Source: Candidatus Gastranaerophilales bacterium (GTDB lineage Bacteria > Cyanobacteriota > Vampirovibrionia > Gastranaerophilales > Gastranaerophilaceae). Taken from it: a DNA stretch of 39,469 bases. The notes under the pieces were generated by a model, which did no database searches, was not told the DNA's origin, and saw nothing but the letters and a program-made list of their open reading frames with translations. The DNA lies in contig CALUXV010000013.1 of assembly GCA_944324835.1 (NCBI GenBank), positions 1 to 39,469 on the forward strand, given 5' to 3'. A program made the position numbers and the translations under genes. Every line of letters starts with the position of its first letter. Positions within the stretch are counted from its first letter, which is position 1. Of this stretch, positions 1-39,469 are shown one piece after another.

Positions 1-1145
1 AATGGTTGGTTTTTACCTTCTTGTCTTAGTACTACATCACCTGATTTTGATGTTAATTTTCCGGCAATGTTTGAATTGTATATATTTGATACTGATGTTG
101 CATCTATTGATACATTGTTTGCTGTTAAATTTTTCAAATATGTATATCCACCGGTAGTTATTTTTGTTTCATCACCGTTTATTGTTGTATTAAATAATCC
201 GGTTCTATCAGCAGAAGTTGCAGTTAAATTACCATTTACTACAGTATTTGAATTTTTATTTGCGTTAAATGATATTACATTACCTTTAATATCTGTATTA
301 CCTGTTAAAGTAGAACCATCAACAGAAACATTTGTTTGCTTATTACCATCACCAGCTAACAAAGTTATAACATTGTTACCTTGATTTGCATTAATTGATG
401 AATTTGCGATTTGGATTGATGTACCTTCACTAAATTTAACACCGGTACCATTAGCAACTTCTGATGCAACAAAATTTGCCCCATCAGATGTTGTAAATTT
501 AATATCACCATTTGATGTAATATTTGCTTGGTTTAAATCAATACCTCTTGCAATAATTTGAATATCTCCGCCGCTGATTCTGCTGCCGAGTTGATTATTA
601 TTAATAGAAATAATACTATATGTACCATCCTTGAATTGAGGATCTTTTAATAATTCTTGTAAAGCATTCTTATTAAGTCCATTTGTTTCATCAAAGAACG
701 TATGATATTTATTATATAAATCTTGAGTTGTAAGGATTAATGCTCCGCCTGTTTCAATTGAGCCGCCGTTCATTATCATACCGTTAGGGTTTGAAATGAT
801 AATCATACCATTAGCACCATTAATTGAACCTGCAAAGTTTGACATACCATGCAATACGTTGTTTAATACGGCAAAATCAAAGTTATTAAAGTTTAATTCT
901 TGACCTTTTCCAACGTTTAAATGTCCCCAGTTAATAACTGTATCTTTACCGAATGTTAAATCCGCTTTATTACCATCCGTGGCAACACCGGTCAAACCAT
1001 CTGTGTGGTCATGAATATCTGCACCGCCTGTGCCTATATCCGGCAGAACTTGCACTTCATCAAACTGTCCTGCAAAAGTAACCTGTAATGACAAGAATGA
1101 AAAACACATAATACTTGCCGTTAATTTTTTACATAAATCCTTCAT
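1..1145 (-). CDS. Filamentous haemagglutinin-type (two-partner secretion) exoprotein, N-terminal part
   Basis: The minus-strand frame is open from the ATG at 1145 to the window edge (about 381 codons, no stop), so the gene is cut on the left. Residues 1-26 form a signal peptide: basic start MKDLCKK, a hydrophobic core, and probable cleavage after VTFA. An N-terminal TPS (haemagglutination activity) domain follows: TVINWGHLNVGKGQ, NNVLHGM, then the hallmark NPNGM with a SIETGGALILTTQD segment. After about residue 130 the chain is rich in Asn, Thr, Ser and Gly in short beta-helix-like strands. In this family the TPS domain is recognised by an outer-membrane TpsB/FhaC pore and the helix is exposed on the surface. 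No TpsB gene is in the window. AGGA lies about 8 nt before the ATG. The family is clear; what it binds is unknown. Confidence 0.85.
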   Translation of the reverse strand, partial: MKDLCKKLTASIMCFSFLSLQVTFAGQFDEVQVLPDIGTGGADIHDHTDGLTGVATDGNKADLTFGKDTVINWGHLNVGKGQELNFNNFDFAVLNNVLHGMSNFAGSINGANGMIIISNPNGMIMNGGSIETGGALILTTQDLYNKYHTFFDETNGLNKNALQELLKDPQFKDGTYSIISINNNQLGSRISGGDIQIIARGIDLNQANITSNGDIKFTTSDGANFVASEVANGTGVKFSEGTSIQIANSSINANQGNNVITLLAGDGNKQTNVSVDGSTLTGNTDIKGNVISFNANKNSNTVVNGNLTATSADRTGLFNTTINGDETKITTGGYTYLKNLTANNVSIDATSVSNIYNSNIAGKLTSKSGDVVLRQEGKNQP

Positions 1146-1519
1146 TTTCACTAATCCTTTATCTAAAATGTAATAAGTCGACTAAATTGGTTGAAAAGGT
1201 ATAGTTCACCTTTTAGCAAATTTTATTCTAACATGTAAATATTTCTGATAAATATTTTTTGACAAAACATGTCATCTTTTTTACAAAATTTTACAATAGA
1301 ATTTTATTATACTCTTACAATTGAATTTAATAGTCAAGTAAAAAAATTAACAAGTTAAAAATTTTTCAAATTTAAATATAAATTGACCTAAAGTCAGTTA
1401 AATTCTATATAGTTATATACACCAATTAGTTTAGTTTTTTATATTTTATTTAAGTTTTTGAAATTTTAGTCGTTTAAAAATATGAATTAGTTATATTAAA
1501 AATTATTGGAGCGAAACAA
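1146..1519. promoter_or_regulatory. Divergent intergenic region between the haemagglutinin gene and motA
   Basis: A 374-nt, very AT-rich, gene-free stretch that must carry the start signals for both flanking genes. It holds an inverted repeat TGACA-n5-TGTCA near 1260-1274 with T-rich flanks, and several TTTACA/TATACT-like hexamers between 1280 and 1320. No single promoter can be chosen by eye. No RNA gene is apparent. Confidence 0.35.
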
Positions 1520-2287
1520 ATGGATATTTTTGCAATAATAGGCTTATTTTTAGGGCTGGGATTCATTCTTGTTGGACAAGCATTAGAAGGCGGTAACATA
1601 GGTCAGCTTTTACAAATAACTGCAGCATTTATCGTTCTTGGCGGTACATCCGGCGGTGTAGTTCTTAGCTTCCCTCCCGCAGTTATTAAAGATGCAATAG
1701 GCTTGTTCAAAGATGTAATATTTCCTCCTAAGGTAGATCTTGAAGGTCTAATTGCAGAAATTGTAGGTTTTTCTACAAAGGCAAGAAAAGAAGGTGTAAT
1801 TGCGCTTGAAAAAGAAGCTATCAATGCATCAGACCCATTATTAAGATTTGGACTTGAAATAGTTGCAGATGGTACGGATCCAACACTTGTTCGTTCAATG
1901 CTTGAAACTCAGCTAGAACAACTTGAAAATAAAGTTATGGGTGCAGCCAAAGTTTATGAAGCATTCGGTGGTTTTTCTCCGACACTCGGTATCGTAGGTG
2001 CGGTTATGGGTTTGATTCAGGTTATGCAAAACCTATCTGATCCGTCAAAGTTAGGTGAAGGTATTGCGGTTGCATTCGTTGCTACAATTTACGGTCTTGT
2101 TGTTGCAAACTTATATATGATACCTTGTTTCAACCGCATTAAAGGTATATATTCAAAAGTGTTCCTTGCAAAAAATGTTATGATAGAAGGTGTGCTTGCA
2201 ATTCAAGCCGGCGAAAGTCCTACTCTTATCGGCAGAAAATTAGGCGCATTTATCTTGGGTGCTAATGTAAATAAAACGATTCAATAA
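1520..2287 (+). CDS. motA: Flagellar motor stator protein MotA
   Basis: MotA forms, with MotB, the inner-membrane stator that couples ion flow to flagellar rotation. The 255-residue length is normal. Four membrane segments are visible at about 3-20, 31-52, 152-170 and 181-205, with the large cytoplasmic loop between the second and third. Family motifs GGFSPTLGIVGAVMGL and GIAVAFVATIYGLVVAN are present; the proline in the first lies near the ion path. GGAG sits 9 nt before the ATG. motB follows 11 nt downstream, so the two are co-transcribed. MotA-type rather than ExbB/TolQ is supported by length and by the MotB partner. Confidence 0.95.
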   Translation: MDIFAIIGLFLGLGFILVGQALEGGNIGQLLQITAAFIVLGGTSGGVVLSFPPAVIKDAIGLFKDVIFPPKVDLEGLIAEIVGFSTKARKEGVIALEKEAINASDPLLRFGLEIVADGTDPTLVRSMLETQLEQLENKVMGAAKVYEAFGGFSPTLGIVGAVMGLIQVMQNLSDPSKLGEGIAVAFVATIYGLVVANLYMIPCFNRIKGIYSKVFLAKNVMIEGVLAIQAGESPTLIGRKLGAFILGANVNKTIQ

Positions 2288-2298
2288 AGGTAATTATT

Positions 2299-3357
2299 AT
2301 GGCTAAAAAACCAAAACCACCTGAACATGAAAATCTAGAGCGTTGGCTGGTATCTTATTCAGACTTTATTACATTACTGTTTGCAACTTTTGTTGTATTG
2401 TATGCCTTGTCTCAAACGGATGTTGCTGAACTTAGCAAAATTGATGAATCATTACAGAGAGCTTTTTCTACTGCTTCAATTTTGCAAGGGAATGATGGAG
2501 TTTTAGATTCTGGACAAAGCATACTGGATTCAGCTGCAGGAAATGGATTCATACAAGAACTAATGGCTGAATATATTAGCCCTAAATACGAGTCTCAATC
2601 TTTTGAACAAATTGAAAAAACAATTGAAGAATTAACTAAATCAGGTCAGTTGGAAGGGGTTGAAGCAAAGGTTACAGATCAAGGTTTATCAATAACATTC
2701 CAAGAAAAATATCTCTTTGACTCTGGGTCAGCGGAGTTGTCAAAAAAATCGCAAGCGCTTTTAGATAAAGTCGGAGTTCTTATATTTGAAAAATTTGTAA
2801 TGCACTCTATTAGAATTGAAGGACATACTGACAGCATGCCTATAGCTTCTGCTAAATATCCTTCAAATTGGGAACTATCAAGTGCAAGAGCTTGCACCGT
2901 AGTAAGATATATGATTAAACGATTTAAATTTAACCCGGCATTATTTACTGCCGTTGGTTTTGCTGATACAAGGCCTGCAAAAAATAATCAAGGACAAATT
3001 AACTCAAGATTAAGCAGAAGAGTTGAAATTCTTGTATTAAAAACAAAATATAATTCTTTAGAAAAACATCAAAACATTGTACTCAAAATGAATAAAGAAC
3101 AACAAATAGAGTTACAAAGCAAAAGGAAAGAATTAATTTCACAAATTAAATCACAAAACAATATATCACCTGCAGCAGAAGCGTTAATAAAAAATGGAAA
3201 ATTAGATAGACGTAAAGTTATAGACATGAGAAATTATGCAGAATCTAAAGGTATTACATTAGATAATAAAGAGTTGTATAATAGCATTGAATCTCCTTAC
3301 GGCAACTCAGGGGTAAATAAGCAGATTCAACAACAAACAGAAGAAGAGTTTGAATAA
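2299..3357 (+). CDS. motB: Flagellar motor stator protein MotB (OmpA/MotB peptidoglycan-binding domain)
   Basis: MotB anchors the stator to peptidoglycan and carries the ion-binding aspartate. One N-terminal membrane helix at about 17-40 contains SYSDFITLLFA; Asp22 is in the place of the essential stator aspartate. A linker is followed by an OmpA-like domain at about 128-250, with FDSGSAEL, IEGHTDSMP, NWELSSARA and a closing NSRLSRRVEI. A charged, Gln/Asn-rich tail of about 100 residues (250-352) extends beyond the domain, longer than in typical MotB. AAAGG lies 8 nt before the ATG. The stop overlaps the start of the next gene by one base. Confidence 0.95.
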   Translation: MAKKPKPPEHENLERWLVSYSDFITLLFATFVVLYALSQTDVAELSKIDESLQRAFSTASILQGNDGVLDSGQSILDSAAGNGFIQELMAEYISPKYESQSFEQIEKTIEELTKSGQLEGVEAKVTDQGLSITFQEKYLFDSGSAELSKKSQALLDKVGVLIFEKFVMHSIRIEGHTDSMPIASAKYPSNWELSSARACTVVRYMIKRFKFNPALFTAVGFADTRPAKNNQGQINSRLSRRVEILVLKTKYNSLEKHQNIVLKMNKEQQIELQSKRKELISQIKSQNNISPAAEALIKNGKLDRRKVIDMRNYAESKGITLDNKELYNSIESPYGNSGVNKQIQQQTEEEFE

Positions 3358-4004
3358 TGATTGAATATTACGTAGGGTTATCACTGGCTCCATCAGCAAC
3401 AATAGAAACCGGTATTGCTGTATTAGATCAAAATAATACACTCATTTTGGTTGATAAATTTTTTACAATGAAAGATGTTCAACATTTTTTTGACAATTAT
3501 TCATCGTTAAAAAATTCTGTAATATGTATTTCTCTTCCTTGGGATAATACGCTTATGACAGGAAAATGGCGGATACTATCAAAACCTTATCAACTTATTA
3601 ATACAACAAATAAACACAACTTTATAAATGTTGATAATTGGACTCAACGTTTTTCAACCAGAGGATGTGATTATTTTTCAAGTCTTATTGATGAAGGAGT
3701 TGATATTTCAAGATATGATTTATATTTATCTAAATTGAAGTTAAATCTTTATTCAAACTACAAACAACGCTCTCCTGCAGATTGCAAATTTTTGCAAAAT
3801 ATTTTAAAAACAGAATTTGGATTTCATGATATTCCGAATAATATGATTCCTGCAGGGGCACTTGAAGCTATGATTGGCGCTATTTTGGCTAGAGAAAAAT
3901 CTAGAAATAATTTTGAAACATTATATCAATTTAAAGATATTGATGTTGTAAATATACTTGATTCTGATTCAGTTTATAAAGCTCCTTTAACCCCAATAGA
4001 GTAA
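3357..4004 (+). CDS. Hypothetical protein, possibly RNase H-like fold (DUF429-like)
   Basis: A 215-residue soluble protein with no signal peptide. It begins with a beta-strand segment (YYVGLSLAP), an IETGIAVLD hairpin and a later SVICISLPWD strand, and ends with the helix IPAGALEAMIGAILARE. This order resembles RNase H-fold families such as DUF429, but I cannot confirm catalytic acidic residues, so the fold is an inference and the function unknown. The ATG shares one base with the motB stop and has no good Shine-Dalgarno of its own, so translation is probably coupled to motB. Its last 74 bases overlap the end of convergent coaX. Confidence 0.7.
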   Translation: MIEYYVGLSLAPSATIETGIAVLDQNNTLILVDKFFTMKDVQHFFDNYSSLKNSVICISLPWDNTLMTGKWRILSKPYQLINTTNKHNFINVDNWTQRFSTRGCDYFSSLIDEGVDISRYDLYLSKLKLNLYSNYKQRSPADCKFLQNILKTEFGFHDIPNNMIPAGALEAMIGAILAREKSRNNFETLYQFKDIDVVNILDSDSVYKAPLTPIE

Positions 4005-4713
4005 GGGTTGGATTAATATCATCAAATTCCCGATTCATGTATCTTGCAATCAAACGGCACAAACCGCCTGTTGCAACTATTGTTGCGTTTTCACCAAGTT
4101 CTTCTTCACATTGCTTAATTAACCCGTCAACCATACATGCAGTACCTCTAATAACCCCTGATAATATTGCATCAAGAGTATTATCACCAATAGCCATTTC
4201 AGACTTTGCAGCATCAAGCTTTGGTAATTTTGATGTACATTTGCTTAAAGATGTAAGCTGTGTATTAATACCCGGAGCAATAACTCCGCCTATAAACTCT
4301 CCTTTTGAATTAACAATATCAAAAGTATTAGCAGTTCCAAAATCTACTACAATTACAGGTAATTTGTAGAACGTTGCAGCTGCAATTCCATTTGCAATCC
4401 TGTCTGCTCCAATTTCATTATTATCTTTAAGTTTTAATTTTATCCCGATATCTAAATTAGTTGATAATATAATAGAGTCAATATTATAAACGGAATTGAC
4501 AACATTATACATTAACATGTCTAACCCGTTTACAACTGAGGCTATAATACAGCCGTCTATATTAACATCTCCAACGGTATCAAACAACAATTGTTCATAT
4601 TTATCGTTTGAATAGTGAATATCTGTCGGCATACGCTTGATATCCACTATTTCTTCGCCGTTGAATAAGCCTATTGTTATATTCGTATTACCTATATCAA
4701 GTGTTAATAACAT
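3931..4713 (-). CDS. coaX: Type III pantothenate kinase
   Basis: CoaX phosphorylates pantothenate in the first step of coenzyme A synthesis. The 260-residue protein is of normal length and belongs to the ASKHA fold. The N-terminal phosphate loop LTLDIGNTNITIGLF (residues 3-17), the GADRIANGIAA segment and the second phosphate motif VVDFGTANTFDIV, followed by GGVIAPGI, are all present. The only other pantothenate-linked gene in view is this one. The start codon lies at the foot of an imperfect palindrome that includes the likely Shine-Dalgarno AGGG (see the regulatory entry). The 3' end overlaps the convergent gene ending at 4004 by 74 nt. Confidence 0.94.
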   Translation of the reverse strand: MLLTLDIGNTNITIGLFNGEEIVDIKRMPTDIHYSNDKYEQLLFDTVGDVNIDGCIIASVVNGLDMLMYNVVNSVYNIDSIILSTNLDIGIKLKLKDNNEIGADRIANGIAAATFYKLPVIVVDFGTANTFDIVNSKGEFIGGVIAPGINTQLTSLSKCTSKLPKLDAAKSEMAIGDNTLDAILSGVIRGTACMVDGLIKQCEEELGENATIVATGGLCRLIARYMNREFDDINPTLTLLGLKELYKLNQNQVYLQHQYL

Positions 4714-4742
4714 ACAATATCCCTTTACGGGTATTATTGTAT
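4712..4742 (-). promoter_or_regulatory. Imperfect palindrome over the coaX ribosome-binding site
   Basis: The arms ATACAATAT-CCC (4712-4723) and GGG-TATTATTGTAT (4729-4742) surround a 5-nt loop. On the coaX transcript the AGGG in one arm is the only Shine-Dalgarno candidate, so hairpin formation would mask it, and the ATG abuts the stem. It could equally be a protein operator. The symmetry is seen directly; any regulatory role is inferred. Confidence 0.4.
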
Positions 4743-4768
4743 ATCAAACATTGATAAAGTAAATATGA

Positions 4769-4981
4769 TTACTGTCTGAATGCGGTTGATGTATTTGATT
4801 GATCAGCTGCCTGTGGATTTGTTATACCTTGAGCTAAGAAGTTGCCAAGATTTTTTGCAAAATGACTTATTGTACTTGCAGCTTTTCTTATTGGATCATC
4901 TTCTTCTTGTTCTTTTCTTTTAATTACACCGTCTGAATAATCAAATTTCGGGCCGGCAGATTGTACTCCGTCAAATCTCAT
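4769..4981 (-). CDS. Small hypothetical protein
   Basis: A 70-residue protein with an excellent Shine-Dalgarno (GGAGG, 7 nt before the ATG). It has a charged centre (VIKRKEQEEDDPIRK) followed by an amphipathic helix (ASTISHFAKNLGNFLAQGI) and a polar Gln/Ser/Thr tail. No signal peptide or membrane segment is present. I do not recognise a family. It lies downstream of the lytic transglycosylase gene on the same strand, about 210 nt away, so it may be separately transcribed. Confidence 0.6.
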   Translation of the reverse strand: MRFDGVQSAGPKFDYSDGVIKRKEQEEDDPIRKAASTISHFAKNLGNFLAQGITNPQAADQSNTSTAFRQ

Positions 4982-5192
4982 GTGTTTTCCTCCAATAAAA
5001 TAAGGTCTACTTATATATAAAGTATATAAGTTTTAAATAATTGCTTTTTTGAAGAAAAATTGCTTTACAAAAGTTAATTATTCATGAGGAGAGAAGAAAT
5101 ATAGATACGTAATTGAGCAGCTGTAGGACTAATTTCTATAACTAGCTGGCTTTAAATAGGGTAGTACAATTTTAACCTAATCTTTTTACCCC
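4982..5192. other. Intergenic stretch with an open minus-strand remnant
   Basis: About 210 nt between two minus-strand genes. On the minus strand a frame reading QLVIEISPTAAQLRIYISS is open for about 35 codons up to a stop near 5080, but it lacks a start codon and follows a TAA. This could be a decayed gene end or a dispersed repeat. The sequence between AGAAAT and ATTTCT (about 5093-5143) can fold as a weak stem. No convincing RNA gene or promoter was seen. Confidence 0.25.
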
Positions 5193-5876
5193 TTATAGAT
5201 AGTTGGAAAGAATTGACCTAACGTAGTTTTGGGTTTCTTTATAAGGCGGAACTCCGTCATATTTTCTGACTGCGTTTGGTCCTGCATTATAAGCGGCAAG
5301 TGCTAGAATTATATTTCCATTAAATCTATTTAGCATAGATTTGACGTATTTTACACCGCCTTCAATATTTTGTCTAGGATCCATAGGATCTGTTATACCT
5401 AAACCCTTTGCCGTTGCAGGCATTAATTGCATTAAACCTAATGCTCCTGCTTTTGATTTTGCATTAGGATTGAATCCTGATTCTTGTTTAACGAGAGCTT
5501 CAATTAATTTCGGGTCAACATCGTATTTATTGGAAACTTCATTAATAATATTTAATATTTCAGATTTTGATGGTCGTTTATGGAAATTAATATTAGAAGG
5601 TATTTGTGAAGTATATAAAGATGCATTTACTTTTTCTGCTGCTTTGTTCTTCAAAAGCATGCCAAATTGTGATTTTGCAGTTGATTTAAGTACATTGTCA
5701 AAAGATTGAACTGAATCCTTTGGAGGAAGTTCAAGCTGTCCCATTGGGTTGTTATTTTTAACAATCGCCCTCTGACCGGTAAGACTGTTTACATAGTTAT
5801 TCATTTGATTATAGCGTTGCATAGCTTTTGCTTGCCCGCTTGAATTTAATAAACTTTGTAACATTTCTGAAAACAT
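5193..5876 (-). CDS. Lytic transglycosylase, SLT domain (Slt/MltE-like), without signal peptide
   Basis: The C-terminal half (about 105-227) is a GH23 SLT domain, which cleaves peptidoglycan between MurNAc and GlcNAc with anhydro-product formation. The catalytic Glu132 sits in ALVKQESGFNP, followed by SKAGALGLMQLMPATA and LALAAYNAGPNAV, the classic motifs. The N-terminal 100 residues are Gln/Asn-rich without a signal peptide or membrane helix. Such leaderless SLT proteins often serve envelope-spanning machines; given motAB nearby, export by the flagellar apparatus is possible but not shown. GAGGTAAGG precedes the ATG. The domain call is firm; the export route is inferred. Confidence 0.9.
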   Translation of the reverse strand: MFSEMLQSLLNSSGQAKAMQRYNQMNNYVNSLTGQRAIVKNNNPMGQLELPPKDSVQSFDNVLKSTAKSQFGMLLKNKAAEKVNASLYTSQIPSNINFHKRPSKSEILNIINEVSNKYDVDPKLIEALVKQESGFNPNAKSKAGALGLMQLMPATAKGLGITDPMDPRQNIEGGVKYVKSMLNRFNGNIILALAAYNAGPNAVRKYDGVPPYKETQNYVRSILSNYL

Positions 5877-6122
5877 GTACCTTACCTCACCTCGATTAAG
5901 ATAACGTCCTTCCTTACGTCATCTTTAATACACACTTTAAAATATCCACTAAATGTATTAATGATTCTTTTGGAAATGTCAAACTAGAGGGAAAATATTT
6001 TTATTTACATAAAAAATATTTTTGGTATCTTATTATGTTTTAATAAAGCTACCATTCTCTGGGCTAATGCCGCCACGAACCCCGCACATTATTTCTTTTC
6101 ATTTAGCCTCCGACTTTTACAT

Positions 6123-6139
6123 AGTGAGCAATACTCACT
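6123..6139. repeat. Short hairpin AGTGAG/CTCACT
   Basis: A perfect 6-bp inverted repeat with a 5-nt loop, in the gene-poor stretch between the transglycosylase and recN regions. It sits just left of a longer inverted repeat and may be part of the same element. Confidence 0.4.
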
Positions 6140-6155
6140 TATTGAAACAAAGTCA

Positions 6156-6245
6156 AGAAATGTGCTGTTTGAGGCAGAAAATACTTTTTATTTTGATTTT
6201 TTTACTATTTGGATAGTGTATATTTTCTGCCGAGTTCACATTTCT
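6156..6245. repeat. Two-block inverted repeat, arms about 27 nt
   Basis: The left arm holds AGAAATGTG (6156-6164) and GGCAGAAAATA (6173-6183). The right arm holds the exact complements TATTTTCTGCC (6221-6231) and CACATTTCT (6237-6245). The blocks are separated by 8 nt and 5 nt, and the AT-rich loop is 37 nt. Twenty base pairs match exactly. There is no transposase, so a miniature inverted-repeat element or a structured RNA are the options. Confidence 0.6.
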
Positions 6246-6316
6246 GGGGTTGAAATTAGACGTAGGTTAGACTTATAATCCGACAATATAAAATTCAAGA
6301 TAGTACAAAATCAATT

Positions 6317-6410
6317 GTTGGGTTTCTGTCATGCTGAACTGGTTTCAGCATCTTACCAACGTTGAATTTCAGCCTACCACGCCGGTAAGAACCTGAAATA
6401 AATTCAGGTT
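6317..6410. repeat. Cluster of palindromic units (three nested or adjacent hairpins)
   Basis: GTTGG (6317-6321) pairs with CCAAC (6356-6360) around an inner hairpin ATGCTGAA/TTCAGCAT (6331-6338, 6344-6351). A second foldback TACC/GGTA lies at 6375-6387, and a third perfect 8-bp hairpin AACCTGAA/TTCAGGTT spans 6390-6410. This arrangement is typical of dispersed intergenic palindromic repeats. Copies elsewhere in the genome cannot be tested here. Confidence 0.55.
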
Positions 6411-6487
6411 GACAAAATAAACAAATTTTGTTCTTTATACTACTTTTATATAAAATTATTATAGATAATTGTGCATAGACAAAGAGA

Positions 6488-6510
6488 TTCTTCGGGCTTT
6501 GCCCTCAGAA
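6488..6510. repeat. Imperfect hairpin with GGGC/GCCC core
   Basis: TTCT-tc-GGGC, a 3-nt loop TTT, then GCCC-tc-AGAA. It is GC-rich compared with its surroundings and lies in the same repeat-bearing stretch. It lacks a following T-run, so it is not a clear terminator. Confidence 0.4.
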
Positions 6511-6522
6511 AGACAAAAGCCT

Positions 6523-6554
6523 AGTCACTTAATCACTTAATCACACAGTCACTT
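6523..6554. repeat. Octamer tandem repeat, four units
   Basis: Four consecutive 8-nt units read AGTCACTT, AATCACTT, AATCACAC, AGTCACTT. No open frame or RNA signal accompanies them. Such short arrays often vary in copy number by slippage. Confidence 0.6.
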
Positions 6555-6595
6555 CGCATAATATTTTTTATGTAAATTTTAAAATAAATTTATTA

Positions 6596-6802
6596 TCAAA
6601 AAGTTATAATTTTAGGATAATTATAAACCACTCTTAAAACAGGGGTTATAAAAAGATTGTCCTTATTAATGAATATATTCCGCCTGTCGCCAATGTCTCC
6701 GGAACACGCAGTTGAGGTATCGATTGAGCAGACGGAATATACCGGTGATAAAAAACCAAGAAAACCGACGAATAAAAAAACATTCATACATTCCTTAAAC
6801 AT
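6596..6802 (-). CDS. Small secreted hypothetical protein
   Basis: A 68-codon frame downstream of recN. It has a hydrophobic leader (MNVFLFVGFLGFLSPVYS) followed by a short polar part with two cysteines (VCSIDTSTACSGDIGDRRN). The internal ATG at 6787 has AAGGA just upstream and may be the true start; the ATG at 6802 has AAGG only one base away. The leader and composition suggest a real exported peptide rather than chance, but the C-terminal third (VLRVVYNYPKIITF) looks random. I do not recognise a family, and it could be a truncated gene. Confidence 0.45.
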   Translation of the reverse strand: MFKECMNVFLFVGFLGFLSPVYSVCSIDTSTACSGDIGDRRNIFINKDNLFITPVLRVVYNYPKIITF

Positions 6803-6868
6803 ACCTTAAGGATACACGAAGTTTTTTATTTTATAACAGCCAGTTTAACTAGGTATAAGGTCTAATAT

Positions 6869-8515
6869 TTAACTTACTAGAGTTTTTGCAAATTCAATTG
6901 ATTTATCGGTAATTTCTCCGCTTGCAAGTTCTGCAAGAGCTTTCAGTTTATCATCTTCGTTCAGAATGTATATTCCGACCTGCGTACTGTCACCTTGAAC
7001 TTTTTTGACGTAAATGTGTTTATCCGCCTTTGAAGCAATAATTGCCTGATGCGTAATCATTATAATTTGACGATATTGCGCAAGTTCAGATATTTCTTCG
7101 GCAACCCTTTGAGAAGTTTTTCCGGAAATACCGGTATCAATTTCATCGAATATAACAGTATCAATATCGTCATGCTGGGCAAATATTGTTTTAAGTGCAA
7201 GCATCACACGGGAAATTTCACCGCCTGATGCGACTTTAGCCAATGGTCTTAATGGCTCTGAAACATTTGTTGAAATCAAAAACTCAACGTTATCTATTCC
7301 GTATTTATTGAGCTCTGTATCTTGTATATCTATTTTGAATTGAACCTTCGGGAGTTCAAGTTTCTCAAGTTTTTCTACAATCAAACCTGATAGGACTTCT
7401 GCATACATCTTTCTTTTTTCAGATATTTCTTTGGCTAGTTTTGTTAATTTTAATTCAATATTGCTAACCTTTTGCTCCAATTCTTCAATATTGCTTTCAT
7501 AGTTTTCAATTGCAGAATATTCTTCTCTAAATTTATCCAGAGAATTAAGTACAGTTTCTAACGTTCCGCCGTACTTGCGCTTTAACTTGTCCAGATTGAA
7601 TAATCTTTCCTGAATTGCATTTAACCGCTCGGTATCATTATCCAGACTCTGTGAATAATCTCTCAATGTTGATGATAAATCTTTCAAAATTTCAATTGCA
7701 TTTATTAATTCTGACTCCGAGTCAGTTAAATTTGAATCCATATTTGATGCTTTTGAAAGATTCATTTTTAGCTGAGAGAGAGCATTTAAAATTGAGTCGT
7801 CATCGTTAGACAGAGTCCAGGAAACAGAACCGGTCAGTTCTTTTAATTTTTCAGCATTATCAAGCACTACAAGTTCATTTTCAAGTTTGGTATCTTCATC
7901 GATTTCTTTTATTTCTGCTGCTTCAATTTCATCTATTTGAAATTTTAAAAACTCAATTTGATTCTCTGTTAAATTATTAGCATTTTTAGCCTGTTCAAGT
8001 TTTTGTTTTGCTTCGGTATATTCATTATATAAATTTGAATATTCTTTAAACAAATCTTCACAGGTTGCTTTTGCATAAGAATCTAATAGGTTTATATGAT
8101 ATTTGGGCTGCATAAAAGAATAAGTTTGATGCTGCGAATGAATATCAATAAATTTTTCCCTTAAAAGTTTTATAAAATCTTGATTAACAAGAGTTCCATT
8201 TACTCTTGAGCGTGTGCCTGAGGGTGTTATTTCTCTTGAGATAATAAGTTCGTTGCCGAAATTTTCAATTCCATTTTCTTCAAGGATTTGGTTTATCGGA
8301 CTGTTCAGAAATAAAGACAGTTCTATATAAGCTCTGTCAGAGCCGGTTTTAATACAGTCTTTAGAAACTTTGGCTCCAAATACAACATCAATTGCGCCGA
8401 TTAGGATACTTTTACCGGAACCTGTTTCACCGGTTATAATGTTTAATTTGTTACTGAACTCCAACTCCAGTTTGTCTATAAGTATGTAATTTTGAACAAC
8501 TATCTTTTTTAACAT
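6869..8515 (-). CDS. recN: DNA repair protein RecN
   Basis: RecN is an SMC-like ATPase acting in double-strand-break repair. At 548 residues it has normal length. Walker A GETGSGKS is at residues 29-36, a long coiled-coil middle (about 155-390) is rich in Glu, Leu and Lys, and the C-terminal ABC signature ASGGEISRVMLAL is followed by Walker B VIFDEIDTGISG. It is the last gene of the housekeeping run after era (31-nt gap). There is no Shine-Dalgarno; instead a promoter lies between era and recN with its -10 box 6 nt from the ATG. No SOS-box-like palindrome was seen. Confidence 0.96.
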   Translation of the reverse strand: MLKKIVVQNYILIDKLELEFSNKLNIITGETGSGKSILIGAIDVVFGAKVSKDCIKTGSDRAYIELSLFLNSPINQILEENGIENFGNELIISREITPSGTRSRVNGTLVNQDFIKLLREKFIDIHSQHQTYSFMQPKYHINLLDSYAKATCEDLFKEYSNLYNEYTEAKQKLEQAKNANNLTENQIEFLKFQIDEIEAAEIKEIDEDTKLENELVVLDNAEKLKELTGSVSWTLSNDDDSILNALSQLKMNLSKASNMDSNLTDSESELINAIEILKDLSSTLRDYSQSLDNDTERLNAIQERLFNLDKLKRKYGGTLETVLNSLDKFREEYSAIENYESNIEELEQKVSNIELKLTKLAKEISEKRKMYAEVLSGLIVEKLEKLELPKVQFKIDIQDTELNKYGIDNVEFLISTNVSEPLRPLAKVASGGEISRVMLALKTIFAQHDDIDTVIFDEIDTGISGKTSQRVAEEISELAQYRQIIMITHQAIIASKADKHIYVKKVQGDSTQVGIYILNEDDKLKALAELASGEITDKSIEFAKTLVS

Positions 8516-8521
8516 ACAAAA

Positions 8522-8550
8522 ATTATAGCCGAATGATTATTATTTATCAA
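8522..8550 (-). promoter_or_regulatory. recN promoter, apparently leaderless
   Basis: On the minus strand, TTGATA (8550-8545), a 17-nt spacer and the perfect -10 TATAAT (8527-8522) are followed by only 6 nt before the recN ATG at 8515. Transcription would therefore start at about the A of the ATG, giving a leaderless mRNA. The -35 overlaps the era stop codon. The missing Shine-Dalgarno fits this reading. Confidence 0.6.
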
Positions 8551-9440
8551 TTATCGGATACATAACCGAGATTTTTAAGGACTTTATCATTTTTTCGCCA
8601 GTCTTTTTCAATTTTGACCTGCAGTGATAAAAATACTTTTTTCTCAACAATGTTTTCTAAATCCAATCTTGCTTCTGTTCCGATTTTTTTTAATAACGAG
8701 CCGCCTTTCCCTATTAAAATCCCTTTTTGGCTTTTGTGTTCGCAGTATATTATTGCATAAATCCTGTCAATATCAGGGGTTTCTTCATATTTATCAACTT
8801 TTATAGCAACAGAATGAGGGATTTCCTCTTTTGTATTAAGAAGTATCTTTTCCCTAACAATTTCTTCTACTATTTGGCGCATGCTTTCTTCTGTTACAAT
8901 ATCTTCAGGATAAAGGAGTTCGCCTTCCGGCAGATATTCCATTATCATATCCACCAATTTTGATTTATTCTTACCCGTTTTAGCAGATATTTTTATAACA
9001 GGAATTTCTTTATCAAACAATTTTTGATACGATTGATAATTCTCGGTTATTTTGTCAGAATTTGATATTTTATCCAATTTGTTCATTACAAGAATAACAG
9101 GCACATTCGTTTTAGAAATAACATTTTCAACAATCCATTTGTCACCTTTTCCTGCCGGTTCTGATGCATCTACCAGAAATAATACTAAATCAGAATCCGG
9201 AACAGAAACTTTTGCTTCGTCAAGCAAAAATTCACCGAATTTATTTATTGGTTTATGTATACCAGGAGTATCTACAAAAACTATTTGTCCGGTTTCGTTT
9301 GTCAAAATTCCCTTGATGCGTTTTCTGGTGGTTTGAGCTTTGTCTGTTGCAATAACAATTTTTTGTCCTAAAACCTGATTTAACATTGTAGATTTCCCGA
9401 CATTAGGACGTCCGATTATAGATACAAAACCGCTTTTCAT
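8547..9440 (-). CDS. era: GTPase Era
   Basis: Era is an essential GTPase that binds the 3' end of 16S rRNA and assists 30S assembly. The 297-residue protein has the G1 loop GRPNVGKS (10-17), G3 VDTPGIHKP, G4 MNKLD and G5 SAKTG. A C-terminal KH domain carries IGKGGSLLKKIGTEAR. AGGA lies about 5 nt before the ATG. The gene is 9 nt downstream of the GH13 amylase gene in the same run. The GTPase-KH order excludes Der and MnmE. Confidence 0.97.
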   Translation of the reverse strand: MKSGFVSIIGRPNVGKSTMLNQVLGQKIVIATDKAQTTRKRIKGILTNETGQIVFVDTPGIHKPINKFGEFLLDEAKVSVPDSDLVLFLVDASEPAGKGDKWIVENVISKTNVPVILVMNKLDKISNSDKITENYQSYQKLFDKEIPVIKISAKTGKNKSKLVDMIMEYLPEGELLYPEDIVTEESMRQIVEEIVREKILLNTKEEIPHSVAIKVDKYEETPDIDRIYAIIYCEHKSQKGILIGKGGSLLKKIGTEARLDLENIVEKKVFLSLQVKIEKDWRKNDKVLKNLGYVSDN

Positions 9441-9449
9441 AATTCCTGC

Positions 9450-10991
9450 CTATCTTATTGTAAAGTTTTTAAATAATAATACTTGTATATCACCAGGATT
9501 GAGCTCTGTCACAATTTTTCCGTTTTGAATTTCCGGTGAAATATTTTGTTTTAATCTCATATTTATGTACCTGTTTCTTAAACTAATTCCTTTTACTTTC
9601 ACTGCTGCTTTCACTGGGTTTTCAAAATCAAGATTTCCAATAACAATTACAGAAAAATTTCCGTTTGAACGAGCATAAGCAAATACATTTTTAGGAGATG
9701 TTTTTAGCGGTATAAATTGCATCGTTGATAATTCATCAGCATAAAAATTCTTGAATTTATTAGCCATAACAAATTCATCATAAATAGATTTATCAGTACC
9801 GCCGGGTTTTCTTGAAAAATTGAATAAATCAAATTTGCCTTTGTGATTAAAATAATACTCATCATCAGTATAAGTAACAGAAGCTTTTTTGTTTGCCCAA
9901 CTGTAATCATAATCATCACCTGTCGGAAACCCATCAACGAAATAGGAATTTAGAGGCAACGTTGCATTCAGCCATATAATCATTTTTGAAAAGTTAGGCC
10001 CCTTTAATAATATTGGACTTGTCTCATCATGAGTTGTAAAACTCCCAATAACTGTTTTTTTCTGATTATTATAAATTTTCTGATTAAATTTTATTGAATT
10101 AAGAAATTCTTTTGAAGTCTTCCAATTTTTTAGATTAAAGAACTCACCATAATATCCATCAAAACCGGCATTTAAAAGTTTATCATATGTAGTAAAAGGT
10201 GCAAATTTAGACGGGGGCTCAACCCAGACATTAGAAGCTTCAGCTAAAAACATAAACTCAGAATCTTTCCCTCTTGCATACTGAATTAACTTTTCCCAGA
10301 AAGTATATGGACGCATAGTTGCAACATCTGCCCTGATACCGTCAGCTCCTATTGACATTACCATATCTACAAATTCTTTGTGCTGATAATAAATATCTTC
10401 ATCTAATTGATCGTCTTTACCTGTTTGCAAAACCCTGACATCTGTCCAATCAAGAGGAATAATCGGTTGTCCTGATTCGTCTTTTACAAAATAGTCAGGA
10501 TTAGTTATAAATAAGTCATAAGCACCGCAACTTGGTAAATCAACAATAACTCTTATATTTCGCTTATGACATTCATTAATAAATTTTTTTGCCTGTTCAT
10601 TTAAAGCTAAAGTGGAATCCGGAGCCTTTAATTGTGGATTTAGTGACCCAAAGTCAGCCAATGCATAAACCGAACCAGCATTACCTAAAGCTTTTAGTTT
10701 TCCGACAGGAGTAATCGGTAAAATATGCAATGTATTTATACCCATTTTCTTTAATTCATCAAGCCTGTCTATTGCATTTAAAAAGTTTCCGCTCTCTTCA
10801 TCATTATCAATTATTTCATTTTTATTTGTATCTTTAGCATTAAAGGTTCTTATATTAATAACGTATATTATTGATTTATTTTGCAAAAACAAACTTCTTA
10901 AATCATTATGCCAAATGCCGTTAACCATTTGTGCTTTAACGGATTGACAGAGAAGTAAAATTATTGATAAAAATGATATAAATTTTTTCAT
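9450..10991 (-). CDS. Secreted alpha-amylase family (GH13) protein
   Basis: The GH13 family cleaves or transfers alpha-glucosidic bonds. I start at the ATG at 10991, which has GGAG 6 nt upstream and opens a clean signal peptide (MKKFISFLSIILLLCQSVKA); an in-frame ATG 12 nt earlier has no Shine-Dalgarno. A TIM-barrel is recognisable: MGINTLHILPITPVG, GSVYALADFGSLNPQ, GADGIRADVATMRP with nucleophile Asp222, acid/base Glu251 in FLAEAS, and Asp322 in TTHDETSP (His-Asp of region IV). The region I motif (usually DxVxNH) is altered to DLPSCGAYD. The protein should act in the periplasm or outside the cell. Substrate is not evident. Its place between pabA and era is unusual. Confidence 0.85.
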   Translation of the reverse strand: MKKFISFLSIILLLCQSVKAQMVNGIWHNDLRSLFLQNKSIIYVINIRTFNAKDTNKNEIIDNDEESGNFLNAIDRLDELKKMGINTLHILPITPVGKLKALGNAGSVYALADFGSLNPQLKAPDSTLALNEQAKKFINECHKRNIRVIVDLPSCGAYDLFITNPDYFVKDESGQPIIPLDWTDVRVLQTGKDDQLDEDIYYQHKEFVDMVMSIGADGIRADVATMRPYTFWEKLIQYARGKDSEFMFLAEASNVWVEPPSKFAPFTTYDKLLNAGFDGYYGEFFNLKNWKTSKEFLNSIKFNQKIYNNQKKTVIGSFTTHDETSPILLKGPNFSKMIIWLNATLPLNSYFVDGFPTGDDYDYSWANKKASVTYTDDEYYFNHKGKFDLFNFSRKPGGTDKSIYDEFVMANKFKNFYADELSTMQFIPLKTSPKNVFAYARSNGNFSVIVIGNLDFENPVKAAVKVKGISLRNRYINMRLKQNISPEIQNGKIVTELNPGDIQVLLFKNFTIR

Positions 10992-11006
10992 ACTATTCTC
11001 CATTAA

Positions 11007-11564
11007 TTAACATAACATAAAATTATTAAATATCTTAATTCCGTCTTCTGTCAAGATAGCTTCCGGATGAAACTGAACACCGTATATTGGATATCCTTCT
11101 ATTTTTAACCCCATAAGAATATTGTCTTTTGTATGAGCAATTGGAATAATCGGCAGTTTTATATCTTTAACAATCAGAGAATGATATCTTGTAGCTTTAA
11201 AACCTTGTTTCATATCCTTAAATAATGGTTCTTCCTCATCAAAAAATATTTCTGAACATTTTCCATGCATAGGTTTACTCGACTCTACAACTTTTGCACC
11301 AAAAAACTGGGCAATTGCCTGAAAGCCCAGACATATTCCAAGTATTCGTTTCGTTTGATAAAAATTCTTTATAATATCCATCGTAATTCCGGCATTGTCC
11401 GGATTGGAAGGTCCAGGCGATAGTATTAATGATTTAAAATCCATTTGTTTTAAATCATTAATACTAATTTCATCGTTTTTATATACTTTAATACTTTGTC
11501 CGAGAATTTTAAAGTATTCAACGATATTGTATGTGAATGAATCATAATTATCTATTAAAATCAT
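11007..11564 (-). CDS. pabA: Aminodeoxychorismate/anthranilate synthase glutamine amidotransferase component
   Basis: This class I glutaminase hydrolyses glutamine and passes ammonia to the chorismate-binding partner. The 185-residue protein shows the triad: Cys78 in GICLGFQAIAQFFG, and His166 and Glu168 in GVQFHPEA. The oxyanion loop SPGPSNPDNAG is also clear. It overlaps the end of pabBC by 4 nt (ATGA), so it is translationally coupled to a PabB-type partner, which favours folate over tryptophan synthesis. It may also serve a TrpE elsewhere, as amphibolic TrpG/PabA proteins do. Confidence 0.92.
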   Translation of the reverse strand: MILIDNYDSFTYNIVEYFKILGQSIKVYKNDEISINDLKQMDFKSLILSPGPSNPDNAGITMDIIKNFYQTKRILGICLGFQAIAQFFGAKVVESSKPMHGKCSEIFFDEEEPLFKDMKQGFKATRYHSLIVKDIKLPIIPIAHTKDNILMGLKIEGYPIYGVQFHPEAILTEDGIKIFNNFMLC

Positions 11565-13207
11565 AATTGGACCTCAATCATTCCTCTGACAGAATTTATA
11601 CAATATATTTTATCAGCTTTTTCTAAATCAGAAATATACAGAATTTTTTCTTTAAGATTATGATGCTCAATCATATATTGGCGGTATACTCCGTTGAGAA
11701 GCCCGCATTGACAAGGCGGAGTATATAATTCACCCTCTATTTCAAGAACGATATTGCTTCTGGTCCCTTCCGTCAGCTCTTTGTGTTCATTTACAAAGAT
11801 AATGTCAAAATAATCATCCAGAATGTATTCATACCATGGGCGAAAAGTTGTTTTGTAATATAAAAGTTTGTTATCAGAGCGTAATGCTTCATTTGCAATT
11901 TTTATTTTATTTGATTTTATTTCATTAATTTTTCGGTATTCAATCTTTGAAAAACCGTGTTTTGAACGAATATATCTTGCAATACAGTCATTTTCCGTAT
12001 TAAATGTAAAATCTTCAGGAGATATTTCAAAACCTAATTCCTGTGCTGAATTTTCAAGTCTTTTCTTATGATAATCGTATAATTTTACTTCTTTATTTTG
12101 AATTAAAACTGTTTCTAGAAGATTGAAATTAATATCTGTATCAAGAATTTTCTTTTTTGTAACAGTTTCTTCCCATTCTTCATCAATATTTGAGTCCCAG
12201 ATTATTGCACCGCCCACAAAGTAGCGATAATATTTTTTATCATTAAGCCTGTTTTTTTGAAGTATTCTTATCGGAACACTAAAAATGCATTCTTCTTTTG
12301 ATATGAAACCTACAGCCCCGCAGTAAATACCCCGTTGAAAATACTCCAGTTCTTCAATAATATCCATTGTTGAAATTTTAGGAGCTCCGGTAATAGAACC
12401 GCAAGGAAAAATTGCATTGAATATGTCAAATAATGAGGTTCCTTCTTCTAATTCCGCAGATATCTCTGATGTCATCTGGTAAACTGTAGGATGTTTTTCT
12501 ATTTCAAACAGTTTATCAACTTTTACTGTACCAGTTTGGGCTATTTTGCTCAGGTCATTTCTTAAAAGGTCAACAATCATTACGTTTTCAGCCTGATTTT
12601 TAATATCATTTTTTAAAAAATTATAATTCGCCGCATCTTCCTCTTCGGTTTTACCTCTTGCAGCTGTTCCTTTCATTGGTTTTGTTGTAATCTTATTCCC
12701 ATCCAATTTAAAAAACAATTCAGGCGAAAATGATAACAATTCTTCCCACTCATTTGCGATATAGGTATTATATTCTGTCGTTTGTTTTTGCAAAAGATAA
12801 TTATATAATGTCAGACTGTCTGTATTTGTATAAACTTTATAAGGGTAGGTGTAATTGACTTCGTAAGTATTTCCCTTTGAGATATGCTCTTTTATTTTTA
12901 TAAGAGCATCTTTGTATTGTTCATAGCTAAGTTCAGCTTCTGAATATATACTTATATCTTTTTGAGGTGTGTATGGTTCATAGTTGGTGTAGTCTTCGTA
13001 CACTTCAAAATAAATAAGCGGTAAATCCGAAGATATACTTTTGCCCAGAAAAATATTCTTCGCATCATATCTGATATATCCGAGCAGATAAAAACCTTTA
13101 TTTTTATATTCTTCAATCCTGTCAAATGCTTTTTTTAAATCCTGGTTAGAAAAAGCTATAATTCTATCTATTGGTTCTAAAAAGCATTTATTGTGATAAA
13201 TCTGCAT
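11561..13207 (-). CDS. pabB: Bifunctional aminodeoxychorismate synthase component I / 4-amino-4-deoxychorismate lyase (PabB-PabC fusion)
   Basis: The protein makes p-aminobenzoate for folate in two steps. Residues about 90-350 are the chorismate-binding domain: GNTYEVNYTYPY, KPMKGTAARG with Lys179 in the PIKGT-type motif that distinguishes PabB from TrpE, FPCGSITGAPK and the closing YRYFVGGAIIWDS. From about 355 to the end is a class IV PLP aminotransferase fold matching PabC: LLETVLIQNKEV, YYKTTFRPWYEY with the likely PLP lysine, and TEGTRSNIVLEIEG. The 548-residue length fits the known fusion. It follows lepB by one base with no separate Shine-Dalgarno at proper spacing, so it is probably coupled. 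Confidence 0.93.
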   Translation of the reverse strand: MQIYHNKCFLEPIDRIIAFSNQDLKKAFDRIEEYKNKGFYLLGYIRYDAKNIFLGKSISSDLPLIYFEVYEDYTNYEPYTPQKDISIYSEAELSYEQYKDALIKIKEHISKGNTYEVNYTYPYKVYTNTDSLTLYNYLLQKQTTEYNTYIANEWEELLSFSPELFFKLDGNKITTKPMKGTAARGKTEEEDAANYNFLKNDIKNQAENVMIVDLLRNDLSKIAQTGTVKVDKLFEIEKHPTVYQMTSEISAELEEGTSLFDIFNAIFPCGSITGAPKISTMDIIEELEYFQRGIYCGAVGFISKEECIFSVPIRILQKNRLNDKKYYRYFVGGAIIWDSNIDEEWEETVTKKKILDTDINFNLLETVLIQNKEVKLYDYHKKRLENSAQELGFEISPEDFTFNTENDCIARYIRSKHGFSKIEYRKINEIKSNKIKIANEALRSDNKLLYYKTTFRPWYEYILDDYFDIIFVNEHKELTEGTRSNIVLEIEGELYTPPCQCGLLNGVYRQYMIEHHNLKEKILYISDLEKADKIYCINSVRGMIEVQL

Positions 13208-13208
13208 C

Positions 13209-13829
13209 CTATAAAACTTTCATTCTTGTGAGAGGCCAGAATAAGAATACTGCTTTACCTACAAATCTATCTTCCGGTAAAAATCCCCAAAATCTGCTGT
13301 CTTGAGAATTTCCTCTGTTGTCACCCATCATAAAATATTGTCCATCTGGAATTATAAAAGGTCCGCAATACATTTTATCATCACATGGAATGGAATCAAA
13401 GTCACTTAATATATAATCTTCTTTTAATGGTTTATTATTTATATAAACAAAGTATCTTCCTCTTGTATTTTGTTTAATTTCCAATTTATCACCAGGCATT
13501 CCGACAACACGTTTGATATATGCAATATCTTTACAGAAAAATCCCGTAAGTCTTCTGAATATTCCGCCCGGAGTTTTATCAAGTTCAACAAACGGCGGAT
13601 AAAATACCATTATGTCCCCGCGTTTGGGTGTTTCATAAAACCGTGAAAATCGTTCAACAAATATTCTGTCGCCTTCAATCAGTGTCGGACGCATAGAGCC
13701 TGACGGAATCCAGCGTATTTCTCCTATAAAAAACCTGATAATAGTAACCATTACTATTACAAATATTATGGTATCTAAAGTCTCTTTTAAAAAAGGTTTT
13801 ATCTCTTTTTTTATTTGCTTTAATTGCAT
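13209..13829 (-). CDS. lepB: Signal peptidase I
   Basis: LepB removes signal peptides from exported proteins at the inner membrane. The 206-residue protein has one N-terminal membrane helix (about 18-36). Its catalytic dyad is Ser45 in IPSGSMRPTL and Lys106 in YIKRVVGMPGD, and Box E GDNRGNSQDSRFWG is present. It is a single-span, Gram-positive/cyanobacterial-like form rather than the longer E. coli type. Its start lies inside the end of the polyprenyl synthase gene (10-nt overlap). Confidence 0.96.
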   Translation of the reverse strand: MQLKQIKKEIKPFLKETLDTIIFVIVMVTIIRFFIGEIRWIPSGSMRPTLIEGDRIFVERFSRFYETPKRGDIMVFYPPFVELDKTPGGIFRRLTGFFCKDIAYIKRVVGMPGDKLEIKQNTRGRYFVYINNKPLKEDYILSDFDSIPCDDKMYCGPFIIPDGQYFMMGDNRGNSQDSRFWGFLPEDRFVGKAVFLFWPLTRMKVL

Positions 13830-14647
13830 AAATTATCAATTATCTCCACTAAACGGCGTTTATACTTATTATCAGACATACTTTCTATGTCTGATTTCGC
13901 TCTCCTGCAATAATTATCTATTAAACCCAGAGTTTTTTCAATAGCGGTTTCACTATATTCAACAGAATTTAACAATATAACAGGCGCTGTATAAATTCCG
14001 TCTTTGATATCCTGAGATAAATTAATCCCTTTTCTGTAATCATCAAGATCATTTTTAATTTGAAAAGCAATTCCAAAATTTAAACCAAACTTATTATATT
14101 TTATATCAGAATAAAAAGACACGGTTTCTAAACAAGTATCAAATAATTCTGCTGTTTTGTATTGAGTTTTTTCAAGATATTCATCAAGTGTCGGGATTTT
14201 ATTTTTTGAGAAATACTGCATTGATTCACCAATACACATTTTTGAAATTGTATCTGTAAATTTTTGTAAAACTTCAAGATTGTTCAACTTTAATAATTGT
14301 TTTACCGCCAATGTAATTAAATAATCTCCTGCAATTACTGCGAATCTGTTATCATATTTACAATTTAAAGTTCTTTCTCTCCTCCGTGTTAAACTTCCAT
14401 CAATTGTATCATCATGTATTAATGAAGCATTATGTATTAGTTCAGTTGCAGTAAGAATAAGGTATTGTTCCTCAGTTATGCTGCCCCCAAAATACAAAAT
14501 CGATACAACAGAACGTATCATTTTGGACTCTTGTGATAGGTATTTTTTAATAATTGACTCAAGGTCAATTTCACCATTTTCAATATTTAAAAGTCTTTTT
14601 TTTAACTCATTTATCTGCTTGTCTATTAGAGAAAATGTTTCAATCAT
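13820..14647 (-). CDS. Polyprenyl (trans-isoprenyl) diphosphate synthase family protein
   Basis: This family condenses isopentenyl diphosphate units, for quinone side chains or lipid carriers. The first aspartate motif DDTID is intact at 79-83 (HDDTIDGSLTRRRERTLN). The second is altered: QIKNDLDDY at 197-204 has Asn199 where the first Asp of DDxxD is usual. At 275 residues it is shorter than typical octaprenyl synthases (about 320). Chain length and activity therefore cannot be predicted safely. It opens the tight minus-strand run ending at recN. No clear Shine-Dalgarno precedes the ATG. Confidence 0.85.
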   Translation of the reverse strand: MIETFSLIDKQINELKKRLLNIENGEIDLESIIKKYLSQESKMIRSVVSILYFGGSITEEQYLILTATELIHNASLIHDDTIDGSLTRRRERTLNCKYDNRFAVIAGDYLITLAVKQLLKLNNLEVLQKFTDTISKMCIGESMQYFSKNKIPTLDEYLEKTQYKTAELFDTCLETVSFYSDIKYNKFGLNFGIAFQIKNDLDDYRKGINLSQDIKDGIYTAPVILLNSVEYSETAIEKTLGLIDNYCRRAKSDIESMSDNKYKRRLVEIIDNLCN

Positions 14648-14724
14648 ACTTAAAAGTCTAACACAAATTTAAACTCTTTTACCCCATCAATTGTCTAATT
14701 ACTAAAAGTATATATTCAATAAAA

Positions 14725-14750
14725 ATACCTCATTTGATAAAATGAGGTAT
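14725..14750 (-). terminator. Rho-independent terminator after the MGIG gene
   Basis: A perfect 11-bp stem ATACCTCATTT/AAATGAGGTAT (14725-14735, 14740-14750) with a 4-nt loop. On the minus strand it is followed by TTTTT, so it ends transcription of the gene at 14769-15743 before the polyprenyl synthase gene. Confidence 0.85.
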
Positions 14751-14768
14751 CTTTATTGAATTTTGTAT

Positions 14769-15743
14769 TTATTTTTCGATATTTAAATTTTGTCCTTTTT
14801 CTACGGTAGGTTTTGTATTATATGCATTTTGTTGTCCCGTAGGAGTTAAAAGGTTTCCACCCGGTCGTGCCGGTTGTAAGAGGTTTGAACTTTCGTTATT
14901 TGGGACACCCATTACTCCAAACCCCATCATCGGGAACATTCCACCCATTCCGTAGTAACCGGCGATACCGCTTTGTCCTGGCATTCTTGCACCCATATCA
15001 GCATATGCCATAGGGTTATTAAAGAATATATTTGCATAAGGTCTGTGAGGACCAAAATCATTTATATCAACTGATGGTAAAACAACAGTTCCACCTGCAC
15101 CTCCAGGAACAACTCCTCCTGTAACAACTCCCGGTGTTTCAGCTATAACTGTTGAGTTTGGAGTATGAGGTGTTTCAGTATGCTTTGGTTCATTACCTTC
15201 TGTTTTTTCTGAATATGATTTGCCAACAATTTTGCTGCCAATCCAGTCTCCTACCATCCACCCGACTATTGAACCGCCGATTGGTAAAATTGCCGTTCCA
15301 AGAGCTGCGCACAATGCACCTGTTGTAAGTCTTACTGCTGCTTTCCCGACTTCTTTGGCTCCTTGCCCGACACCTTTTTCTTTAGTTGCTTTATATATAT
15401 TTGGTAATTCGAAGAGTACTGTAGAGAAAGCCATTAATGCAGGCATTGCCTTCCCCATACCTTTAAATGCACCTGTTAGTTTACCGAAACCTTTACCGGC
15501 TTTCCAGCCGTCAGGAATTGCCTTGAAACCATTTTTGACACTTTTCCAGTATCCACCACGTCTTTGAGACAACTGATAAGACTTTTTAACACCACGAGAA
15601 AAACCTGTTGCTAAAGCTTTGGGGTAACTCAAATTGTGCGCTTTCCTATATTTTATAGTATCCTTTATTCTTTGTCCAACTTCTTCCGAACCGGTTCCTA
15701 GAATAAAGTTAACATATGTTCCACCAATAGATCCTATTCCCAT
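14769..15743 (-). CDS. Glycine-rich MGIG-type hypothetical protein with a hydrophobic hairpin
   Basis: A 324-residue protein of unknown function. It starts MGIGSIGGTYVNFILG, has a basic N-terminal part (KKSYQLSQRRGGYWKSVKNG) and then a Gly/Ala-rich hydrophobic region at about 140-180 (LTTGALCAALGTAILPIGGSIV) that could insert in a membrane like a glycine-zipper. The C-terminal half is Pro/Gly/Asn-rich and low in complexity. There is no classical signal peptide. A similar MGIG start occurs in the frame at 39374, suggesting a lineage family. A strong terminator follows. The glycine-zipper resembles channel-forming or toxin-export proteins, but that is only a resemblance. Confidence 0.75.
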   Translation of the reverse strand: MGIGSIGGTYVNFILGTGSEEVGQRIKDTIKYRKAHNLSYPKALATGFSRGVKKSYQLSQRRGGYWKSVKNGFKAIPDGWKAGKGFGKLTGAFKGMGKAMPALMAFSTVLFELPNIYKATKEKGVGQGAKEVGKAAVRLTTGALCAALGTAILPIGGSIVGWMVGDWIGSKIVGKSYSEKTEGNEPKHTETPHTPNSTVIAETPGVVTGGVVPGGAGGTVVLPSVDINDFGPHRPYANIFFNNPMAYADMGARMPGQSGIAGYYGMGGMFPMMGFGVMGVPNNESSNLLQPARPGGNLLTPTGQQNAYNTKPTVEKGQNLNIEK

Positions 15744-15841
15744 AGCATAACCTTTCTAATTTATATAACCTTCAATAATATAAAGTATTTTTTTTTATAA
15801 GAATTGACTGTTTGTAACGAAATGTAAATTTAGCTTTATGT

Positions 15842-15853
15842 TAGAATTAATCT
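15842..15853 (+). promoter_or_regulatory. -10-like box 6 nt before rnhB
   Basis: TAGAAT (15842-15847) is followed by 6 nt and then the rnhB ATG, with no Shine-Dalgarno, the same geometry as at recN. The -35 is poor, so the call is tentative. Confidence 0.35.
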
Positions 15854-16504
15854 ATGAATAAAACCGTATCAAAATGTTTATTTGAATTTGATAAAGAGTT
15901 AAAAAAAACGATTATAGGAACTGATGAAGCAGGCCGAGGGCCGGCAGCAGGCGGAGTATTTGCAAGTGCTGTATATTTCCCTAATATTTCCCAAAAAACA
16001 ATAGATGAATTATCTATTTTGAATGACTCCAAACAATTATCCGCCAAAAAACGAGAGTATTTATACGATATTATTTTAAATGAAACAATTAATGAAACCG
16101 TATGTGTTGAAGTTGATGATATTGAAAAATACAATATTCTATCCTGTTCATTAAGAGCTATGAAACTGGCATGTGAGGGGGTAATTAATAGAATACAAAA
16201 AGATAATATTCTCGTTTTGGTTGACGGTAACAAACTTATTCGTAATTTTACTTATCCTCAGCAGTATGTAATAAAAGGAGATGGGAAATCTGCATCAATA
16301 GCTGCTGCAAGTATTCTTGCCAAAGTAACCCGTGACAGGTATATGCAAAAGCTGGATGAAGAATATCCAATGTATAACTGGAGACAGAATGCAGGATATT
16401 TAACCAAACAGCATCTTGATGCAATTGACAAATACGGTCTTACTCCATATCATAGAAAATCTTTCTTAAAGAAACATTTTGAAAAACAATTATCTTTATT
16501 TTAA
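15854..16504 (+). CDS. rnhB: Ribonuclease HII
   Basis: RNase HII removes ribonucleotides and RNA primers from DNA duplexes. The 216-residue protein has the N-terminal metal site IGTDEAGRGPAAGGV (Asp24, Glu25), the LVDGNK strand with its acidic residue, and GDGKSASIAAASILAKVTRDR. The closing GYLTKQHLDAIDKYGLTPYHRKSF is typical of the type II enzyme. It is transcribed divergently from the MGIG gene and alone. It lacks a Shine-Dalgarno and may be leaderless. Confidence 0.96.
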   Translation: MNKTVSKCLFEFDKELKKTIIGTDEAGRGPAAGGVFASAVYFPNISQKTIDELSILNDSKQLSAKKREYLYDIILNETINETVCVEVDDIEKYNILSCSLRAMKLACEGVINRIQKDNILVLVDGNKLIRNFTYPQQYVIKGDGKSASIAAASILAKVTRDRYMQKLDEEYPMYNWRQNAGYLTKQHLDAIDKYGLTPYHRKSFLKKHFEKQLSLF

Positions 16505-16591
16505 TTCTCATTGTACTTATCTATACAGATAAAATTATACAATTTACAGACACTTTTGCCCTGATATTATTTGGAGATAATTATTTCATAA

Positions 16592-16608
16592 ATGTAACGC
16601 AATGTTAC
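16592..16608. repeat. Palindrome TGTAAC-n5-GTTACA upstream of the split gene
   Basis: A perfect 6-bp inverted repeat with a 5-nt centre, in the 250-nt AT-rich leader region before the gene at 16755. It could be an operator for that gene. No protein can be assigned. Confidence 0.35.
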
Positions 16609-16754
16609 AACAATAGATTGTAAATCTTGTAAGCATTAATATAATGTATTATTATAATTTACATAGTAAATTAATAATTTACTTAATCTTATATTTGTAT
16701 TATATCATTTTGTTTTATGAAAATGCAAATTATTAACAATAAAAAGGAGGAGTT

Positions 16755-17378
16755 ATGATATTGGGATTTAACGATTATACAAAACAAAGACTGGATGAGG
16801 ATGTTTGGAAGTTTCAAAATTATTTTAAATTTTATCAATCAAATACGTACGGACTGAATGATGAATTAGATGCGTTTAGGATGGCATATATATCATCATA
16901 TATTGCATACAAATATGGTGATAAGATTGCTAAAAAGCAATTTGAAAACGATTTAAAGATGAATCCGGAATACAATAATGAAACATTAAGAGAAGCATCA
17001 ATGAAGATTTGGAATGCACGTGTCGGAAGAGAAATTGCAAAAGATTTGAAAAAATTTACAAAAGGTAAAAACTTAAACGAAAATCAAATAAAATCTATAC
17101 TTGCATACTCAATTTCTGAAAAATTATATGAGGGCAAAATGGTTACATCATTGAATGATAACAAAAATTATGACGATTTTGATGAAATATATTTTGATAA
17201 ACCGCAATCTATAGAACAACCGTCAAATAAAACTCTTGAAGGGGAAATTGAACAAAATGTAATACAAAATGATAATAAACAGTTTATAAATTCAAGTACA
17301 AATTCTCAATATGAATATATAAAAACACCATGTGTAGGTTCTTATGAAGTATCAGGATATACCAGAAAGGACGGTTGA
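16755..17378 (+). CDS. N-terminal part of a split hypothetical gene (GYTRKDG family)
   Basis: A 207-residue frame with a strong Shine-Dalgarno (AAGGAGG). It is soluble and charged, with two helical stretches (FRMAYISSYIAYKYGDKIAKKQF and NENQIKSILAYSISEKLYEG) and an acidic Asn/Gln-rich linker. It ends CVGSYEVSGYTRKDG and then meets TGA at the left end of a palindromic element. In related proteins the motif continues as DGTxVxxYxRT; here that continuation (SKEVDDYIRTCGVKH) appears beyond the element in another frame. I read this as one gene broken by an 82-nt insertion. The function is unknown, and a truncated product is probably still made. Confidence 0.65.
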   Translation: MILGFNDYTKQRLDEDVWKFQNYFKFYQSNTYGLNDELDAFRMAYISSYIAYKYGDKIAKKQFENDLKMNPEYNNETLREASMKIWNARVGREIAKDLKKFTKGKNLNENQIKSILAYSISEKLYEGKMVTSLNDNKNYDDFDEIYFDKPQSIEQPSNKTLEGEIEQNVIQNDNKQFINSSTNSQYEYIKTPCVGSYEVSGYTRKDG

Positions 17379-17461
17379 ATTTTCGGTAGGGCGACGACAC
17401 GTAGTGGCTAGCCCGTAACGTGGAGCAAAACCACGCTTTTGCGACCAGCCGAATAATTCAA
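17376..17461. mobile_element. GC-rich palindromic element inserted in a coding gene
   Basis: The ends TTGAATT-TTCGG (from 17375) and CCGAA-TAATTCAA (to about 17461) are inverted repeats with one extra base. The inside folds further: GGGC/GCCC enclosing CAC-gta-GTG, and CGTGG/CCACG, with an alternative GCAAAA/TTTTGC pairing. About 52% of its bases are G or C in a region near 25%. The coding frame shifts by +1 across it; removing 82 nt (17376-17457) rejoins the motif as GYTRKDG-SKEVDDYIRTCG. There is no transposase. It resembles RPE- or REP-like elements in design only. Confidence 0.65.
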
Positions 17462-17541
17462 AAGAAGTAGATGATTATATAAGGACTTGCGGAGTAAAAC
17501 ATATTCGAAAAGTAAAGAAAAAATCGACAGCAGATAATTAT

Positions 17542-18267
17542 ATGGATAAAAATGTAGCGATTCAACAACCATTAGAACATATATCATCTGTAAAAAATAA
17601 TGATATCGGATATAAGCAAATTAAGAATATACATAATTTGTCAAATAATAATACAATATTTAGTTCTCCTTGGAATACACCTTATAATATAACATCAGAT
17701 AAAAATATTTTTGAGATACAAACTTTTTTATCAGAGATAAATAACAATGTAAATAAAAACAATAAAAATGCTAAACTATTAATGAACATATCAATATATA
17801 GTCCTAAATTTTATGAAAAATCTAAGGATTTTAAATATTTAAATTATGATAATGTAAAAGAGATTTCAGATAAAATAAAAGTTGAAACAATAGAAAAACT
17901 TGATGGAGTATATTTTGATGAAACAAGTGCATTAGCTCAAAGTATTATTAACTCAAAAGAATTTATAAATGAAATACAAAAAGAAAAATTAAATAACTTT
18001 AAAAATCAAAAAATACAAATATCATTTAATACAAATGAAGATTTATTTAGAGGATTACATAACGTAACCGTATGTAATTTACATATGGATAAAAAAGGTT
18101 ATACTCATGGAATAATTTATGATAAATTTGATTTTGTTTTTTTATTAAAAGAATTATTTACTAAGCATGACTTTATTACATTTGCGAATAATATTGCATA
18201 TTTATTACAACAGCAAAATATTATAAAAAAATACTATATATTTATTAAATTTAAAAAAAAGTTATAA
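17542..18267 (+). CDS. C-terminal part of the split hypothetical gene
   Basis: A frame of 241 residues from the ATG at 17542. It is open further upstream to 17419, where it encodes SKEVDDYIRTCGVKH, the expected continuation of the GYTRKDG motif in the preceding frame. No Shine-Dalgarno precedes 17542. The protein is Lys/Asn/Ile-rich and ends in a compact alpha/beta part (VTVCNLHMDKKGYTHGIIYD, then FVFLLKELFTKHDFITFANN). I do not recognise a family. Without reading through the element it is probably not translated, which makes this a disrupted gene remnant. Confidence 0.55.
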   Translation: MDKNVAIQQPLEHISSVKNNDIGYKQIKNIHNLSNNNTIFSSPWNTPYNITSDKNIFEIQTFLSEINNNVNKNNKNAKLLMNISIYSPKFYEKSKDFKYLNYDNVKEISDKIKVETIEKLDGVYFDETSALAQSIINSKEFINEIQKEKLNNFKNQKIQISFNTNEDLFRGLHNVTVCNLHMDKKGYTHGIIYDKFDFVFLLKELFTKHDFITFANNIAYLLQQQNIIKKYYIFIKFKKKL

Positions 18268-18290
18268 AGTTATGTTAGTATAATTATATT

Positions 18291-18782
18291 ATGTTATTAA
18301 ACATTGTATACAATTTATTATTATCGATTCCAATAATAATGTCAGGAGTATTTTTATTTTTCAAAAATATAAAAACTCCTGACAAATTTAATCCATTGAA
18401 TTTAATTTTTACCGTAGGTTTTGTTAATTTATTTATTATCTGGGTAATATTTTATATTTATCATTGTTATGTTAATACGACAATATATCAATTACATCAA
18501 ATAGAAAATCCTGCATCAGTACCATTGGGGTTTGGCGGCTTTTTGGTGCTATTTCCAATACCTTATTTTTTTCTTATAAATGGAATATTATTTTTTTCAT
18601 ATTTACTTTCAAAAAATTTATTTTTATTAATAATTCATTCTTGTATTTTTATTTTTTCACTTTGTTGTATTTTTATTATTACAATAAATAGTGTAAATAT
18701 TTATAATTCAATAAATCTTTTGTGTATGTATATTTGGTTATTTATATCGTTTTCTTTTGTATACAAATTTGTAAAAAAATAA
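18291..18782 (+). CDS. Hypothetical multi-pass membrane protein
   Basis: A 163-residue, very hydrophobic protein with about five membrane helices: residues 3-23, 37-58, 80-102, 110-132 and 140-159. A GFGGFLVLFPIPYFF segment lies in the middle helix. The coding sequence is extremely AT-rich and there is no good Shine-Dalgarno. I do not recognise a family. It lies 23 nt after the split gene on the same strand and could share its transcript. Confidence 0.5.
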   Translation: MLLNIVYNLLLSIPIIMSGVFLFFKNIKTPDKFNPLNLIFTVGFVNLFIIWVIFYIYHCYVNTTIYQLHQIENPASVPLGFGGFLVLFPIPYFFLINGILFFSYLLSKNLFLLIIHSCIFIFSLCCIFIITINSVNIYNSINLLCMYIWLFISFSFVYKFVKK

Positions 18783-18828
18783 TGTATCCCGATAAAAATA
18801 ATGATGAACAAAAATAATTAATAATTAT

Positions 18829-19020
18829 TTAGAAAATTTTTAAATAAAAAATGGTAATACAACTTGAAATTAAAAAGCTAACAAATCCTGTAATCCAAAA
18901 AATATTATATACAGGATTTGTTAGTATAAATTTGTTTGTTATTTTAAAGTGAAATAATGTAATCATTTCAATAATAAAAACACCTGCAATTACAAATAAT
19001 AAGAAATAGTTTGCAATCAT
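18829..19020 (-). CDS. Small two-span membrane protein
   Basis: A 63-residue hydrophobic protein with two membrane helices (about 4-22 and 38-60). Its ATG overlaps the stop of the upstream gene by 4 nt (ATGA), so the two are probably coupled. Family unknown. An accessory, very AT-rich context. Confidence 0.4.
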   Translation of the reverse strand: MIANYFLLFVIAGVFIIEMITLFHFKITNKFILTNPVYNIFWITGFVSFLISSCITIFYLKIF

Positions 19021-19226
19021 ATAAAAAAACCTAATATTACAATAGCAGCAAAAAAATTATCTAATATATCAATTATATGATTTGGTTCACAAAAAATACA
19101 GCCTAGCATAATATAAACTATATAGACCAATAATGAAATATTTGTTCCCCAAGCTAATACATGTGTCCACCACATGGATTTTAGAGATGTAAATAATTTA
19201 CAAAATTTGATAAAAATTTTTTTCAT
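19017..19226 (-). CDS. Small two-span membrane protein
   Basis: A 69-residue protein with a basic start (MKKIFIKFCKLF), a WWTH motif and two hydrophobic spans (about 23-43 and 51-68). It is upstream of, and overlaps, the small membrane gene at 18829-19020. The pair could be parts of one broken four-span gene or a genuine two-gene unit. I do not recognise it. Confidence 0.4.
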   Translation of the reverse strand: MKKIFIKFCKLFTSLKSMWWTHVLAWGTNISLLVYIVYIMLGCIFCEPNHIIDILDNFFAAIVILGFFI

Positions 19227-19324
19227 ATTATATATTATAGCATAATATATTGTAATATTATAATATATTTACGTTTAATTAACTACAGTTTTTATCTCAA
19301 CGAATAATTGATATGAAATATAAT

Positions 19325-19432
19325 TTATAAGTTTTTATAAACAAAATCCTCAAAATCGTTATAATCCTTTTTAAATGTATCTAATTTTTCAGTAAGTATA
19401 TAAACTGATGGGTTTATATGTTTATATTTTTG
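19325..19432 (-). pseudogene. Possible gene remnant downstream of kdsC
   Basis: The 275-nt gap between kdsC and the small membrane genes holds a minus-strand frame of about 36 codons ending NPSVYILTEKLDTFKKDYND-FEDFVYKNL before a TAA. It looks protein-like but has no start codon, being preceded by two TGA codons. A decayed C-terminus is the simplest reading. Nothing else is evident in the gap. Confidence 0.25.
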
Positions 19433-19501
19433 TCATCAATATTATTAACGTAATAACTTAAGATATCGCCCAGTGATTTAACCAAGCAAATATCTGATAA
19501 T

Positions 19502-20038
19502 TTATTTTAAAGATTCTCGTTGCTTTTTTCTGACAATTTCAAGCGGTTCAATACTTTGAGATTTAAGAATAAAATCGCATAATTCTCTGACAGCACCTCT
19601 ACCGCCATTATATTTAGATTTGAATTTACATACTTTTTTAACTTCTCTGACGGCATCTTTAGGACAGCAAGGCAGACCAACCTGCTCCAGTATACAAATA
19701 TCAGGAAGGTCGTCTCCCATATATGCAACATTTTCAAATGTAAGATTATATTTTTTTAAGATTTCTTCGAGTATCGGAAGTTTAAATTTTACTCCCTGAT
19801 GTAATTCTTTTATTCCGAGATTTTTTGCTCTGTGTTCTACTGTTCCGTTTTTGCGGGCTGTAATAATAACTGTTATAAATTCCGCATTATTAAGGCATAC
19901 GATTCCTTGACCGTCTTTTGCGTTAAATGTTTTGTACTCTTTTCCATCTTCTGAGAATGTAAGACTTCCGTCCGTCAGTACTCCGTCAACATCAAGAGCA
20001 AGAACTTTAATATTTTTTGCAATTTCTTTCAGGTTCAT
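19502..20038 (-). CDS. kdsC: 3-deoxy-D-manno-octulosonate 8-phosphate phosphatase KdsC
   Basis: KdsC dephosphorylates KDO-8-phosphate on the way to lipopolysaccharide. The 178-residue HAD-family protein has the C0-type motif LALDVDGVLTDGSLTF with nucleophile Asp16 and Asp18, FNAKDGQGI, TARK as motif II, and MGDDLPDICIL as motif III. Length and the lack of a cap domain fit the tetrameric KdsC form. Its start overlaps the kdsD stop by one base, so the two KDO steps are encoded together. The gene pair implies an LPS-type outer membrane. Confidence 0.95.
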   Translation of the reverse strand: MNLKEIAKNIKVLALDVDGVLTDGSLTFSEDGKEYKTFNAKDGQGIVCLNNAEFITVIITARKNGTVEHRAKNLGIKELHQGVKFKLPILEEILKKYNLTFENVAYMGDDLPDICILEQVGLPCCPKDAVREVKKVCKFKSKYNGGRGAVRELCDFILKSQSIEPLEIVRKKQRESLK

Positions 20039-21009
20039 TATACAACCCCTGCCTTTAATAAATCATGGATATGCACAACTCCTATAGGTGTATTTGTATT
20101 ATCGACAACAGCAAGAGCTGTGATTGAATATTTTTCCATAAGGTGCAGAGCACTTGCAGCAAAATCTGTTTCTTCAACGGTTTTTGGATTCTTTGTCATA
20201 ACGTCTTTTGCCGTTAAATCTTCTATTTTAGAACTGTATTTTACAACAACACGTCTTATATCGCCATCGGTAAGTATTCCTGATAATTTGCCTGATTCAT
20301 CGGTTATAATTGCCATACCGAGTTTGTGGTCTGAAATTAATTTGATTAAATCCGTAAACAGCATATTTTCAGGCGCAATAGGCAGATTTTCTTTTAGCAT
20401 CAAATCTTGAACATGGAATTTGATACCTTTGCCCAAAGCTCCACCCGGATGATAGATAAGGAAATCTTCTTCCGTAAATCCGCGTTTTTTTAACAGGCAA
20501 ACAGCAAGTGCATCCCCCATTGCAAGAGTTGCTGTTGTGCTTGCTGTCGGTGCTTTACCTAATGGGCAGGCTTCTTTTTCAACGGATATATCAAGAACGA
20601 CATTTCCGGCTTTTGCTAAAGTTGAATTGAGATTTCCGGTCATTGATATAATCGGGACACCAAAACGTTTTATCAATGGCAGGAGATTTAAAAGTTCCTG
20701 AGTTTCGCCGCTGTTTGAAATCGCTATTACAACATCATCTCTTGTTATAATTCCGGAATCTCCGTGTGTACTTTCTGCCGGATGTAAAAAGTATGAAGGA
20801 GTACCTGTTGAGGTTAATGTTGCGGCGATTTTTTTGCCGATAAGTCCGGATTTCCCCATACCGGTAATGATAACTTTGCCCTTTGAATAATAAAGCAAAT
20901 CTATTGCATCATCAAAACTGTGACTTAAATTATCTTTCAATCTTAAAATTGCATTTGCTTCAATATCGAATACATCGCATGCTAATTTATTAATATCTAA
21001 TACCGGCAT
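20038..21009 (-). CDS. kdsD: Arabinose-5-phosphate isomerase KdsD
   Basis: KdsD interconverts ribulose-5-phosphate and arabinose-5-phosphate, the first step of KDO synthesis. The 323-residue protein has an N-terminal SIS sugar-isomerase domain (about 30-165) with VIITGMGKSGLIGKKIAATL, HPAESTHGDSG and ISNSGETQELLNLLP. Two CBS domains follow (about 205-265 and 270-323). GAGGG lies 5 nt before the ATG. It is first in the kdsD-kdsC unit. Confidence 0.96.
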   Translation of the reverse strand: MPVLDINKLACDVFDIEANAILRLKDNLSHSFDDAIDLLYYSKGKVIITGMGKSGLIGKKIAATLTSTGTPSYFLHPAESTHGDSGIITRDDVVIAISNSGETQELLNLLPLIKRFGVPIISMTGNLNSTLAKAGNVVLDISVEKEACPLGKAPTASTTATLAMGDALAVCLLKKRGFTEEDFLIYHPGGALGKGIKFHVQDLMLKENLPIAPENMLFTDLIKLISDHKLGMAIITDESGKLSGILTDGDIRRVVVKYSSKIEDLTAKDVMTKNPKTVEETDFAASALHLMEKYSITALAVVDNTNTPIGVVHIHDLLKAGVV

Positions 21010-21142
21010 ATATCCCTCACATCCTTAAATAGCGTTCTATAGATATATTATATAACAAACGTCATACAAATGTATTATCTTTAATAAATCTTATCAAATC
21101 TTTTTTGAAATTTGCCGATTAATAATACATAGAGGAAAGCAG

Positions 21143-21433
21143 ATGTTGAAAATATTAAGTCAAAAAAATTCAACTTTAATGTTGAACGATTCTGAGCCTA
21201 ATAAAATCGTCGAGAGCGTAAAAAAATACATCACGACTTCCGGATGTAAAAATCTGACTGTTGACATTTCCGGCATGAATATAATTGATGCGTGCAAAAT
21301 TTCTGTTTTATGTTCAACAGAGCATTATCTCCAGCATCCTGACGGTCAGATTAATTGGGTTGTATCATCTTCTTCCGTTGAAAAAATGGTTTCTTCTATG
21401 GGACTTGGAAATTCGTCTTTTTTGTATAAATAA
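21143..21433 (+). CDS. Small STAS-like hypothetical protein
   Basis: A 96-residue protein with a good Shine-Dalgarno (GAGGAAAG). The order NLTVDISGMNIIDACKISVL followed by a helix and a second strand INWVVSSS resembles a STAS (anti-sigma-antagonist) fold, but the usual phosphorylated Ser/Thr position is replaced (DACK). It might be a degenerate STAS domain; I am not certain. The dapL promoter starts just after its stop. Confidence 0.6.
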   Translation: MLKILSQKNSTLMLNDSEPNKIVESVKKYITTSGCKNLTVDISGMNIIDACKISVLCSTEHYLQHPDGQINWVVSSSSVEKMVSSMGLGNSSFLYK

Positions 21434-21436
21434 TCT

Positions 21437-21464
21437 TTGAAAAAAACTCCGATTAAAGTATAAT
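21437..21464 (+). promoter_or_regulatory. dapL promoter
   Basis: TTGAAA (21437-21442), a 16-nt spacer and a perfect TATAAT (21459-21464) lie 35 nt before the dapL ATG, directly after the stop of the STAS-like gene. The fit to the sigma-70 consensus is good. Confidence 0.65.
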
Positions 21465-21498
21465 ATTTCCGTAAATATTTTAATTAGGGAGCCTGATT

Positions 21499-22689
21499 AT
21501 GAAGATTAATAAAAACTATTTAAATTTGGAAGCCAGCTATTTGTTCTCTACAATTGCTAATAAAGTAAAAGCATTTTCAGAGGCTAATCCTGGCAATCAC
21601 ATAATAAAACTAGGTATAGGAGATGTTACGTTACCATTGTGTAAAGATGTAGTTATTGCAATGGAAAGAGCCGTATTAGAAATGGGAGTTCAGGAAACCT
21701 TTCGCGGGTATGGACCTGAACAAGGGTATGATTTCTTAAAATCTGCCATACGTGATTATTATGGAAAAAGAAATGTTTCTTTGGATTTAGACGAAATATT
21801 CATAAGTGACGGTGCAAAAAGTGATTTAGGAAATATTTTGGATTTATTTGATGTAGATAATACAGTATTGGTTCAAGACCCTGTTTATCCGGTTTATGTT
21901 GATACCAATATAATGGCAGGCAGAAAAATTAAATACCTTGATTCAAATGAAGGAAATGGTTTTTTACCATTACCGACAGAAAAAGATAAAGCGGATATAA
22001 TTTATCTTTGCTCTCCAAATAATCCAACAGGGGCTGTTTATAATAAAGAACAATTAAAGAAATGGGTAGATTTTGCATTAGAAAATAATTCAATTATTTT
22101 ATTTGACGCAGCTTATGAATGTTTTATTTCTGATGAAACCTTGCCTCGCAGCATATTTGAAATAGAAGGAGCAAAAAAATGTGCGATAGAATTTTGTTCT
22201 TTCTCAAAAACGGCCGGATTTACCGGAACAAGATGCGGTTATACTGTTGTTCCTAAAGATTTAGTATTTGACGGAACAATGATTAATAAAATGTGGCTAA
22301 GACGTCAGACTACAAAGTTTAACGGTGTACCTTATATTGTTCAAAAAGGTGCTGCAGCCGTATTTACTGAAAACGGACAAAAAGAAATTATGGAAAACAT
22401 AAACTATTACAAAGAAAATGCTAAAATTATAACAGATACTCTTGATAAACTTGGTATCTGGTATACCGGCGGTAAGAATTCTCCTTATATCTGGCTTAAA
22501 TGTCCTAATAATATGAAGTCCTGGGAATTCTTTGATTATCTTTTAAATAATATTCAAGTTGTAGGCACTCCGGGAGCCGGTTTTGGTAAAAACGGAGAAG
22601 GATATTTCCGTTTAACTTCTTTTGGAAGTAAAGAAAATACTATAGAAGCAATGGATAGACTTTTAAAATACAGTCTTGCAAATGTATAA
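21499..22689 (+). CDS. dapL: LL-diaminopimelate aminotransferase
   Basis: DapL converts tetrahydrodipicolinate directly to LL-diaminopimelate with glutamate as donor, giving lysine and peptidoglycan precursor. The 396-residue length is that of cyanobacterial, chlamydial and plant DapL. It starts INKNYLNLEASYLFSTIA and has IKLGIGDVTLPLC, FRGYGPEQGYDFLKSAI, SPNNPTGAVYN and the PLP lysine in SFSKTAGFTGTRCGY, all characteristic. GGGAG lies 8 nt before the ATG. A shared terminator follows. DapL rather than the acyl-DAP route is one pointer to the cyanobacterial side of the tree. Confidence 0.96.
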   Translation: MKINKNYLNLEASYLFSTIANKVKAFSEANPGNHIIKLGIGDVTLPLCKDVVIAMERAVLEMGVQETFRGYGPEQGYDFLKSAIRDYYGKRNVSLDLDEIFISDGAKSDLGNILDLFDVDNTVLVQDPVYPVYVDTNIMAGRKIKYLDSNEGNGFLPLPTEKDKADIIYLCSPNNPTGAVYNKEQLKKWVDFALENNSIILFDAAYECFISDETLPRSIFEIEGAKKCAIEFCSFSKTAGFTGTRCGYTVVPKDLVFDGTMINKMWLRRQTTKFNGVPYIVQKGAAAVFTENGQKEIMENINYYKENAKIITDTLDKLGIWYTGGKNSPYIWLKCPNNMKSWEFFDYLLNNIQVVGTPGAGFGKNGEGYFRLTSFGSKENTIEAMDRLLKYSLANV

Positions 22690-22732
22690 ATATTGGCAGG
22701 AATCATTTAAAACTAATTCATTGTTTTAAATA

Positions 22733-22767
22733 AAAATGCGGGAAAGTTAAAATACTTCCCGCATTTT
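22733..22767. terminator. Bidirectional terminator between dapL and dxs
   Basis: A perfect 12-bp stem AAAATGCGGGAA/TTCCCGCATTTT with an 11-nt loop. T-rich sequence follows on both strands, so it can stop dapL transcripts on plus and dxs transcripts on minus. Confidence 0.85.
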
Positions 22768-22787
22768 ATTATACATATTTATAACCT

Positions 22788-24548
22788 TTAAACAGTTTCA
22801 AGCGATAAACAATTCTGAATATCTGTTACGATTAAATCCGGTGTCAAATGGTAGCGTTTGTAGAGTTCATCAATTGGTACAAGGTCGGTAAACTCTTTCT
22901 TCGCACCATAGTTTAGAACCTTCATATCTGAATTTCCGTAGAATCTTGCTATCTTTTCACCGAATCCGCCGTCCAATACTCCGTCCTCGAGAGTAATAAC
23001 GAGTTTATGATTAGATTTTAAAGATTCAAGTAATTCTTCATCTATTCCTGTTATAAAATGCGGATTGATTAACGTTGCATTAATCCCTAGTTTTTCTTTA
23101 ACTTTTTTGCCCAGTTCAAAGAAAGTTCCAAGAGCTATAATTGCAACTTCTTCACCTTCTTCAGCAACTTTATATTTATTAAGTTTTGAATAATCTGTTG
23201 TATCCTCAACCCCTGATGAAACAAAATTCCCGAACGGAACTCTTATTGCAACAGGATGTTCAGTTTGCTCCAATGACCAATCAAGCATTTTTAAATATTC
23301 TTCTTTATTTACCGGTGCAAGATAAACAATATTCGGAATATTACTAATCAAAGGAATATCAAAACAGCCTAAATGAGTTGCATCAGCGCCTGAAATAGCC
23401 CCCCAGTGAATAAGCATGGTTACAGGACTGTTATTTAATGCCAAATCCTGTGATAACTGGTCATACGTCCGCTGTACAAATGAACTCATCAATGGTAATA
23501 TCGGTTTTGCTCCTGATTTTGCAAGTGCTGATGCAAATGCAACAGCGTGTTCTTCTGCAATACCTACATCCATATATTGCGAACCTAATTGCTTTCTAAA
23601 TTCAGGTGTAAACCCGTAAGCACCCGGAGTTGCAGCCGAAATTGCAAAAACGGTTTTATCGTTTTTTATCTTATTCAAAATAAAATCATTCGTTACAGTG
23701 CAATAATTTTCTACTGCTGCAGGAGCAGAATTACTATCTTTATCTAATGTTCCAGGCAATATCCAGTGAAAAGCTTCTTTATTTGCTTCGGCCTCTGGCA
23801 GCCCTTTACCTTTTAATGTGCACATATGAACAACTGTCGGGTGATTAATGTCTTTTACTTTATTAAATGTATCTATTAATTGATTTAAGTCATTACCATC
23901 CGAAATATAATAATAATCAAATCCTAACGATTTAAAATAGTTACATTCAGCCTTACCGTTTGTTTCTCTTAATAGTTTAAGGTTGCCATACAAACCGCCG
24001 GAATTTGGCGCAATAGATATATCATTATCATTTACAAGAATAATAATATTACTGTTTAATGTTGCTGCATTATCCAATCCTTCAAAAGCTTCACCGCCAG
24101 ATAATGAACCGTCGCCGATTAGTGCGATAACATTTCCTTTTTCACCTTTTAAATCTCTTGCTTTTGCAACTCCGGCTGCTAAACTTACGGAAGTTGAAGT
24201 ATGACCGACTTTAAAAAGATCATGTTCGCTTTCCAGAGGATTTGTATATCCGGTATAAGTATAGTATTTATCAGGATTAGTAAATCCTTCTTTTCTACCG
24301 GTTAGAATTTTATGCGGATAGCACTGGTGGGATACGTCAAAAATAATCTTATCCTGCGGAGAATTAAATACATAGTGCATTGCAATTGTGGCTTCTACAA
24401 TCCCAAGGTTAGGCCCCATGTGACCGCCTGTTGAGTTAACCTTTGTTATAATTGCTTTTCTCATCTCTCCTGCAAGAGTATTCATTTCATCTATAGAAAG
24501 TTTTTTTACGTCTTGAGGACTGTTTACTTTATCCAATATATTAGACAT
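22788..24548 (-). CDS. dxs: 1-deoxy-D-xylulose-5-phosphate synthase (divergent, short)
   Basis: Dxs condenses pyruvate and glyceraldehyde-3-phosphate in the first step of the MEP isoprenoid pathway, using thiamine diphosphate. Seen: STGGHMGPNLGIVEA, FDVSHQCYPHKILTGR, the TPP motif GDGSLSGGEAFEGLDNAA, DVGIAEEHAVAFASAL with the catalytic glutamate, and ATHLGCFDIPLISNIPN; the C-terminal domain ends NYGAKKEFTDLVP. At 586 residues it is shorter than the usual 620-640 and its motifs are divergent (SGG for TGG, SHQ for GHQ), so it may be a second Dxs-like paralogue. AAGGAG precedes the ATG inside the end of the DUF3737 gene (8-nt overlap). Confidence 0.85.
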   Translation of the reverse strand: MSNILDKVNSPQDVKKLSIDEMNTLAGEMRKAIITKVNSTGGHMGPNLGIVEATIAMHYVFNSPQDKIIFDVSHQCYPHKILTGRKEGFTNPDKYYTYTGYTNPLESEHDLFKVGHTSTSVSLAAGVAKARDLKGEKGNVIALIGDGSLSGGEAFEGLDNAATLNSNIIILVNDNDISIAPNSGGLYGNLKLLRETNGKAECNYFKSLGFDYYYISDGNDLNQLIDTFNKVKDINHPTVVHMCTLKGKGLPEAEANKEAFHWILPGTLDKDSNSAPAAVENYCTVTNDFILNKIKNDKTVFAISAATPGAYGFTPEFRKQLGSQYMDVGIAEEHAVAFASALAKSGAKPILPLMSSFVQRTYDQLSQDLALNNSPVTMLIHWGAISGADATHLGCFDIPLISNIPNIVYLAPVNKEEYLKMLDWSLEQTEHPVAIRVPFGNFVSSGVEDTTDYSKLNKYKVAEEGEEVAIIALGTFFELGKKVKEKLGINATLINPHFITGIDEELLESLKSNHKLVITLEDGVLDGGFGEKIARFYGNSDMKVLNYGAKKEFTDLVPIDELYKRYHLTPDLIVTDIQNCLSLETV

Positions 24549-25404
24549 TTAAGCTCCTTTCGTTTCTTATTACAATTTTACCGTTACATTCCATTACAGC
24601 ATCTTCAAATATAATATCATCAACAGCATCAACTGTAATTGTTCCGGATTTCGGATTTTTGATTGATATTACATGTCCTTTGATATCTGCTTCAACATCG
24701 GAATACTCAAAAGATAAATCCGTATCTTCCATTGTACAGTTTATTAATTTCAAATTTTTACAATAACACAACGGCTGTGTTCCAATAATATGACAATTAA
24801 TTAGAGTCAGGTTTTCAGAGAACCAGCCTAAGTATTCTCCTTTTACCAGAGAGTTTTCAACCGTGATATTTTTGCTGTGCCAAAAGGCGTCTTTTGTATC
24901 AAGTTCAGAATCTTTTATATGGAGGTTTTCCATATATTGAAACGAATATTTCCCTTTCATTTTAAGATTAACTATATCAACATTATTTGTATCAAGAAGG
25001 AAATACTCGGCCTCAATCGAAGAATCTTTTATATTTACTCCGTTACACTTCCAGCCGAATTCCGGAGATTTTATATTACAGTTTGATACTACAATATTTT
25101 CACACTCTCTTAAACATTTAATCCCTGTTATATCGCAGCTTTCAATAATCCCGTTTACTCCGTACCAAACAGATGCCCGTGTTAGTTCATCCATTTTGGA
25201 GTTAACAATACTGAAATTCTTTGCATGCCAGACAGGATATCTCAAAGAAAACGAGCAGTTTTTAACTGAAAAATTTCTACATTCTTTAAGGACTGATTCA
25301 CCGTCTTTTGGACCTGCAAAAGAACAATCAACAACTTCTGCATCTACAAGGTTGTATAATGCCCTTTCTTCATCAAAAGTTTGTTTGCTAATACATTTCG
25401 TCAT
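24541..25404 (-). CDS. DUF3737 family protein (right-handed parallel beta-helix)
   Basis: A 287-residue protein built of about ten repeats of some 20-25 residues, such as ECRNFSVKNCSF, HAKNFSIVNSKM, ECENIVVSNCNI and HSKNITVENSLV, matching the pectin-lyase-like DUF3737 family as I know it. It starts with the family opening DEERALYNL and the FAGPKDGES segment. There is no signal peptide, so it is cytoplasmic. Its function is unknown. It has a strong Shine-Dalgarno (AGGAG), follows the EamA gene by 11 nt and overlaps dxs by 8 nt, so it belongs to that run. Confidence 0.85.
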   Translation of the reverse strand: MTKCISKQTFDEERALYNLVDAEVVDCSFAGPKDGESVLKECRNFSVKNCSFSLRYPVWHAKNFSIVNSKMDELTRASVWYGVNGIIESCDITGIKCLRECENIVVSNCNIKSPEFGWKCNGVNIKDSSIEAEYFLLDTNNVDIVNLKMKGKYSFQYMENLHIKDSELDTKDAFWHSKNITVENSLVKGEYLGWFSENLTLINCHIIGTQPLCYCKNLKLINCTMEDTDLSFEYSDVEADIKGHVISIKNPKSGTITVDAVDDIIFEDAVMECNGKIVIRNERSLNV

Positions 25405-25415
25405 TTATAAATCTC

Positions 25416-26330
25416 CTATATACTTAAATCATCAGATTGTCTTTTAGAATTAAAAGGCAGCTGCGAAAGAATGATTGCAGCAATCATAAATACACAGCCG
25501 GATACCTCTCTAAGGGACAAGGTTTCGCCTAAAAATATCATTCCGCCAAACACCGCAAAAACGGCTTCACTGCTCAGAATAAGAGTTGCTAAAACCGGAT
25601 GCGTTGCCTTGTGCCCCAGAATTTGCAGAGTATAAGCAACAGCCGTTACAACAATCCCTGCAAAAAGAATAGGTTTCCACCCTGCCGCAATAGCAGCCAA
25701 TACAGGATGCTCATAAAACAACATAATCGGCAGAGCCAGCGTTCCGGCAACAAGAAACTGTAACCCTGAAAGCTTGAATGCACTTGTTCTTTTTGAATAA
25801 TAACTTACAACAATTATATGAAGCGCAAAGAAAAATGCACTTACTAAAAGCAGAATATCATGTATTTCAAACTCCATTGCTCCTTTTGCACATAATAGGT
25901 ATAACCCAATGAATGCAAGAACAATACTGATTTGAACATTCGGCAAAAGTTTTTGTTTCATAAACACTGCAATGACCGGAACAAATAAGACATATAACGA
26001 TGTGATAAATCCGGCTTTTCCTGCAGGTGCAAATATCATACAATACTGGTTAATTGAAAAAGCAATAAATAGCACTAAACCGGCTAAAAAACCGCCTTTC
26101 CACAATGCTTTTGACTGATCTTTGGTCATCTGTATCTTAGAAATTTTATCCTGTAAAAAAATTACAGGCAACAAGCTCAAACTACCGATTAAGCTTCTTA
26201 AGACATTAAAAGTAAACGGCCCGACATAATTCATGCCGGCTTTTTGTGCAACAAAAGAAAGACCTGATATCATCGCAGCCATTAAGAGTGATATATTACA
26301 AAGTATATATAATTTTTTAGAACTTTCCAT
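25416..26330 (-). CDS. EamA/DMT-family transporter
   Basis: A 304-residue inner-membrane protein with about ten membrane helices arranged as two EamA repeats of five. The first repeat has GLSFVAQKAGMNYVGPFTFN and NRLLR-like VLRSLIGSL; the second has TLQILGHKATHPVLATLILS and SSEAVFAVFGGMIFLGE, the family signature. Such carriers export or import small metabolites; the substrate is not predictable. The gene is divergent from merR, and its promoter has a MerR-type operator. DUF3737 and dxs follow closely. Confidence 0.9.
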   Translation of the reverse strand: MESSKKLYILCNISLLMAAMISGLSFVAQKAGMNYVGPFTFNVLRSLIGSLSLLPVIFLQDKISKIQMTKDQSKALWKGGFLAGLVLFIAFSINQYCMIFAPAGKAGFITSLYVLFVPVIAVFMKQKLLPNVQISIVLAFIGLYLLCAKGAMEFEIHDILLLVSAFFFALHIIVVSYYSKRTSAFKLSGLQFLVAGTLALPIMLFYEHPVLAAIAAGWKPILFAGIVVTAVAYTLQILGHKATHPVLATLILSSEAVFAVFGGMIFLGETLSLREVSGCVFMIAAIILSQLPFNSKRQSDDLSI

Positions 26331-26349
26331 ACAATTTTCCTATAATAAT

Positions 26350-26381
26350 ATTTTAATTCTTGAGAGTAGCTATCAGTCAAG
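26350..26381 (-). promoter_or_regulatory. MerR-type promoter/operator of the EamA-DUF3737-dxs run
   Basis: On the minus strand, -35 TTGACT (26380-26375) and -10 TAAAAT (26355-26350) are separated by a long 19-nt spacer, the mark of MerR-activated promoters. The spacer and -35 lie in a 22-bp site (26360-26381) matching a second site before the FMN reductase at 20 of 22 bases. The same site overlaps the merR promoter region on plus, so autoregulation is likely. Confidence 0.65.
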
Positions 26382-26419
26382 TATTTTTTATGATAAAATA
26401 TTTTTAAGGAAAAATTTCT

Positions 26420-26830
26420 ATGTATACAATTAAAGAAGTTGCGAAACTAATGGATGTATCAGAGCACACACTCAGGTTCTGGGCAAAAAGCGGATTATTT
26501 CCGGGGGTAAAAAGAGATGCAAATAATATCCGGCAATTTTCAGAACATGATTTAGGCTGGGTAAAGATTGTAAAATGTCTACGCTCTGTCGGAACCGACA
26601 ACAAATCAATAAAACGCTATATTGATTTGTGCTTAATAGGAGACTCAACTATTCCTGAACGTTTTGGAATAATAAAAGCAACCAGAATAAAAGCTCTGCA
26701 GCAGATGGAAGAATTAAAAAAACAGCTTGAACTATTGGATTATAAAGAAAGTTATTATGAAGAATTAATCAAAAATAACAAGAGTGACAAATATAATCCT
26801 GCGAATGATATTAAAGAGGCTGTAAGCTAG
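26420..26830 (+). CDS. MerR-family transcriptional regulator
   Basis: A 136-residue regulator. The N-terminal winged helix MYTIKEVAKLMDVSEHTLRFWAKSGLFPG and RDANNIRQFSEHDLGWVKIV are the MerR hallmark (about 1-70). A dimerising coiled coil follows (about 90-120). No metal-binding cysteine pair is seen in the C-terminal part, so it is not of the metal-sensing type; the inducer may be a small organic or redox-active compound. It is flanked by two genes with matching operators. Its stop overlaps the stop of the convergent FMN reductase (CTAG). Confidence 0.93.
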   Translation: MYTIKEVAKLMDVSEHTLRFWAKSGLFPGVKRDANNIRQFSEHDLGWVKIVKCLRSVGTDNKSIKRYIDLCLIGDSTIPERFGIIKATRIKALQQMEELKKQLELLDYKESYYEELIKNNKSDKYNPANDIKEAVS

Positions 26831-27366
26831 ACACTAAGCCCCATATGATATGCTTCATCCAATAATTGAGTACGGGTAATATCATCTTTTGCCCAAACTC
26901 CGCAGCCATATATACAGCCTTTTTCTACCGCACCTTCAAGACAAGAGGTAAACCCGCGAAAATCATTAAAAGTATTTTCCAGTGCTTCGCGGTTAGGGTC
27001 CGCTGCGGTTGCAATAAAATAAAACTCTTTATTCGTAAGCTTTGTATACCTTGAACAGCATCTGTCAATAAATGTTTTCATCTGTCCGCTTATTGCATAA
27101 AAATAAACCGGAGTTGCCATAACTATAACATTTGCTGTAAGCATTTTTTGAAGAATTTCTTCCATATCATCTTTCTGAGAACAGGCTGTATAATCATTTG
27201 TAGTACAAAGCCCGCATCCGACACAAGAATTTATATTTTTATCCCTCAAGAAAACCTTTTCAACCTCATGACCGGCTTCACGAGCACCAAACATAAACTT
27301 ATTACAAAGAGTATCAGAATTGCCGCCTTTTCTCGGACTGGCAGATATTATCAAAACCTTTTTCAT
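26827..27366 (-). CDS. NADPH-dependent FMN reductase/flavodoxin-family protein with a cysteine motif
   Basis: A flavodoxin-fold protein that binds FMN (SASPRKGGNSDTL phosphate loop; VMATPVYFYAISGQMKTFIDR). The ATG at 27366 is chosen because it has AGGAG about 10 nt upstream and because the promoter lies inside a longer in-frame extension. A CVGCGLC...C cluster (Cys48, 51, 54, 62) is typical of the iron-sulphur-flavoprotein-like subgroup. The protein is cytoplasmic and probably reduces quinones, nitro-compounds or other electrophiles. It is likely activated by the neighbouring MerR regulator. Confidence 0.88.
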   Translation of the reverse strand: MKKVLIISASPRKGGNSDTLCNKFMFGAREAGHEVEKVFLRDKNINSCVGCGLCTTNDYTACSQKDDMEEILQKMLTANVIVMATPVYFYAISGQMKTFIDRCCSRYTKLTNKEFYFIATAADPNREALENTFNDFRGFTSCLEGAVEKGCIYGCGVWAKDDITRTQLLDEAYHMGLSV

Positions 27367-27390
27367 AAAGCCCATTCTCCTTTTTTTACT

Positions 27391-27421
27391 ATTATATGAT
27401 TGATAGTCGCTATCAGTCAAG
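27391..27421 (-). promoter_or_regulatory. MerR-type promoter/operator of the FMN reductase gene
   Basis: On the minus strand, -35 TTGACT (27420-27415) and a perfect -10 TATAAT (27396-27391) are 18 nt apart. The dyad GATAG-n3-CTATC lies between them. The 22-bp block 27400-27421 differs from the one at 26360-26381 at only two positions. Confidence 0.65.
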
Positions 27422-27472
27422 CTTGTTACTTAAATAATGCAAGAAGAATAATAATTTAACAATATATTTGAT

Positions 27473-28855
27473 TTAAGCTATATATTTTTGAATAGCAGCT
27501 TTATCAAAAACTTCAATACTATCCGAAGAATGAATAAAAATCATTGCAGTAATTAAAGATTTAAAAGATTGAAAATCTTCAAAACTCATCTTTTCTCTCA
27601 AATCTGTCATATTATTGGCCATAAACTCAGTAATAACCGTTTTATCGTTATAAACAAGTTCTGAAAAATACTCAAATGCCTGTTTTGTTTTAACCCCTTC
27701 CAAATAAATTATATCCGGAGATTGAAACTCAATAAACCTGAGAGCTTTGTCAAGATTAAATCCTACATTTTCATTCAATTCACACTGGTGAACTTTAGGC
27801 AAATTATATTTTGATAGTGACTCTATTGTCATTATATTTTTATTTGACTTTGCTGCCTCAAGCAAAAGAGAATAAATAATATGAGTTTTACCACTCAATT
27901 GAGAACCGCAAACAAGAATAATTCCAGGTCGTTCTAATGATTCTTGTAGCAATTTTCTTTGTCGTTCATCTTTTATAATCAAAGATAATTCTTTAGGCGG
28001 TTTATAAATTTTTAGGGCAATTCTTTCTCCTATAATTGTAGGAAATGCCGAAACACTTGCAACAAGTGTTGTTTCATCGACCTTAAAACATAGTTTGCCA
28101 AGCTGAGGAACCTCACAAACAGACGGATCAAGATTTGACAATAGCTTTAATTTGGAAACAAATGATGTTACCAGAATATGAGGTATTGTACCTTTCGAAA
28201 ATGATTCATTTTGCTTCTTAAATACAACGTTTAATCCTTCATCAGCCTGTTCAAAATAAAGTTCATGAACATCTTCAAATAATGCCTGTTTCAAAATTGC
28301 TCTTATTATCTTTTGTATATGTTCTTCCGATAAATCATCTTTATGAAGTTCATCACGCCAGTCAAAGAAAGCATCGTATTCTTTAGAAAATATCTTATCT
28401 ACCGTATCCGAAGTTTTATAATATTCATCAATTTTAGTCAAAATACTTGACTCTGACGATAATACAGGTTCAATTGAACACTCTGCCGATTCCATTATTT
28501 TATCCACTACAAACAAGTCCAGAGGATCTGTCATTGCGACCGTCAACACATCTTCAATCTTGAATAATGGAATAATTTTATATTTGGAAGCATCTGCAAA
28601 ACTTATATATTTAAGACAATTTACATCCAAAGAATAATCATCAAGATTCACATAAGGAATATGAAGTTTTTGTTCCAAAAATTTCAACAAAGTTTCTTCA
28701 GATAAAACTCCGGAATTTATTAATGCCTGCCCTATATTAATATTTTCCGCATTTGCAATACTTTCTGCCTGCTCCAAAACCTCATAAGGAACAAGTCCGT
28801 CTCTGACAAGTTCATACTTCCATTTTTCCAGCGTTTTATTTGTAACAACTTCCAT
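27473..28855 (-). CDS. Degenerate GspE/PilB-like protein with MshEN domain
   Basis: Residues about 10-145 form a GspE N-terminal (MshEN) region, with INIGQALINSGVLSEETLLKFL and ALINSGV-type helices; MshEN domains can bind c-di-GMP. Residues about 180-455 match the type II/IV secretion ATPase core: VSAFPTIIGERIALKIY and Walker A GSQLSGKT (317-324). But the Walker B and Asp/His boxes are eroded (PDIIYLEGV in place of a DPDIIMVGE-type motif; no STLHTN), and there is no zinc-binding CxxC. It is probably a non-hydrolysing or sensory relative. It follows the response regulator by 6 nt in the kinase run. Confidence 0.8.
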   Translation of the reverse strand: MEVVTNKTLEKWKYELVRDGLVPYEVLEQAESIANAENINIGQALINSGVLSEETLLKFLEQKLHIPYVNLDDYSLDVNCLKYISFADASKYKIIPLFKIEDVLTVAMTDPLDLFVVDKIMESAECSIEPVLSSESSILTKIDEYYKTSDTVDKIFSKEYDAFFDWRDELHKDDLSEEHIQKIIRAILKQALFEDVHELYFEQADEGLNVVFKKQNESFSKGTIPHILVTSFVSKLKLLSNLDPSVCEVPQLGKLCFKVDETTLVASVSAFPTIIGERIALKIYKPPKELSLIIKDERQRKLLQESLERPGIILVCGSQLSGKTHIIYSLLLEAAKSNKNIMTIESLSKYNLPKVHQCELNENVGFNLDKALRFIEFQSPDIIYLEGVKTKQAFEYFSELVYNDKTVITEFMANNMTDLREKMSFEDFQSFKSLITAMIFIHSSDSIEVFDKAAIQKYIA

Positions 28856-28861
28856 TAAAAT

Positions 28862-29224
28862 CTATCCCAAATAATTTTTTACTCTTTGAACAACATAATC
28901 TAAATCAAAAGGTTTGGTAATATATTCATCAACTCCTGTTTCTTCACCGATTAATTTATCCTCGTCTTGAGAACGGGCAGTAACCATTATTATAGGAATA
29001 TCTTTATATTTTTTATCATATTTCAACAATCGACTGATTTTATAACCGTTAATTTTCGGCATCATAACGTCTAATATAATTAAATCCGGAGTCAATTCCT
29101 TAGCCATACGAAGTCCGTCTTCTCCGTTATAAGCACAATAACAAGTATATCCGCTTACTTCCAGTACAAATTTAAGACTTTCAACAATATCTTGCTCATC
29201 ATCTACTATAAGAATTTTTTTCAT
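28862..29224 (-). CDS. CheY-like single-domain response regulator
   Basis: A stand-alone receiver of about 120 residues. The acidic pocket VDDE is at 8-10, the phospho-acceptor Asp52 in LIILDVMMP, the switch Thr82, and Lys104 in ITKPF, so it should be phosphorylatable. I choose the ATG at 29224, which has GGAG 7 nt upstream; an in-frame start 15 nt earlier is weaker. It overlaps the end of the histidine kinase gene by 26 nt and lacks any output domain, so it probably acts through protein contact, perhaps with the GspE-like protein encoded next. Confidence 0.94.
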   Translation of the reverse strand: MKKILIVDDEQDIVESLKFVLEVSGYTCYCAYNGEDGLRMAKELTPDLIILDVMMPKINGYKISRLLKYDKKYKDIPIIMVTARSQDEDKLIGEETGVDEYITKPFDLDYVVQRVKNYLG

Positions 29225-31214
29225 CAGATACTCCTTCAAGTTCGTATGAGTACATTATATCACAATTTTTGTACTTATCTGTCTTTGACGACATAACATC
29301 ATTAATCCGCTTATGCAAAAACTCTGCAAAACTCTTGTTTCCATCTATTATTGCAAGTGTTAAAATACTATTCTCATTTTCGGATTCAAGTAAAGAATTG
29401 CTAAGATATGTTTCTTTAAAAATATCTTCTTCATTTATTAAACTATCCATAACATTTTTAGCAGTCTTCATCTTAATAGAAAGAAGTGTAGAATTTTTCT
29501 CTCTTGCTTTTTGAACCAGCTGTTTTTTATTTAATAAGAAATTATTTCTGTCACTGGCGACAGGGATTGCAAAATAAAAATTTGACCCTTTATTAATCAC
29601 ACTGTCGCACCAGATTGCGCCGTTATGAGATTCAACCAGCTGTTTTGCAATAGCCAAACCAAGTCCCGAGCCTCCAACTTCTCTGGAAAGAGAGTTTTCT
29701 ATCTGCTGGAACTTATCAAATACTTGTTTTAGATTATCTTTTTCTATTCCAATACCTTGATCTGATACGCAGACCTGAATATAATCCCCGTTCAATTTTT
29801 CAATATCAGGTTTAAAACATTCTTCAACAATAATATCTTTAGCATTAATAATCTTTGACGAAATAGTAATTTTACCTTTCTCCGGAGTAAATTTGATAGC
29901 ATTTGAAACAAGGTTAGTCAACACCTGCTCTAATCTGTTTGTATCTGCATAAATATTATCAGAACCATTTATATCAGAAAGGTAATCTATTTGAATATTT
30001 TTATCTTTTGCAACATTTTGGAGATTGTTTTTTACATATTCAATAACAGGTTCAAGTTTTGTAACAGTGTATTTAAAATCAAGTTTTCCTGCTTCAATTT
30101 TTGATATATCCAATAAATCATTAATAATTCCGGACAACCTTACAACGTTCCGACTTGCCATATCAATAAATTTTGAAGTATTTTCGGACAATTCTCCGGT
30201 CTTTCCGCTTGATATAATATCAAGCGCATTTTTTATAGTTGTCAAAGGAGTCCTCAATTCGTGGGAAACAATTGAAATAAATTCTGATTTCAATCGTTCA
30301 AGTTTTGCCAGTTTTTTATTTGTTTCAGTTATTTCCTGATACAAAATTGCGCTCTTTAATGGTAAAGATACCTGCTGAACAATTGTTTGAAAACATGTTG
30401 AATCTTCTAGAGTAAAATCTGTTTCTCTAAAGATTTCTGTAAAGCCATGACATTCATCATTTACATCAATAAAAGATAACAAGTTATCAAAATTCAATAC
30501 TTCAAAGTCATAATCGGTTATTGCATATTTAACTTTTTTTTCTATTTTTATATCATCAATATTTATTTCAAAATTATTTGCAAAATTACGTGATTTATAA
30601 TTCATAACCGCACGTAATTTCAATGATTCAACCAGCCTTTCAGAGGGGTTATATGTAGAATCAATTAACAAAATAGGCTCATCAGGAGTTTTAAAAGTCA
30701 AAGTACACAAAAGATTATAGTTTAGAGACTTTTCAATTCCATCATTCATAATTGATATCAACTGCTCTTTATCAAGGCTTCCGGACAACTGGGACGTGGT
30801 CGAATAAAGAACATTTAATTGATAAAGACTGCTTGCAAGCTCCTTATTTGATTTTGCTAATTTTACCAGTGATTTTTTTGTTTTAAGACAGGAATTAACT
30901 GATGCACTGACAACCGCTTGAGAAAACGGATAAGATATAAACATATTGGCATGATTTAGTATATCTTTTGAAACTTCTTTATTATTTAAAATAAGTATAC
31001 TTATTACATTAAACTCTTTAATCTGGCGATATAAACTCTTAAAATCTATTGATTCTATATCACAATCAAACATTACAATATCAGGATTTTCAACCTTTAA
31101 TATATCAATAATTAAAACTTCATCAGAACAGGTTATCAATTCATGTCCCGATAGAATTGATTTAATATCTTTTTCGTATTGTCTATTTTCTGAAATCAGT
31201 AATACCTTAGCCAT
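29199..31214 (-). CDS. Soluble histidine kinase with pseudo-receiver and GAF-like sensor
   Basis: The 671-residue kinase has no membrane helix. Residues 1-110 resemble a receiver, but the acidic pair (LLISEN) and the conserved lysine (SYPF) are missing, so it is a pseudo-receiver. A coiled coil leads into a GAF-like part (about 135-295). HisKA has the phospho-acceptor His318 in SIVSHELRTPL, and the ATPase domain has N, G1 (VSDQGIGIEKDN) and G2 (GGSGLGLAIAKQL) boxes. A tail of about 110 residues (555-671) is unassigned; it vaguely suggests a degenerate GGDEF. It is first of a three-gene unit with the receiver and GspE-like genes. Confidence 0.9.
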   Translation of the reverse strand: MAKVLLISENRQYEKDIKSILSGHELITCSDEVLIIDILKVENPDIVMFDCDIESIDFKSLYRQIKEFNVISILILNNKEVSKDILNHANMFISYPFSQAVVSASVNSCLKTKKSLVKLAKSNKELASSLYQLNVLYSTTSQLSGSLDKEQLISIMNDGIEKSLNYNLLCTLTFKTPDEPILLIDSTYNPSERLVESLKLRAVMNYKSRNFANNFEINIDDIKIEKKVKYAITDYDFEVLNFDNLLSFIDVNDECHGFTEIFRETDFTLEDSTCFQTIVQQVSLPLKSAILYQEITETNKKLAKLERLKSEFISIVSHELRTPLTTIKNALDIISSGKTGELSENTSKFIDMASRNVVRLSGIINDLLDISKIEAGKLDFKYTVTKLEPVIEYVKNNLQNVAKDKNIQIDYLSDINGSDNIYADTNRLEQVLTNLVSNAIKFTPEKGKITISSKIINAKDIIVEECFKPDIEKLNGDYIQVCVSDQGIGIEKDNLKQVFDKFQQIENSLSREVGGSGLGLAIAKQLVESHNGAIWCDSVINKGSNFYFAIPVASDRNNFLLNKKQLVQKAREKNSTLLSIKMKTAKNVMDSLINEEDIFKETYLSNSLLESENENSILTLAIIDGNKSFAEFLHKRINDVMSSKTDKYKNCDIMYSYELEGVSDEKNSYSR

Positions 31215-31360
31215 AATTATATCGTAGCAACAAAAAACAATTGGGCAAATAATTTACAATTCAACAAAAAATTAGTGAATCGGGTAATATTCAAATAAAT
31301 ATCTTTCTTGTTAAATAATTGTATTAAATCTTTTTCATACTTCCAGCTATTCTTAATTCC

Positions 31361-31386
31361 AAGAGACGTTTACGTCTCTTTTTTTT
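31361..31386 (+). terminator. Rho-independent terminator on the plus strand
   Basis: An 8-bp stem AAGAGACG/CGTCTCTT with a 4-nt loop is followed by a run of eight T on plus. No plus-strand gene precedes it: the neighbours at 29199-31214 and 31388-31612 are both on minus. On minus the T-run is absent. It may end a small plus-strand RNA, or serve weakly the minus-strand XRE gene. Confidence 0.6.
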
Positions 31387-31387
31387 A

Positions 31388-31612
31388 TTAAAATGTAAAA
31401 TCAAATAATGTTTTCAATTCAACATTAAGAGCATTTGCTAATATTATCATCGTTTTTATCGTAACATTAGCTTCACCACGTTCAATTTGGCCAATATAAT
31501 TAAAATTCATATCAACTAATTCCGCAAGTTTAATTTGGGAAAGTTTTTTACTTTTTCTTATATAGGCTAGCTTTGCTCCAAATTTTTTTTGAATATTATC
31601 ATTAACTCCCAT
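31388..31612 (-). CDS. XRE-family (Cro/CI-like) DNA-binding protein
   Basis: A 74-residue protein that is almost entirely a helix-turn-helix: FGAKLAYIRKSKKLSQIKLAELVDMNFNYIGQIERGEANV. No other domain is present, so it is a single-domain regulator of the kind found beside signalling or toxin genes. A TTGGAA-n18-TATAAT promoter lies 12 nt before its ATG, leaving almost no leader. The palindrome ACTAATTAGT directly upstream may be an autoregulatory operator. It is divergent from the PAS kinase gene. Confidence 0.9.
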   Translation of the reverse strand: MGVNDNIQKKFGAKLAYIRKSKKLSQIKLAELVDMNFNYIGQIERGEANVTIKTMIILANALNVELKTLFDFTF

Positions 31613-31653
31613 ACTAATTAGTATTATAAATTTGGTATTAGTTTATTTCCAAC
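31613..31653 (-). promoter_or_regulatory. XRE gene promoter with ACTAATTAGT palindrome
   Basis: On the minus strand, -35 TTGGAA (31653-31648), an 18-nt spacer and -10 TATAAT (31629-31624). The perfect 10-bp palindrome ACTAATTAGT (31613-31622) lies between the -10 and the ATG and could be bound by the XRE protein itself. A further ACTAAT occurs in the spacer. Confidence 0.5.
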
Positions 31654-31800
31654 TATTATCAAGCCACATTTAATTGTTAATAACTATTAATTTTTGTAAA
31701 GTTTAAAAAAACGAATAATATAAGAAAAATAAGATTTTATTTAACAATAACAACGTTAATCTTTTATTAATATAAATTTCAGATAAATTAAATTACACTA

Positions 31801-31844
31801 TTGGCTAATATTCAATTGGCTAAGATTTATTGTATATATATAGT
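31801..31844 (+). promoter_or_regulatory. PAS kinase promoter with TTGGCTAA direct repeats
   Basis: The 8-mer TTGGCTAA occurs at 31801-31808 and 31816-31823, 15 nt apart. The second copy contains the -35 TTGGCT, followed by a 17-nt spacer and -10 TATAGT (31839-31844). The repeats suggest a regulator bound at the -35. The start codon is 38 nt further on. Confidence 0.45.
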
Positions 31845-31881
31845 AAAAATAAATTTTATTTAAACAGCTAAGGGGATAATT

Positions 31882-33117
31882 TTGTATTTCAAAGTAATAT
31901 CTATTTGTGGGATTATTTCAATTTTATCTATTTTAATATTATTAACTACTTCACTCGTTCACTCGTCAAATCTTATATCGCAAATAAATGCAGTGCGTTT
32001 TACAATTTTAATAGTAATTTGTTTATTTGTAATAATATTCTGGTATATTTTCAAAACAGAAAAATTAAAAGAAAAAATTCTTTTACAACATTCACAGATA
32101 AAAACAATGATTGATGATACTCCTTTTATGATATTTTTAAAAGATATAAATGGAAAAATTTTACAAGCTAATAAATATTTTTTAGAAGTAACCGGAAATA
32201 ATAATATTATCGGGAAAAATATTTATACACTATGCAACCCCAATAAAGTTGATATAATACAAAAAGAAGATGAAGCAGTTATAAGAACTAAACAACCTTA
32301 TATAACAGAACGTCAAACTTGCCTAAATGGTGTTACCGGCTGGTATCGAATTATGAAATACCCGGTTTATGATAAAAAAGGAAATGTCATAAAAATGGTC
32401 ATATTACATAAAAATATTGACGCAGAAAAAGATATGGAAGATAGAAAAAATACATTTGTTGCAACATTAACTCATGATTTAAAAACACCAACTCTTGCAC
32501 AAATTAAAGCACTTGATATAATTCTCGATAAAAATTTTGGTGATTTAGCAGTTAATCAACGTGAATTATTATCACAGGTAAAAACATCATGTAAATATAT
32601 GTCAGAATTAATTTTTACAATACTCGATACTTATAAATACGATAACGGTGAAATAAAAATTTATACGCAGGAAATTTGTTTAAATGATATTGTTAACAAT
32701 GCCATAGAACATTTATCTGATTTTATAAAAGAAAAGAATCAAACAATTATTGTAAATAATAATTCTAAATCAAATATTATAGCAGATAAATCACAAATAA
32801 AACGTGTAGTAATCAATCTTATTTCTAATTCTATAACATACGGATATCCCGATTCTGAAATCCAAATTAATTTATCGGATGATGAAAAGAATATTTATTT
32901 TGAAATTAAAAATCACAGCAAATACATTCCGGAAGAACGTCTTGTCGATATATTTGAAAAATATAAAAAATCAGATAATACAAGATTTCACAAAACAAGC
33001 ACAGGTTTAGGACTATATTTATCAAAACAAATTATTGATGCGCATAATGGAAATATATACGCACAAAGTGACATTAATGAAACATGTACTTTCGGTTTTT
33101 CTCTTCCTATTATTTAG
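31882..33117 (+). CDS. Membrane-bound PAS histidine kinase
   Basis: A 411-residue sensor kinase beginning at TTG, with AAGGGG 7 nt upstream and no closer ATG. Two membrane helices (about 5-25 and 40-57) flank a very short extracytoplasmic loop. A PAS domain follows (about 70-180: MIDDTPFMIFLKDINGKILQ). HisKA has His198 in TLTHDLKTPT, and the ATPase domain ends STGLGLYLSKQIIDAHNG. A partner response regulator is not adjacent on this strand. The stop region overlaps the convergent glycosylase gene by 8 nt. What it senses is unknown. Confidence 0.9.
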   Translation: MYFKVISICGIISILSILILLTTSLVHSSNLISQINAVRFTILIVICLFVIIFWYIFKTEKLKEKILLQHSQIKTMIDDTPFMIFLKDINGKILQANKYFLEVTGNNNIIGKNIYTLCNPNKVDIIQKEDEAVIRTKQPYITERQTCLNGVTGWYRIMKYPVYDKKGNVIKMVILHKNIDAEKDMEDRKNTFVATLTHDLKTPTLAQIKALDIILDKNFGDLAVNQRELLSQVKTSCKYMSELIFTILDTYKYDNGEIKIYTQEICLNDIVNNAIEHLSDFIKEKNQTIIVNNNSKSNIIADKSQIKRVVINLISNSITYGYPDSEIQINLSDDEKNIYFEIKNHSKYIPEERLVDIFEKYKKSDNTRFHKTSTGLGLYLSKQIIDAHNGNIYAQSDINETCTFGFSLPII

Positions 33118-33646
33118 CCTTTGAAACACAAGGATTATCTTTTATATAGAACCTCCAAGGATAATCAACAGCTTGTGATATCCCAATTCGGGTCGTTGTT
33201 ACTATATTCTCAGGCTCTATAACCTGATTTTCTTCTATCCATAAGCCGGAATTTTTATCCGTCAAATCCAACCCGTTTTCACCTCTGGTAATATGCATTG
33301 CTTTGCATAATTTGGCAGGACCATTAGTATTATCTATATTCATAACCGGTTCCAATGCTCTTATTAAAACCGCGCATCCAGAGCCTTTTAACTCGGTTAC
33401 AACATTCATACAAAAATGCATACCGTAAATAAAATAAACATAGCTGACACCGCCTGCTTCAAACATGACTTGATTTCTCGGAGTAAGACCGCAATAAGCA
33501 TGACATGCCGGTTCATTCTGCCTATAAGCTTCCGTTTCAACAATCATACCTTTATAAAGTTGCCCATCATACATCCTGCAAAGATTCTTGCCTAATAAAT
33601 CTTTAGCAACTGTAACGGTATCACGAGTAAAAAAACTTCTATCCAT
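33110..33646 (-). CDS. 3-methyladenine DNA glycosylase (AAG/Mpg family)
   Basis: The enzyme excises alkylated and deaminated purines in base-excision repair. The 178-residue protein has the opening VTVAKDLLGKNLCR, the catalytic VETEAY (36-41), GLTPRNQVMFEAGGVSYVYFIYGMHFCMNVV and LIRALEPV, all family signatures. It follows the ZIP gene by one base, without its own Shine-Dalgarno, so it is probably translated by coupling. It is of the small bacterial type, a little shorter than usual (about 190-200). Confidence 0.94.
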   Translation of the reverse strand: MDRSFFTRDTVTVAKDLLGKNLCRMYDGQLYKGMIVETEAYRQNEPACHAYCGLTPRNQVMFEAGGVSYVYFIYGMHFCMNVVTELKGSGCAVLIRALEPVMNIDNTNGPAKLCKAMHITRGENGLDLTDKNSGLWIEENQVIEPENIVTTTRIGISQAVDYPWRFYIKDNPCVSKAK

Positions 33647-33647
33647 A

Positions 33648-34487
33648 CTAAATATTTATCACAATCAGACCTAAAAGCATACCGCCAATAAATGAAAATG
33701 CCGGAAGTTTACTTCTATACATAAGAATAGATTGCGGTAGAATTTCACCAAATGTTACATATAGCATAGCGCCGCTTGCGAAACATAAACTGAGAGCTAA
33801 ACCTAAAGCCCCGATATCGCCGATAAAATAACCTATTAAAGCACCAATTATTGTCGGAGCACCGCTGAGAGCAGTAATCAAAATAGCTTTACGTCTTTTC
33901 ACACCGCCATTTATAAGAGGTACAGATATTGCCATACCTTCCGGAATATTGTGAAGTCCGATTAATATCGCAAGTACAAGAGCAGAACCTCCCATTACTC
34001 CTTTGTTATTTATAAATGAAGCTCCTATAGTCATACCTTCAGGGAGGTTGTGCAGAGCAATAGCAGATGCCATTATTAAACCTGCAATAAATAATGAAAG
34101 CTTTGTATCACGTTTTTTCATATGAACTGACAAATGATTACTGTGAATAATTTCATCCAAGTCATCTGCTGTTGCAGGGTGATTTTTACCAATATGCCTT
34201 ACTTCATGATTTGTGACTCTATCTATATAAAGGTTTAAAAGATATACCATTACAACACCGAAAATAATTCCAAGAGCTATAATAAAAATGTTTGTTTTTG
34301 TATCTATAGCACTATCAATCAAATCAAAACAAACAATTGATGTCATAACACCGCCGGCAAAACTCAACAAAAGACTGACCGTTCTTTTGGAATCACGCTT
34401 AAACAATGCTCCAATTACGCCGCCAAGCCCAGTTCCTCCGATACCTGCAAGAGCCGTAGCTTTTATTAATAACCAGATTTCATCCAT
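33648..34487 (-). CDS. ZIP-family divalent metal transporter
   Basis: An inner-membrane zinc/iron carrier of 279 residues with about eight helices. The metal-binding helices are clear: HNLPEGMTIGASF in helix IV and HNIPEGMAISVPL in helix V. A His-containing loop in the middle (about 88-125: HIGKNHPATADDLDEIIHSNH) may bind metal. TTAAGG precedes the ATG. It is a GufA/ZupT-like type. It is upstream of the glycosylase gene, with no obvious functional link. Confidence 0.93.
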   Translation of the reverse strand: MDEIWLLIKATALAGIGGTGLGGVIGALFKRDSKRTVSLLLSFAGGVMTSIVCFDLIDSAIDTKTNIFIIALGIIFGVVMVYLLNLYIDRVTNHEVRHIGKNHPATADDLDEIIHSNHLSVHMKKRDTKLSLFIAGLIMASAIALHNLPEGMTIGASFINNKGVMGGSALVLAILIGLHNIPEGMAISVPLINGGVKRRKAILITALSGAPTIIGALIGYFIGDIGALGLALSLCFASGAMLYVTFGEILPQSILMYRSKLPAFSFIGGMLLGLIVINI

Positions 34488-34542
34488 AATTATGCCTTAA
34501 AGTGTTCGGTCTATCTAACATCTAAATAGTATCACTTAATTA

Positions 34543-35061
34543 TTATACTGCAAGCTTATAAATAAGATGTTTCATATTTTTCCCGCGAACATTCTTTATA
34601 AAGCTGCCGTCTAATTTTGCACCAACTTTTTCTGCAATTTTTATAGAAAAAATGTTTTCCGGCCTAATTTCAAAAATAACATAAGGAACATTTAAAGATT
34701 TTGCAGCATATTCAACAAGACCATTTACAGCCTCTGTTGCATAGCCTTGTCCTCTATACTTATATTTCAAAATATAACCGATTTCAAAGTATGATTCTCC
34801 GTTAATAATATCAGGCATAATTGCAACCTGCCCGACAATATTGCCTGATGATTTATCCTCTAATAAAAAATATCCCATATTGTACTGTTCATATTTTTGA
34901 ATATTTTTATTTATCCAGCCTTCAACATCTTCATTTGAAAATGTGTACTCCCATGCATACATAACTCTTTCATCCATGAGCATTTCTGCAACATCATTAA
35001 AATCAGCTATTGTCATCTTATTAAGATATAAACGTTTGGTTTCTAAAAAATAATTGTTCAT
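34543..35061 (-). CDS. GNAT-family N-acetyltransferase (RimJ/RimL-like)
   Basis: A 172-residue acetyl-CoA-dependent acetyltransferase of the Acetyltransf_3 type. It opens ETKRLYLNKMTIADFNDV, has FEIGYILKYKYRGQGYATEAV with the acetyl-CoA loop (RGQGYA), and ends IFEIRPENIFSIKIAEKVGAKLDG. The substrate, probably an amine of a protein or small molecule, is unknown. The start has no Shine-Dalgarno; a TATAAA box lies 5 nt before the ATG. Only 40 nt separate it from the divergent DUF4186 gene. Confidence 0.88.
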   Translation of the reverse strand: MNNYFLETKRLYLNKMTIADFNDVAEMLMDERVMYAWEYTFSNEDVEGWINKNIQKYEQYNMGYFLLEDKSSGNIVGQVAIMPDIINGESYFEIGYILKYKYRGQGYATEAVNGLVEYAAKSLNVPYVIFEIRPENIFSIKIAEKVGAKLDGSFIKNVRGKNMKHLIYKLAV

Positions 35062-35066
35062 ATTAG

Positions 35067-35095
35067 TTTATATAGCATAAATTTAGTATTAAAAT
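35067..35095 (+). promoter_or_regulatory. Leaderless-type promoter of the DUF4186 gene
   Basis: TTTATA (35067-35072), a 17-nt spacer and TAAAAT (35090-35095) are followed by 6 nt and the ATG at 35102, without a Shine-Dalgarno. The geometry matches recN and rnhB. The fit of the -35 is moderate. Confidence 0.4.
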
Positions 35096-35101
35096 ATAGT
35101 T

Positions 35102-35455
35102 ATGAAAGAAGATATTCTTGAAAAATTAGCAAAATCAAACTTCAGAAGCAGATTCAAATTATCTGCCAAAGATAAATCTTATATAAAAGATAAAGGGTTA
35201 GATACAATAAAAAAACATGCTCAGGATTTTATTTCCAAAAGAGTTGCTCCGGCATTTATTCCAAATGACGGAAAGCAAACCCCGATGAGAAACCATCCTG
35301 TGTTTGTAGCACAACATGCAACAGCCTGTTGCTGCAGAAAATGTGTAGAAAAATGGCACGGATTTAAAAAGGGGGTTGAACTGACACCTTCGCAGCAGGA
35401 ATATTTAGTTGAAATTATTATGGAGTGGATAAAAAGACAATGTCGAGATATATAG
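35102..35455 (+). CDS. DUF4186 family protein
   Basis: A 117-residue soluble protein. The sequence FRSRFKLSAKDKSYIKDKG, RVAPAFIPNDGKQTPMRNHPVFVAQHATACCCRKCVEKWH is what I know as DUF4186. The CCCRKC and nearby His residues could bind a metal, probably zinc. Function is unknown. It overlaps the start of the metallophosphatase gene by 16 nt, so the two are co-expressed. Confidence 0.87.
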   Translation: MKEDILEKLAKSNFRSRFKLSAKDKSYIKDKGLDTIKKHAQDFISKRVAPAFIPNDGKQTPMRNHPVFVAQHATACCCRKCVEKWHGFKKGVELTPSQQEYLVEIIMEWIKRQCRDI

Positions 35456-36069
35456 CAATTACGGATATACATGGAGAACTAGGGAAATTAGAAAATTTAT
35501 TATCAAAAATAGAAACAAAACCTGATGATATTTTTGTATTTATGGGCGATTATATAGACAGAGGTCCGGATTCCAAAGGAGTTATAGATAGAGTAATAAA
35601 ACAGTCTGAAACACATAAATGCATCTACTTGATAGGTTCTCACGAATACGCATTTCTACATTCTGACGATGAATATTTTCATTATCTGTTTGAGAACTAC
35701 GGCGGGCCACAGACCGTTAAAAGCTACGGAGGATTTGAAAAGATTTATAAAACGCATAAGGATTTTTTCGACAATTTAAAATTTTATTATTTAACTGATA
35801 AATACTTGTTTGTTCATGCCGGTATCAATCCGGAACTCCCGCTGGAAAAACAATCAGAGAGAGATTTAGTTTATATAAGAGGGAAATTTATTTATTCAAA
35901 ACATAATCTTCCGCAAAAAATCATATTCGGGCATACAGAATTTGAGAAGCCATATATAGATGAAGGGAAAATCGGTATTGATTTAGGATGCGGCAAATAC
36001 AAAAATGCGCACCTTTGCGGATTGATACTGGATGAAAACGGAAACGAAAAATTTATTTTAAGTGATTAA
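35440..36069 (+). CDS. Calcineurin-like metallophosphatase (PrpE/ApaH-like)
   Basis: A 209-residue phosphatase of the serine/threonine or bis(nucleosyl)-tetraphosphatase type. Metal ligands are visible: DIHG (Asp9, His11), GDYIDRGPDS, HAGI and GHTEF. One position is altered: the usual GNHE reads GSHE (LIGSHEYAF), replacing the conserved Asn. I start at the ATG at 35440; a GTG 15 nt earlier is less well placed. It is translated in overlap with the DUF4186 gene. The last bases meet the convergent gene at 36066. Confidence 0.85.
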   Translation: MSRYIAITDIHGELGKLENLLSKIETKPDDIFVFMGDYIDRGPDSKGVIDRVIKQSETHKCIYLIGSHEYAFLHSDDEYFHYLFENYGGPQTVKSYGGFEKIYKTHKDFFDNLKFYYLTDKYLFVHAGINPELPLEKQSERDLVYIRGKFIYSKHNLPQKIIFGHTEFEKPYIDEGKIGIDLGCGKYKNAHLCGLILDENGNEKFILSD

Positions 36070-36461
36070 TGCTTTTTAAAAATCTTCAAGAACTTTTTAA
36101 AAATATTTGTTTTTTTCGGCGGTTCAATATCTAATCCGGCTAATTTACCATATACTTTTCCAATTGACTTTTGAGCCGATTCAAAAACACTTTTAGAAAC
36201 CTGTTCTTTGGGTGTATCTTTGCGTAAAATTACACAATCCATACCATGGTAATAAAACCCGTTAAATTTTTTCATTGCTGTTGTTGTATATAAATCATGA
36301 TTAGGTAAATACTTGCTCTCTTTCGAAAGATTCGTTATTAGTCTATCAACTTTTGAAACATTTGCAAGATTCTTTAACTGTTTTTCGTTGTTAAGTTTTC
36401 CTTTTAGACGTTCATTACCTTCCCAGCCATTAAAGGCAACTTTATTTCCAGTTATATTCAT
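36066..36461 (-). CDS. Hypothetical protein (basic C-terminus)
   Basis: A 131-residue protein starting MNITGNKVAFNGWEGNERL, with a good Shine-Dalgarno (GAGG 5 nt before the ATG at 36461); a GTG two codons earlier is less likely. It has a central FNGFYYHGMDCVILRKDTPKEQ segment and a strongly basic, amphipathic tail (KKTNIFKKFLKIFKKH). There is no signal peptide. I do not recognise the family; short N-terminal motifs like VAFNGW recur in this lineage as I recall it. It converges on the metallophosphatase with a 4-nt overlap. Confidence 0.65.
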   Translation of the reverse strand: MNITGNKVAFNGWEGNERLKGKLNNEKQLKNLANVSKVDRLITNLSKESKYLPNHDLYTTTAMKKFNGFYYHGMDCVILRKDTPKEQVSKSVFESAQKSIGKVYGKLAGLDIEPPKKTNIFKKFLKIFKKH

Positions 36462-36534
36462 ATACACCTCATAATATAGTTTATATTAATATTAAAACGA
36501 GAATATTACCAGTTTTTATTAAATTAAATTTACC

Positions 36535-36563
36535 TTGCTAATACTCAGTTTTTATATTAATAT
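36535..36563 (+). promoter_or_regulatory. Promoter of the guanidine riboswitch transcript
   Basis: TTGCTA (36535-36540), a 17-nt spacer and TAATAT (36558-36563) lie 33 nt before the first conserved riboswitch base. Moderate fit to consensus. Confidence 0.4.
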
Positions 36564-36590
36564 AAGTAAAAATTAAATAATAAATAAAAT

Positions 36591-36710
36591 GTTTTCTAGG
36601 GTTCCGCAATCAATAATTGGTCTGGTCCGAGAGAAAACACACAAGTTAGTCTTGTGAACACGGAAGGATAAAAGCCCGGGAGATAATTAATAAATATCTC
36701 CCGGGTTATT
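36591..36710 (+). ncRNA. Guanidine-I (ykkC) riboswitch with terminator
   Basis: The conserved pieces of the ykkC class occur in order: CTAGGGTTCCG, GGTCTGGTCCGAGAG, a variable hairpin CACAAG/CTTGTG, then ACACGGAAGGATAAAAGCCCGGGAGA. The final GGGAGATA is shared with an 11-bp terminator stem CCCGGGAGATA/TATCTCCCGGG (36675-36685, 36695-36705) followed by a T-rich run. Guanidinium binding is known to stabilise the aptamer and let transcription proceed. The downstream gene is a guanidinium exporter, as expected. Confidence 0.93.
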
Positions 36711-36711
36711 T
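36675..36711 (+). terminator. Riboswitch-controlled terminator
   Basis: The perfect 11-bp stem CCCGGGAGATA/TATCTCCCGGG with a 9-nt loop is followed by TTATTTT. Its left arm belongs to the conserved aptamer, so terminator and ligand-bound aptamer should exclude each other. Confidence 0.85.
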
Positions 36712-36737
36712 TAGCAAAAGAAAGGATAAATAAAAAA

Positions 36738-37055
36738 ATGAAATGGATTATTTTACTTATTGCAGGAATTTTTGAAATCAGCTGGGCCGTCGGATTAAAA
36801 TTTTCGCACGGTTTTTCAATATTAATACCGTCTGTAATCACTGTAATATGTATGATTTTAAGTTTTTATTTCTTAGCATTAGCATTAAAAAGTCTACCAC
36901 TGGGAACTGCATATGCAATTTGGACAGGAATAGGAACTTTAGGTACTGTTATATTTGGAATAATTCTTTTTAAAGAACCAATAACAGCAATGAGATTATT
37001 ATGTATTGGTTTAATATTAAGCGGTATAACCGGTTTAAAATTAATAACACATTAA
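36738..37055 (+). CDS. gdx: Guanidinium exporter Gdx (SugE-type small multidrug resistance protein)
   Basis: A 105-residue, four-helix SMR protein that works as an antiparallel dimer and exchanges guanidinium for protons. The key Glu13 lies in AGIFEISWAVGLK, with Trp16 and Lys21; GLK and WAVGLK separate Gdx/SugE from EmrE. GTAYAIWTGIGTLGTVIFG and LFKEPIT are also present. It lies directly under a guanidine-I riboswitch, which confirms the substrate by established linkage. AAAGGA precedes the ATG. Confidence 0.95.
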   Translation: MKWIILLIAGIFEISWAVGLKFSHGFSILIPSVITVICMILSFYFLALALKSLPLGTAYAIWTGIGTLGTVIFGIILFKEPITAMRLLCIGLILSGITGLKLITH

Positions 37056-37150
37056 ATATTTACAAAAGGTAATATCTGTTTACATTAAAGGCAATTTTCC
37101 ATCTAAAAAATACTTTTTAAAAGTAAGGGGATAAATTTTGAGGGAATTAT

Positions 37151-37657
37151 ATGCCAGGATTTGAAACAAAAGTCTCAGCAGCAACATTTCAACAATGTGA
37201 CGGAAGCAATTTTTCAACCGCAGGTATAGATGCTGGAATAAAAGTTGGTAAAGGAAGTTTAGGCAGCTACGCTGGTATTGGAACTTCTTTTACGGATGGT
37301 TCAACCGGAGCAATACTTGATTTTAAGGGTTCAACTTCTTACGGTAACAGCCCTGTATCAGGAGGTTTTAGAATTCGGCACAATCTTAATCCCAATTCAA
37401 AAACAGTTCAATTTAGGTTACAACCTTGTACAGTTACTGTTCCTATAACAGAAAAAACAAGTATTTATACAACACCTTATGTAGCCTCAAAGTTAACATA
37501 CGGACAAAAAGAAGTTGACACAACTGTAGGGAATTTTACAGGTATTTCAACAAAAATCGGCAAAGCAAGCGTATTCTTAGAAGGTCAAATATATGATGTA
37601 ACAAAAATAAATCCATCAACAACAAGCGTTAATGTTGGAGTATCAATACCTCTTTAA
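37151..37657 (+). CDS. Hypothetical beta-rich protein
   Basis: A 168-residue protein rich in Gly, Ser and Thr, with alternating short strands (GSLGSYAGIGTSF, GAILDFKGSTSYG, VSGGFRIRHN, TSVNVGVSIPL) like an outer-membrane beta-barrel or repetitive surface protein, but with no signal peptide. The last residues (SVNVGVSIPL) look like a terminal barrel strand ending in a hydrophobic residue. GAGG lies about 9 nt before the ATG. It might be an N-terminally shortened form of a longer protein. Function unknown. Confidence 0.6.
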   Translation: MPGFETKVSAATFQQCDGSNFSTAGIDAGIKVGKGSLGSYAGIGTSFTDGSTGAILDFKGSTSYGNSPVSGGFRIRHNLNPNSKTVQFRLQPCTVTVPITEKTSIYTTPYVASKLTYGQKEVDTTVGNFTGISTKIGKASVFLEGQIYDVTKINPSTTSVNVGVSIPL

Positions 37658-37900
37658 TAATAAACATTTTGGCTACATTTTTACAGTTATTTCACTGAGC
37701 TTTATTTATAGTACTGTTAGCGAGTTTTAATAATTTTTCAGATAAGATTATGATTGTTAAAACCCATTATAAATTATATATAAAATCTTGTCTTACATAT
37801 GAACCGGTTAGCATAAAAGTAACAAAAAGTTAATATTTAAACTCAAAAAACATTTATTTATGTTTTAATAAGGACAAAATAATAAACTAAGGAGTTAAGT

Positions 37901-38227
37901 ATGGTTAAAATTTATGGAATTTCTAAATTCGTAAATAATAAACACACCGCAATTCAAAGAACCGTAAAGATTTTACCTAAAACTGGTACTAATATCATAC
38001 AATTTACGAATAATGGGAAATTAATGTCTAAAGTTGTTGTACCAGGTCCTGGAAACAGCATCTCAAGACGTATAGAAAATACAGCAACAAATTATAAAAA
38101 CCAAAGACCACACCGTATTAGCATAAAATGTAAAGAAGATTGTGGACTTTGGTATAGTAGGCGTTTTATGAATCTGAAAAATTGCTGGAGAATATTTGAA
38201 AATCTAAATGTTTGGACTGCAAAATAA
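37901..38227 (+). CDS. Hypothetical small basic protein
   Basis: A 108-residue, strongly basic protein with a good Shine-Dalgarno (AAGGAG). It has no membrane segment or signal peptide. A C-terminal part is rich in Arg, Cys and Trp (KCKEDCGLWYSRRFMNLKNCW). I do not recognise a family. The 240-nt gap upstream is AT-rich and shows no clear RNA signal. Confidence 0.6.
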   Translation: MVKIYGISKFVNNKHTAIQRTVKILPKTGTNIIQFTNNGKLMSKVVVPGPGNSISRRIENTATNYKNQRPHRISIKCKEDCGLWYSRRFMNLKNCWRIFENLNVWTAK

Positions 38228-38284
38228 TACTAGCATAACTAAGTTTCTATTATTTTTACTTCCGTTCTTAAGAAAAACTTCCGA

Positions 38285-39028
38285 CTAAAATCTGCTAATA
38301 ATTTTTAGATATTCTTTTTGTGATTCTAATACCATTTCAGATATAAAGTTTACAAAAGGAACGTAATTCCCGTTATTTGACTCTTGTAATGCAGAAATAT
38401 AATCACCTCTAACTACCGGCGGAATTACAACAATATTATATCCGTTTTGCAGCAAGGCTAAATTCATAAGTAATCTTGCTACTCTGCCATTGCCATCTAA
38501 AAACGGATGTATATTAACAAAAATGATATGAACCATCGCCGCATATTCAACAGGATGTAAGGTTTCTTTTAGATGAGGCAGGGAATTAACAAATTCAGCC
38601 ATTTTTGCATTAAGTTCTTCTGGTTTTGGCAATTCGACATCAGAACCTGTAATAATAACTTGATTAGTTCTGTATCTGCCGGCATTTACTTCATCTATCT
38701 GGTTGTAAAAAAGTTTATGTAATAATTTTATATCTTCTTCAGTGAAAATAGCTTTTTGTGATAATTCTATAATTTTATCAAATGCTTTTGCGTGTCCTAT
38801 TGCTTCATAATGTTCTTTTAATGACTTACCGCCAATTGTTATGCCGTCTTCAAGCACTACTTTTGTTTCAGCTAAATTAAGAGTATTTCCTTCAATAGCG
38901 TTAGATGCGTATGTTAAACCAATTTTATAATATTCTTTAATTTGCCTTAGAGCATCTTCAGATAGCGGTCTATGCTCATTAATTTTTATTCTATATTCAT
39001 TATTTTCTTCAAAACGATTATTATACAT
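38285..39028 (-). CDS. Fic-family AMP transferase (class II)
   Basis: Fic enzymes transfer AMP (or related groups) to target hydroxyls. The catalytic motif HPFLDGNGRVAR (His174-Arg185) is intact. The N-terminal auto-inhibitory helix SNAIEGN (Ser42-Asn48) carries the class II inhibitory motif with Glu46, so activity is held in check by the same chain. The start at 39028 has AAGGA at 7-nt spacing; an in-frame ATG 30 nt earlier is poorer. A small gene lies just upstream on the same strand. The target is unknown. Confidence 0.93.
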   Translation of the reverse strand: MYNNRFEENNEYRIKINEHRPLSEDALRQIKEYYKIGLTYASNAIEGNTLNLAETKVVLEDGITIGGKSLKEHYEAIGHAKAFDKIIELSQKAIFTEEDIKLLHKLFYNQIDEVNAGRYRTNQVIITGSDVELPKPEELNAKMAEFVNSLPHLKETLHPVEYAAMVHIIFVNIHPFLDGNGRVARLLMNLALLQNGYNIVVIPPVVRGDYISALQESNNGNYVPFVNFISEMVLESQKEYLKIISRF

Positions 39029-39072
39029 GCATTTATCCTTATCTATATCATACCACAAATTTAGATATTAAT

Positions 39073-39270
39073 TTATTTGGCTGGAATATTTATAGATATT
39101 TCTGATTTGGGTATTCCAAACTTAATTCCATTCGCAAGTGATGATTTTATATCTTCAGCTTGTCTTGTTTTGATATTGTTTAGACAACTCAGCAATGCAA
39201 ACAGTTTCTCTCCAACTGTAAAAGACAGTCGATTTGAGTATTTTGAACAGAGAGTTTGACCATTTCCCAT
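39073..39270 (-). CDS. Small hypothetical protein upstream of fic
   Basis: A 65-residue frame on the same strand as the Fic gene, 44 nt before it. It is soluble and mildly basic, with a central helix GEKLFALLSCLNNIKTRQAEDIKSS. There is no known domain. AAGAAG is close to the ATG, so the start is uncertain. It could be a decayed gene or a Fic partner, but it does not carry the inhibitory motif of separate Fic antitoxins. Confidence 0.4.
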   Translation of the reverse strand: MGNGQTLCSKYSNRLSFTVGEKLFALLSCLNNIKTRQAEDIKSSLANGIKFGIPKSEISINIPAK

Positions 39271-39287
39271 TCTTCTTAGAGAGATAA

Positions 39288-39309
39288 TGTTTGTTACAAT
39301 TTATAACAA
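39288..39309. promoter_or_regulatory. Inverted repeat TTTGTTA-n7-TAACAAA
   Basis: A 7-bp perfect inverted repeat in the 103-nt divergent region between the small gene upstream of fic and the MGIG frame at 39374. A TTGACA box follows on plus at about 39317. It is likely an operator or part of a promoter for one of the divergent genes. Confidence 0.35.
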
Positions 39310-39373
39310 ATAGACAATTTTTGACATAAAAAATACTTTACAATAAACATAAAGGAAATTAAGGAAATTTTTA

Positions 39374-39469
39374 ATGGGAATAGGAAAAATCGGAACAACT
39401 ATAGGTAAAGAAATTGTTGCCTGAACAAAAACGAGCAAAAGTTTGCTTGCGACAAAACCTGTAAAGGTT
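39374..39469 (+). pseudogene. Start of an MGIG-type gene interrupted by TGA, cut at the window edge
   Basis: AAGGA lies 9 nt before an ATG that begins MGIGKIGTTIGKEIVA. A TGA follows at 39422, and the same frame then continues TKTSKSLLATKPVKV to the edge. The start resembles the MGIGSIGG protein at 15743. A single base change (TGG to TGA) would explain the break. TGA is used as a true stop elsewhere in this window, so read-through is unlikely. Confidence 0.4.

Follow-up and report, generated by a model that had tools for sequence, protein, structure and literature searches.

A MITE-like composite insertion in a Gastranaerophilales genome and a possible GIY-YIG mobiliser of CGTC-tagged REPs

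MITEs are short, non-coding elements with inverted ends. RAYTs are HUH tyrosine transposases. Free-standing GIY-YIG homing endonucleases are encoded by small nuclease genes and may spread by cutting sites that lack the gene. In the REPIN/RAYT system, as set out in the accessible parts of PMC3116915 and PMC2817692, non-autonomous inverted REP pairs coexist with a rare gene that has these REPs on either side. A further class, the CGTC-tagged REPs (Di Nocera et al. 2013, PMC3733652), includes rickettsial repeats and the neisserial dRS3. The accessible part of that survey gives these repeats a CGTC or TGTC tag, an 8-9 bp stem usually starting with AT, a 5-nt loop and an occurrence as dispersed dimers, and it associates no transposase gene with them.

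The feature described here occupies positions 5877-6595 of the window, the whole 39,469-nt stretch of DNA that was analysed, from a Candidatus Gastranaerophilales genome (Melainabacteria). It combines features of known kinds, namely a MITE-like shell and the REPs inside it. Like MITEs, the element is short and non-coding, with 18-nt perfect inverted ends and several dispersed copies in intergenic positions; unlike MITEs, its copies differ strongly inside, and neither a consistent target-site duplication nor an autonomous partner was found at the sites and in the genomes sampled. As with GIY-YIG homing endonucleases, a small nuclease gene may be spreading by cutting gene-less sites, but in this case high-copy palindromes flank the gene, and it does not lie in an intron or phage gene. 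Inverted REP pairs and a rare gene bracketed by the same REPs recall the REPIN/RAYT system as far as the sources above describe it; here the tag is CGTC or TGTC and the gene encodes a GIY-YIG protein, whereas the RAYT system has a GTAG tag and a tyrosine transposase. From the CGTC REPs, as characterised in the accessible part of PMC3733652, a dimer in the window shares the tag, stem, loop and dispersed dimer form, but differs in its tail (CTTACCA) and in that the REPs here associate with a GIY-YIG gene. Most units at the plasmid-borne GIY-YIG genes described below are also CGTC- or TGTC-tagged and have the CCA tail of that class.

A lineage-specific insertion between recN and a lytic transglycosylase gene

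About 0.6 kb of lineage-specific DNA has been inserted here, between recN (6869-8515, minus strand; Pfam PF02463) and a lytic transglycosylase (SLT) gene (5193-5876, minus strand; Pfam PF01464, E 7.7e-33). Using recN as the query for finding relatives, we obtained 80 loci, seven of which (L053-L059) have an adjoining transglycosylase gene. Their recN identity is 84-96% and they were treated as the same genus, the next best locus being at 66%. The gap between the two genes measures 992 nt in the source genome versus about 370 nt in all seven close relatives, and the insertion is missing from every one of them, including the closest, which has an empty site. The flanks of other copies in the source genome were also matched in seven same-genus genomes, and several of those sites are likewise empty.

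Between recN and the transglycosylase gene, all eight genomes compared have a small ORF (63-65 aa). In the window it encodes 63 aa with a signal-peptide-like start (6596-6787, minus strand) and has no Pfam match; its homologues in the seven relatives are 64-65 aa. Differences summed over pairs are concentrated at codon position 3 (487, versus 285 and 202 at positions 1 and 2). The boundary of this ORF coincides exactly with the edge of 5877-6595: its 3' end is the insertion site, and its final codons are unlike those of the relatives. No ORF of 80 aa or more occurs in 5877-6595, in agreement with a preliminary description of this DNA that had seen no convincing gene there, and no tRNA or tmRNA that could serve as a target occurs in the window. 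Elsewhere in the window, an ordinary guanidine-I riboswitch (Rfam RF00442, 36585-36684) lies just 5' of a 105-aa ORF (36738-37055), judged by eye to encode a small multidrug-resistance-type exporter.

The strongest feature of the stretch, overlooked in the preliminary description, is an 18-nt perfect inverted pair that bounds a composite non-coding element at 6003-6577 (left end 6003-6020, plus strand, core TTTACATAAAAAATATTAT; right end 6560-6577, minus strand), missing in all seven relatives. In these AT-rich and diverged surroundings, the exact ends of the insertion can be placed only within about 5985-6003 and 6577-6615. In 100 dinucleotide shuffles of 5877-6595, no inverted arms of at least 16 nt arose. 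At 11 nt or more and any distance there are three such arms versus a shuffle mean of 0.22 (0 of 100 shuffles), and three exact ones of at least 9 nt with loops no longer than 100 nt, versus a mean of 0.69, a count reached by three of the 100 shuffles.

The TTTACATAAAAAATATTAT end pattern defines a repeat family. With at most one mismatch it has 10 sites in the source genome, one of which (on contig C21) is probably chance, versus 0 for the reversed pattern; at two mismatches the counts are 23 and 9. Among same-genus relatives, G003 alone is clearly above its control (6 versus 0), and single sites in several others do not exceed the control frequency. In a sample of 97 family genomes drawn evenly from the larger group, exact matches occur in 6 genomes and 5 of 41 genera (five in G079, two in G082), versus two matches of the reversed pattern, so single matches there may be chance. 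Ends facing each other were found in the source genome on C13, C6, C44 and C29, and on C46 with a diverged left end, where the element length was set by hand. The elements enclosed in this way measure 335-679 nt and occur in the source genome, in G003 and in two other genera (G079 and G082). In one element of another genus (L356, G079), longer inverted flanks resembling GCTGTACATGTCAAG were seen by eye beyond the core end.

The interiors of these elements are mosaic. Ten of them, compared pairwise, have from 0 to 89% of their length in common; the window element matches that on C6 over 305 nt at 92% and that on C46 over 511 nt at 81%. We searched for a partner by the end pattern in the source genome, eight genomes of the genus and the 97 family genomes, and found no plausible transposase or autonomous partner in the ten elements opened, which come from three genera of the sampled genomes. 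The longest stop-free frame among them spans 104 aa, and the element that contains it includes a run of N. No consistent target-site duplication was found at C13, C6, C44, C29, C37/C92 or a relative's L134, where the empty sites are diverged; C13 and C6 each permit a short, ambiguous duplication, on which we make no claim. Shared ends, divergent interiors and the lack of a transposase thus point to a family of MITE-like shells with exchangeable interiors, and the outer shell was presumably moved by a transposase. Several outer-element ends adjoin hairpin-T-run sequences, from which we do not claim terminator targeting.

Repeats inside the element

Judged by its sequence, the interior is a patchwork of smaller palindromic repeats gathered there. 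Leftmost is the truncated left part of a long-hairpin repeat module (6101-6259, plus strand), with partial copies on C1, C6, C9, C37 and C46; its right arm, seen by eye on C1, C6, C9 and C37, is missing from the window. The module contains the two-block inverted repeat of the preliminary description (6156-6245), which does pair exactly over 20 bases, in blocks of 9 nt (6156-6164 with 6237-6245) and 11 nt (6173-6183 with 6221-6231). The hairpin cluster reported at 6317-6410 resolves into two 8-bp hairpins (6331-6351 and 6390-6410), which form a dimer of two inverted TGTC-tagged REPs with the tail CTTACC (6327-6414). A second TGTC-tagged REP type, TGTCTTTCTGAGGGCAAAGCCCGAAGAATCTC on the minus strand, follows at 6484-6515 with one mismatch in its outer stem; both REP types were identified by a hairpin detector and by their copies in the genome. 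Beside the right end lies a degenerate CACTTAAT/AGTCACTT octamer array (6523-6554, plus strand). The octamer array noted previously proved to be just 2.5 copies of TCACTTAA at 6525-6544 that belong to this looser array, and several other copies also have the array beside the inverted repeat. With the inverted repeat at 5992-6022 and the hairpin unit at 6487-6514, the two-block repeat and the two hairpins account for the five foldback units first described.

These units recur within the source genome, as expected of the "dispersed palindromic unit" that had been proposed. With 40 of 126 candidates scored, BLAST of 5877-6868 gave at least 85 matches, the query itself among them, and they fall mostly on sub-blocks and not on the whole query. 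The preliminary description had named a lack of further genomic copies as grounds for refutation, and that condition does not hold. The suggestion of a landing zone for miniature elements also held up, given the absence of the insertion from all seven close relatives and the existence of same-ended elements with largely different interiors. As a whole, the earlier interpretation is partly supported.

The only TGTC-tagged hairpins detected in the 39-kb window are the dimer and the unit at 6484-6515, one mismatch in the second stem type being allowed in this window scan only. No GTAG-tagged hairpin, the tag of the REPs in the REPIN system, was detected in the window. The dimer carries the tag of the CGTC superfamily (TGTC, at 6327-6330 and again at 6411-6414 on the minus strand), and both of its hairpins have an 8-bp stem and a 5-nt loop, within the superfamily range of 8-9 bp and 4-5 nt. 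The first stem residues are AT in 6331-6351 and AA in 6390-6410 (minus strand). In the tail, CTTACCA, the CCA comes four bases later than in the superfamily. The unit at 6484-6515, with a 5-bp outer stem (one mismatch) and an inner stem, falls outside the superfamily stem range. At least two interior units appear to be TGTC/CGTC-tagged REPs, and the tag, stem and loop of the dimer agree with the CGTC REP superfamily as the accessible part of PMC3733652 defines it, the tail less well.

The dimer-type REP pattern has 14 matches in the source genome versus 0 for the control, and it occurs in 74 of the 97 family genomes, the reversed pattern in none. We aligned dimer copies from the source genome, picked by similarity, as 36 distinct rows with some copies in both orientations. 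Of 272 stem pair cells 268 are intact, with paired changes at several positions; when the partners are slid by 1-3 positions, 48-151 of 263-277 cells pair. Covariation is thus seen in the REP stems, but the pattern suits DNA hairpins as well as RNA. At L007, L016, L005 and L004 of the source genome, several module junctions coincide with the loops of REP hairpins (CCTGAA followed by GGGGTAAAT is one example; seen by eye, uncounted), as if the loops were insertion points.

Association of CGTC-type REPs with one GIY-YIG class

The source genome encodes two single-domain GIY-YIG proteins (on C14 and C65), in addition to one 561-aa frame of UvrC length. The C14 gene lies among dimer-type REPs and the C65 gene among single-unit-type REPs; a PDB sequence search with the C14 protein gave no match up to E 0.1. 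Since both genes lie amid REP hairpins, we surveyed single-domain GIY-YIG loci across the family sample. Among the matches listed, 116 loci have an open frame below 200 aa; nine UvrC-length loci and three other stretches were excluded from all counts. Proteins with the motif [AS]K[YF]T were classed as Y (YhbQ-like, 75 loci) and the rest as R (41 loci). When all 41 R proteins and 25 of the Y proteins were placed in a midpoint-rooted tree, 40 of the R proteins formed one pure clade.

A CGTC-type REP lies within 250 nt of the gene at 28 of 41 R loci (upstream at 23, downstream at 24, on both sides at 19) versus 0 of 75 Y loci (Fisher p about 3e-17, which overstates the evidence because the loci are related by descent). 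For the other 13 R genes, the detector finds no CGTC-type REP. These figures follow a revision of both rules. A first motif rule, which left 16 of the 116 loci unassigned, was replaced, and the detector was given a second stem type, a distance of 250 instead of 400 nt and an allowed overlap of up to 40 nt with the gene end. Under the first rule and detector, REPs were found upstream at 18, downstream at 14 and on both sides at 12 of 32 R loci, versus 0 upstream and 1 downstream among 68 Y loci; for the 16 unassigned loci the counts were 2 upstream, 3 downstream and 1 on both sides.

Of the 19 two-sided R cases, 16 have inverted nearest REPs, with tags that point outward in 12 and inward in 4; in the other 3 both REPs run in the same direction. 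Where the tags point outward, the upstream REP lies 7-67 nt from the start codon (22-30 nt in eight of these cases), and the downstream REP starts anywhere from 30 nt ahead of the stop codon to 32 nt past it. At one locus (L254, G076), the inverted repeats around the GIY-YIG ORF match perfectly for 68 nt, well past the REP. Per genome, REP and GIY-YIG counts are weakly correlated (Spearman 0.28, p 0.005). The median number of REP pattern matches is 16 in the 32 genomes with a listed R gene versus 4 in the 65 without; an R gene occurs in 3 of the 23 genomes that lack the REP pattern, and five genomes with at least 40 REPs have no R gene among the matches listed.

Outside the family, tblastn with the C14 protein gave 33 plasmid records, of which 16 were examined, chosen for different organisms; one Neisseria record, counted apart, has its GIY-YIG gene amid 12 CGTC hairpins. 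CGTC- or TGTC-tagged hairpins lie within 100 nt on both sides of the gene in nine of the 16: Aeromonas caviae, three Shinella (two being the same site), Neorhizobium, Azospirillum lipoferum 4B, Sinorhizobium meliloti Ak57, Rhizobium sp. CIAT894 and Sphingobium TomTYG46. Their REP tails are mostly CCA, with CCC in Sphingobium. The Photobacterium record has hairpins downstream only, the nearest at 184 nt. The detector found no countable REP in the remaining six: no hairpin was detected in Planktothrix, Novosphingobium, Rhizobium tumorigenes or Rhizobium K1/93, and Sinorhizobium C101 and Spirosoma have one hairpin each with a different tag. In total, the 16 records contain 37 hairpins, versus a mean of 0.9 in shuffled and 3 in reversed sequence. 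A. lipoferum and S. meliloti are also among the species named in the accessible part of PMC3733652. In A. lipoferum 4B, the GIY-YIG gene and its two-sided CGTC REPs lie between sufB and sufC on plasmid AZO_p3 (L340).

The upstream spacing amounts to 20 nt in four rhizobial records (two of which represent one Shinella site), even though their REP stems differ by host. In S. meliloti Ak57, a full 375-nt unit adjoins a shorter one made up of the first 44 nt (93% identical) and the last 121 nt (95% identical) of the full unit. We read the shorter unit, in which both REP ends are kept, as an internal-deletion derivative. By eye, the whole Shinella unit is missing from three relatives, and at the Ak57 site Sinorhizobium K101 has no gene while REP-like hairpins remain.

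A candidate mobiliser of CGTC REPs and its alternatives

The reading that we prefer, and hold to be rather likely, combines a MITE-like shell and its patchwork interior with REPs derived from, and spread by, GIY-YIG units. A non-autonomous, MITE-like shell with AT-rich terminal inverted repeats would have inserted between recN and the transglycosylase gene, and smaller palindromic repeats, including at least two TGTC/CGTC-tagged REPs, would have collected inside it. The mobile unit behind these REPs may be a single-domain GIY-YIG nuclease gene enclosed by inverted REPs, and the dispersed REPs may be the unit's non-autonomous ends or deletion derivatives. The nuclease, for which the source genome has two such genes, would provide the cutting step that spreads the REPs; that it cuts REP DNA and drives this spread is suggested by gene neighbourhood. 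For the broader proposal we see an even chance: that CGTC REPs have a dedicated GIY-YIG mobiliser, as a second REP system parallel to GTAG REPs and RAYTs, in Melainabacteria and Proteobacteria, and that REP dimers, including 6327-6414, are its non-autonomous derivatives. Counting against the preferred reading, 7 of the 19 two-sided cases depart from the tags-outward layout, the detector sees no such REP at 13 of 41 R genes and in 6 of 16 plasmid records, and REP and GIY-YIG counts are only weakly correlated. The CTTACCA tail, the excess of end sites over control shrinking to 23 versus 9 at two mismatches, and the failure to find a target-site duplication or transposase for the outer element at the sites and in the elements compared also weigh against it. 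In the open-access literature, judged partly by titles, we found no earlier report linking GIY-YIG genes with CGTC REPs, and the titles on nested MITEs and on Gastranaerophilales repeats indicate no such link.

The association by itself would be compatible both with a nuclease that moves REPs and with one that sits in them. The GIY-YIG gene could then be a passenger that inserts into REP hotspots while another agent spreads the CGTC REPs, a possibility that we consider unlikely but worth weighing. According to the accessible part of PMC1525189, REPs are known targets of other insertion sequences, and the 13 R genes without REPs, as well as R genes inside long REP clusters (such as that on C14), are consistent with a passenger. 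The constant 20-nt upstream spacing in the four rhizobial records (two from one Shinella site), where REP stems vary by host, argues against it, as do the inverted arrangement of the nearest REPs in 16 of the 19 two-sided cases and the retention of both REP ends in the Ak57 deletion derivative. Moreover, the association is absent in two other gene classes, the YhbQ-like genes and the Y1 transposases.

Less probable still is ordinary repeat decay, in which old fragments were joined by recombination, nothing is still moving and no special mechanism is involved. One-ended copies and truncated modules, such as those on C9 and C36, would be expected from it, but the 18-nt ends of the window element are perfect, its long matches on C6 and C46 remain at 92% and 81% identity, and the site in the closest relative is empty.

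That RAYT transposases mobilise CGTC-type REPs as well as GTAG REPs we regard as very unlikely. The source genome does encode a RAYT (L143, contig C8, ORF 470-1000; NF047646, 135 bits), preceded at 26 nt by a GTAG-tagged hairpin, the arrangement described for REPs with this tag. A degraded CGTC-like hairpin, uncounted by the detector, was seen by eye about 160 nt past its stop codon. For comparison we took from the same genomes the 30 of 46 listed Y1 matches that have loci, assigned as RAYT-type by Pfam, with the one in the source genome checked by NCBIfam as well. GTAG REPs accompany 19 of the 30, and CGTC-type REPs only 2, on both sides in none. Conversely, none of the 116 GIY-YIG loci of either class has GTAG REPs. 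In addition, at E 1e-6 Y1_Tnp goes unmatched in 65 of the 97 family genomes, yet the REP pattern occurs in 74, and the window has no GTAG palindrome with the detector.

The weakest reading, also raised in the preliminary description, is that structured non-coding RNA, of one kind or several, is encoded here. The hairpins and the compensatory changes in REP stems speak for it; it was rejected as the main reading and has a very slight chance of being right, since a scan of the whole window with Rfam 15 matched only the riboswitch at 36585-36684 and the region itself has no match at gathering scores, the long-hairpin module is truncated here, the stretch is absent from all seven close relatives and element interiors are poorly conserved.

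A specific gene association makes the question of CGTC REP mobilisation testable. If the preferred reading is true, some of the many short genes annotated as "GIY-YIG nuclease family protein" would be mobile-element genes, and there would be a mechanism for the REP class to which, according to the accessible part of PMC3733652, rickettsial repeats and neisserial dRS3 belong.

Follow-up and report, generated by a model that had tools for sequence, protein, structure and literature searches.

How a gene came to be split by a short palindrome, and whether it still yields a functional product, are the questions raised by a stretch of 39,469 nucleotides (hereafter the window) that is located on contig C13 of a 1.98-Mb genome in 97 contigs. 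The upstream piece of the gene (16755..17378, + strand) is an open reading frame of 207 amino acids (P0001) with the C-terminal residues SGYTRKDG, which ends with a stop codon at GGT TGA. The downstream piece (17462..18267, + strand) is an open frame that begins about 80 nt past the upstream one with SKEVDDYIRTCG and has no obvious start codon of its own, an ATG being present at 17542. When read from position 17458, this frame continues for 269 codons without a stop, its first residues being SKEVDDYIRTCGVKH. Queries of the host gene against Pfam and PHROG gave no match above the cut-off. The palindrome resides between the two pieces, directly 3' of GACGG and within the codons for GYTRKDG. We consider it very probable that a short non-autonomous mobile repeat, which resembles REP and MITE sequences and has spread through the Gastranaerophilales family, was inserted at this position and disrupted the gene.

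Uninterrupted homologues and the island carrying the gene

An initial annotation of the region had proposed that a small non-autonomous element was inserted into a coding gene, and this proposal is supported both by uninterrupted homologues and by the dispersed family to which the element belongs. Searches with the upstream piece identified the uninterrupted form of the joined protein in two species of the same genus, with lengths of 518 aa (G003) and 543 aa (G002) and with both halves present. Identity to the first part of the intact proteins is 84% (G003) and 79% (G002) for the upstream half, and the downstream piece matches the C-terminal part of the G003 protein at 43% identity. Past the residues KQIKN, the C-termini of the intact homologues diverge between species. 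Since these same-genus homologues lack the interruption, the element in the window is to be regarded as an insertion. At the position of the element the intact homologues carry GATGGTAC, the insertion point (marked here and below by a slash) being GATGG/TAC. The junction reads GATGGTACTGAAGTAG and GATGGTACAGAGGTAG in the homologues, and GACGG[87 nt]AAGAAGTAG in the window. Compared to the empty site GATGGTACTGAAGTAG, the window has thus gained a net 85 nt (87 nt in, with TACN changed to AA), so that its downstream half no longer shares the upstream reading frame. This comparison indicates that the element was added and that two bases were lost on its right side. Removal of 82 nt, by which the two frames had initially been rejoined, indeed restores the frame, but this length was an arbitrary choice among options and leaves one extra codon behind. 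A reading of the window gene as a chimera, with two gene types fused at the motif, was rejected on account of the uninterrupted 518-aa and 543-aa homologues.

While the whole gene does exist, its homologues occupy other chromosomal places and not the orthologous locus, because the gene is carried on an island of about 3 kb (16505..19505, no strand assigned) that was inserted after rnhB. This island lies between rnhB and a HAD-hydrolase gene, with TTTATTTTAA at each edge. Elsewhere in the genus (seven genomes), rnhB lies close to the HAD-hydrolase gene and the island is missing from this place. As judged from the homologue and island comparisons together, the element is an insertion within a gene of a mobile island. 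Segments related to the island were found elsewhere in G003 and G002.

A dispersed family of palindromic elements

Rather than being unique, the palindrome belongs to a large dispersed family with copies also elsewhere in the window's genome, where they were found on contig C72 (at the same kind of motif), 3' of the stop codon of rpsK (a gene named by its C-terminal sequence rather than by family search) and as fragments. A covariance model built from 11 copies had matches in 88 of the 146 genomes of the Gastranaerophilales family and in 32 of its 41 genera, with up to 28 copies per genome; 7 of the 8 genomes of the window's genus carry it. In a sample of 292 genomes from the phylum, matches were confined to the same family except for one genome from another family of the same order, with E-values calculated per single genome and strict filters that miss weak matches. 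Among the matches listed by a pattern search of public genomes, most were to MAGs titled Candidatus Gastranaerophilales or Melainabacteria, some titles lacking an informative taxon; among viral contigs, a single record was matched. No match was obtained to the ribozymes, introns or riboswitches of Rfam at gathering or permissive thresholds, and a literature search, outside which most subscription journals fell, found no relevant account of palindromic or repeat elements in Gastranaerophilales or Melainabacteria. We place the element, as a new family, among the small non-autonomous palindromic repeats in a broad sense.

Copies range from 74 to 100 bp in length and some are in tandem, as in the arrays at L069, L072 and L196, which have a unit of about 96 bp. 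Many are intergenic, beside tRNAs or within other repeats, and most of the copies examined do not interrupt a reading frame. Some other copies can be read openly, mainly in antisense. Several copies from other genera (L035, L065-L068, L077, L078, L136, L157, L171) are open in antisense, are located directly before the prepilin motif FTLAEVLITLGI and have flanks in common. In G008, the copies L033 and L052-L063 lie within a second dispersed repeat, GTCATTGCGAG...CGAAGCAATCC, and have apparently spread with it as a composite. A variant copy is found directly 3' of the rpsK stop codon at the same place in two species (L003, L016), and its outer stem shows compensating changes relative to other copies.

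A three-stem fold supported by covariation

The element in the window is 87 bp long with 52% GC, which agrees with the GC-rich palindrome described initially; its bounds are shifted by one base, from 17376-17461 to 17375..17461 (+ strand), the boundary being taken from the empty sites L203 and L204. The covariance-model match covers 17373-17461 with 103.8 bits and an E-value of about 5e-26, a score that is inflated by the presence of this copy in the model. A DNA search independent of the model found copies elsewhere that are 83-94% identical.

The outer stem P1 is formed by a left arm (TTGAATTTTCGG, 17375..17386, + strand) and a right arm (CCGAATAATTCAA, 17449..17461, + strand), and its outermost pairs covary between UA, CG and AU among copies. 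In the window copy it reads TTGAATTTTCGG / CCGAA-T-AATTCAA with a single bulged T in the right arm; the consensus is GGATTTTCGG / CCGAA-U-AATCC, and the bulged U is conserved. P2 (GGGC...GCCC, 17389..17417, + strand) has a variable apical hairpin and shows two-sided changes (GC/UA, CG/UA). P3 (GCAAAA-CCACGC-TTTTGC plus its base, 17423..17445, + strand) shows a GC/CG swap at pair 2, and all six of its pairs change two-sidedly in the wider set. The consensus thus proceeds from the outer stem through UA, P2 with its variable tip, GUAA and P3 back to the outer stem. In the window's genus, a possible pseudoknot (GTGG:CCAC) would overlap P3; its pairing is disrupted in two or three of the 11 copies.

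The single-sequence fold of the window copy is only modestly better than that of shuffled sequences (z of -1.6). Among 66 distinct rows, 93% of the cells are paired and 20 of the 26 pairs show two-sided changes. The covariation score of this alignment, which was fitted to the model and is thereby biased in favour of structure, was 0.342, whereas shuffles scored 0.133 +/- 0.006 and slid structures did not exceed 0.116. The first alignment, of 11 rows and built without structure, agrees with this result. The three-stem fold is therefore supported well beyond chance by covariation among copies.

Mode and sites of insertion

To obtain pairs of filled and empty sites, the flanks of copies were joined by script and searched against all loci collected. 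Many pairs were found, mostly without clear target duplication (L172/L195, L034/L100, L037/L133, L199/L125). The inserted unit of the commonest subfamily is GCGGATTTTCGG...CCGAATAATCCAAGAC, often followed by A. Examples of empty sites are GAGA/GGGAAG (L172/L195), CTGCGGG/GAGGGCAG (L037/L133) and TGAATTT/ATTTCAGG (L199/L125). Long target duplications were restricted to the 3' ends of some genes and tRNAs. At L004, L017 and L018, the complete 3' end of a gene and a second copy of that end flank the right half of the element, and at L015, L011, L012 and L029, copies lie beside duplicated tRNA 3' ends, the tRNA being whole. Both at L004, L017 and L018 and at the tRNA-Pro and tRNA-Gly sites (identified by reading the sequence), the targets look like they were kept whole or rebuilt.

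In the window's genus, six copies of 87 or 89 nt (the window copy, L002, L007, L009, L010 and L014) are located at the GAYGG^TAC spot, in hosts of several gene types that share a GYTRxDG(T)KV motif. That all six are found at GAYGG^ in differing genes sharing so short a motif raises the possibility that not all are independent insertions, and that the element was passed from gene to gene by recombination through the shared motif DNA. The half-elements between intact and duplicated 3' ends at L004, L017 and L018 would fit such a process, as would the G021 copies, which lie near prepilin genes and have both flanks in common. However, the filled and empty pairs reveal insertion at many unrelated sites, so that the family is able to move without shared motif DNA. 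We therefore lean against recombination as the source of some motif copies, while taking it seriously. A region of G003 (C1:400000-430000; L019, L020) combines phage-like genes with several paralogues containing SYTRSDGTKVSGYYRRKG or a GYxREDGTKVDSYWRTCG motif, some of them interrupted by the element and others whole.

Relation to known repeats and candidate mobilising enzymes

Rickettsia RPEs, to which the element was likened initially, are short, palindromic, multi-copy elements of about 150 bp that occur inside protein-coding genes and are inserted in frame (PMC10969869). The likeness, drawn by description, holds for size and for location in coding DNA but not for the reading frame: the window copy leaves no forward frame open, and most of the copies examined are outside interrupted frames. 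Because the frame is not kept, we do not class the element as an RPE. MITEs are short, dispersed, have terminal inverted repeats and no ORF, and can inactivate genes (PMC10969869). The element is MITE-like in its length, its non-coding nature, its TIR-like outer stem, its copy number and the disruption of a gene. It differs from MITEs in that a clear target-site duplication is lacking, for which reason it is not a classical MITE. In six genomes searched for a longer relative, no left and right ends were spaced further apart than in a short copy, except for two far pairs (G109 C1, G008 C18) in which the right end is that of another short copy.

Folded hairpins, absence of target duplication and occasional tandem arrangement are shared with REP sequences. 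REP and BIME sequences are moved by RAYTs, transposases of the IS200/IS605-type Y1 group, and are folded into hairpins with a short head sequence, make no target duplication and are sometimes in tandem. Whereas a REP or BIME comprises one or two short hairpins, the element has three conserved stems in a unit of about 90 nt, and no link to RAYT genes was found. Since it was not adjacent to the RAYT genes examined, it is not classed as a RAYT-moved REP.

Given its fold and the absence of a clear target duplication, the element may move by a single-strand, hairpin-based mechanism, in which the moving agent would act in trans on folded DNA. A RAYT (TnpA-REP) or another Y1 single-strand transposase could be this agent, in which case the element would be of REP type. 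Besides the hairpins and the lack of a clear target duplication, GTAG or GTAA precedes the two inner hairpins, and Y1 genes of RAYT size are present in 50 of the 146 genomes, including the window's genome. Nevertheless, there was no model match around the RAYT genes examined (G000, G003, G135, G065, G098, G041), the association of Y1 genes with the element was not significant (35/53/15/43; odds ratio 1.9, p = 0.11), and 7 of the 14 genomes having at least 10 copies gave no Y1 match. This makes a Y1 mover rather unlikely. More speculative still is a new class of tiny mobile element, moved by an enzyme of these gut bacteria, whose three-stem fold would be recognised as DNA or RNA, which would prefer GAYGG^TAC motif DNA and the 3' ends of genes and tRNAs, and whose intact targets would sometimes be rebuilt by 3'-end duplication.

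Fate of the interrupted gene

The initial annotation stated that the element stops all three forward frames, and this is indeed the case, the sole open frame being one reverse frame (entry L202). It left a choice between a broken gene and processing at the RNA level. The former is favoured, and the latter is not supported by the junctions. The element, inserted 3' of GACGG where the island-borne gene encodes GYTRKDG, brings in a TGA directly past GGT, at which translation of the upstream half would now end. Most likely, as far as can be read from the sequence, the gene is inactive or cut down to its first 207 residues. That the downstream half has stayed open would fit a recent insertion, and this half may alternatively be translated separately as a second protein, for which its 269 open codons would be suited.

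Removal of the element from the transcript, as a minimal self-splicing or host-processed intervening RNA, would keep the gene functional. The paired ends and the conserved, covarying three-stem fold are compatible with this, as are the recurrence of the element at the same codons and the open downstream frame in the window and several copies. However, the junctions differ by small indels, so that, of the six motif copies, only L007, L009 and L010 would return to frame upon excision with fixed boundaries, while the window copy, L002 and L014 would not. Moreover, L009 is frameshifted upstream of the element and L010 has a stop soon after it. Such lesions on opposite sides of the element are as expected of broken genes, and favour the view that some interrupted copies are decaying. 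RNA removal is also at odds with the many copies that are intergenic, beside tRNAs or within other repeats, with the lack of an Rfam ribozyme or intron match and, more weakly, with the G-U pairs, which at 17 of about 1,461 cells are few for an RNA-level fold. We therefore regard it as highly improbable. Hardly credible at all is a hop of ribosomes across the insert, of the kind known from phage T4 gene 60 and the byp elements of yeast mitochondria. Although GGT at the edge is immediately followed by the stop codon and the insert can form a hairpin, the window has no matching GGT landing codon within 50 nt past the element, junction frames differ among copies, and most of the copies examined are outside any interrupted frame. 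The TGA brought in, the frame failures, the lesions in L009 and L010 and the lack of a GGT landing codon thus together favour a broken gene.

The element family is a means by which genes are disrupted in this gut lineage, which is abundant, mostly uncultured and a relative of the cyanobacteria. The covariance-supported model allows its annotation, and the empty and filled sites provide a means to seek the mobilising enzyme.

Lastly, the window contains a Guanidine-I riboswitch (36585-36684, + strand, 86 bits), which is located directly 5' of a gene for a transporter of the small multidrug resistance family (36738-37055).
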